Shown here one piece after another: positions 1 through 64,000 of a DNA stretch of 64,000 nt (positions within the stretch are counted from its first letter, which is position 1; each line of letters begins with the position of its first letter). The notes under the pieces are model-generated. The model was not told the DNA's origin, did no database searches, and was given only the letters and a program-made list of their open reading frames with translations. Made by a program: the position numbers and the translations under genes. The stretch comes from Casuarius casuarius (Eukaryota > Chordata > Aves > Casuariiformes > Casuariidae). The stretch lies in assembly GCA_003342895.1 (NCBI GenBank), contig PTFA01000394.1, positions 1 through 64,000 of the forward strand. The letters are read 5' to 3'.

Positions 1-1197
1 CAGCCATCAAAAAAGGAGTACGGGACAAAACCAAAGGGTTCCCCGGGCTTCGCAGCAGGACACACGCTGTTAGCAGTGGTTAGAACTGGGACCGTCCAGC
101 CCATTCAGGTTGGATGGCAGGAGAGAGGTGAGAGAGTTGCCTTTTCACTCCCAGCTGCCAAAGCTTCAGCTGCTGCTACTCCGACCCNTGGGCATCACTC
201 TAGCCACAGCCATAGTTTCTCAGAGAGAGACAGAGAGAGAGGGTGACCAGTGCACCACAGACACTAACAGGCCATTTCTACACCTTCACATGCTCACTTC
301 CGATGCCTAAGCCTTAGCTTCTGTATGGTCACATCTCCTTCACCTGACTGTCTATCAACAGTGATAGAAAGTTCAGCTATTCTCTTCAGGAACTTCAGAA
401 CTAAAATTCTAGATCTTTAAATCCTAGAATATGATTTTCATTCTTCACTCCCCATCCTCCATCCTTCTTACCAAACATAATTTACCTTTTTTTAGATTAT
501 CCCTTTTCTAGGTCTCAGAAACTCTTAAATTTTTCAGCTAGCATCCTGCTTTTTTAGGAACTTAAAAGTAATCCAGGAATAGATTCTCTGGGTTTTTTCT
601 ATTTCTGACAACACAGTAGCCTAGAAGAACATACCGGAATAGCCTAACAAACAATCAGCCCTAACAAAACTCCTCCCAAGTCTTTGCAGAACATCCAAAA
701 GGAACTGTTGTGGTGGACAGGACAGTAGGCAGGAAGACCTAGTGAACTGAGAACCCAACCACTGCATTCTTCAATTCCTCATCTACCCTGATGTATTTCT
801 AGTTATTATAGATCTGAGCTAGTCCTAGAAGTTGTTCTCTCAAACCATCTCACCCAAATTCCTTAGTTACACAGTCTCTAAAACTGTCACTTTTGGACCA
901 CTTTGGACCAGGGCCATTTGTCTGAGTTGCCAAGTTCCCTATCTCTGTAAGTCCAGAAATTGCTGGCTGACCAAGCTCTTCCGTGCTGGATCCAGCTCCC
1001 CAAATTAGGAACTAGAAAGAGCAGAGTACATGGCTTAAGCTAGGACAATGAAGAGTGCTCCTGGTAGAGTAGAAAACACTAACTTTAAACCATCAATAAG
1101 CAAGACAGAACTGTTACAAAGCTGTGGTGGATCTCGCAAGAAGTTATAAAGGTTTCTCTGCTGCTTAGAATACTAATTCTATTCCTCTTCTACTTAC
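1..1197 (-). other. AMY2A: AMY intron 9, partial
   Basis: Starts with the donor GTAAGT at 1197-1192 and runs off the left edge. I looked for the last coding exon (C-terminal domain, Cys-rich GDKINGNCTG-like segment) on the minus strand and did not see it. One N at 188. No repeat element recognised. Confidence 0.8.
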
Positions 1198-6878
<5,681 letters not shown>

Positions 6879-6916
6879 CGTGTCTTCTCTGATCAGTTGT
6901 GCTCCTCTTACTGCCC

Positions 6917-7022
6917 ATTTATGTTTCTGCAAGAGGGTAAAGTACACATTACAAAATACACATTTAAAAGCAACTACCTATCTCTGACATCTTATTTGTT
7001 TTACTTTACTTAACTTCACCTG
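6917..7022 (-). promoter_or_regulatory. Candidate AMY pancreatic promoter elements
   Basis: A TATA-like CATAAAT lies at about 6917-6923 on the minus strand, some 40 nt before the ATG. It would place a start site just ahead of the ATG and give a very short leader. A CACCTG E-box at 7017-7022, on the plus strand, sits about 140 nt upstream of the ATG; such E-boxes are half of the acinar PTF1 site. I do not see a clear second PTF1 half (TTTCCC), so this is a weak call. Confidence 0.3.
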
Positions 7023-9629
7023 ATTGTTATTTTGTTTGAGAATTGGTTTATCTAAACTATATCGACTTCCCATGCTAATGGTAACTTAGCCTTTCTGAAG
7101 TTAAAATTCAGGCATTGTCTAGTACAGGTTGCCTCTAGTGTATAAAAGTAGTATTTTTATTATTATAATGCCCCCCCCCCCATACTTGAATGGCAGAGGG
7201 GTAGTTACAGAGACTGAAACAAACATTTCTTTTTCCATTTTAATGCATAATACTTTATACCTCTATTTATCCATGAGAGGGGTCTTTTTTCCAGTTTGTG
7301 TTACGATGACTTGTGCATGTTGAGACAAGGCCTTGGAGAAGTGTTGCACATCTTATAGTGAGTTGTCAACAAAACCCAGATATTTTGGAAGTTTAACATA
7401 TGCAGATCTGTCATTCATGACAATTGTCATTAAAGTGCAAGCACTAATCATAGAAGAGCCCTCACATACAGTAGATTACTATGCTGACTCAAAACCAAAA
7501 GCAGTAAATGTTTAACCTCTGTCCCTACTACAACTTGTGAGGAAACATTCTTCACCCAGAGAACATAACACAGGGGCACGCAGGACATTGCAAGTGCTGT
7601 GAAGCTCCATAACCAAAGAAGTCTCCTTCTCAATGCCCAGGTGTGCAGAGTTCTGCAGAGGTACCAAAGAAACTCTCCAAAGGAGGAAAGCAAGCTGCAT
7701 GACCTGCTAGGCTAGGTTAGTACCACTCTACTACCAAGTCATATCATATTGCCCTATATATACCAACACAGATGACAAGCCTATTAAAATCTCTTTTTTT
7801 CTCTCATCTAAAGAGAGACACTGCGTGGAACAAACTGGAAGTTAGTGACTCTCAAGGTTTACATTAGACTATTTAGAATCTTGTTTTGCAGTCTTGATGT
7901 TTAGAAGTTGATTTAGAGGGTCTGAGATATGAGCAAGTCCTACAAGATAAGAGAGACATGTCACAAGCAAGAGGTGAACTACTTTCCTTAAATAACACAG
8001 CACAAAAGCTTGTTACTTTCTCCTAAGCCTCTATTCTTTGTCAGAAGCCATTAAAACAAACAGGAACAACACAAGGCAATGAAGGAATAATGAGATTTTG
8101 CGTGTGGTGTCATGGGAGTCACCAAACACAAACACAGGGGGCCTCAGGTTTGCTGTGAGAAGGAAAAAAAAGCATCCTCTCCCAATTTAATATATAAATA
8201 CATTTGAGAATGTACTGCTGAAAGCTCTGATCTGCTACGACACAGATATCCAAACACAGGTTTATATAAAATGCTAAGTGAATTCTACAAAACAACCCTT
8301 GTATTTTTATTTCAAGCAAAGGAAGCACATCTCTCGGTCTGCGAAGCTACACTTTGGAGTGAATTCAAGTGCAAACCATGCCAGTTTATATAGCGCAGTT
8401 CCTGCTTCCAGATCCTGTTGCTATCAGCTGTCAGTGTATTTCTCAGGGCAACCAGTTATTTAAAATGAATCATCTGATAAATTTAGGTTGTTTTGCTACT
8501 AGTGAACAATTTTAATGAAATTAGGAACCTGCAATTTGTTTGTAAAGTATACAGACAAGCTTCAGCCATAAGCAGTTGTCATCTGTGTGCTTTCATTTCT
8601 GTGACAGATTGTTTCTTTGCCCTGATTGAAGAACATACATTAACAGAGAAAGAGCTCAGAGAGTTCCATCTTCTCTGACGAGAGAAGCCATTTATCAGCT
8701 TGACAGTGCCAAGTCACGTTCATACTACCCTCCAAGTTTTTGAGTCAGATTTCCACGCAGCTTTTCTTCTTTCTTTTCTCTCTAAATCAGGGTGCTGGAT
8801 AATCAAAATACTGTCATTACTTTTACACATGATACACAAGTGACTCACATTGCAGTTTCGGTCATTGAGGGTGAACTGAGACCTTCAGTTTTGCCTGTTG
8901 CTTGGGTGCTTAGGCTATGATCAACAACAGCTGGGGGATTTTACCTGTAAGGAAGCATATCCATTTTTTTTGCTTTCCCAGAGTGAATAAAATAGCTTAA
9001 TTGTCATTTTATCTATACAAAGCAGTAAGAATAATATATTTTGATCAGACTGTCTCCAAGGCCTAGTTTTTGAAGAGAAGGCTCTATATAATTTAATAAA
9101 CAAGGGTTTAAAGCCAAGATCATTTTCAGATTTATTACAGTCCGTGAGCCAAATTACAGAGCAAGCAGATAAGCAAATGTAACCCCAGTCCCAGGGTCAG
9201 ACAGAAAGACACAGTCATTGCCATGCCCCGGGCAGCATCCATTTATTAGGCCAAAGTCAGAGCGTTATCCCAGTTTTATTTCAGCGCACATCAAACTATG
9301 CAAGCAACGCCTAACTGAGCTGAACGGCAATACATGAGAGGTTTAATGCAGGCCTACTGAAGCTTTGGATGTTAAAAAGGCTGTAAAAGGAAAGTAGTTT
9401 AGCTTCCATGGGAACTTCCAGCCTCTCCCCACAGAACTTCTCAGCAGCTGCATATTTCATATAGACATAGCAATTCTGCTTCCTTCTGACAATCTTTGGA
9501 AACACTGCACTGTCCCTTACAAACAGGGCCTTTTCAGCATACGTAGGAAATAAGCATACATAAAATACATAGGATGCCTCGGTACGTACGTTTGGGGGCT
9601 AATCTGTGTCATTTTCAGGAGATTCCAGC
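6927..9629. other. RNPC3-AMY intergenic region, AMY-proximal part
   Basis: AT-rich sequence with no open frame resembling a known protein and no repeat family I can name. It holds a C run at about 7170-7180. It is the 5' flank of AMY and, for read-through RNPC3 transcripts, would be intronic. Confidence 0.6.
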
Positions 9630-9840
9630 ATCTTCCCGGCAGCTCAGAGCGGAGCGTGGCGGGAGGCAGTCAGGGCCAGGGCAGAGGAGCCCTGCGGCGG
9701 CGGCGGCCGCCCCAGCAGCCTGACAGGGCAGCGGTAGCGCGGCCTCCTCGCTGCCGCCCTCCCCTGCTCCAGCCTGCGCCGCAGCTCACAGAAAGCGCCC
9801 GAGAGCACGCCCCAACCCCTCAGCCCCACGTCAGCTTTGC
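9630..9840. promoter_or_regulatory. Isolated GC-rich CpG island between RNPC3 and AMY
   Basis: About 210 bp of CpG-dense sequence with a (CGG)n run near 9695-9707, inside AT-rich DNA. On its right edge it has a CRE-like CACGTCA (9827-9833, plus strand). On the minus strand it is preceded by a TATA-like TTAAAATAG near 9852-9860. The order TATA-like, CRE-like, GC-rich block reads toward AMY on the minus strand and would suit an alternative AMY promoter with a non-coding first exon about 2.8 kb upstream of the ATG. No TSS evidence is available; it could also be an unrelated CpG island. Confidence 0.4.
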
Positions 9841-9985
9841 TATGCAACCGTGCTATTTTAAGAGACCGTGTTACATGCCTACATAAAAACTGCTTAAAAA
9901 ATAAGTAACACATTGTGTTAATTCAAGATAAAATTGCATTCTGGAATACCTTTAGTCTTAGTATTTGAGAAAGGAAGTATCTGGG

Positions 9986-10008
9986 TTTTTTTTTTTTTTT
10001 TTTTTTTT
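9986..10008. repeat. Poly-T run
   Basis: Uninterrupted run of about 23 T on the plus strand. Confidence 0.95.
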
Positions 10009-11556
10009 AAAAAGTGTTTTTGTCTTTGATTATAGCACCATCTGCTGCCATCCTATTCCAGCACTTTGAAAAATATTTCTCATTTATGTAATATTTTAAT
10101 AGCTTGGCTCTATACGTGTCACCCAATGTGGATATTAGGAAATACAGCATGCTTTGTGTATTATGTAACTTTTATGTGCAATAACCTGAGTCACAATGCT
10201 TTGTACAGTGGCTCCATCAAGGTACAGACTAAAAATGTCCAAGCAAAGGAAGGGGTCCACCTCTTCAAAGGCAACACAGGACTAACTAGTATCTTCTACC
10301 TTACTGTTGCCACAGTCTCTGTGCTATACAAAGTAACAAATGGAGCCTGTTACCTCATTGGAATAAACATTTCTCTTCTCTAGAACTAATCAGCACTGCG
10401 ACTACAATAAATACGTGCCTGTATGCAACTAGATTTCATTCAAGAAGCTGGCTCCTAGCCTGGAGGAGATGACTCAGGCAGCAGTCACAGGATTTGAGCT
10501 ACCTATTCCTGTTCTGTAACAAGAAGAGGAGCAACAAACTACTTCAGTAAACAAAAGTATTCACAAGGGCAAATGTTTTCTCTTTAGTCTTGTATCAACT
10601 AGGAAGATACATTTAAAAAATAAACTAGAACAGTTGAACATCACTTTTCTTTACTGTTTCCTAGGAAATTTTCAATTTGACATTAGGCCCTCTCTTAGCT
10701 GCCAACTTTCGAAGATGTGAAAGGTGTAACACATGCAAACTATGAAATACTTGGAAAATTCACCAAGATATTTAACAAGTTACTAGTGTCATAAGGATAA
10801 TTTAGCTAGTTTCTGAATAGACACCACCTCCACTTTGCAAGTAATACTATTTGGATCCTCTCAAAACCAAAATTTCTTTTCACTGTAACAGTGTGAAGTC
10901 CCTAGAAGTTCAAAAAGAAAGGTTTGAGGAAAAAACACTCATAAGACTGGCACTGGAGAGGAGGCCTTATAAATCAAGCTCTTGCTGAACACATTGAAGA
11001 AATTTGCACACTTTTATTATTATTATTAAATCAAGCAATCCACTTTGCACCAATTTAAACTTGTCACAGATCTGTTTGGAATTAAAAGCGATTACAATGA
11101 CGTTCTGACTCTGGCTTTCAATGAAAATTCTGACAAGTCGCACAAGGTCACATACAGAAAATCTATTCTAGTTTCCGACGTTGCAAGATCTTTGCTATAT
11201 CAAGGAGTCAATTCACACTACAGGACTATAGTAAGATTCTTGATTGTTACATTACCTAAGTCAGCCGCACCTGCAAAATTATAATGCTATGAGTATATTC
11301 AAAAGTTTAATTAAAATAAGAAACGTTCACATTTAAAGTTGGTGTGTCTATATGTCAGTACTTGTTGAAACGGATTGTGAAGTAAGCCTGTGTTTGCTGC
11401 TCCTGTGCGATCTAGGAAGCAGCCCCATATGACTTGTTAAAAAAAAGCAGTATCTTTGCCTAAAATATCAAAGAGAAAACTGAAACATATTCCGAAGAGC
11501 ATAAAAGAGTATACAAGAAAGAAGGTGGTTTAAGGAAGTGGGAGCTTGCGTCTGCC

Positions 11557-11589
<33 letters not shown>

Positions 11590-11690
11590 GTTTCTCTCAA
11601 CTGGATTGAGAGCATTTCTTTGATAGATTAATGGAGGGTGGGGGAATATTCTACTTGTTCTCTGATAACGCAACCCTGACAAACAAATAG

Positions 11691-11710
11691 CTTACCTTTA
11701 TTTACCCCCC
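11691..11710 (-). promoter_or_regulatory. Candidate U2-type donor overlapping a poly(A) signal
   Basis: On the minus strand a GGGGGG run is followed by TAAATAAAG and then GTAAGC, with the donor G at 11695. The AATAAA hexamer (11702-11697) ends two bases before the donor cleavage point. If used, this donor would close a roughly 1.58-kb exon that begins at 13278 and let it join the AMY acceptor at 6927. This is an inference from motifs and context only. Confidence 0.35.
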
Positions 11711-12889
11711 TCACATTATTTACAATAAAATGACCACAGAACTCTCAGATTTGTTAGGGTTTTTTTCCTTAACTTCTTCCTTTCTCTGTTTTGGGCATCA
11801 GACTCTTTAAAAGTTCTCACACATTGTCAGAGGAAGTTTTCCTGGCCTACTTGGGAAAAACAGAGTGGCTAATTATGCAGCACAGTTCCTTCAACCTCAT
11901 TCCAGTGCACCAGTTCTGTTTGGTTTCCACAGCAAGAAGAGAGATTTACAGTAAAATCTGATTATCCTCAGATTTTCCCATCTTTTTACCCTGAAACTCC
12001 AACAGCTGAACATTATACTGAAGGCAGAAAGAAAGAATTAACCTTGACACCTACAAATATACACTCTGAATCACCTCAAACATGTTGTTGAATTAATTAA
12101 AATTGTATTATTTAACTTTTCGAAAAATAAAGGTGCCTTCCTCGTTCCCCTTCCCAAACTCCACAACAACAACAACAAAAATGCAAAATGAAGAGAAAGG
12201 AATAATTTATTAGAGATTTTACAAGCAAATTAGCATACACTTGTCATAAAAGTCCTGTGACTGTTTAAAGACATCTGGAATCTTTTAGATGAGCAAATTT
12301 ATACTCTGTCTTAAATAGTTTAGAAATGCTACTACGCACAGTTCAAGAGTCCTGATGATCACTGCTTCTTCTCTCAGCTTGATAATACTTGAAAGAGATG
12401 GAACACAAAAGGGACCTGGAACATCATAAGGGCATGTTAAAAGTACGAATGACCAGAAAATAAGGGTGTGTGCTTTCTTTTGACAGCTAAATTGGAAGAT
12501 GCTTGATATTTAGAAAAGCATGGAAATGTCTGAAAAAATTTAACTTAATATATAACAGGCTGTATAAAATTTATATTAAAATGAATTAAACAGAATAATA
12601 TAACACAAAATCCACAAAAAAAATATATAAATCACTGGCAACAACACTACCACAATGCAGAAAATCTAAAAAAAACAACAAAAAAGTAGCAATGATTAAT
12701 AATTCCATTTCAAGCTCTATTACTTCATTGTGAGACACTGTTAGATTTTGTTCTCTATTCTAAAAAATTAGAAATGTTCAAAGTAAATCAACTAGAGATT
12801 GTTTCTCATAAAGCAGGACAACAGTAATCATTAAATGTTCTAAAATACGGCTCAACACTGTAATAATTTAATGGACTGCTTTGCAATGT

Positions 12890-13162
12890 TTTTTAACCAA
12901 CAGATATTTTATTAAAGTAAAACAAGAAGAAATTCTCAGTGTGAGATCAGCACAGCTCCACAATTAGACTGCAAATTAAAGAAGTTTACAGCCTTTGAGG
13001 AAGAATGTGGAGACCACATCTTGAGACTAGGTAACTTCATTATGTCTATTCAAGCAATAGAGACAACTCATTAATTCCTTCCCCTGAAGAAGTGCCATTT
13101 GTTTTTAAAGTTACCGGATTAGTTCAAGCTCTAAAATGTGTAAACTCCTCCCCACACCTACT
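12890..13162 (-). other. RNPC3: Candidate RNPC3 terminal exon (short 3'UTR form)
   Basis: The acceptor is a pyrimidine-rich AAGTTTTCTTTTAG with AG at 13164-13163. The exon starts AGTAGGTGTGGGGAGGAG, a G-run of the kind bound by hnRNP H/F. It contains no coding sequence because the stop codon is in the preceding exon, and it ends near the poly(A) signal at 12913-12908. The 3' limit is approximate. Confidence 0.5.
12908..12913 (-). terminator. RNPC3: Poly(A) signal AATAAA for a short RNPC3 3'UTR
   Basis: Perfect AATAAA on the minus strand, followed by the GT-containing ATATCTGTTGGTT. It lies about 250 nt downstream of the acceptor at 13163, so a terminal exon of about 13162-12890 would give a short 3'UTR. 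It is the first perfect hexamer after that acceptor. Confidence 0.55.
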
Positions 13163-13211
13163 CTAAAAGAAAACTTAAGAGGTAGAGTGCTACGGGAAAC
13201 ATTGTACAAAA

Positions 13212-13234
13212 AAGGATACAACAAGAAAGGATAC
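13212..13234 (-). promoter_or_regulatory. RNPC3: USSE-like tandem U12-type 5' splice sites (U11 snRNP binding)
   Basis: On the minus strand GTATCCTT (13234-13227), a 7-nt spacer TCTTGTT, and GTATCCTT (13219-13212). Both octamers equal the U12-type GT-AG 5' splice-site consensus that pairs with U11 snRNA. In other animals RNPC3 and SNRNP48 carry such a duplicated element (USSE) as a feedback switch: U11 bound to it activates the upstream 3' splice site and yields an unproductive long-3'UTR mRNA. Here an upstream 3' splice site ends at 13279, 44 nt before the first octamer, and an alternative one lies downstream at 13163. The strand, gene, duplication and position all fit. Confidence 0.88.
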
Positions 13235-13278
13235 ACTCTGCATGACAGTATTACTGCAGTATTTACGCAGGAATGTTT
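13227..13278 (-). other. RNPC3: Start of USSE-activated RNPC3 3'UTR exon
   Basis: Acceptor CTGCTGTTCTTCTTTAG (AG at 13280-13279) with a strong pyrimidine tract. The exon would begin at 13278 with AAACATTCC and run through the USSE. Its 3' end is unknown: either a downstream poly(A) site or a donor such as the one at 11695. In mammals this is the form that is kept in the nucleus or spliced into amylase. Confidence 0.6.
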
Positions 13279-16040
13279 CTAAAGAAGAACAGCAGAATGT
13301 GGTTTAAATTTACTTTATTCTCAGTATTGCATTCACATAACTTTATACTACCTATCATAAGCAAAAATGCCTCATTTAATAAAATACAGTTTTGACCCCT
13401 TATCACATTTAATGAGGGCTGAGTCCACCAAAACTAACTCCATATTCAAAAGTAAGTACGTCTTTTGATAACTTGAACTGTTAAGATGATACCAAAATTT
13501 TCTGTCTCATTGATTCTCCTTCAGTCTTCCACATTTTACAGACTCACTTTTTCCATCAGGTTCAAAACCCAATCATGTTTCCATTCAATGTAGTCTGTCA
13601 GGTCACTTCTTCCCTACAAAGAAGCTGGTGTCTGCTCAGCATCAGCTTCTTCTACATAACCCTTCCCCCCAAAAGCTAATATTTTATCTACAGAAAAAAA
13701 TAATCATCCCAAATACCACCTTAAATGTTTGTCGGTCCATCAAGAAAAAGGTATTTCAGTCATAAAGGAGTAACACAGCATTTTTTATAAAGCACACACA
13801 TTATTTTCTATATAAAGGAGAAAATCATGTTTGCAATAGTGTTCATGAATTAAACACAGCTTCTTCCTGTTTAAAAATAATCAAAATTTAACTTATGTCA
13901 ATTTAGTCTTTTTTTAAAAAACATTGTGAGATGTAGAACACAGATCAATTTAAAATCCCCCAAATATTTGCATAAATTAAATTTATTTTTTAAATTTGAG
14001 ACTCTGATATCCTTCTTCCTTACATACTCAGATTTCTACCACAGAATTTTGCATCACAGATTAGCATCTACCAGGATATTTTAACAGGAACAGGAAAAAC
14101 ATCCAGGTAGAAAGAGGGTTCAGCTTCATCATTAGTTGGCAAGTGAAAGAAATCATTTTTAATTAAAACTCATGGATTCCCCAAATACTGTAGTAATCTA
14201 AGGAACATTCTGTGATCTTTACATACAAATAGTCAAAGTAAGGAAGAAGTTTTACCCTTGATATATTAAACCAGTGGCAGCGAGCTATTTCATGTAACCT
14301 TTTAGATCTATAAATAAGTTTTGCATAAATATGTCTGCTCATTCTAAAAATATACTTCTGACTTGACCATCAACATGCTTAACCAAATCAACATCCGGTT
14401 GCTTCTGCTTAGGTAATTTAAATACTATTTAAAACGTCTTTAGTGAAGCCAGAATAAGATTTTTATATATAAAGTTAGTTGGAAAGACATGTGAGGATCC
14501 TTGTGAAGATTTCCAACAGTTCAAATACTTCTGCAAGTTTTCTTTTTCCATTTAAATAAATCTTAATAAATATTCTTAAGGTTTTTTTCTGTCAAGGAAT
14601 AACTTAGAAACAGGACCAAAACATTTATTTAAGCACCTGTTCTCATTATAATACTTTAGCCAAGATCTGTTTCTTTTCAACAGCCAAAATACAAGAATAC
14701 CTGCAAAAAAAATTGTCTTTAATTTGATAAAACAAGATACTGATTTTGCAAAGCAAAAATCAATAACTCAAAATATGAACTGGTAAGACAGCATAGAATC
14801 TCAGAAATGAGTGAAACATAGGCTCAAGTGGAATCTGACCAAAAATTCACAGACAACTGACAGAACCAGAAACCTACAATTAAAGTAACTTTGTTATTAA
14901 TAGAAATATTATCCTGGCAATAAATATATTGGGAGTCTCAAAACAGTTTTCCAAGTCAGAAACAGTCACTTATATATATTCAAGCTTTTAGGGTTTTTCT
15001 CCAAAATAAATGATCAAAACATCCAGACCAAAAAAACATGATGGAATAAGTAGAATGTTTCAAAAGCTCCCAGCCTAAGGTTTGAGTTCATTCAATCGTA
15101 GGTGGAGGAATAAGTACAGTGACGCCCAACTGACATCTGTAGTCAGCTAAATGGCATTTTAAATTTGAGCTAGCTGATCTATCAATGGATGGAGGTTCAG
15201 AACGAAGGACTTTAAATCTCCTATCAGTTATTTTATGTGCTAGTTCAAGACAACTCACTGGTCAAATGTTTTTGGGTCATGAATCTCCTCACACTTTATT
15301 AGAGCTGATTTTGCTCAAGTTACTCTAGTGCAACTCAAATACTTCAAGTAAAGCAGCAGTGAAGTAAAGCCATATATATGATGGGTAATAAAGTCAAATC
15401 ATGATTGCTTTCTGACAAAAGTTACTTTGTCAGCATTGTAGATAGATATGCCAAAAATCAGCATCTGTGCATTGCATCACAAAAAGGAAGCCTCGATTAA
15501 CATAATATTAAGTAAAAATTTCTGACACAGTACCCTTTCCTAAATCAGACAAGCTTAAAGGATGCTGCAAGAGCACAAAGAGCTGATCCAAAGTTATCGA
15601 AGTCAAAGGCCCTTTACAGAGCTAACGGAAGCAAACTTATAACTGGAAGCAGTTCTTCAGGGTCACATTACAATGTAGGGGGAAAAGGGCGTTGAAAACA
15701 ATTCTTTTCAGAGCCAAAATCCCTGAAGGCTACTAAAAGTTAAGTGGTCAGATTCTTCAAAGTTATTTTTCCCAACTCCCCACCCCCTAGTTTAAAGATT
15801 AGAAAAACTGGCAAACAACCCTATGACCTGAGAATTGGGAAACAGCAGTCTCCAGGTTTCTAGAGAAAGGAAGAAGCAACATTTTAAACTTCTGCTGTCT
15901 ATGTAACTTGCAGCCTAGTTTTTTGATAGAAAATGTACATGCTTAAGCAGCTATTTAAAAAATAGTAATAATAATAATAATAATAAAAAAAATCAGCCTG
16001 TATCTTTCTCTCTTTCTCTTTTTAGGCAGGGAATCCTTAC
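13279..16040 (-). other. RNPC3: RNPC3 intron 14 (to the proximal acceptor)
   Basis: Long AT-rich intron after the stop exon. Ends at the AG 13280-13279, or at 13163 when the downstream acceptor is used. Contains a (TAA)n tract at about 15961-15992 and intronic AATAAA matches on the minus strand (for example 15295-15300) that could allow premature cleavage. No coding sequence seen. Confidence 0.65.
15961..15992. repeat. (TAA)n microsatellite
   Basis: Eight or so TAA units followed by an A run on the plus strand. Confidence 0.9.
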
Positions 16041-16113
16041 CTTTTATGGTGTTCTATTTTTTTCTTTTCCCTTCATTGGAATCCTGTTTTGGTCTAGCTG
16101 AACGAGCAAATTG
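16041..16113 (-). CDS. RNPC3: RNPC3 exon 14 with stop codon
   Basis: Encodes QFARSARPKQDSNEGKRKK and TAG (16056-16054), the C-terminus matching the human QFARSARPKQDPKEGKRKC except at the end. Thirteen bases after the stop a good donor (AAAAG/GTAAGG, G at 16040) closes the exon, so the 3'UTR lies mainly in a further exon. The stop is less than 50 nt from this junction, which should avoid nonsense-mediated decay. Confidence 0.93.
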
Positions 16114-19100
16114 CTGAGATTCTGTTAAGGACTACAGGTGCCAGTGATAACAGAGAGGTCAATCAAGAAGCAGAAAAGTAGTATTATTCCAGTAAAGGAT
16201 AGATAGAAAAATGAAGGACATGTTTAAAACTGAGTATGAATTCTACTACTGCATTAAATATGGTTACAGTTGTGCCTAGCAGTCAGAGACTAGGACCTCA
16301 CTGATAGGCAATTTAAAAGTTTTTAAGAGAGACTGTTCAAGAGTATAGATTACTAAGCAAATAAGGTAGATAAACTGAGAAGGGGAGATGCAAATGGAGT
16401 AACTACAGCAGGATAAGTGTTTGATATTTACAGACCTCCATCCCTGTACATTAATTCCACAACTTCTGATATCTCAGAAGGTATGCAGGAGGAAAAAATT
16501 TTTAAAAGAAACAGAGGTCATGGGAAGAAGAGTCCAAAGAAAAGGANAAAAAAAAAAAAAAAAAAAAACTAGGAAGCAGTGTTAAGTGAAAACTAAGAAA
16601 GAAGAGGATAGGGAAAGATTTAAAGCAAAAACAACATGGCAAAGGAAATCCAAACAAAAAGTATAAAAATCGTAACACGTTACACAGGCCGAGAAACAGA
16701 CTGATAGTTCTAGCTGGGGAAGCAGTCTAAATAGGGACTGCTGACAGGAATACTTCTTATAAGTATTTCTGATTTTTCATTCATATCAATGCAAAGTATA
16801 TATTTTCTGAATGTAAATCCTTGACAAAAGGAGTTTGCATTTTGTGTTAAAAATATACTTCAGTTCCTAATTCTGCAAAAATAGGTTTAACCAAGTTGAA
16901 GAGCCTACTTAATTTAAAAAGAGTAGTTATACAAGCTAAATTATGTTTAGGATGTCTGCAGGATCAAAGAACTAACAATAGAAGTGTCAATTTAAGTCTT
17001 AAATAAAACACATTAACTTTTCTATTTCAGAAGGGGAAGTGCCTCTATATATTTTTCAGTTATCACAAAATTAACAATAGCACACTGTGCTATACTGCCT
17101 AGTGTTCTTAAAATATATCTTCTCTTTCTACAGACTTCTAATAAAGCAGAACCCTACATGACAGGCTAGAGACTCACAAGTAAATTAAAAAAGAATATAA
17201 TATAAATCTTTCAATAAAAGATACAACCACCATGGGTTTTTCAAATAACACATATCCATTTGCTTCTTTTAAAGCTTTAGCAGCTGCTTTTTCATTAGGC
17301 AGTCCGATGAAAGCCTGTCCCTTCATACGGCCTTCTTTCATTAAACGTATATCAAACCTAGAAACAAATTTGAGAATAAGGAATTACTTGCGTTTTTAAC
17401 TACACTTTCATATTTCATAGTATAAATAATTCTCATGCTACAAGTGGGGGAATAGTAGAAATAGGAGGAGTGCCTACATTCAGGAATTACGTCATTGGAG
17501 ACCATTAATATTTGCAGGGGGAAAAAAATTGTAAGCTATTTAATAAAAACTGACATTAGATGGCAGGATGGCAAGCTGACGTACAATTACAATAAATACA
17601 ACACATGCAAAATGATCAGATACACACAATGATCTACACTATGTACATTCTGCATCGCTCACCAATAAACAGTTAACTCAGTGGCCAAAATGTAAAGGCA
17701 TAATATTTGGGTCTTTGAACTCTGTTCAAAAAATAATTCTACTTTTATACTTCTGATAAAGAAAGATTTGCAGATGAGAAGCATTTTCCCCCTTAAAAGT
17801 GCTGAAGTAGAAAGAAAAAAGAAAAGATGACTAATCTTTAATCAAAGTTTTCACCACAGTTGTAGAAATTAATGCAAAGCTTTAATTTTGCCAAGCATCC
17901 AAGTAACTTACATATTTCGTTCCATTTCTGACTGAAAGTCAACATATCTTCCAAAAATGAACTTGAGATCCTGGAATTAAAGGGCAGGTATAAGAGGAAA
18001 GTTGATATTAAAAAAAAAAAAAAAAAAAAAANAAAAAAAAAAAAACCTTTCTGATAACTACTTAATTTGCTTGTTTACCTACCTTTTCTTGAACTTGTTT
18101 AGCTAAATTCTTCACATATATCCTGCAATTTGGATCACCTGGCTCATAGTTTTTGAAAACAGAAAATTTTTCCATTTCTTGAACAAGACAAAGACAGAAA
18201 AATAGACAATCTAAATGTTTCAACTCATTTAAAGATTTTTTTACTTTTTATCATTATAAAACAAATAACTACATTTTATATATCTGATAAGTTTAAGTAG
18301 TATTTCTTTTTTTAATTTATTACAAAAAGTAAAGAGCTATTAATAGAGGATTTATTCTCGAAGTTATACCTTCTCTAGAAAGTCTGTTTTTTTCTAGTTC
18401 CCTTCTAGAAATAAATTCTGATGGTATTTCATCATTCTCCTCTTCCAATTCCATTGTATCATTTGAGGTAGGAGTTGGGAAAATCTTTCCAAATCCTGCA
18501 TTATTCATTTCTTCTGTGGTTGCATAAAGATCTAAAATTTGAATACATTACATAAAGTGGTTTGTATGTTTGTTTACAAGAGGATCAACTGCAAGTTAAA
18601 AAATATACACCTTTCAAAATTAGAAGTAGCATTTGAATATAGTATGCGTTGTAAAGGAATTTGAATACACCCTTTAGAAAATCCGTCTTCATCCCTGGCT
18701 CAATAAACACATCTGCTCTAAACGGTTCTACAAAACCAACTTTACTACAGATAGAAGCCACAGCACATGCCAGTTAAAATAAAACTAATCTTATTGTTCA
18801 AAGCTGTATACATTTCACTGATTTAGTTTTTAATATTTTCATTCAAAGAAACTGCATATTACTGTAAAATACTGAGAAACACAGGGTTGATCATACTGCT
18901 ATAAGAAATCATCACACCTCATTGCCTCTATTGCCCAATATTTATATAGCAAAATGATTATCAGCGCATTTTAGAAAGGGAGCTAGCAATCACTTCAAGG
19001 CTGCCCTCTAGGAGCTGGAAAAGGAGAATCTAAAGTTACCTTGATACATTCAATTACCCCATGTAACACTGCGAATGAACTTGTAACACATTTGCTAAAA

Positions 19101-22100
19101 ACCACCTAAAGTTTAAAAAAAGGTGCAATACACTGTAAAAGCAAGCTCATGAGAGAGAGAGACAGACAGACAGACACACACACACACACACACACCCCTT
19201 TAATATCCTCTATATCCCTTACTGAACAAAATTCCCTGGCTGAAATTTTAGCAGACTTTTGCGCACTGAAATCACATGAAGTTAGCATTAAATACATTTG
19301 AAGTACAAACCCCTCACCGTTTTTTTCTTCTCTTTCCGAGTTTATCTGAAGAACAGCTGGGATGTCAGTAGTAATATGAAATTCAATTTTTTTATGACCT
19401 ACATGTTGAGGCTGTTCAAAGACATCTGAAGGTGACAGTGTAGGGTGCAAATTACTGTTTAAAACAACAACATGTTAATCCAACTTAAACAGATTCAGTC
19501 ACTGACAAATACATAGTCAAATAAAAGATAAGCATTTCTTTCAGTTAGACTTTATGCTGTTATTTACCAAACATGAGTTTTCTCTTTCCTAATCAATTTC
19601 AACTTTATTAGATCACATTTAAAACAATGTAAATACACTAGGTTTGCCTGGCAGCAAGCACAAAAAAACAAGTACATACCACACCACAGGCACTTATGAA
19701 AAACTTTCCATCAGTAACTTGAATAAACCAAAAATAACTGGTCTTGCTGCTGCTTTCATATAGTATAAATACACAATTTTTTTCAAAAAATATACCAAAT
19801 CACTTAGAGAAAAAAGGAAAGCTCTTTATAAAAATGCATTCAAAATTGATCATCACTAGACAGAAATATTATACTGGTGCCTACTGTGCCATAATATAGC
19901 TATTTCAAAAACCAAAAAGATTTAAACCAAACCAATTTTTATTCTTCCTCTATCTCCATATTTTTAAAAGAACTACTACAAACAACAAATGCAGATTCCT
20001 GCTTTGTCAGGGTGATAAGTTTTTTTTTTTTAAATGAAAAAGGGATTTTTATTAGTTTGATAGGGGGAAAAGAAAAGAGAAAGCTATATCATGAACCAGG
20101 CACACTAAGGCTGTTAAGCAGACTTGAGATCAAATTACATGAAAATTTGGACCTTCAGAGCAATAGGTAAAAAACAATCATGTGGCTAAAGGAAGAGCAA
20201 TCCTGCTACAAAAGGTACATACCAGTGAAGAGGTTTGTATTAAAATAGCAACACCAAAACAAACATCAGACAGTGAAAGTCATCAAAGGAATAATCTTCT
20301 ATGAAAGCACCATACAAGTAATACAAACCTGTGGGGAGTACACACAGGAGCATTCAGTAAGTCTTTAATTCTTTGTTTTTTTCTAACACCACGCCTCTTC
20401 GTGTTTATTGGTCTTTTAGGCTGAAGGGTTGCTAATTCCATCAACTTGGTCATTCTATTTCGGACACAACAATTAAAACAATTAAAAGAAAGAACCAAAG
20501 TGAGTTTACAGCTTATTTGAGAATGCTCACTTGTAAACATAACCTTTCTCTCTTTCTTAAAAACTTTGAAATACAACTTTTCAGAGTATTAATTATATAT
20601 TAAGCTGCATTAAGACCTAAACTACACTAATAAATTACATCACATACCAATTTGATATGCATAGAGCAAAGGAGCATTACTTAAGCAATAGATCAAAATT
20701 GTAAAGAGTTCAGTGATGTCTTTTCTTTCCCCAGCTAGATACCTAATCAGGACATTGAAGTTATAGAAATGTTAAGAAGTCCCAGGCTGAATCAAGTTTT
20801 TATACCACTTCCACTCTGCAGGAATTTTTCCCATGTTTTTCCAAAAGCATGCATTTTTCTGAATACAGCATAGAGATTGTCCTATTTACTTTTCATTTCA
20901 GTTTAAATATCAGACACAAAAAGTTATTTCCTTATCTAGTATCAGTTTAAAGCTGAGAAACCAGCTATGATGTAATTCAGTACATGTAGTATCCCAAAAC
21001 TGTTGGCGAATCCTCAGCAAACACAATCTGTCATTCTTATTACTTCACACTATACATTGATGTAGAAAGAATATTTTAGAAGTCAGCATGCACATATCAT
21101 TCAACTTGAAAGTCACAGGCTAACTACTCATGTAAAGATGTGGAAAGCTAAATTCAATCCAAAAAACAAGCTAATCATTACTTCCATTACTCTGGCTTCA
21201 TTCTGACTTTTTGTTCTTTTTGCAAACAAAGAAACAAATGGTAATTTTGTGCCATGTGGCCATTTTCCTCCTCTTATTGAGGTCCAAAACAGCACTGTCT
21301 TCATACATTTTTAAGCCACCCTGAAGCTTCTTTAAGAGTCTGGAGAGACTATCTATATACTGGAAATGTCAAGAGACCAGCAAAACTAGAAGCCATAAGA
21401 ATGAAAATACCACCTTAAAAGAGTCCAACAGCTTGCAAATAACAAAAATACGCACCTCTCTTTTTCCTCACTATCACTTTCATACTCTGATTCTTCTCCA
21501 CTAGATACTTGCTCTTCTTCCTCCTCAGGCAAAGGTGGCTCTTCAGGAGGCAGAGGTGGGATTGGGGGAGGTGGCACAGGTACTGGTAAATACTCTTCAT
21601 ACTAGTTATAAGGAGGAAAAAGAAAGTCTTTTTTTTTTTTTTTTTTTTTTTTAAGATTGCTGCCTACCTTGCATAATAAAAACAGTGAAAGTAACAAGTT
21701 AGAAGACAGCAAGCAGCCGCTTTTTAAAACAGGGGATGTATCTGCTGCGCTGATAAATTGAGAACTTTCCACTTTAAAAAAAAAGTATTTGCCGCTTTCT
21801 GAAGTGTTATAGTGAATGCTTTTACTCTTTTAATTTAAGGAGTTAAGCAAACAATAGTAGCAACCTGGGTTTTTATTTTTACATTCATTTCCTGAGAGAA
21901 GTAGGGTGAAAGCACATGGAAGCAGCCCAACACTCCCAAACCATCTCAGTTTCCACAATGAGCCTTCTGTGACCTATCAAAGTTATGGCATTTCTATCTC
22001 TGTAAAAGAGCAGTGAGGATTTTCTTTTAGATTACAGAAACCAAATATTATAAGAAATTCCCTATCTACAAAATAACTTCCAACCCTACTATCAATAGTC

Positions 22101-25100
22101 TACAATTACTATACATAATAGCTACTTGCATGTACCATCAATTCCATAAAGCACTGATGTCTTTAGGCACTGACAATGACCTATGCCCTGCAAAAAACTG
22201 CTCTAGGATTTTTAAGGACTGGCTTCTCATCTTATTACTCATTTCTGCATGAACATTACATTCACAGAGTTTAACTTAGTCCAATAATAGGCAAAGAACA
22301 AAATGATTCCCAGAAAATCAGTGTGAATTCATTAATTTGATGAATCTATTTTATATCTTTCTTCACCAGGTACTTCACAAAGCTTTGTCATTAGAAGCAG
22401 GTGTTTTGTTAGGGCAGTCACAAAGTGTAATGGAGCACAGATTTCCTACATCCGTTTCCTACATCCAATTCCAGCACCAGTGATAACCACAGTATGTCCT
22501 TTCTTGCTCTATTTTCCCCTCGCAATCAGTTAAACTACTCTCTCAGGGATAATGGAGAACTGAGGCCAAGGAGCTGATATTTCAAGATCCCTTCAGACTG
22601 CTACAGAAATAGCTCCTCCTAAACCTCTGCCAGTTCTCCCTTACACCTACCCCTTCAAAAAGAAATCCTGGAGATAGAGCAAATTAAATCCAAAAGCTCT
22701 GCATAATCTCATTAACAGTCTGAATCTTATTAGAACTCCCAAGAAACACACAGATCAGAGAACTTCACACACCTCCGTAAGGCAAGAGGCTAGTAGTATT
22801 CTGTCATATCTCCTGTAGTATGATGCTATAAATGCTTCTACAACCTCCCTTTTTTATACTTAACACTTTGAAATACCCAGTTCTACTATCAGAGAGGGGT
22901 ATTTCTTTAAGTACAACTAAAAAGATTTCTTTAGAAGATTAACATGCACATTTTATCCAACAAAAAATTAGCAGTACCTGCTGTCTTCTATACTTTTCTT
23001 CAACTTTTACAGTTTTGAACTTAGATCTTCTATCATATTGCCTTAAGTTTTAAATTGTGAATATATATTTCAACTACTGTAAAAAAGATTTCAAAAAGTT
23101 ACCATAGGAGGGCGAGCAGTAATTGGTCCAAAAGGTGGAGGAAGATTCATTTTATTCATAAGATGAAGTACCTGAAATGATTCAAGTTAAGTATTACTTC
23201 CCTTAGAAAAGGATAAGCTACTTACCGGCTATCACGGCTGATAACTTTAGGCAAGTGTAAAACAACATACTTTTAAAGAGGATACAACTATATTGCTTTA
23301 AACCAATGTGAAAGCCTACACCTGCAAGCCAACGCTAACGGTAAATACAAGCAATATCTGAAAAAGGCTAAGCAAAAAGTACATAAAAGGTCTTCTCACA
23401 ACTAAATTACAGAAATACCAAAGTCAAAACTAATTACGGAGATCTTATCCAGTCAAGTCTTCGATTCCAGTGAAGTAACAATTACTTCTGCTCAATGGAG
23501 TCTTATCTCAACATAGTAAAGAATTAACATTGGTTAGCACTATCATAGGAAAGCTAACTTAATTATCCACAGAAATAATTTGTGCCATAGAAAATACTAA
23601 AAATGGGGAGAAAGGAGATAATTTTATTTTTTTTACTTTACTTTTCTGATGCTTTTACTTACCTGTACATAGAATTTGGGCACGCTTGCCAAAGCGTTTG
23701 CTATATTTGCTAGAATTGTACTTGAAGGTGGTGGATACAAATATTTGAGGCAAGAATTGATGGGAAAGGTGAGGCTGAGGAAAAAGATTAAAGACAAAGA
23801 ATCTTAGCTCCACTATCATATAGTAACTGGTAACAATTAATAAATATTAGAGGTTTAACAATTCATTACATCTGAAATATCACTGAAATACCACCATTGC
23901 CTCTAGAATAGTGATGAGTACCATTTTAGCTGACTGGGCTACTCACATTGAGTCTTCTACGTTAGGGGGCAATCAGTCCCTTATACATGACAGACTTACT
24001 GGGCTTGGGCAAAACGAAAGTACTAACACATGCAGGAAGCCTAAAGCACACAGGAAACAATCTACATGTCATCCAAGTACAGCATAGCCATGCTGCACAG
24101 ACTCCATAAACCCAACACTCTCATAAAATGCTGCTTTTCTGCTCTGTGCCCCAAAATAAATTTATTATTCACATATGCAACAATGCAAACAGGGAAACAT
24201 GGAACAAGAAGCCTCTGAAAAAACAAAAGTAATCTGCTGTTAACACTCAGACAACCCACCCAGCCCTCAAACTCTTCCTGAAAAAGCAACAAATTGTACT
24301 AGAAGACTGTGATGCAGTCCACAGCTTCATGCCTCAAAGAACCTGTCACTACTCAACTGTAGGGTCTAAACTTGATGAACTATGAATTTCATCTATACAA
24401 TTCCTATACCTATGCATGTAGAACAGCAACGTACTATAGAACAAAACTACTACATTCTCTCTTGTTCAACAGTACAGAACAGTTGTTTTGAAATAAACTA
24501 GCAGAATAAAACTGCTATGCAAGAAAGGAAATACTAACCCATGGCTGGGAGCAATTCCATTGTCTATTTTAAGACAGCTTGATTCTTTCTTCTCTTCTTC
24601 TTTCACTGGCTCCTCTGAGCTGAAATATAATCTGGTATTAGTTAAAGCAGGGCAAAATTTAAATGCCTCACATAATGTATGAAATATGTTTTACTTTGTA
24701 TGTTAAAAATTAAAAAAAAATTTTGTAACAATTTTTGCTAATGACACTACAACTCAAATTATAATAGTCAGACTTTTAAGGTCAATGTAAAAAAACATTT
24801 ATGCAGCTTTAAGTGTCTCCCTTTACTTAAACACTTTTCACATAAATCTATTCACAGGAGAAGCAGCAAAACTATTTCATATTACTCACTATTCAGAGAC
24901 TGTATGAGATCAAAGGTATTAAATTATGATTTATTTCACTCTCTCTAGACAAATCAACTTTTTAAAACCTCTGTAGTTCATTTAAGCACAACTGCATATT
25001 TTTTAGCACCATGTTATATATTACATAGGTAACCCTGAAAGAATAACTATGCAATTTATTTTTTAATGAAGTACTTGGCAGAAATCTGAAATCCGAACTG

Positions 25101-27792
25101 CCATAGTTCTTGGTCAAACATTAGCATTTGAAACAAATATTAGGAAAACTTAAATCTTGGAAAGAGCATTCATTGTTATAGATATATTTTTAAATATTAT
25201 ATATATTTTTAATATTTAAACAGAGGCCCAGACAGTTGTGTGTGTGTTCTGCTCGTGCTTGTTCAAGATGGATACATGCAAACCAGCTCCAGCTTAGAAG
25301 CCAGTGGCTGTAGTAGTATAGTCCTGTAAGATCATGCTATCAGGTGCCAGTTCTGCCTAGCTCTTAACTAGATATGTAAAAGACATCAGAAAAGCACTGC
25401 ATGCATTGTTTAATAGCAAAAGGAAATCATAACCCTGACACAGAAAAGTCACAGAGGCTCTTTAAACACAGGCAACCTGCAAAACCTACGCAGGCTGGAA
25501 TCTTGCTCTGTAAATGAAAACAAACATCTGCTGATGAAAGTTATTAATCTACTGGAATAAGGATGGAAAATACTTCATGATGATATTGAATGAAATAACA
25601 CTAATAAGAGGAACGCAGTGCCTTATCTACAGATCTGAACCTGTTAACTGTTTAAAAGCATTATCTGGCTTACCCTTTGACTTAATTGTACTATGAAAGC
25701 ATTATGAATAAAGACTTTCCTTTCCCTGAACACAAACACGGAAACTAAATTATTACCCACGTACCTTTTCTCTGAGAGTGAAGGCTGGCTAAGTACCTGT
25801 ATGCTATCTTGCTCCTTCGCAAATTCAACAACTAAAGTGTGACCTAAAAGTTTCAGCTGATGCAGTCTTGACAAGGCCTTCAAATAATCATAATGGAGAA
25901 AGGAAAGGAAAAGAAAAGGGAAAACATCAGAATATATTTCAAACAGCAGCTGTTTCTTCTTTGCTTCAAATAGGCTGCTGTCTCAACCGCTTTAAGCTAA
26001 GCCTATGTCATTAAAGAGATAGTGCTCCACAGGCCCTGCCTTTGCGGTCCTGCCTTTGTCAGCCTCCTTCCTGCCAGCAAGAAGGAAAAAGGTGATATTG
26101 CATAGCTAGAATAGTTGCAAAGAATTATATCACTTGCACACAGTTGCGAGACTGCAGCCTTAACTATGATTTTTATCTAATAGTCTAGTAAATCTCTAAG
26201 ATTTCAAGTAACAAACCTCCTTCTCATGAACTACAACATGCTGAAGTATAACAATAAAGTTTGGGAACCTTAAAATCAAGATTCCTAAAACGCGGCACTA
26301 GGAAGGTCTAGCTTTCGACAAGATGGCTGGAAATCAGGATAAGTTGCTGATGACTGACACGAAGCAACCTAAATTCACCACTGTTCAGCTCATATATTCT
26401 TTCTAATTTCTTTGAACACTATTCTACAGCACGGCCTAAAAAAACCCAGAGCATAAGAGTAGAATTCAGGACACAGGCTTTTTATGAGAGTGATATTTAA
26501 AAAATAGGTATTAACATTACCTTTCTTGCATGTGTAAGTGTGTCCCATTAACACGATACTTTTCTTGTTCTTGTTAATGTTTGGCATGCAAGGCAGTCTT
26601 GAACTGTGTACATCACTACACCTCGATTTTATAGGATATATATGATTATGTGGGAGACATAATTTATATGTTTACTATATTAAACCAGTTTTTATATAAA
26701 TAGGTACACACCCCCTTAGACAAGACCTTGAGCAACCTCATCTAAATTGGTCTTGCTTTGAGTGACAGGTTAGATCAGAAGACTCCCAGAAGCCCCATTC
26801 AACCTATATATTTTATGCCGCTATAGAAGTGTTTGTTTTAATAAATCTGTCATGCACCTACTGAGATGAAACTGTAAAACTTTTCTGCACCTTTTTTCCC
26901 CTGACACTCAGTAGTAGATGATGTGGAAAATATTTTAGAGCGGAACTAGCAATTTAGGAAAGTTCTTTGCTAGAACATTTAATAACGAACTTGATACAAA
27001 CCTTTGCAGCTGCAATTTCGCTGGGGAATGTAGCAAAAGCAGTATGTTTCTAGAAAACAAAAAAAAAAAAAGCAAAAAAAAACCTTTTTGTCATACTGAG
27101 CTCATATATAGATAGATAGAGACAGCAAAAATAAATTACATGCAAACTATATCCTGAGAGTAAATTTGTAAATTCAAATTTAGACGTTTGAAAGGTTCCA
27201 GCTACTAGTCATCTAAATTCTCGTGTAGGACAGAGGTGAGGGACTAGGGAGTGTTTCTCCTAAGAGTTTAGGAGAAGAGCCGCCTGCAGTCACAAATCAA
27301 GACAGGAAGTCAGCAGTTTGAGGAAGTTCAGTTATTTGTTTGGGGTTTTTTTTTCTCCTCTCGTGAGCTATAGCCATCTTAAACCGAAAGCAAGCAGATA
27401 TCGAGAAAGATGATTAATCCTCTTAAAAACACCCCCCGCACACGCACACTGCCGTAAGGGCTCTTCCCCTAAACCCTGACGACAAGGAGGGCCCGCAACC
27501 CGGGGCGCCCGGCGCCGCCGCCCCTCACCAGCCGCCCGTGGTCTGACAGGACGCGCACGGCCACCGCGCCGAAGTGCTTCAGCAGATCCTCCTTCTCCGC
27601 CGCCGCCAGCTCGGCGGGCAGGTGCCGCACCAGCAGCGTCCGGCCGCGCCGCCGCGCGNNNNNNNNNNNNNNNNNNNNNNNNNNNNNNNNNNNNNNNNNN
27701 NNNNNNNNNNNNNNNNNNNNNNNNNNNNNNNNNNNNNNNNNNNNNNNNNNNNNNNNNNNNNNNNNNNNNNNNNNNNNNNNNNNNNNNNCCAT
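16041..27792 (-). CDS. RNPC3: RNPC3, U11/U12-65K minor spliceosome protein, complete gene
   Basis: RNPC3 (U11/U12-65K) is a nuclear component of the U11/U12 di-snRNP that recognises U12-type introns. Its N-terminal half contacts the U11-59K protein and its C-terminal RRM binds the 3' stem-loop of U12 snRNA. Fourteen minus-strand exons join in one frame of 535 codons including stop if the 130-N gap has true length; the human protein is about 517 residues. RRM1 spans about residues 51-127 (RNP2 TLLVRHL, RNP1 KHTAFATF). A conserved middle contains SCLKYLYPPPSSTILANI. Then come a Pro/Glu-rich stretch (about 233-278), a basic stretch (about 279-319), and RRM2 at about 437-520 (RNP2 RIYVKNL, RNP1 KGQAFIGL). 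It ends GKRKK and stop TAG at 16056-16054. Transcription runs toward AMY. Confidence 0.96.
16114..17224 (-). other. RNPC3: RNPC3 intron 13, probable U12-type intron
   Basis: Donor GTATCTTT differs from the U12 consensus GTATCCTT at one position. A perfect U12 branch-site TCCTTAAC lies at 16131-16124, with the likely branch A 11 nt from the intron end, and the acceptor ATCTCAG lacks a long pyrimidine tract. Together these are the diagnostic features of a minor-spliceosome intron. An A run with one N occupies 16541-16568. Confidence 0.75.
17225..17357 (-). CDS. RNPC3: RNPC3 coding exon 13
   Basis: 133 nt. FDIRLMKEGRMKGQAFIGLP (RNP1 inside), NEKAAAKALKEANGYVLF and EKPMVV. Acceptor CTAG. The donor placed at 17224 reads GTATCTTTT, which keeps frame (MVV then QFAR as in human) and looks U12-type rather than U2-type. 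Confidence 0.93.
17912..17970 (-). CDS. RNPC3: RNPC3 coding exon 12
   Basis: 59 nt. DLKFIFGRYVDFQSEMERN, the first helix and second strand of RRM2. Acceptor CCAG, donor GTAAGT; Met471 is split across the junction. Confidence 0.94.
18010..18045. repeat. Poly-A run with one N
   Basis: About 36 A in RNPC3 intron 11, with one unresolved base at 18032. At only 112 bp the intron is one-third homopolymer, with the corresponding T run on the transcribed strand close to its acceptor-side branch region. Confidence 0.95.
18083..18177 (-). CDS. RNPC3: RNPC3 coding exon 11 (RRM2 start)
   Basis: 95 nt. FSVFKNYEPGDPNCRIYVKN and LAKQVQEK; RIYVKNL is RNP2 of the U12 snRNA-binding RRM. Acceptor CAAG, donor GTAGGT. 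Confidence 0.95.
18370..18531 (-). CDS. RNPC3: RNPC3 coding exon 10
   Basis: 162 nt. NNAGFGKIFPTPTSNDT, an acidic run ELEEENDEIPSE, and ISRRELEKNRLSRE, just before RRM2. Acceptor TTAG, donor GTATAA. Confidence 0.94.
19151..19196. repeat. Compound (GA)n(CAGA)n(CA)n microsatellite
   Basis: GA, then CAGA, then CA units in RNPC3 intron 9, about 46 bp in all. Confidence 0.95.
19318..19454 (-). CDS. RNPC3: RNPC3 coding exon 9
   Basis: 137 nt. LHPTLSPSDVFEQPQHVGHK and IEFHITTDIPAVLQ, matching the human LPSDVFDQPQ region; then a charged tail SEREEKN. Acceptor ACAG, donor GTGAGG. Confidence 0.94.
20329..20454 (-). CDS. RNPC3: RNPC3 coding exon 8 (basic)
   Basis: 126 nt. MTKLMELATLQPKRP followed by a Lys/Arg-rich stretch NTKRRGVRKKQRIKDLLNAP. 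The basic run could serve as a nuclear localisation signal. Acceptor ATAG, donor GTTTGT. Confidence 0.94.
21456..21601 (-). CDS. RNPC3: RNPC3 coding exon 7 (Pro/Glu-rich)
   Basis: 146 nt. A polyproline segment (PVPPPPIPPLPPEEPPLP) runs into an acidic, serine-containing stretch (EEEEEQVSSGEESEYESDSEE). Low-complexity linker between the two RRMs. Acceptor CTAG, donor GTGCGT. Confidence 0.94.
21602..23102 (-). other. RNPC3: RNPC3 intron 6 and other large introns
   Basis: At 1501 bp this is the third largest RNPC3 intron if intron 14 is counted. Introns 2 (25878-27001), 3 (24620-25764), 4 (23775-24538), 7 (20455-21455), 8 (19455-20328) and 9 (18532-19317) are each 0.75-1.2 kb of AT-rich sequence. 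I see no additional exon, snoRNA-like box pair or repeat family in them. Confidence 0.6.
21629..21652. repeat. Poly-T run
   Basis: About 24 T on the plus strand, in RNPC3 intron 6 close to the exon 7 acceptor. On the transcribed strand it is poly-A. Confidence 0.95.
23103..23171 (-). CDS. RNPC3: RNPC3 coding exon 6
   Basis: 69 nt, 23 codons: VLHLMNKMNLPPPFGP then ITARPPM. Acceptor TCAG, donor GTAACT. Confidence 0.95.
23663..23774 (-). CDS. RNPC3: RNPC3 coding exon 5
   Basis: 112 nt. LTFPINSCLKYLYPPPSSTI and LANIANALASVPKFYVQ, among the most conserved blocks outside the RRMs. Acceptor TCAG, donor GTAAGT. Confidence 0.95.
24539..24619 (-). CDS. RNPC3: RNPC3 coding exon 4
   Basis: 81 nt. An acidic/basic linker (SEEPVKEEEKKESS) followed by the conserved IDNGIAPSHG. 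Acceptor TCAG, donor GTTAGT, and the frame joins exon 5 through a split Gly codon. Confidence 0.92.
25765..25877 (-). CDS. RNPC3: RNPC3 coding exon 3
   Basis: 113 nt. Encodes ALSRLHQLKLLGHTLVVEF and AKEQD, the last helix and strand of RRM1, then a less conserved linker. Acceptor GAAG, donor GTACGT; the last codon is split AG/C. Confidence 0.94.
27002..27049 (-). CDS. RNPC3: RNPC3 coding exon 2
   Basis: 48 nt, 16 codons: KHTAFATFPSEIAAAK, the RNP1 strand and following helix of RRM1. Acceptor CTAG, donor GTTTGT. An A-rich run lies just upstream at about 27054-27087. Confidence 0.94.
27529..27792 (-). CDS. RNPC3: RNPC3 coding exon 1 with internal N gap
   Basis: The start ATG is at 27792-27790 in a strong GCGATGG context, immediately before the N run 27659-27788. 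After the gap the frame reads TLLVRHLPAEL, KEDLLKHFGA and VRVLSDHGRL, the first half of RRM1. The 264-nt length is a multiple of three with the gap counted as 130, but gap lengths may be estimates, so residue numbers are provisional. Donor GTGAGG at 27528. Confidence 0.85.
27659..27788. other. Assembly gap (130 N)
   Basis: Run of unresolved bases inside RNPC3 coding exon 1, between the start codon and RRM1. It hides about 43 codons of the N-terminal tail. Confidence 0.99.
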
Positions 27793-27830
27793 CGCCGCGC
27801 GCGGGGGCCAGCGCCAGCCGCCGCGCGGAC

Positions 27831-27837
27831 CCGGAAG
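27831..27837 (+). promoter_or_regulatory. ETS-type site CCGGAAG
   Basis: CCGGAAG about 40 bp upstream of the RNPC3 ATG, with a second GCGGAAGC near 27877-27884. ETS sites of the GABP/ELK type are common close to the start sites of housekeeping genes. Confidence 0.45.
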
Positions 27838-27902
27838 GGCGAGCGGCCCCCGCAAATCCCGCGAGGGCTGCTGAGAGCGGAAGCGGCCGCCTCGGCCTCC
27901 AC

Positions 27903-27912
27903 TCTCGCGAGA
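27903..27912. promoter_or_regulatory. TCTCGCGAGA palindromic promoter element
   Basis: Perfect 10-bp palindrome about 110 bp upstream of the RNPC3 ATG. This CGCG element is a known activator motif of vertebrate CpG-island promoters, bound by BANP and earlier linked to ZBTB33/Kaiso. Position and context fit a functional site. Confidence 0.65.
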
Positions 27913-28784
27913 CCGGCGGCGCCGGGCTGCCGGCACCTAGCGGCGGGGGGAGGAGGGCGCGGGGCGGGCGGCGCGCGCGGCCGCAGACCCCGGACCGCTG
28001 AGGGCGCGGTGGGGTCGAGGGTTCGAGACCCGCTGCCCCAAGCGGCACTGCTGCCGTGCTGGGGGTCGGCCAGCAGCCAAGAGGCGGAGGGGAGGCGCCG
28101 TGGAAAGCCGCATCTCTGCTGTGGCAGGTTTCTGTAGTCCACGTGAGCCGCCCTCTGAGGCCGGTGGGCGCTGCCCACCCCCACTGTCCTGCTGTTGTTG
28201 GCCCTGCTGTAAGCGCTCACCCCGATGGCCTGGGGACAAGTCATGTCTTGTGTGGAGCTGCCCGAGGAGCCATCCGTGAAGGCCCTGGCCCCCCTGCAGC
28301 CACCTCTTTGCATCGCCAATGGCGCGATGAGGCCGGACAGCTGCGGCAGCACACGCCAGCTCCGGTGTGGCTGCGCGTGGCGCAGGCCTGGGCTGGGGAG
28401 CTGTCGGCAGGTCACGGTGAGGCCTGAGCTAGCTGCCTCGGCCTGGGATTACCCCGGGTACCTGCAATAAGCCACCTGTCTGATGCGTGGTGATACCTGG
28501 ATGAGCAGGTGAGGCGGTCGCCCCTGCAAACTCTGTTCAGAAAGCCTTGTCTGCATGGGGGACATGTGCTATGGTTCACCTCTGCTCCAGGAATTTACTG
28601 ACTCCAGCTGATGTTACATAAAATCTACCTTCATCAAATCTGAAATATTGCACCAGAGGGAGATATATACAATGACCCTTGCCCTCTTTCACTCCCTTCC
28701 AGAGTTTGTCTCAAGACTAAATTCAAAGAAGTTGTATTGCTTTCAAAACGTCATTATCATTAGCCTCGAAGCTGAAGAGACTGT

Positions 28785-28929
28785 TCTCTTCCATCCTTCG
28801 AGATCTTCAAAAGCCGTCTGGACAGGGTCCTGGGCAATGTGCTTTAGGTGACCTGCTTGAGCAGAGGGGCTGGGCTAGAAGATCTCCAGAGGTCCCTTCC
28901 GACCTCAGCAGTTCTGTGATTCTGTGATT
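28785..28929 (+). mobile_element. CR1 non-LTR retroposon fragment, 3' end
   Basis: The sequence contains the bird CR1 3' segment (CTGGACAGGGTCCTGGGCAA, then GATCTCCAGAGGTCCCTTCC) and ends in ATTCTGTGATTC units, the octamer tail of CR1. 5'-truncated, as nearly all CR1 copies are. It lies just outside the RNPC3 CpG island. Confidence 0.93.
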
Positions 28930-30835
28930 CCTCCCACGCCTTGAGCTGAACAGCAAGGTATTGAGATCCTTCTGGCATAGACATATCGATATGCTGCATC
29001 CAAGATAGCAGCTGGTTGGGTGTCTGGCCAAGGCAAACAGTGTGGGCGAAGCACAGCCATAATTACAACTTGTAATAACGGGCATGAAAGAAGACTCTGC
29101 GGAGTCAGTGGTGAGTACAGAGGCAGTTGTCAGCCAGCTACTGCTGAAACCAAATAGCCGGAGCTAGCCTTTTTTCTGAGGCCAGAGGCTGTGATCTCAA
29201 AGGGGAAAGAAAACTCCAAAACTTGACTGATGCAAGTCTCATATCATGCCATTTCTAATTAGCTGGTTGTTGGCTGGCAGAAGTACTGCCTGCCTAGATC
29301 CCTATGACCGCTGGCTCTGTGTGTGACTGAGCTGTAGCGCCAGATGCCCCTGTGCAAAGTGTGAGGGACTTGGCCAGCCCACTGGGCAGCAAGAGCGCAG
29401 AGGGGGACTGGTGCTCAGGGTCCAGTGGAGCCAGCCAGGGAGAAGGAGTGTTTTGTTGGCTGTGTGGCCGTGCAGTACACCTGGTGAACAGGGAATGATT
29501 GTTTATTGTGACTTTCAAAAGAAAAAAATGGGCCATCAGTCCATAAAATCTCCAGGTACACTTCTTTACCATGAGAGTCAGTACCTGAAGCATCTTGGCC
29601 CATTTCATTTGGTGATTAAGCACTGAGGATTTGGGGAAAGATCTGGCCACTGTGGGTGGCCACAGTAGTCTCACTGAGCGGAGCAGGTGATAGTCCAAGT
29701 TCCTCCAGATGGGATTGGGAGGGAGCTGGGAGAAAAGACTGGGGAAACATAGGATATTCCAAGTGGGTTAAGAGGAAGTTTAACAGTGATTTCTTACAGT
29801 ATCATTTGCTGTGTTTTTGTTGGTGTAATTAGTATAAGCTGGCTAATATCTACAGACTCAAACACAGGTGGAAGAATTGACGCAGAATGCAAATATGGTA
29901 GGATACTTTCTCTCTATGGCACCAGCAGTGCAGTGTTTTCTGAGGCTGCTAAAACCTTAAAAATAACACTGCCCTAGCAAGCTTAGTGTGGCCCATGGTT
30001 GATATAAAGTCGAGAGGACTTTCTGTGAAATGCGGGTCAATGTGCAATTGTTGCAGATGGGAGTGTCAGGATTGCAAAAGCACATCTGTGGTGGCTCTGC
30101 TGTTGCATCCTGTTTAAATTGGCCTGACTTTTAGTTCAGTCCTGGGTAATGACACCAGAGAACTTCTTATGCAGCAGGTCTGTCAGACTTGTAGGCAAAA
30201 CAAACTTTCCAGTCTCCCTTGTAGCTCTCTAGTTCACTGTGATCATTAATCTGCACATCAGTAACCCAATAGTGAAATAACTCAATGATATAAATGGCTC
30301 CAAATACATTTTTCTCTCAGAAATAAGAAACACACTTCTCAGTTCCAATCAGGGCAGGCAAAGAAAATGTGTATTTTGCAGTGACATTGAACACTAAGGT
30401 GACATAATCAGTTTCACTGGAAAAAAATCTAGTATCTCATGTGTGTTCATCCCACCTTTCCCTGTTATAAAAAAGGTCTATTCACCCTGATGGACAAGGC
30501 CCCTGAAGCGGAACATCTTTAGAGAAGAGGTTTAATAGAGAATATTATGCAAGCCAAAGGGATTAAAATGTGCAATTTTTTTTCTTGCTAAGACGCAGAA
30601 ACAGAAAACTTCATTTTTCCTTTCTCTTTTCCTCACCCCCGCATTCAAGATAGATGACTCATGTGTTGCTTTTCTACTTTCCAAGTTGTTAATTTTTTAG
30701 ATACTTGAATAATGGTGTTCCTCGATACTAATGCATCATTTTTTCTGTTGAGATTCTAGGTTTTTAGGAGTACTTTGCCTTATACAGAGAGGGAAATGTC
30801 AATGCAGATGTTCTAATAATACATCAGCATGAGTT
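28930..30835. other. Non-coding flank of RNPC3
   Basis: Intermediate GC content, without a gene I can support. Small open frames on both strands have no recognisable domain. Confidence 0.6.
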
Positions 30836-31057
30836 ATAGAATCACAGAGTAATTCGGGTTGGAAGTGACCTATCAGGAGGTTTCTAGTCCAGCCTGCTAT
30901 GCAAAGCAGGGTCAACACTGAATTCAGATGAGGTCGCTCAGGGCTTTATTCAGTCTGGTCTTGAGCGCCTCCAAGGATGAAGATCCCACAGCCTCTCTGG
31001 ACAAATTCTCCCAATGCTTAATTAACCTCATAGTGATTTTTTGTTCATTTAATCCAG
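30836..31057 (-). mobile_element. CR1 retroposon fragment, inverted
   Basis: Begins ATAGAATCACAGAGT, the reverse complement of a CR1 tail. It continues with GGTTGGAAGTGACCT, the GGTCGCTCAGGGC region and GCCTCCAAGGATGAAGATCCC, all CR1 hallmarks in the reverse orientation. More diverged than the copy at 28785; the right limit is approximate. Confidence 0.88.
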
Positions 31058-34000
31058 TTGGAAAATCACTGTATTTGTGTAAATCTATGGTAATTTCATA
31101 AAGATATAGAATTCCAGATTTCCAATTAAGATCTATTAAATTGGTAAGAAATTTTGAAGTTTGAAGATCAGGAAGACTGCCTCTCCAGAAGACCCTGGTG
31201 TTTTGCACGCCATTCATTTCATACATTCCCTCAATGAAGTTGTCTGTTAATGACCTCAAGCCATCAGTGGCCAGAGACAGCTACTCTGAGTTGTCCAAAG
31301 AAATAAAAGCCTAATTCAGCCTGTTACTTACTTACTTTTGTTTATGAAGTCAGAAAAAGTCAGTGACAAGTAGAATAATATAAACTGGCTTATTTAAATT
31401 AAAACAGTGCAAGGGTCTGCAAAAGTCACTAGAAATAGACGGATGACTTTGCTCTTGAAATTACTGTAATCTTTTGGATGATATACGTTAATGAGCTCCC
31501 AATTTCTGAGAAAGTATTTATCTGCATCCTTAAACAGGAAAAGGTGGGCTTTACTGTGAAAGCAGTCACCTTACTGTTTCTTGAAGTAATGAGATACACT
31601 AAGATGCTGTTAAATCTTCATGACACTAACAAAATCAGACCAGAAAGAGGCTAAATGTTGAAGAAAAGCTTCAGTGTGGGATTCTGAGAACTTGCTGTTA
31701 TCATTTTTGGTTATACGCCTTTTTCTTATATGCCTCCAGGTATTTCCTCTGTTCTTTCCAGTAGAAGAAAAAAATGTATCCATATTCCAATCAGCTAGAC
31801 TCAAGCAAGCTCTGAGTGGGGAAGCATGTAGCTGTGTTAGCGTGAAGATAAGCCCAAGGTAGTGTATCTTGTCTCAGCTTGTCTGAAAATACCAAATGCA
31901 CATCTACCTAAAAGAATCTCCAAGGCAACTTAACTTGACATTTTGGAACCCTTTTGTGTGGCTAGGACTGAAAGGCCACCACAAGCAGAGTTTTAAATGG
32001 CCCCAAACATTAGCTGAACAGTTCAGAAAATAAATAACAAGGTATGATGGGACCATGTTTTTTTGGTAATCAAATTGCGTATTAGAGTTGGCACTAAAGA
32101 AAGAGACTGTATGTGTTGTATTTACTGGCTTTTCTCTTTTTGTTTCCATCTTTTACTGACACAAGGAAAACAATTTCAGATTACAACAGCAGCAACTCCA
32201 AATATCCTTAATTTAAGTTCTCTCTTCCCCAGGAATAACAGCCAATGCTACTTTTAATACAGTATGAGAGGCTATCAAGACAGAGTTTTTTAAAAACAAT
32301 CTTTCTTCAGTAAAGGGAATAGAAAATAAAAGCCTTTCTTAATTATTTGTTTATTTTTCTGTCTTTATTGAAACGTGAAGGACTTTTAATACTACTTATT
32401 GTAATGGAAATAAGTCAACCATAACTTGGCATGAAAGCCTACACTTAATTAGTTAATATAAAATTTAAAAGGCTGTTATTGAAGACTTCTTCCTTTCTGA
32501 GCTGAACACATATTCCTTTTTTCATGCAATATCACATTCAAGTGAGGCGTCTGGTCATAAGTCCTTGTATAAAACTGTGTCAAAAATGAGGTAGCCTTGA
32601 ATACAGAGAGTGCAAAAAAACATGCTTGGAATTTGACCAGCTATTATTTGACTCTCTGTTTCCTTCTTAAAGCACACAGAGATAAATGTATAAGTTTGCT
32701 CCAAGCTTATATTTTTAATAGGGTTTTTTTTGCTTTGTGATTAAAGCTTACACATACATGGTTTATGCATAATGCTATATGTAGGAATATATAAAAAGGA
32801 ACCCCAGAAGAATTGTCCAGGCTGCCTGTCTACTGCTTAGTGATGTTTCAGTAGAATTCAAAGATGTGTATTTAAAACACTTCTTTTCTTTTGTCTTTTA
32901 ATTACAAAGTATAATGAGTAAAAATCTATTTAAGACATCCACACAAGAGGAAAAAGAGTGATTCTGTATCTTGTACAGACTCTGGCAGTTGGAGTTCCTG
33001 TATCAGAAAAAGGAAATAGTTGTCCCTGCACACTGCATAGCCTCAGCAGCAAAATCTAATAATCTCTTTACTTCTTTTCAAACAAAGTTTGCAAAGTTTC
33101 TTTTAACAGTGGTGCCTCCTGCCCATCTTTCCCTATGAAGCTATGTTCTGATTCCTTTTCTAAGTTTTTCCTCCAACTGCTACATGCGTCAAGTTTTTGT
33201 TTGAATAAAGGCATTTTTGTTTTTGTAACAGTGTCAGCACCTTTAAGCATATTCTACCGCATAGGAGAAGAAACATTTAGCGGAAGCACCTTCTCGTTAG
33301 TATTAAGAGCTACATTTAAAGTGAAGTGTCCGTCAGATTACCTTCCACACAATATGTTAAGGGGAAGAACTACATGCTACATTTCTTCACAGTTTTCAAA
33401 GTCAGTTCTCAGGTTACATGTCCAATGTTAAGGTGGTGTATTTCATATCTTAAAGCAATGCTTTCACCTGAAAGATTGTTGACATAAAATATGCCTCTCT
33501 ATAAGTTGAGTGCCTCTTTTTTACCTACAGGGGATCAGGTTCAGGACCAAGGCCTTATTCTACATTATACCTTTTATACTTAGTGTCTTTTTTTCATCGA
33601 ATGCATCAATCTATAGTTTTTATGCAACTATAACTTTATTCTAGGTCATTGCGCTATATTTCAAGATTTCAGGCATGATGCTTTTGACTGAAATGAAGAG
33701 TCTGTATGTTGTTATACACTGCTGTCCTGGATTGACATGTTACTCTTTCTCCAAGCTGTCTGACACTCGATAGCCCATCAAACATGATCTGGAAAGTGTA
33801 GTCTGGAGTTTTCCTCATCTTTTTCTGTCTCTCCTCCCTTGTAGAACAATATCTATAGCTGTGTGAGAGAAATAAATAATTATAGGTAGCAAAATAGAGT
33901 GGAGAGAGGGTGGATTTTCTTCCTTCTGTTTTTTTTTCTTCAGAAGAATCAGTATGTAACAAGCAAGGAATCAAAATACTGCTTTTAAGAGGACAACATG

Positions 34001-34340
34001 AAAAGACAAACCCACAGGAGCACTATTTTATCTCTCCAAAGTTCTGAATACGTTTATTTGGCACTTACTAGAATTCATTATTTCTCTCTCAACTTGTTTT
34101 TTAATTCATATATTTTCTGCCTTGTTCCAAAAGTCATCAAAAATGTTCTGTTTTAATCAATTAAAGACTATCCAATATGGTACGTATTTATTACCTGTGA
34201 ATCAGAGCTAATTCATCATGTAGGATTTAGTGATGTTATTCTTCTAACTTCACTATTGAAAGATTAAATGCCCAGTGCCTTTAATGTTTGCATGCCAGAT
34301 GTTTGGGACAGAAGAAAGAGAAGACATTCAAATCCATACA
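31058..34340. other. Gene-free AT-rich sequence
   Basis: No coding frame, RNA gene or named repeat that I can support. Confidence 0.6.
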
Positions 34341-34366
34341 ATCCAATCCAATCCAATCCAATCCAA
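34341..34366. repeat. (ATCCA)n short tandem repeat
   Basis: Five perfect copies of the pentamer ATCCA on the plus strand. Confidence 0.95.
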
Positions 34367-36213
34367 TTTCATTACATTCCTATTAGTATGTGGGATTTCT
34401 CAAAACATCAAAAATGTGTTGACATGTTAAGTATTAACAGTTCTTTAGGGTAGTATCCATGCTGACTTTGCTGTTTCTGCAATTGTACCCTTTAAAGCAG
34501 AACTTTATCAATCTGTGGATTGTGGTACAGAACAGTTTCTATCAATTGGTTGAGAAGTAAATATATTCCTTAGGTGGAGCAACATAAATACCTCATGGGG
34601 AAATGTACCATATAGTGGACAGTGGCTGGATGAAAAATGATTGCCAGCTAAAAACAGCACTGTTTGGCCTGGCTGGGAGCAGCAGACCCAAAGGGGACCA
34701 TTGTGAAAGTGTTTAGTCAGCATAACAGATTGGTAAAACAAGGGTCTCAAGGCTTTATGTACCAAGGGTACATATGTATTGTGGGACAGATCATGATGGA
34801 TAATTACAGAGTCGCTGCGGGTAGTCTGCTGTAGGTTGCTGTAAGCAGATGCTTACAGTTCAAGTACCCTTAATCAACTGCTTAGGTCTCTCCATGCAGC
34901 TATTCTAAGAATATTTCCTTTGCAGAGACACCTGTGTTCCTTGTCCATGATCCTTTTAGTTATAGTCACAGAAATGTATACTTTTGAGGTATCCCAGCAA
35001 ACCAGCAAAACTACAATGGCACATGCTGTAACACTGGATGAGCAAGCTAAACATGCGAAGGCACTGAACTGAGCCTGTTGCATGATCTAATGGACATACA
35101 GGGGCAGTGATTTTGCAATGAGTAGTGTTTATCACTTATGTCTTTCTGGATCTTGACCCTGACATAGGGCTATTGTAATTTTGTGCTCTAAGTTCAGCAG
35201 CCCTCCTTGGGAACCTTCAGGAATGTGGCTCAAGTCCTGCTGAGTCCTCGTTATGCTCAAAATCTTGTTATAGTCAAAAAACCAAATAAACCAGATATGT
35301 AAAGGCAAGAATTTTTGTTAGTATAATTGAAATCTTAACAGTATAAACTAAGAATTATTGTTAATCCAGATTTAATTATTACAGGAAAAGAAAGAAAAAT
35401 AAAATTAAGGAAAGAATGCTATTTAAAAAAAAGTTTCTATAATAACAGTACAGTTAAAATTGTTATAAACACACTTCCTTGTATCTAATCTTTTTCTTTG
35501 GTGTTAAACTCACCTTTGCACTGCTCCTATGGGTCCTAACGTAGATGGCCTCAGTCTGGTGGGGGCTATGGCAAGTTGTCTGCATCTGAGTCCTTTGCCA
35601 GGTGGAGTATGATGTCGATGGTTACTTCCTCCTCATTCTAGGATCTGGCTCTGCTTGGGGTCATTTTTATATGTCTGCTAAAGCGCTTGATGCCTTGCTT
35701 TTTATTCATCGGTCTGTAAGTCCACATTACATCTGAATTTACTATATCTGGATCATTTTAGAGATGTTGAATACTTGATTTTTGTGTTATAAGCTAGCCT
35801 TAAAACTAGTTTTGTCCAGATCTAGATTTATTTAACTGACCACTGGTGAGTAGTTTATAGCCCTGAGGCCTCCAGTGTTTGCCTGTGCCCTGTCCCTTAC
35901 CATTCCAGGCCTGTATGGCATCCTGTGCCTCCGTTTTCAAGGCCTCTGCTCTCATACCCGGCCTGTATGTCTGCATTACATTAGCCATAAATATCTCATT
36001 CTGTACAGAATAACTACTTGCTGCTACTATCTATGTGAAAACTATTTTGGTACAATTCAAAGATAAGCAAAAGCAAAACAAATCAGGCATAGCCACCTGG
36101 TAAGAAAAAATTGCTGTTACAGCTAAACATGCTAAGACAAAGATCCAGACAGGTCAAGATAAATTCATGCAAATCGAGGTTGACAAGCCTCAGTCCTGAG
36201 GCTTTGGAAACTC

Positions 36214-36238
36214 AGTAAAAAGCCTGTGGCTTTTTACT
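36214..36238. repeat. Perfect inverted repeat, 11-bp arms
   Basis: AGTAAAAAGCC, loop TGT, GGCTTTTTACT. A second small palindrome, CCTCAG-TC-CTGAGG, lies just upstream at 36188-36201. Confidence 0.9.
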
Positions 36239-36810
36239 AGCAGTGGCAATACAGTCTTTACTGGACTACAGGGCAACAGCCTATACCACTGCATCATTAT
36301 TCCACTAATAACCATTCTGTAAATCAAAAATATAGGAGAAGGAGGTGATGTTACATGTCATTCAAATTCAGTTCCCCAAAAGATACTTTTTTGCCAAATG
36401 CTTGTAAGCTAGACAAGGCTGGCAAAGTTTCTTTTGTTAACAGTGTATTGATTTAGTACTCTCAGAACAAAATGTTTTAATTACAAAGAAAAATAAAAAG
36501 AGATAAAACTGCAAGAATAGCTTTGAGGCACAGATGACAAAGTTGCTGGGAAAATCTGATTGTCACAGTAGCAATCCTGTAAGTTTCCTTATTAACATGA
36601 ATAATGTACTGTAACAAACTAGGCTTAGAAATGATAATGTTGCAGAAGGACCAAATACCACTGCTAACACAACCGCTATTACTACTAGAATTATGTATGT
36701 GTGTTACAGAAGCTTCAGGCATGGGTAAGAGCCATATTCTGTTAGGTACTGTATAAACATATATGTCAAAGAGACTGCAAAATGGTTGCTTTATTTCATT
36801 TCACTTGGCG

Positions 36811-36829
36811 TCCTCCACATGGTGGAGGA
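36811..36829. repeat. Perfect inverted repeat, 8-bp arms
   Basis: TCCTCCAC, loop ATG, GTGGAGGA. Short enough to arise by chance in a 64-kb window. Confidence 0.85.
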
Positions 36830-39800
36830 TTTTAATTCCATTTAGAGTAGGAGTACAGTGGAAGAAAAAGTGAATAAAGAGTACATGATGTCTCCTCTAC
36901 TAGTGTGCTTTGTTAATTTTATTTCCCTTTTCTGGAAACAAAAAGAGAAAGAGCAAAAATTAAACTAAAAAGCCTTAAAAAGTCAGATAACTGCTTTCCT
37001 CTGCTTTTCCCACAGTGAGTTCTCAATGTTTCCTGAGTTGTAAGTAGCCATTTACACCTCAGCCATTTACTTACTTTATGCTTTTAATTTTTCTGTCTTA
37101 AAGAACTGAAGTAGCAAAACAATGGATAATTCACTTAGGATTCTGCTTTTAGTATTTGACCACTAGATGATGCTGTGACTCCTAACTGTATATGAAACTG
37201 TACAGTGTTGAGGTTTTGTTGTGATTCTTTCATTTTATAGAACTCCTTGGTGTTACTTTTCTTGCATTAAATTGGTTTGAAAATTGGTATTACTTTTCTT
37301 ATGTGTTGTTACATGGTTTGTAGCTGTTACATTATATAGACTAGTTATACTCTATACAAATCCGTACAGATCACACATCTTAGCAGTAGGTCTTTCTATT
37401 AATAGTGAGAATATCACATGATTCTAGAAGCTGTATGTGCCACGGTGATATGTATATATTCTCCATAGATGCAGATGTGGACTGCTTTGATGAAGACTTA
37501 GGGAAAAGAAGAGAAAGAGATGCTGAGAAAAGACATTTGTGATATATTTCATTCAGACATTTGTTTCTGTCAGTCTTATAGAATCAGTTAATATTGTGTC
37601 TTTAAATTCACATTTTTGGAATTTTGGAATGTTTGGAATGTTTCTAACTGCATCTAGAACTAGGGGTGGCAATATGCCTTTTTCTCAGCTCCTGCTACTG
37701 TAAGAAGTCTTACTAATCTCCATAGATATCATTTCTGATTTCTGTTGCTATAAGTCATCTCCCGTCTTTGACATATTTACTTGTGTATTAAAAAATGCAG
37801 TTATTTGATCCACATTCTGTTAGCTCTCTTGGCCAAGATCTCCATTAGATTTTCGAAGGTGACACCATTTTATTGATGTTCTTCTCAAAGCGATCTCAAA
37901 AGAACAGTATTCTTTCTTCACATGAACTAATTGTTTGCTCCATTTACCATTTTTATGAACTCATGCAAGTACTTTTTAATAATAATTTTTATGTGAATTC
38001 CTTTGTCCTTTAATGCAAAACATTAACTATAATAAGGTTAAATTAACGGTCAACGCATACATAGTCAGCCATCCTTCTTCTATATAGGAGTGTGTTAAGG
38101 GTACAGCTCCTTTCAGTTGATCCCCACATAATGTGTGGGAATTACACATGCATGTAATATACTTTTGCCAGTCTGTGAGATCTGGATCCTGTTTTCAATA
38201 TGTAAGCAAGAAAATTACTGTCTTCTTTGAGAGATAGTAAGTAGTGTATATAGCCTATCCTGCTTTCACTGAAATAAAATTTACTAGATTGCACTATAAT
38301 GCCAGCTTGGCCATGACATTGTTATATCCACAGCAGCCTCTGAGTTGAGGTGCAATTCAACATCCATTTTAGAAGTGAGTTTCAATGTAGCAGACTCATT
38401 TACAATCATACTGAAACTGAGCTCCTATAAGCATAGCTCTTCTTTTGGAGTAGGTCTTTACTAATCTACTTTGAGATAGATTTACATGGATGAAGGACAT
38501 CCAGAGTTACAGTAGCTGTTATGATAACAGGGTGTTAATCATTTTGCCTTCTGACATAAACTTATTGGCACCTTGAAAGATACCTAAAATTCCCTTCCAA
38601 AAAAAAAATTAGACTTACATAAGGAATGAATATATAAAGTAAAAATCCTTAAATGAAAACATCCTTCAATGAAACATTTTCCATTAAAAATTCAGTGCCA
38701 CTAGAATGTTAGGGACCTCTCAGGTCTACAGAGTATGTTTACACATCTTCAAAGTGCGTGCAGTAACAAATTCTAACAGGGAGGACAACACCCAGAATCA
38801 TAAGGACTCTCTTCAAGCTTAACTAGTGGCCAGTGTTAAGCTCTCATAGACCCAGAGCAAAGGCTAAAAGCTAGTCATCTCTCTTCTTCCACCCACTGGC
38901 ACAGAAGCATATGACCCGGCAATTTAGACCCTTGGTCCTCCAATAGTCCCACTGATATCCAGGTACTGCATGAGGTATTTAATCAGTATTAGCAAAGATA
39001 TCAGCATTTGACCTCACCATTTTTCCTCCTTCTGTTACTTTTTCAAACTTTTTAGATATCGAACCTCTCTTGCAATCTGTTCTTTCTGAAGCTTCTGAAG
39101 GATTTACTGGCTCTTACAACTATTAGTGTACAGCTATAATGATTAGAACTTTATACAAGAGGCTTTTTCACCAAAATTTTCATTTAAAAAGTCATACAAT
39201 CTCTATTTCCCAAACCTTGAAAAGTCTTGGGTTGTACCTGTCTTCTATTTTGTGTATATGTGATATTAAAGTGGTGGCTTCTTACTTTCTTCCTTGTGCC
39301 TGAACTCTATTTTTAGGTGCTAGCAGGTGTATTCCTCTGTGCTCTGGCAGAACCTCGTTGGTCAGAAAAAACTTCCCTGCTGCAAATAGAATTTTCTTTG
39401 ATAGCTTACAAGAAAAGTCATCTGGAGATTTATTGATTTGAATTACAGCAGCTCACTTATCACTAAAGCTTTGTGCAAATCGCCAGGAGGATGATGAATT
39501 TTGTAGGGGAACACAGTGGATTTCAACCTTTGTCATTTATTTATAGAAAAGCTCAGTCATTAATATTAGATGTGCAGAGCTACTTTATATATTGGTACTG
39601 TCAAAACTCAGCCTGAGATTGGAGTAAAGTCAAATTTAAGAGGAGGATCATCAGAGAGGAACTCACTATCCTAAGCCAAACTAAAACCTGAACACGATTC
39701 ATTAGAGGTTAAATTGTTTCCAGTGCAGAGTGTCTAGCCTAGTTCTTTTCCATCAGCACTGCTTCATTTAAGACCCTACTGTAGAATGCTATATTCCCCC

Positions 39801-42800
39801 CTAGGTTCTTCTCCTTGTTGTACTCTAATTAGTGTTTCTGTCTGGAGTATGTTAATTATTCTGAGTCTACTGAATAAGAGCATGCATCTTTGGAAGGGTT
39901 TCAAGTGCACAGTCACTCCCGTAAGTTTGCATGCTTTTTCTGGCATTAACAAACTCAGTGATTTTTATGTTTATAGGATGATATTCAAGTATTAATTCTC
40001 ACCTTGAGACAAACATATTCTTTTCATTTCTTTTTCTTTTTATGCGCTAACTGGAAGAGCTGTGGGGTGACAAAACCTTTTAAACATTTAGAACAATATT
40101 TTCCTAGCACAATTTTGATAAAATCCCCACAGCGAAGCTTCTCGGTGCCGCCATCCGCATGCTCTCAGAACGCTCTAGCAGAGGCCTTCTCAAGTGAAAA
40201 ACATGCAGCTTTTCGTTTCTGTTCCTAGAGCTTTTCTTCTATAAAGTGAATACTTTTCAAACTAGACTACCTCAGACCAAGAACATTCCCTTCAGTTTCA
40301 CTGAATCCCAATAATGGCAATAAAAATATTACAAAATATTGCAATGTTACAGTTTGCCAAACATCTCAACATGCATGGTGCTGAGCACTCTGCTCTACCT
40401 TGAGCAAAGCACATTAAGCCCAAGCTGTAAGCGCGTTAACAGTCGCATTAATTACTGTCTGGATTGAAGTGTCAGTTCTCAGTACAGCTCAGGTTTCAAA
40501 CCCAATGGGCAGACTGCAATTTACAGTTTACTAAATATTAAAGCAGAGGGTGCTTATGTCCTATGGCAAACTCCAGTCTAAGGATCCTCTGGAATTTCCT
40601 GCTCTTAGCTCCTTAACTCAGGAGGAGAAAGGGATATGCCGTCCTTCTTTGACTAAAGTAACCTCTGTGTCTGGTACAGGGAGACAGAAAGGAAGAGAGG
40701 AGGTGGAACAGAAGGGAGCAAGGCACTGCTGAACACAGCCATGAGAGCATGGCGGTCAGAAGGTCACAGAAATAGCAAGCTTGGGGGTCTGAGCTTTAGT
40801 GGAAAGAGATTTGGAACTGTAAAGACACTGGCTGCTGTGGTTCAATTCCTGTTACATTCACAGAAACAGGATAGGTACTGAAGTAACACCTAGCGCTCTC
40901 ATCAATCTCTTCACCTAGTGGAAACAAACTACATAGTCCCATGTTTACTAATCACTCGTGTCAGAAGATGCAAAGTTTGAAGTCATACATGCTAGGAAAA
41001 AGCAGTTATTTTCTTAACAAGAGGACTGACACTGTAACAAGAGTAACGCAGAGAAGATGCTTTTGTGCTCTCAGCCACTACAAATCTGTGCTGGTGCAAA
41101 GTCCCATGCTGTTCCAGTATGGCAGTAGTCACAATATTTTTACATATAACCATTTTCTTTGCAAATCATTTAGTCAATGTGGAAGATAAATGGTTGTGCT
41201 TAGCAAACAACGCCTGCATGAGTTTGGTAAAATCTGCTGATAATATTCCCATATTTTGGCAACCGCCTGATGGAAGGAGTGAAGTTGCTGAGTGACAGAT
41301 TTTCCTATTTACACTTTGCATAAGCTTTGGTTAGTGTAGGAAGCTTCTGGTCTGCGTGACAGAAATTAATTTGTCAAATGCTACATTTAGTGCAGAACAC
41401 GTTTTTCCAGCTCATTAGTCATTTCACAGTCTTGGCCCAGAAAAACCTTGTTGGCATTCTCCTTTCTGTTCCTTTAGCTTTTTATTTGTAATTTGTTGAA
41501 ACAACTCAAGATTTACATGTAAATTTTAAAGGGAATAGCTTTAAGTTTGTATTTCTAAAGCTCTGGTGTGAAACAGAGCTTGGCAGAGTTATGTTTTTTA
41601 AAGTGACAATCTTTTTTTTTCTTAGATGTCACTGCAAGGATATACTGAACTTACCTTCTAACCCCCAGTATTTTCTCTCACTGTTCATTTATTCTGTAAA
41701 ATGCTTCTGATCTGTCTTGTGAGAATATGACTTTTACTGATTTCTTTATGTACATATGAACTCATGGATCTTTGTTTTCATCAGGATAGTCATGAAATAG
41801 TTCTGCTGAAGATCACTGATGCTGATTTACAGGTGGAATGGGGGAGCTGGGGAAAGGGAAAGATCCAGAGCCAGGAGGCCTATTGAGAGCTGAGAATAGA
41901 AGTATGAAAGGAGGGGCAAGGAGAAAAGAAACAACTGGAAGGCTGAAGAGAGAAAAAAAAGGTAGGAAATCAAACAAGGAAAGGTAGAGATAAAAATTAA
42001 GAAAGATCATCCATCACTGCATAATGAGAAAGTGTACCCCAGGCTACAGACAAGCTGCATGGAAGTAAGAGTGGGCAAGTCTTTGTTCTTGAAAGAGGAA
42101 ATACGGTGACTGTGTGAAGAGTAAGGTTGACTGATGGATGTGAATAGTTGAGACTCAATACAACAACAGAAAGATTGATAGAGGCTAGAGAGATTATGGG
42201 TAGTCAGCCTGCCTGCCTTCTACATGTCCTTTCATGAATTGCAGGTCAGCTCTGCACATTTATCACATGTGAAGTTTCAGAAAGAAATTCCATGAAGGGA
42301 AAACTTCACAAAATGCAGTAATTCCCCTTTTCACCTGTTAACGTCTATTTTTTCTGGTAAGTACTGTTGAAGAGGGAAATGGAAGAGGCATGGTAAGGGA
42401 GGAAGGAGTGGGAAAAAAAGGTCTTTCATTTTCTTTTTACGTGACTTTCACTCAGAATCTTTCCCTTGCTTTTGTTTCTATAGTCTTGTAATAAGCTGTA
42501 TCAGCTTTCTTTTTAATTGTCACTTCTTTCATCCATTTAATTGTGAGGTAGCTTATTTCTCTAAAATGACACAGGGATTGTCCTGTTTTTAATACTCCTT
42601 ATAGTGATTTATGCCACTTCCTCATCTTAGATACTTAAGAGATGCATATATCCTAAATTTTCTATAGCATTTTCTTCTTTTCCTTCTCCTAAATCTTCCT
42701 TATAGTGAATCTACTCTCTATTAAATATCTTTATTTTGTGATTTAAGAAACAGATTATTAGGCTTTTTGTTTTGATTTGTGTCAAACTATGTCATCTAAG

Positions 42801-45800
42801 AGCTCACCTGGTTAATGCTTTCAGTGATCATTAGTGAATAGGTGCATGTTACTAAATTCTTCAAGGTCCTTAATATATTTGGTATCCTCTGAAGAGCAAT
42901 CACCAATATTGTATGTGCAAATTAGTCTTTTAAATGGATGGAAGGTCTGAGAGCTATTATACCTTCTTCTTGTTTGGTGTCTGCAATGATTACAAATGCT
43001 AGTTATACATCTTGGAGGCTATCTTGAGCCTTAAACTGAACCTCTTTAATCATTTATTGTGAGATAAATGGGTCATTTACCACAGTAAAATACATGTCTC
43101 TTTACATTCTTAAATGCAGTACTGGTCTGTCTCCCTAAATGCACCTAGTGGAGGTAAGAACATGTAGCATTAAGGAACAGTCTGTACTGACTCCAGTTTT
43201 TCAGCAGGGTCATGTCATCTGCATAAATTGAAGAGGCATTGGGCAAGCAGCTTTAAAATGATCTGTCTTCTGTGCAAGGGATATTTTTCTGAATCAGAAG
43301 ATATTTTCTACTTGAATAAACAAATCAGCATGTTCAAGGATTTCAAGGATACCTGAAGTGGGCCAACTCAAGAAGTTTGCAATTTGGAGTAGGGAAGTAG
43401 AACTGGTATCGTATTATTTGGTTATATAATATGTCTATAGTTGAATGCTGTAAAAGTAACTCTTTTGCTCCTTAATGATCATAGATTCAAAAATAGTCTA
43501 GCTCTTCGTTAATTATGGGATACATCAGGTCTCCTTGAAGATTATTGTATTTGGTTAAAAAAATCTGTATTTTAAATTTCAAGCCACATTCCTGATGAGA
43601 AAAATTAATTTAAACTGACATAGCACAGCCAAGCTCCTGAGTCACACATCTGCTGTCAAGGAGTAAACTTATTTTCTTTTCCTGTTTTTTTATAGAATCT
43701 TGTGACATCAAAGGGAAATCTCTATTCAAAAATTCTGTTGCAAAAAGCTGTGATACCTCCAGGAAAACATGTTCTACTTCCCAAACTGACTTAGATAACT
43801 AGAAAGCTAAAGTGACCTTGACATTTGTAAATCTTTTAAAAGGTACCATCTACCCTCAGGATATGAAATTCCATTTTAGAACTAATGTTTACATTAGGAA
43901 CTAATAGGTACCACTGTAGCCAATTTAAAATGAATTTAGTGTGCAGCAAAAATGCTTCAAAGTATCCTAAAAAATGGAGCACATATCAAATGTCACTGAA
44001 ATGGAGATGATATTAGTAACAAACTGCATACAAGGGCAAGTTTTAGTCATCTATTTTCTTTTGTGTCTTCTGTGACTACAATACAAGCATATCATTAAAA
44101 GCTGGATACTTACAGTATTCTTACTCAAGCAAAACTCCCACTGAAGTCAAATGATGGCTGTGGAACTGGATCCGAAATGTGTAAATGTAGCGCAAATTTT
44201 TCTTAAGGTGGTTTGAATCTGTATCATAAAACCGGAGGACTTAATTCTAATATATAGTCCTTAGAAGATAAAAAGATTGTGACTAGTCATGGCACAATCA
44301 GCTCCCTAAAGTCATCACCCAGCCATCTGGCATGGGCCACAGCCAAGTTCTTCCAGAAACTAAGAACTGCCAAAAATCCCAGATGGCCTCCCTAGGGAAA
44401 TAGAAGGCACTTTGACTTTACGTCCTATGTATTTGACAAATAGGAACCAAAAACAAAAACAAAACAAAACCTTCATCCAGATCCTTGAACACAGAGCATT
44501 CCACCCTACATAAGAGGATAAACTGTGACGCTACCTCTTGTGTCTGAAGGCTCGTAGCTCTGTTACGAATTGAAATGAAGAGCGCTAAAGGTGTGTGACT
44601 AAAAGCACCTCAGCCAGCCACTCTAATTCAAAAATCTTGTTAAATAAATTATTTCAGAGCCAGGAATAGGACTAAGGCCAGTTTAGAATTAAAAAGTGTT
44701 GAAAGCCTTAAGACTTTTTCTCCAAGCCTCTGGGACCTCCCCGCTGAGATTCAGCCCAGCTGGCTGAATGGATGAAGAAGACACTGCAATACAGTGCAAA
44801 CATACCCAAGCTTTCTTTAAACCAGCACACTCTTCACAGTGTAAGGTTCAACACAGCTTGTGTAAGATTCCCAAAGAGCAAGACGAATTAGCCTATGTCA
44901 AGCTCTGTGCTTCTAAGAGCAAACCGCTACCAGTTCCCAAGCTGGTTAGCCTAATGGTAGCTCAGGTTCACCTTAGGAACACCATCGACGCTTGCTGTAA
45001 CTGCGCTATAGCTATAACTCAGATGTCACTTCAAGTGGTGCTACAGCACTCTCCTAACAAATGCTTTTCTGAGTGGTTGTGAGACCCTGAGGTAAACTAT
45101 ACTGTGTGCAGATTAACAAACTGTGAAAACTAGCATTTGAATCCTACTTGGAAATCTCTTATAATCCACCTCTTTCTTTCTTTAAATTATTTTTGAAAAC
45201 CTACAAAGTCACCATACATTTTTGGTTTTGTGAGTGAAATATTCTACAGAAATCAGTGACACAACACTGCCAGAGGAGAAATATAAACTTCCTAGGCAAT
45301 CCAAAGCAGAGTAAAGTAAAAGATATAGCAAGCAGTTCCCATGTAATTCTGGAAGTACTCTGGAGTAATTTTGATGATTGTTTTGGCACGTAGGCAGGAA
45401 AGGGTTATAGTGTCATTATTGGCATAAGCTAACTTGTGCTGCTGTCAGAAGTGGCAGTCCCTCCACCTTTGGCCATGTTCTGCTGTCTCCCCTGTGTTGG
45501 CAGACTGCTGATATGGCCCTGCCACCAGGCTTGCTGATCTGGCTGAAAGCTAACCCAACAGCAACAGAATTGTTTCGCTTTAGACATCTGCCTGAGATGC
45601 TTCTGCTACAAAAAGAGATTACCTGTCCAAGGACAGATGCAGACTCCTCCAATGAGTAATGCAGACCACTTTTAAGTTAGTAACATCCCTACGATGACTC
45701 TAGGGATTGTTAAACTAGACTTCGCAAATAACGCCTCAAAGAGCTAACTATGAATGCTAATGTTTATGTTCATTTTTGACTATGTTGTTTGCAAACAAAG

Positions 45801-48800
45801 TGCCTAAGTGAGGTGCCTGCATGTTAAAAAGCAGAAATAGCTGTTCTAAGGTAAGAGTATTCCATGCTAATGTCATTTGTTCCTTGGTAGTTGTTTCAGT
45901 TTTCCATCAAAGTTGAACAGACAAATCATATGCCGTACGCACGCTGTAAAGGAAAACGGATGCCTCAGTTTCCACTCATGAAAATGGATGAGTCTTTGGT
46001 TGTGGAGCATTAATTGATAGAAATAACAGGTCACTGTGTGTCAGAACTCTAAATGATGAATGGCTTTGAGAGAAATAATGGGATAACTATGGACAGGCAC
46101 ATAGAAGATATGAAAAATAAAGTATTTTCTTGACAGTTCTCAAGTTTTCTACAATCCATTTAAGCCTTTTTGAGCAAGTGTTGTGACATGATATGTTTAT
46201 GAGTTGGGTTTTTTTGTTGTTTCTTTTTTTTTTTTACTTTGGGTAGACCATAGGAATAGCAAACTAAAAGTTTTTGTAATAGTTTTATCAAAAAGTTTTC
46301 TATTCAAAATTCAATTCTTGTTTTTTCTTAAACATTCATAAAGGTCATATTGCAGCATGCTGAATCAACTATAAATATTTCCTGTGAGTTTGATTTTATT
46401 TCCAAAGTTGCTGACCTGACTTCTATGTGTGATTTTGTTTTGGATAACCATCTGGGAGACATCTGTTAAACTGTAATCTCTCCCAGACAGCAAACATGTT
46501 CTACAGTATGAATGTAAAATGCTGAGTAACCTTCCAGCACAATACAAGTGTTCTTTAATAAATAGCAAACAGTAAATAATAAAACTGACCAAAATGTTGC
46601 TTGGATTCTGTCCATAACTGTGAATAAGAAGTACTTGGTGACCTTGTATTTGATTAAAATTCATCAATAGTTCAGCATTTTTGTTCAATATCTGTCTGAC
46701 TTTCATATATCACTATATCCTTAGAAGAACCTAGCTTGTCTTAGAAAAACCTTGTTTGTAACTTCATGTTACAAACTGAGTTGTCCCATTGCCTTCAGCT
46801 ATCCCAGTAGGATTTAAGAAATTCATAATAATTCAGAAGGTGACTATACTGGTGTTACTGTATATATTCAGATGTGTTTGCAGGATTTTCAACCATATTA
46901 TTACAAGCTATATAACTTTCACTTTTTAAAAGAGTTGTGGGTTTTTTTCTCTCTCAGAGCAATGCATACACAATATAAGCAAAAAAACCCCTCAGTGGAG
47001 ATGGAGGCTCCACATCCATAAATGTTGAGTTTATCTGTAGTGTTTCAGAAACTCTCCAGGAAAGACAAAGTCTCTGTTAGCTATGTTTTCATTTTAAGCC
47101 AGCCCTCTGTGTAGTCGAACTCATGCCTTCCCATTAAGAATCCACTAATTTGGCTTGTTTTATTCTAGCATTATAAAAATGAACTAGTTAGGAAAAAGTA
47201 TAAAAAACTGCACAAATTATCTCACTATACTGCAAACATTGTAAGGCTTAGAATAAGCTGTATCTTTTCAATTAAAACAGTGTGTTTTTAATTAAGGAAA
47301 TGTATCTTTTCCTTTAGAAGTATATGGTCATGACATCTTTTATGACATTAGCTAGTCAGTAAGAGCCTTATCTTCATCATTAACAGGGCATAATACATAT
47401 GTCTTTTCACATTTAATTCCTTCACCGTTGAAGAAGAGTAATTCCCAGTGAACATCACTGGACTAGAGTAATTCCCTGGTGTATTACACTGTAAAATAAA
47501 TCTGTCATTATTACTTAACATTGTAATTCTATGCCACAGAAGCAATGGACTTGCTAACTATAGATGATACTACTGAACACTTGAACATTTTTTTAATATG
47601 TATAATATGTCATGCTTGCTTGGCTTACTAAGTATACTAGGAAATGAATTACAGGAGTATATCTTTTTAGTAATTGTGCTTGCATATGATTATGCTTAAA
47701 TAAGGGTAAATCAACAATTAAATCAACATCTTTCAAATAGCTTGGTATATAAAAATACTTCTCTTTTTATTACTTACAGTAAGTACACTGCAAAATCATT
47801 CATTGATGAAAGAAATAAGTCATCCCTCCAAAGAAGCTTAAAAGTCGGTGAAGGAAAAATGGTGTAGTTCCCTCTTATTTTAGAGACTGAGAGCTGACAT
47901 TACAAGCAGTTAGAGAAAGCAGCAATTTAGAAAATGTTATGTCTCATGTTGGTGATGTGTTCCTAGGAAACACAAGGGAACAGACCTAATTCGATTTCAC
48001 GTTTCTTTATCATTTCTTCTGCGTCCTGGTTACCATTTACTTAGAAAGTGTGAGGACAAGTATGACACTGGCAGGATGGGAGCTCAGAGAGACCCAGCAC
48101 TGAAATATCCTGACCGCACACTAGACTGCCTGTGCTGCCAGGATTTGCTCAATTATCTTGGACAGCTGTGTTCTCCATGGTCACTAAATCATGCTAAGCC
48201 ATTCTCTTGTACAGTCTCCAGTACAGTCTCTACTTTTATAATGTGACTTAAAATCATTCTCATAAAACAGCCTCTGTTCATATGCTTCAGAAAAATCATG
48301 CTACAGCTGACATGTTGCCAGAACTAAAGCCTGTAATAGGCTTCATCCCACTTTAATATAGGACTGAATCATCTCTGAAGTTTGCTGCTTTTGCATCAAA
48401 AATACAATCAAATAATGTATTCTAATCCATCAAGGAAAAGAGCTGGTTTTCCCTTCCTTTATGCTGCAGGCACCCAGAAGTGACAGGATATTGGGTCTGT
48501 GGACTTGTCTAAACTAACGTTGCATGTAAAAATTGAGAAAGGCATCAGGAAGCAGTTATCTGAGTGAAACCAGACATATCACATGTCATTTTCTAAAACG
48601 TAACATCAGCTAAAAAGTCTACTAAGAAAGTTGCATCGTGCTTGTGCTTGTCTTTTTCTGACTAGGTCACAGCAACAAATATCAAAGATGTCTCAGCAAT
48701 CTAGAAAGAGCTACTGCAAATAAGGATCATCCATCAATGCCAACACAGTTTAAGCCAGTTGGCACTGCGATAAGTTTCTATGCAAGATGCAAGACAGCAG

Positions 48801-50844
48801 GGATTCAGTACCTTACAAATATAAGACAGGTACATTTAAAACAAGGTCCAGTAAGTTTATGGCAGGAATGCTTACCTAAATGTGAGAAAAAATTCATGAG
48901 GCAGGTAGCTAAGTCTGGTGCTAATTTTTATCTTTCCTACGTATAACCTTAAAAATACCTCTGACCTGTAAAGTCTATTCATATCCAGTGCTTTCTTATT
49001 GGACTTTATCTTCTCTGGCTTGCTTACCATGCATCTTGTCTGAAACTGAGCCACAGTCCTATGAGAACGGCATAGATGTAGAGGACCATTTAGAGACTGC
49101 AGGACTGAAGTTGCTGGGCCTTATCCACTGTCTGTTGAAATACATAAGGTTCCTTCCATTAATCTTAATGAGTTTTGGAAAAGCTGCATATATAATAAAT
49201 CTGCTGAGGCAAGACCTTCTTTTACACTATGTTTCTGCTGGATCTGTCCCAGTCAGTTACAGTTTGCAGTATTACTTTGAGACAAGTAAAAATTATCATT
49301 TAAAGGAAGCTTAAATTCCAAGCTGAGAATATTGAATATTCACAGTTGTGTGAATTTTGATCCCTCGATCCAGATCAGTGTGAATACGTTGAATGAAACT
49401 TTGGGCAAGTCCTGAAAAAAGATTTTATTTATTATAAAAAACTACCATTTTCTAACAAAACATCAGTTTATCTTTAATAAATTTACGCTTGTACAGTATG
49501 GTTGCTTCTCTAATGGGCATGTGTGTGTAACTTGTGTTTGGTTCAGAATATAATGTGTAATTTTACTCTGGAAAGTTACTTTTACTGCTGTTCACCATTT
49601 AAGCCAACAGCTGATGGAAAATGAAATCAATTCTCTTCTGAATTACCCATCCTCAGTATAACTGATAAAAAACCTGATCTGTTTGATAGTATTTTAATAC
49701 TGTTTGAATGAATATCATTGACCCTTATTTAAAACTGTTCTACCATTGAAAATGACTGTCTTGCATGGAAGAAACGGAGAATATATTCTGATTTCAGAAC
49801 CTAGTTGTTGGTGGTAATGCAGATCCAGAAAGAATTCCAATTAGGATGAATTTGGAGGGTTTGGAACAAGCAAGTCAGGTCTGTGTTACTTGGAAACTCA
49901 CCAACATTGATATGCGTATCATAGGATATAATAAAGCCATGCCAATTTTAGGAGGATTAGACTGTAATAAATTTGGTGGGAAAAGTTAAAATGAAAAGTA
50001 CAACATTTTTATTCCTCATAATGAATGAAACTTTTTATATCCTGATTTGATGCTACAAAAAATCACTGATAAGGAGGTCACTCAAGGTCAAAAAATTCAA
50101 AGATGATTTTCTTATTCTGTGGTCTATGAGCCTCTCATTTTTGGATCAGAAAAGGCCAGGTCTGACAGCTTGTCAGTCCAAATAGTCTAGGTAAAGAAAT
50201 TTAATTTCTCTTAATTTCTTTTTTGTCATTTTGACAGAAAAGGTGATTTTCTGTTGTTCTCAAAGTCCAACTCTGCTTGGTTGAATAGCATAAAATGTGA
50301 GGGTTATCACAGTTTTCGTGACAGGGTTGATTGTTCTCTGGCTATTACACATATGTGATCTGACAGTAAGAAGGAGTTAGAATATATGCATTATAACATA
50401 CATTACTGTATGTCTCTAAAAAAAGAGTGAGAGAGGTCATATCAAGAAATAATGGTTATTTCTTTGTCAAGACAAAATGGGCAAAGATAAATGTCTTTAT
50501 GGTACGTATCCAGATGATTGCAGATATGCTGATGTTCTCCTCAAATGCATCATTGTACATATGCTAGGCTGTCTTTTCTCTCTTAAAATTTTATTCCTCA
50601 GTTTTAACTGCCTAAGCTTTGAGATTTGTGAATATGTGTGAAAAGAGAACAATTGGACATGAATCATCTGTATGAGTAACTCATGTATGTCCTTGTCAAA
50701 GAATATATCACAGATAGAGACTGATAACGAGCGTAAATGAATGAGTGAAGTCAAACAGAAATAATGCAGGATTCTGCAGTGAGTATGCCACAGACAGGAG
50801 TACTGTTAATTGAGAAAGATACTGGGAATCTTTTTAAAACCGGA

Positions 50845-51050
50845 CCACCCTGCTGTGGCCTTCTCTTCCCGCTTGCTGTGCCCTCCTCCCCTTTGGACTT
50901 TTTGCTCCTTGCTGCCTGCCTCCGAAACCGGTGCTGCTGCATCTGTGCCCACCTCCGCCCCCTCCTTCTGCGAGCAGCCAGCTCCCCAGCTCCACCGTGC
51001 TCTCGCTGCCAAGCCAGATCCCACGCTAAGAAGCCTGGTACCTTCAAAGA
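50845..51050. other. Isolated GC-rich, pyrimidine-rich patch
   Basis: About 200 bp rich in C and T on the plus strand, in AT-rich surroundings, with open frames of 70-106 codons on both strands. The translations are low-complexity and resemble no family I know. Could be a decayed retrocopy, an LTR remnant or a regulatory island. Confidence 0.5.
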
Positions 51051-51059
51051 GGCCAAGAC

Positions 51060-54000
51060 TGCTCTCTCAAAAGTTACAATATAGTCTAACCAAATATTTA
51101 CATAGTAATATAAAATCCTAGTGGAAAAAAGACCCTGGCAGTTTTTACCACAAGATAGGCAGGTAAAGTAAGCATTTTGTTACTCACCTTGATTGACTGT
51201 AGCTCCTCTCAAATTTTACAGCAGAACTGCTAGTGCATTTTAATTATTCGGGGACACAAATTTTTTTGTTAGGGAGGACAAAACCTAAAAATGTACCGAA
51301 CTATGAAAAGAAGAAAGAAGCAGGATAGGACTGGTATGGCTTTTAAGATTTGCAGTGGCCATTTATGCTTGTAATCAGCTAAATGGAAAGATAAACATTC
51401 TGATTAACCTTAAGTTACCGTTAAACTGTAGTGCTGAAATGCACCGATACCAAGGAACAATACAGTTAGAAATAAATAAATAAGAGGTTTAAATCATGGG
51501 GATGAAAATTAAAGCACAATCTATTATATAAACCTGTCCATTTAGGATATCATATTGCATTTCAGCTCCACTACTGGGCTTTTATTAACATCTACTGTTG
51601 CTTTGGTGGGGTAGGCTGATAGTATAACTGTTCGGATTCTGCAACATAAAATACTACACATTCCTCACCTATTTTTTCCTTCCCCCTGATAGTAAGTAAT
51701 TTCCTAATGTAGATCCCAGTGTCATATGCTAATAGTCACCTCTGCAGCACTGCAAGACGTAATCTAGTGAAAAGGATCTGTTAAATATATGCTGTACCCT
51801 ATTCTAGATGAGGACAATGGAAATCTCTTATTCTGGGGTGGTTTACCCCCCTCATGACAGAATTCAAAGCAAGCCTTTTCCATTTCTGCCAATAGAGGCA
51901 ATGGATTGAAGGAGTGAGATGTTATGTCAGGACAGCCTGAGAATATTAACAGCTGACCGATGGGGACTTTAATCTGTCCCTCTTCTGCTTGTGCAGAAGG
52001 GCTGTGCTCATCATTATATGGAATAGCTGTGGGAAATGCAGAAATAGACCCTAACATCCCTGCATCCAAGCCCAGTAACAACACTCCTCTTACAAACCCT
52101 TGCCCAATTCTCCATCTGTGCTGTGCACTGAGAAAGAGTGCGCTACAGGAAGGGGAACTATAGGATAAATACTATGACATATCTATCCTGTACTCCAGGA
52201 CCAATCTAGCCAGTACAGCACAGAGTTCAGCATGAGCAAAATGATTTTGTCAATAACTGTTTGGCTTTCCCAAGTAGGCTATAAGTAAAGCAAAAGCACA
52301 GATCTCTACCACGTGATGGAAGTGATAGACTGATACTGTTATGGCAGATGAACCACTTTTTGGCAAATAGAGCACATACTTGTCAGAGAGTTAAACTGCT
52401 ATTTGGAAATGAGGTGGATTGCTTAGAGTTGGGATACTTGGACTATAATCCTGATTCCAGAAGACATATACTCCTTAAGATTACAGTCATCACACACAGG
52501 CATATGGATGTACCATATTCATTTTGAAAAGCTGATGCAATTGTGGGTTGGCTACTTTGGAGAGCAGTTTCTTTTCCCAGCTGTGTCACTGCTGGATGTT
52601 AGTTTGTAATAACTTATATTAACAGCTAAAAATGTTGAGTGAAGGAATGTTAAGGAAATATAGGAACGAAAAGATGCTGGCCTAGCAGTTAAACAGAGGT
52701 TACTGGGCATTAAGAGATTTAACGAGTGGTTCTCAGGTAAGCAGAATAAGTGGATTTAAGCTAGGTCTCTATTACATCTGTCATTCAGGGCTTTCTCAAA
52801 ATAGGGAGAGTTGTGCCGATGTAACCATTTAGAATAGTAAGTTGGTACCCCTAAGGTGGACCCTTCATAGACATTTCCTATAGTAGTGTAAAATGGTATC
52901 ATGATGATTCTGTCATGTAACACACTGAAGTATATTACATGCAAGCCAAAAAGCTGCAGGGCCTATGAGATGTTGGTACATATTGGAGCATATTTCTACT
53001 AGCATTTGTACCACCAGTGCAAACAGGACTCTGAGACCCAGGCAATGCAAGGGATCTCTTTCAAGGCTAGGACGAGTCACTGAAGCTGTTATGACATGTC
53101 GCCTGTAATTTGGCACAGGCTGGGTGATGCGTTTGTGAAACAATATGTTTCATTAATCAGAAATGCTTTGGCATTTCAATGAGTTACTGTCTTTGCCAGT
53201 TTTCCCAGTTTTGAAATAGAATACACTATGTTCTTTCTTCTGTGTGCCAACATACCATTAGAGCTGTTTCAGAACAGTTTATAACTGTGTGTCAATACAA
53301 TATGATTTCTTTTCAGGAAGTAATTTGGAATATGCCCCTCCATGTAGTACCAGTTAAAGCCTGAGTGCCAAGAGATGCTGACCTCTGCATTTCCTGTGAG
53401 ATTTTGATGGGAGCTCAAGAAGTATGTTGGCTGTGCAAGCCAGCCCTAAGTAATATGCTTGATAAATCAGGCAAGCAAAATTTATGCCAGTTGCAGTAGC
53501 TGTCATTTATATCCAAAGTCTGTATTAAATTTGGCTGGCTGTCTATGGATGGATTTATATAGATAAACTTTTCTCATTATTGGCAAATAAGATTTCCCTT
53601 TCTTCCATATGCAAGATCACATCACATTGGAAGTATGCTTAGAATTAGACCTATTTTTTCCAATCAAATATATTGTCTGTATTTGTTATTGCTTATATAA
53701 CTTCAGGCGTCACCAAACAAAAAATGACCAAGGATTTTAGCCCTTGGCCTGATTTGCATCCAGAAAACTTGTATTTCCTCAGTTTTCTTGGCAAAAACTT
53801 CTTATCAGGCTGGAAAATTATAAAAACTGTATTTTTAGGACTTTCCTCGTCTACTTAAGATATTACAGAAAAACTAACAAATATTTTGGAAAATGCAAAT
53901 GCAATCTCGAAATTGCATTTTGGAAAGCTACCAGTGGCAGCTATTGGCAAAGCAGAATGTGCAAAAAGGGGAAAATAAAAGCAAAACACAGAAGGTGAAT

Positions 54001-57000
54001 TGATGTGTATGCAAGGAGATCACAAGCCAGCTATGAGCCAACAGCAAGTTTTAATTTTAATCAGGTCTGTTTACTCAACAGGATCATCATGCTTATAAAA
54101 GCTTCATAGTTGTTATATGGGAAAAAAAAGTAGTCATTGTGCATACTGAGGTATGAATTCTCAGCCCTGACGTTTCCTCTGCAGTGCATAGCAAGTGGAA
54201 AGTAATGTGGAGGAGCACATTAGGCTCCCCTGTTAATAGTCTGCTTGGAGCAGGGCTAATTGAGTCCATACCACCAAGATATGCCAGTTAGAATGAGGAA
54301 GCAAAGAGCACGATACAACTACAAGGCCAAGTCGGTCTACTATTTAATTATAGACAATTTAATAAAACCAACAGAGAATGTGCAGAAGGGAAAACGTGTC
54401 CACCAAAATTTTTAGACTGCTCTATTGTTTAAACTAAATATCTCAGACTATGAAAACACCAGGAAATGGTGTGAAGGAGGGTTCTCTCTGAGGAATAGCT
54501 TGCATCATGAGTGGCAGACTGTGGATTATCATTATCACCTACATCTATGTATCCTACTTAGGTACTTACTTTAGGAGCTTGGGCCTCTTTGTATACAATG
54601 AAATAAAATTACATTTACAGGACAAATGAGAGTTTCATTACACAGGGAAACTAACATCTGAAACAGCGCCTAAGTAAAGTGCTGGTATGAATATGCCTGG
54701 CGCTGAGCACACTGGCCACAGACAGAGGTCTCTTCCATGTAAAATTGGGAGCAATGAATTTCAACAGGATCTCTGAGTAGCCAATTGTATACACGTGTTG
54801 CAGACCTCCTCTGAGATGGTGCATGGTAAAACACTTTCCTCGTGCAACCCTTAAGGGTCTCCCACAGTACAGTTTGTCCTAGTGTCTCAACATGTCCTAT
54901 GTGGAAGTAGAAATCTGGAGAGCATTTTCACCCTGCTGAAGTGGTACAACAGACTCATATACCTGGTTTTAACTATCCAACTCTGTCATGTTATAGTCTG
55001 AGATTTAAAAAGTAGAGCTCGAGATTACATTTTTCAGAAAATGTAAGTCCAAGAAAAATCCTCTTCAGTACATCCCTGCTCTAGAAGAGGTCCTATAGCA
55101 AATCCATAGAAAAGAAAGTAGCCATCTTTGTTGTCTGTATTTTCCCACAAAATTTGTTTCTGTGGTTATAAAACCACATTATTTAGAATTTATGTTTTAT
55201 GAATTTAAATGCTCTCCTAAGACTTGGCTTTGCAACTCTGACATTGAATGGCACTTAACTGCAACTTAAGATCTATTCTCCCCCATGTTTTATAAATGTT
55301 TCAGTATCTGGAGCTTAGAAAACATCTTGGTTGTAGAAGTAAAAGAAAAGTTTATATGATTATCTCAGTTAGTTTGATCTTTCCAAGGCTGTAGAACTCC
55401 TTGCGAATATTTCGAAAGCAAAACATCTTTTGTACCAGTTTGAGTATCCTGAGATCTAAACTTGGTGGCTAGGTCCTATGTGTACATTCAGCTTCAGATA
55501 TTTTTCCTCAGATATGTTCACCTTACCCAAAAAGTCTCAAGCTTACAGTACTACAGAGTCTTAAATAGCTGAAATATTTGTGATGAAATTTTTTTTGTCA
55601 TTAAAATAAGTTCCAAAATGCAACCTTGATGAAGCATAATTTTTCTTTAAACTAATTGATTTTTAAAAGTCTGGCTTGTGCCAGACATGATTGGTATAGC
55701 AAAAGAGCAACTAGAAGAGTTGCATCTGACTTAGCGTAAACAGAATCCACAATTTAGTTATAACAAGCCTTGAAATGGTCACATACACTCTTTGCTACAG
55801 CTCCTTGGAGACATGGTTAAGGCTTATTGTCTTCCAACACCATGACTGAATTTCCACTCACATTCTGGAAAACAAACATTTAGGATTCTGTCTGTGTTCC
55901 AGGTCGCCAGGTCCAGTCTATAGAAAACAGAAATGTTCCCACCCTACTCTCCTTTACAATTATTTAAGCTCCCAACAACAAGAAGATGCAGTTTTAATAA
56001 AAGACTAGCATAAATATGGATAAATTAAGTTTCAGCTGTTTTCTAATGGAATTAAATAACTTGAGAAATGTGTCTAAAGTAAATTAACTCCCTGGCAGAT
56101 ATAAGGCATTATCTTAGAAACTTGATTATCAGGGCTTCTGTGAAACACAGTTTTACTTCAGATATGCAAAAGTGCTGACTGGGAAAGTAGGTCTTCCTGT
56201 GTTTTCTTCTCAGTCTACCATATGATGAAGAACTGACAGACCTCTTGCTATCACTGGTCTTTGATAATCTTTTTCATGTTTTATCCAGGCTGACATATTC
56301 CGCTTTAAAGCTGGTTTAAAAAAATAATAAATCTAGAACATCGAGTCAAGGAGATGCATGCATTTGACAGGGAAATAAGAGATTTGTTTCTTCCACTATC
56401 ATCAGTTGTGATGGGAGAAGACAATACCTTCAGCAAAGTTGTTTAAGGTATCATCTGAAAGACCCACCATGAGAACTCTGCGCATTGTTTAATGTGCTGG
56501 CAGATACTGAAGCAAACCCATTCTGTTAGATTTAAATCCAAAATAGTTTCAGTATTCAACATATTCTAAGAATGGACATCTTCATCAGACAACCCTGACA
56601 TATCCTTAAAACAAAATGTGTGATTTTAGAGTAGATGAGTATTGTAACGCTTTTCACTTATTATTTACCAGTAGTAGTCTCATCTATACAACCACTGTAT
56701 TATATTATATTGTATTTTATAAATATATATGTATGATATTATTGCATTATATTATACTGCTTTGTGTAATATATGCTCTGTATTGGTTTCCTGGATTAGT
56801 TTGGAACAATCTGACCATTCCTATATTTTTGCTTCCAAATGGTCCTTGGTCTTTTTTAAAACACTGATTTCTCTTTGTTTCCTTTGTCTCTTGGGCATTT
56901 CCTCTGCTGAAAGAGATGGCTTTGTTCATCTGGTTAAGTAGCTAAAGAGGTGCACAGGAAACCTATTTACTCCTGCACTTCTAATTGGAAAGCCTGTAGT

Positions 57001-60000
57001 CATCTCTCTGTTCAGAATGTCTTTCTGTGTTTGGAGCCAGAGCTTCCTGCCCACCTATACCCTTGTATCCAAACAGGGCAAGTCTTGTGGTCTTGATTTG
57101 ACCATTGGAAGTTCTTGTTTTAGGAGCACTAGGAAGATAGAATATATCCTTCAGGAACTCTGCATTTTGTTTGCCTTCAGCTGGTGGCTAGGTTGGCTAT
57201 AAAGAAGTTGTATCTTGGCAAATTCCTAAGGAAGAACATTCATCAATATGGAATGGGGATCTGACTTCTCAATTAAACCCAAGCTTCGGGTAAAGCATCA
57301 CCTATAAAAGATGGGAAACAACATTATGGCTTCTTGAGTGGGATCAGACTGGCTAAATGTAGGTGTCTACTTATAAGCTAGCTGCCTCTACTCCTGTTAT
57401 AGTCAGTGGAGATCTAGACTACATAATGGATGAGGCTGAGGGTGCAATTTGTATCTCCTAAGAAGTGTCCACTTTTGGATGATAATAGTTGTGTGGGAAA
57501 CCAAGCAAATGAAGAGGATGCACTGGATTAGTTTTGTAGGAGTGTAAGGCGTATGAAACTTTGCTGAATAACATTCCTCGTGCTAATCTTGGTTACACTT
57601 ATTCAGAATAAAGGTATTGTGAGCACTGTGAATTGGACATTTGTTATTTTCATGTGACTGTTCCTAGAATCTGAAAACCTAATGAGTTGTGATCTCATAA
57701 ATAATATTAAAACTTTCCTGTCTCATTTTTTTCTAATTAGTTAGACTAAAATACAGTTGCATTTATCATATCACAAGTTGAACCACTGACTGCAAATGTG
57801 CAATCACCAGTCCTAATGATATAATGCTGGTACTAATCTAGTAAATTGCATTGTTTCACAATGTGCAAAGCAAATTCAATCATCCTGTAATACGTGAAAC
57901 TTCCCAGTTTATCTGTTTTCACTCTGTGTAACCTAATAATTTGCAGAACACATTTCTAATGACCATAATAAAAGTCGACTAGCAGTTTGGAAGAAAAATA
58001 ATGTGAATTTTATGCACATCAGCTATCCACTAAACATATAAGATATTAAATATGTTGCCAGTCAATATTTCTGCTGTGCTTCAAGAGTAGTAGCTTTATA
58101 CTGTTTGCTAAGCATAGCAAAGTAGAAGAGGGGTATGCACTGGAACACAACTATATTGGGTTTTGTTGGCTTTAATTTATGCATTGGCATTGTTATACCA
58201 ATGGATCTGTGCCAATTTAATATTGCTGGAAGATCTAGCTCTGCTATATTTATGGTATATTTTGTCTTTCATCTTTTTCTTTTTAGGAATTTTGAACATC
58301 AGGTGCACACAAGATGTAAAATTGCAATGAATATGAAGATCTGTGTGAGTGCACAGTTATTGAATGTCTTATAGCTTGCTGTTTTTGAATTGGGACTTTT
58401 ATGCATATATCCAAAGTTATTGCTGTATTTTTAATATATGTAGTGTATCTCATTTGTTAAACCAAGAAGCTGAATCTATCACAAATAAACTTTGATTAGT
58501 CTTATCTTGCTGACTGAGATCACAGAAAGTATTCAGATTTCACTAATTCTTACACAGTTCTTTAATGGCAAACCTATTTGTATGTATTATTATGGCCTTG
58601 TTTGGGAGAGAGAAATTATGTCTCCTTCTCCTGAAGCTCCCTCAAAGGGAAAATGTAACTATGAAGTCCAAATGTACCAAGGGAAGTATGCTACTGTAAA
58701 GTGAGTCTTTTAAGACACCTTGCTGAGCTTTAAATTTCTCAAATTTATCAGGATCTGAGACATTTCTTCAGTATGCGTATTCAAAATTCAACCTTTAAAA
58801 TTAAGTTTTTTGGCATTGCATTTGACTGTTAACTTTGAATTTAATTTTCTAATTCTATATACTTTTAGAAGAAATAAGTTAACTCAGACATAGTATATCT
58901 GTATACATTATATATACTTGTACATTAAATATATTCAGATTCAGTATTTCTTTCTAGATCTGTCCTGGTACGGGTGAAATAAAATAACCCTAACTTCTAT
59001 AGGTCTGTGCAGTCATACAGTTTAATCTAGAACTAGACCTAGACTGAAGTTTCATTTTGATCTCTTAGCAGCAACCATTTAAACAAATAAGTGGTACCTG
59101 CAAAGATCAGGCCCAGGTCTGAAATTTTCCAGGGACTTAGCACTTACTGAGCTGTTTTGTAGTGTTCACTGTGTCCACTGGCCACATAACCAGCTAATCA
59201 GCTAATTTTCCATCTGATGTTAGGTCCTTATTATTTTTCTTTTCTAAGTATTTTGTGTTGGAATGCTAGTAGAGGAAAGGTACAGTTCAGTTATAAATTA
59301 TTGTCAGCTGTATGGTAGCTTTCGCTTAGGAAAAGAAAGGCAAAGTCCTGATTACACAAGAAACCATGCAAGATATATGTTTATTCAGTGTAGACCAGAA
59401 GTATGTTGCTTCAGAGATTAAATACCCAAAAAAGCAAAGAGGTTCTATTTTTTCCTTAAAAATGATTAGTTTGCTAATTAACAGCAATACTTAGAAAGTA
59501 AAAGGTACCAAGCAGATATCTGCAAGTAAAACCATCCAAAGTAATTAAAAATGGCTATTAAATTATAGAATACACAAAGAAAAAAGGAAATAGAAAGAAA
59601 AGAAGATTCAGTAGAATGAGAAATAAGTAGCTAGTATTAAACAAAACATGCCAGAATACAATCATTAAACAAATTATAATTCCACATAGTGTCAGACCAG
59701 CGCCCTTAAATTGACTTGGGCTGATTAAATTTGCTATGAACATACATCATTACTATTTCATGAAGTACAGAACAATGCTAACATGTATATAAATGTACCT
59801 CCAGAAATCAACATTTTGCCACTAAGTATGGTGTGGGATAGAAAGACATGATTTAAGGTACAGAATGCTAATAATTTTCATTTTCCAATTATTAAAAATA
59901 TATGAGCTAGACTAAGTAAAGAGACAAGAAATGAAGGCCAGTTCTTACTACTTGTTGTGGTGTTAAGTTGTGATATGGTTTTAACCATATTAATCACATG

Positions 60001-60960
60001 AGGTTGTTGTCATGCCTTCAAGGAAGCTGTAATTAAAGACAAAAATAATCATGATTATTACCTATTTTTTATTAAAAGAAAGAGCAAAAAGGAAACAAAA
60101 AGGAAACGATGAGAATGGAAGCAGGCATAAAGAAGGGTTTCCACAATTTTTCCTATAACTCTTCATTCATACACTTTTCAAAGAGATCCCACTGTGAGAA
60201 AGTCTATCAGATAGATACTCTTCTTCAAGTTAAGAAGTACCAAAAAGCTTTATTCTACAAATCAGAATGAGTCCTGTGTTATGGTATTAAACAATGTACG
60301 GGTAGGAAAATAAGTATACGAATAGGCTGTTTTCTCTAACGTAACTGCACTAAATATCTTACAGATGGGCCCTTAACAGGTATAATACCCTTAACAGTTT
60401 CATGAAACTAGAGGAAATAGTGTTATCTCTTGTTTATAAGAGGGTGTGAAAGCAGTCACCTTGAAGCAAGCAAATTAATAAAATCCATAATATTTTCTGT
60501 AATGAGCAAGATAAATTTATGCCTTATTTCCAGGAATACATTGACTAATCAGAGAAGAGGCACGAATACTTTAAAATAGCTTTTAATATTCCATCTCTGC
60601 TATAAATATTCAAATCCCTTGACAATTCTTTGGCAAATATATTTCCTTAATGTTGTTGAAGCCATGGCAATATCATCATGCTGCAAGAACAGGTTGGGCC
60701 GAGAAGTTGGTTTATGCTGTTGTTGCTTTTTCTTATGATTGCCCATGACAGTTTGCTTGAATACTTGAAATGAATAGACTGACTTAAGGTGAAATACTCC
60801 AACAGTGGTGTGGTGTCTTACTTCAAAGTGTAACATTTTCCTGTGTGTGGCCTCCAAGGTGAGCGGTATGCTTCCTTCTGTGGCATGGATGGATTCTAAT
60901 AGTTGTCTCATTAGTTTATCACCTTCACAGATTGTGTTGATGGCATGGACAGCCCATTAA
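51060..60960. other. Gene-free AT-rich sequence
   Basis: No gene, RNA gene or named repeat that I can support. The largest frame, 60600-60911 on the minus strand (about 103 codons), has no recognised domain. Confidence 0.55.
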
Positions 60961-60976
60961 CTTGCTATTTCCTGGA

Positions 60977-61043
60977 GCATATATACATATATATGTAATA
61001 TATATATATTTTTATATATAATTATATAATATATATAATTACT
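60977..61043. repeat. AT-rich (TA)n tract
   Basis: Nearly pure A/T alternating sequence of about 65 bp. Confidence 0.9.
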
Positions 61044-64000
61044 TTTTTTCTGAAAGAAAATTCTCAGAAAATCCATTGAATCTTTATTTCCATTGAGTAA
61101 TTTACTTTCTGAGATATTACTTGAATTGCATCATAAGAGTTTAAATTTTACTTTTGATTAGTCTGAATAACCATATACTGTATGTAAAGATCTCTCAGCC
61201 CTCAAAGTAATAGTTTTAATCATTTTTAATTCTTAAAGGAAGCCTTTAAATTTAAATGATCATCAATATTTAATTAATTTTGTTTAAAAATTCAATTGAG
61301 TTTAATAAATATTTTCATAAAAATTGATGGATAACTAGCTAATATACAGTTAACAGCAATATTTTAAAATTCCAGTATCTTACCGCATTCATTATCAGTT
61401 ATAACAGAAAATTACCTTTCTGTATTTACACATAAACAGCTGACTATCTACAAAACGCTGGTCTCAGTCAGATATTTTATGAGGCCTGCACTTAAAGACT
61501 GACTATTGAAAAATATTTATCTCCAGGGAAACATATTAAGAAGATAAAAACATAAGAAATACCCGTATTGACATGGCAGGTATATCCTGCCATGTCAAAC
61601 TTACAGTCCGTCTAGACCAATAATCTGCTCTTTATTGTAGCAACAGGAGATACTATCTAGGCAGAATATTGAGGTCTGGCCACTACATGCAATTTGTTCC
61701 TTTCATAACCCTCCGGCATCCATAGCTGCTGTATTAGGGATTTTCAGCTATATCCACTCTCTTTAATCAGTGCTCATGTAATTGTCCCCTCCTTAATTAG
61801 CCGAAGTCAATGCAGTGATTCCCACTGGAGATTTAAGGCTTATCAACAGATTCTTGGCTATATTCCCACTAGAATGATAGATTTTCATTTTGAAGAGAAG
61901 GAAAGAGGAAAAAAAAAAAGTCCGTACAATTACTGAGAGTGAAGCCTGGCCAATGTATTTTTATCAGCAGTCCAAAATAGTCACTCATGTGAGGGGATGC
62001 TTGTACGAGTGTGCCTAAACAGCAAAAGCTCTACAGATGCACTCTGGCAAGAATTTTCTCACTGGAAACGTAATCGAAACATAAATTCTTCAGGAGATAC
62101 TTTTATTAATTGGTGACTAGAGGAAGAGAAGTACTAATCTTTTTAAAACTAATCTTAGGACAGAATGAGAAGGAACAATGTGATATATATAGGCTACTCT
62201 TTTCTGGTGCTCATGGAATCTTTTAATGAAAATGTTTAGTATGAGACAAGCGAACGGGAGCCAACAGGGATGATTAATACAGAATTTCAACTTCAAGAAA
62301 AACTTTAAAATATAGGGAAATATCATCATCCTTTACAGAATTTTTGAAAGTATATCTATTGGAAAAACAGGAGTTTACTAAGCATTAGTATTTTATTTTG
62401 TTTCAAACCCATCCATCGGATTTTTCTGGTAATTATTCAAATACTACATGATGCTCCTTTATTACGTTTTCTTTTGAAAACTCCTAATGAGTCTTTTGCA
62501 ACTTCTCTGGTAATAACTGTAGGGTATAGCAATTGTCCCACTTGGAAAAAAAAATGTTTGTCTGCTTTGAAGAGCTTTACCACTTTACAGAGACTCCCTG
62601 GAGTTCATATGGGAAGTGGAGGAGTTTGCTGGACTCAGAAAATCTGTCTCCCAGTGGCAAAAAGTGTTTAAGCATATGGCGCTTTCTAGTGTTTTCTCAT
62701 GTTATGGTTTCCATGAAGTTGTACTGGAGGAGAGAGATGAAGTGATAGAAGCTCACAAGAGAAGCAGCATTTAAAAGGAAAGATTTTTCATTGTATCAGA
62801 TGGTATAACTGAAAAAAATGAACAAGGTTTAGGCCACAACCCCCCTTTTTCCAAGCTAAAACAGAATTCTGTAGTTTCATGAGCATTTCAGTGACAGTTC
62901 TAACTTGAAAAGCCTCTTTACATGTCACCCCATCCCTGCCCCACCCCCAGGGCATCCTGCAGCTGGTTAGATGTGCACCACTGGGGCTGGGGAAATGATC
63001 TGGGAAAAAATAACTAGTGTTTATGCTTAGGCTGTTCAGTACAGGCTGTGAGAAATTGCTCTGTGTTGAGCTGCATTTTGTCAGCCAGCAAATCAGTTTC
63101 TGAGAGCAGTTAGCATCCATAAGGCAGAGGAAAGTATTAGCAAGAAGGGAAAGAAGGAAAGATGCTAAGCTCCACTGGTGTTTAAATGTTTTCAGAGTCT
63201 GTTTATGAACTCTTCTTTCTTAGGAGACATACAAGATATTGGATGTCCAATAGCGGGATTACTTAACATATATGGCCAAAATCCTATTAGATTTAATTTA
63301 AGTTAAGGACCCAGTGGAGTGAGTAGAAGCAAAAGCTGGATAAAAACAAATCAAACTCCAAGTGCCTCAGTGCTTGAGTATCCTACTAATGTCAAATACA
63401 TCAGTATTTGCTGAACTGTTGCTTAAATCCACCTCTTTCCAACAAGTGCTGGAGTTTCAAATTAGGTCTTAACAGTTGGCCCTATTGTTCTAAAGAGGAG
63501 GTTTACAACTGATTAGCAACTGATCCTCATGAAAGCTTATTATTTTTAGTAGTTGTAGTATCTAGCTGGTAAGCTGCTTAAGCTGGAATGACTGTTGAAC
63601 AAAAAATTTGTCAAACTGTGGACTGTGTATAAGCTAGAGGCAGAACATTTCCATTTCCCTGAAAGGTTCACCTGGATTCTCAGAAGAGTGGTCTGTGTGA
63701 CCAGATAGACTTACTTCATTTTTCAGCTATTCTTTGTACCTTAAGATACTCTTATTTCCGTTCCTAAATTCATTTTTATGCATAGGTACGTGGTGCCAAT
63801 TTAAAAGAAATGCGTAGGTGACTTTACATGGACGGATGCAATACATGTGGAAAGGGGCCAAAAGCAAACATTATCAGTCAAGCAATATTCTTAATGCAGT
63901 CTCATATAGAGTACATATTCATGCAAGAAATTTGTGACAGAAACAATGCATCTTATCCAAGTCATAGAGTTATAAATACATGTTCCTTCTTTCAGCCACA
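61044..64000. other. Gene-free sequence to the right edge
   Basis: Apart from the inverted repeat at 61568-61598 and an A run near 61910, I see nothing that can be named. Confidence 0.55.
61568..61598. repeat. Perfect inverted repeat, 13-bp arms
   Basis: TTGACATGGCAGG, a 5-nt TATAT spacer, and its exact reverse complement. No target duplication or element body recognised around it. Confidence 0.92.

Follow-up and report, generated by a model that had tools for sequence, protein, structure and literature searches.

A doubled U12-type 5' splice site downstream of RNPC3 in Casuarius casuarius, very likely a new orthologue of a known splicing enhancer

The founding report of the U11-snRNP-binding splicing enhancer (USSE) is said to be a 2010 Molecular Cell paper. 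The element has been described in two genes, RNPC3 and SNRNP48, and in the former consists of tandem U12-type 5' splice sites that remain unspliced and recruit U11 (Verbeeren 2017; PMC5473595). According to the same source, the RNPC3 USSE activates an upstream U2-type acceptor via exon definition, which yields a form with a long 3'UTR; the human long form is mostly nuclear, about equal in stability to the short form in HEK293 cells, and liable to poly(A) read-through, which may extend into amylase (PMC5473595). The element is termed there both highly conserved and ultraconserved, and a neighbouring suboptimal U1 site, located ~100 bp ahead of the poly(A) signal, is given as conserved in all Tetrapoda examined, i.e. 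mammals, birds, and lizards, with a logo drawn from 30 species (PMC5473595). Here, we describe a pair of U12-type octamers at the 3' end of a bird RNPC3 gene that is, with high confidence, the RNPC3 copy of this enhancer.

The pair lies in a 64,000-nt stretch of the Casuarius casuarius genome (hereafter the window), and the identity of the gene next to it, proposed as RNPC3 in the initial annotation, was borne out by two lines of evidence. With a human RNPC3 probe, tblastn gave 13 collinear minus-strand pieces between 27651 and 16060 (13 of 19 rows kept; the six left out, with E 0.96-7.4, were out of order or place), which delimit a coding region at 16054..27651 for RNPC3 (U11/U12-65K). In addition, the C-terminal RRM joined from the window exons matched the solved RNA-binding protein 40, which we take to be RNPC3, at E 3e-63 and 4e-63, with the next family, RNA-binding protein 41, far weaker at E 1e-17. 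The RNPC3 start codon was not seen, as a gap of 130 Ns (27659-27788) immediately precedes the first piece; a GC-rich stretch (0.53) at 28001-30000, at the 5' end of the gene, is possibly its promoter island. Downstream, the next gene to be found is an alpha-amylase gene on the same strand, at 1197..6878, recovered as nine collinear tblastn pieces with an amylase probe (nine of ten rows kept, one left out at E 0.76 as out of order or place); its last exon was not found by tblastn with this probe, and its acceptor places an exon start at 6926, 48 nt ahead of the ATG. The order on the minus strand is thus RNPC3, octamer pair, amylase, with 6.3 kb between the pair and the first amylase coding exon. 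The window had no Rfam hit at gathering thresholds. A pattern search for relatives in public DNA returned 0 matches in viral contigs, and none of the stretches matched by a peptide pattern (30 from genome contigs, 3 from viral ones) was confirmed as a relative.

The pair itself consists of two exact GTATCCTT octamers on the RNPC3 strand, at 13227..13234 and 13212..13219, the second beginning 15 nt past the first. The U12-type donor and branch consensus motifs are RTATCCTTT and TTCCTTRAY, and each of the two octamers is part of a perfect nine-base match to the former (GTATCCTTT at octamer 1). Both octamers are held within a 15-nt tandem duplication at 13206..13235 on the minus strand (2.0 copies, 93% match in a tandem-repeat search), and such a duplication may be how octamer pairs of this kind originate. 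Octamer 1 starts 2,820 nt past the RNPC3 stop codon (TAG, 16056-16054), and the pair is flanked by two acceptors, lying 44 nt past an exon start at 13278 and 50 nt ahead of another at 13162. The earlier description, which put two perfect octamers 15 nt apart, 2.8 kb beyond the stop and 44 nt downstream of a strong 3' splice site, is therefore exact in its positions, and the splice site in question (AG 13280-13279) is a good acceptor. Established here are the sequence parts, their order, their spacing, and the identity of the gene that carries them.

The surrounding splice sites were scored with models built from 17 donors and 11 acceptors of the window, placed by eye and representing a subset of the exons of both genes. 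The last coding exon of RNPC3 is 73 nt long (16041..16113, minus strand) and ends in a U2-type donor, AAG/GTAAGG (16035..16043; the slash marks the splice boundary), whose intron begins at 16040, 13 nt beyond the stop. This donor scored 11.0, against 3.9-11.8 for the 17 window donors left out one at a time, and was the best of 527 GTs between the stop codon and amylase; this ranking, like that of the 604 AGs of the same region, came from a training set that included one misplaced amylase donor, absent from the 17-donor model. The acceptor upstream of the pair (13278..13300, minus strand) has a polypyrimidine tract and, with a small position weight matrix, ranked first of 37 AGs at 12900-13500, fourth of 189 at 12900-16034, and tenth of 604 from stop to amylase. 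The acceptor downstream of the pair (13162..13181, AG 13164-13163) ranked second of the same 37 and 22nd of the 604. Between the donor and 13278 lie three AGs that outscore the latter (14700, 14913, and 13687), so that a different acceptor in the 3'UTR may be used. With its 11 sites, the acceptor model is also a weak one (left-out true sites ranged from -3.6 to 12.6, and amylase acceptor 6926 scored only -0.6), so that the local acceptor ranking is suggestive, not proof.

Further along the same strand, a poly(A) signal (AATAAA, 12908..12913) lies ~250 nt past acceptor 13162. Two candidates for the suboptimal U1 site precede it, namely GCT/GTAAAC (12989; 12984..12992), 76 nt ahead of the poly(A) signal, and CCG/GTAACT at 13114, 201 nt ahead. 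We lean towards 12989, with neither placed for certain, because the compensating U1 suppressor mutations described in PMC5473595 would, on our reading, imply a CT/GTAC form of the site. Beyond this terminal exon, an AATAAA is directly followed by a donor-like AAG/GTAAGC at 11695 (11702-11690, minus strand), the second-best donor of the stop-to-amylase region.

Could such a pair have arisen by accident? The initial annotation had put a single octamer at about once per 65 kb per strand, which is about right: 2.17 are expected on both strands of the window and three were found, all on the minus strand, the third being a solitary GTATCCTT at 43352-43345 that reads GTATCCTTG. Its further claim, that a close pair is very unlikely to be accidental, holds as far as chance is concerned, but the two sites cannot be counted separately: as copies of a single 15-nt unit they are not independent draws, and to square the probability of one site exaggerates the argument against chance. 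If slippage is taken as the fairer null, the fraction of random 15-nt units that carry the octamer when doubled is 0.00035. In the 64 kb the pair pattern is seen once; it was absent from all 100 dinucleotide shuffles, and in Markov simulations of the 9.1-kb region from stop to amylase a strict pair within 40 nt appeared in 0 of 3000 runs and a loose pair ([AG]TATC[CT]TT) in 12 of 3000. The minus strand of the real 9.1-kb region contains exactly two sites of the loose class, i.e. the two octamers, and no further loose U12-type 5' splice sites. The motif was picked after the sequence had been seen, and is the same motif as earlier work gives for RNPC3. Across the whole window and both strands, nine-mers with at most one mismatch from RTATCCTTT number 66, against 46.6 expected, a count reached in 1 of 100 shuffles; given this mild excess, the shuffle null may be lenient and the background understated. 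A functionless 15-nt slippage duplication that happened to hold one U12-like octamer would fit this excess, the clean 15-nt unit, and the 17 tandem-repeat rows found in the window. However, the rarity of the octamer among doubled units, the placement of the pair between the two best-scoring acceptors of 12900-13500, and its position 3' of one of the two genes with a described USSE (PMC5473595) all argue against accident, which we consider highly improbable.

Two other readings accept the octamers as U12-type sites. They could serve as functional donors of a genuine U12-type intron within the 3'UTR of RNPC3, as a branch motif with one mismatch (TTCTTTAAT, 12983-12975) is followed by an AG 7 nt further on, and the acceptor at 12968 scores 5.9, fourth of the 37 nearby. 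Yet a branch-to-AG spacing of 7 nt is on the short side for a U12-type intron, and branch motifs with at most one mismatch are not above chance (81 found vs. 91 expected). USSE sites are, moreover, stated in PMC5473595 not to be used for splicing. We consider an intron of this type very improbable. The pair could also be a relic, still recognisable as an element in a lineage where the switch no longer works, and the placement of the U1 site is indeed ambiguous here. Against this, both octamers are still perfect nine-base matches and the donor, acceptor, and poly(A) motifs are all present, which makes decay of the switch a very remote prospect.

The reading as a USSE remains by far the strongest, and the doubled site very probably lets the minor spliceosome switch RNPC3 RNA to an unused form. 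In the proposed mechanism, plentiful U11/U12 di-snRNP would pair with both octamers, which would stay unspliced, and the bound octamers would stabilise recognition of the U2-type acceptor 13278 across the 44-nt exon stretch. Donor 16040 would then be spliced to 13278, so that the 3'UTR would be long and include the USSE, and the resulting RNA would stay nuclear, tend to bypass the poly(A) signal, and sometimes continue in the direction of amylase. Under U11 shortage, 16040 would instead be spliced to 13162, the poly(A) signal at 12913 would define the end of the terminal exon, and the short-form mRNA would be exported and translated. We infer U11 binding, isoform choice, retention, and read-through from the system described in PMC5473595, while the choice of acceptors in this gene is a prediction made from its sequence alone. 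On this basis, the two junctions singled out in the initial annotation are best read as the putative unproductive long form (16041/13278) and the putative productive short form (16041/13162); should 13162 indeed be the short acceptor, the segment confined to the long form would measure just 116 nt.

Two further claims of that annotation were upheld in part. That the gene keeps a feedback loop is supported by the presence of the cis parts of the 65K USSE switch in their published order; the U1 site is not certainly placed, and a working loop is the probable rather than the observed outcome. That the mRNA is made unproductive agrees with the unproductive long form known for 65K, but in mammalian cells this means nuclear retention and poly(A) read-through, not RNA decay (PMC5473595). 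Nonsense-mediated decay was considered separately as the main route. The usual rule for this pathway calls for a junction 50-55 nt past the stop, and the 3'UTR junction, at 13 nt, is too near, so we rejected it; the long isoform is also about as stable as the short one in HEK293 (PMC5473595).

Base composition and predicted RNA structure were also surveyed around the pair. On the RNPC3 strand, T exceeds A in 15 of the 16 1-kb bins from 28 to 12 kb, a stretch that extends past the pair, compared to three of the five bins between 12 and 7 kb and 13 of the 34 between 64 and 30 kb, upstream of the gene. The signal has no clean stop beyond 12 kb, and this mild asymmetry is consistent with transcription through the pair. 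Folding predictions leave the CCTT core of both octamers largely unpaired (0.73-0.99) but place the GTAT of octamer 2 and the GT of octamer 1 in pairs (unpaired 0.01-0.11). Gating of acceptor 13278 by a hairpin was tried and rejected: the local fold has a z-score of about -3, but the two scanned segments that cover the pair rank only 6th and 15th of 152, such that the fold is nothing special.

The last coding intron of RNPC3 (16114..17224, minus strand) itself looks U12-type. Its donor (GTT/GTATCTTTT) differs by one mismatch from RTATCCTTT, its branch motif (GTCCTTAAC, 16132-16124) by one mismatch from TTCCTTRAY, and the latter sits ~12 nt ahead of the exon at acceptor CTCAG/CAA; of the GTs on the minus strand, 9 of 3347 satisfy the corresponding tests, as do 25 of its 4476 AGs. 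When scored as a U2 site, the donor reached -0.9, under all 17 other donors, and the acceptor -1.9, under 10 of the 11 left-out acceptors. The reading frame is unbroken across the intron (V-V-Q-F-A), and retention would cost the protein QFARSARPK onward, replaced by a short unrelated tail and then a stop. If the intron is U12-type, making 65K needs the minor spliceosome, and RNPC3 would be both controller and client of that machinery. It is conceivable, though we regard it as speculative, that RNPC3 is doubly wired in this way, with a U12-type last intron needed for 65K and, 2.8 kb later, a USSE lowering output at high U11. Opposed controls would then meet on one 73-nt exon, flanked by a U12-type acceptor and a U2-type donor, defining a window of permitted minor-spliceosome activity and a possible collapse when that activity is too low. 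A U12-type intron in RNPC3 itself is not mentioned in the available portion of PMC3958305.

Taken together, these results add another intact-looking copy of a conserved feedback element, one through which a spliceosome regulates its own components, within the RNPC3-amylase neighbourhood known from mammals, and give exact predicted junctions for this locus. As the published conservation of the neighbouring U1 site across Tetrapoda includes birds (PMC5473595), the copy is a new orthologue of a known system: convincing, ordinary in kind, and expected.

The closest comparison is with the mammalian RNPC3 USSE, which as described in PMC5473595 shares with this locus the gene, the tandem U12-type 5' splice sites, the upstream U2-type acceptor, a terminal exon with a poly(A) signal, and amylase as the next gene downstream. 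The two differ in distance, as the human AMY2B locus lies ~15 kb downstream (PMC5473595) whereas here 6.3 kb separate the pair from the first amylase coding exon, and in the nature of the evidence, the bird copy being seen purely as sequence and likened by description, with its U1 site uncertain. SNRNP48 (U11-48K) carries the same element with the same activator, but there the USSE mainly drives a poison exon and nonsense-mediated decay (PMC5473595), whereas the predicted RNPC3 switch here lies past the stop codon. A broader likeness, drawn by the authors of PMC5473595, is to the cross-regulation of U1C and U1-70K, in which the level of one snRNP component controls another via splicing, in that case within the major spliceosome.
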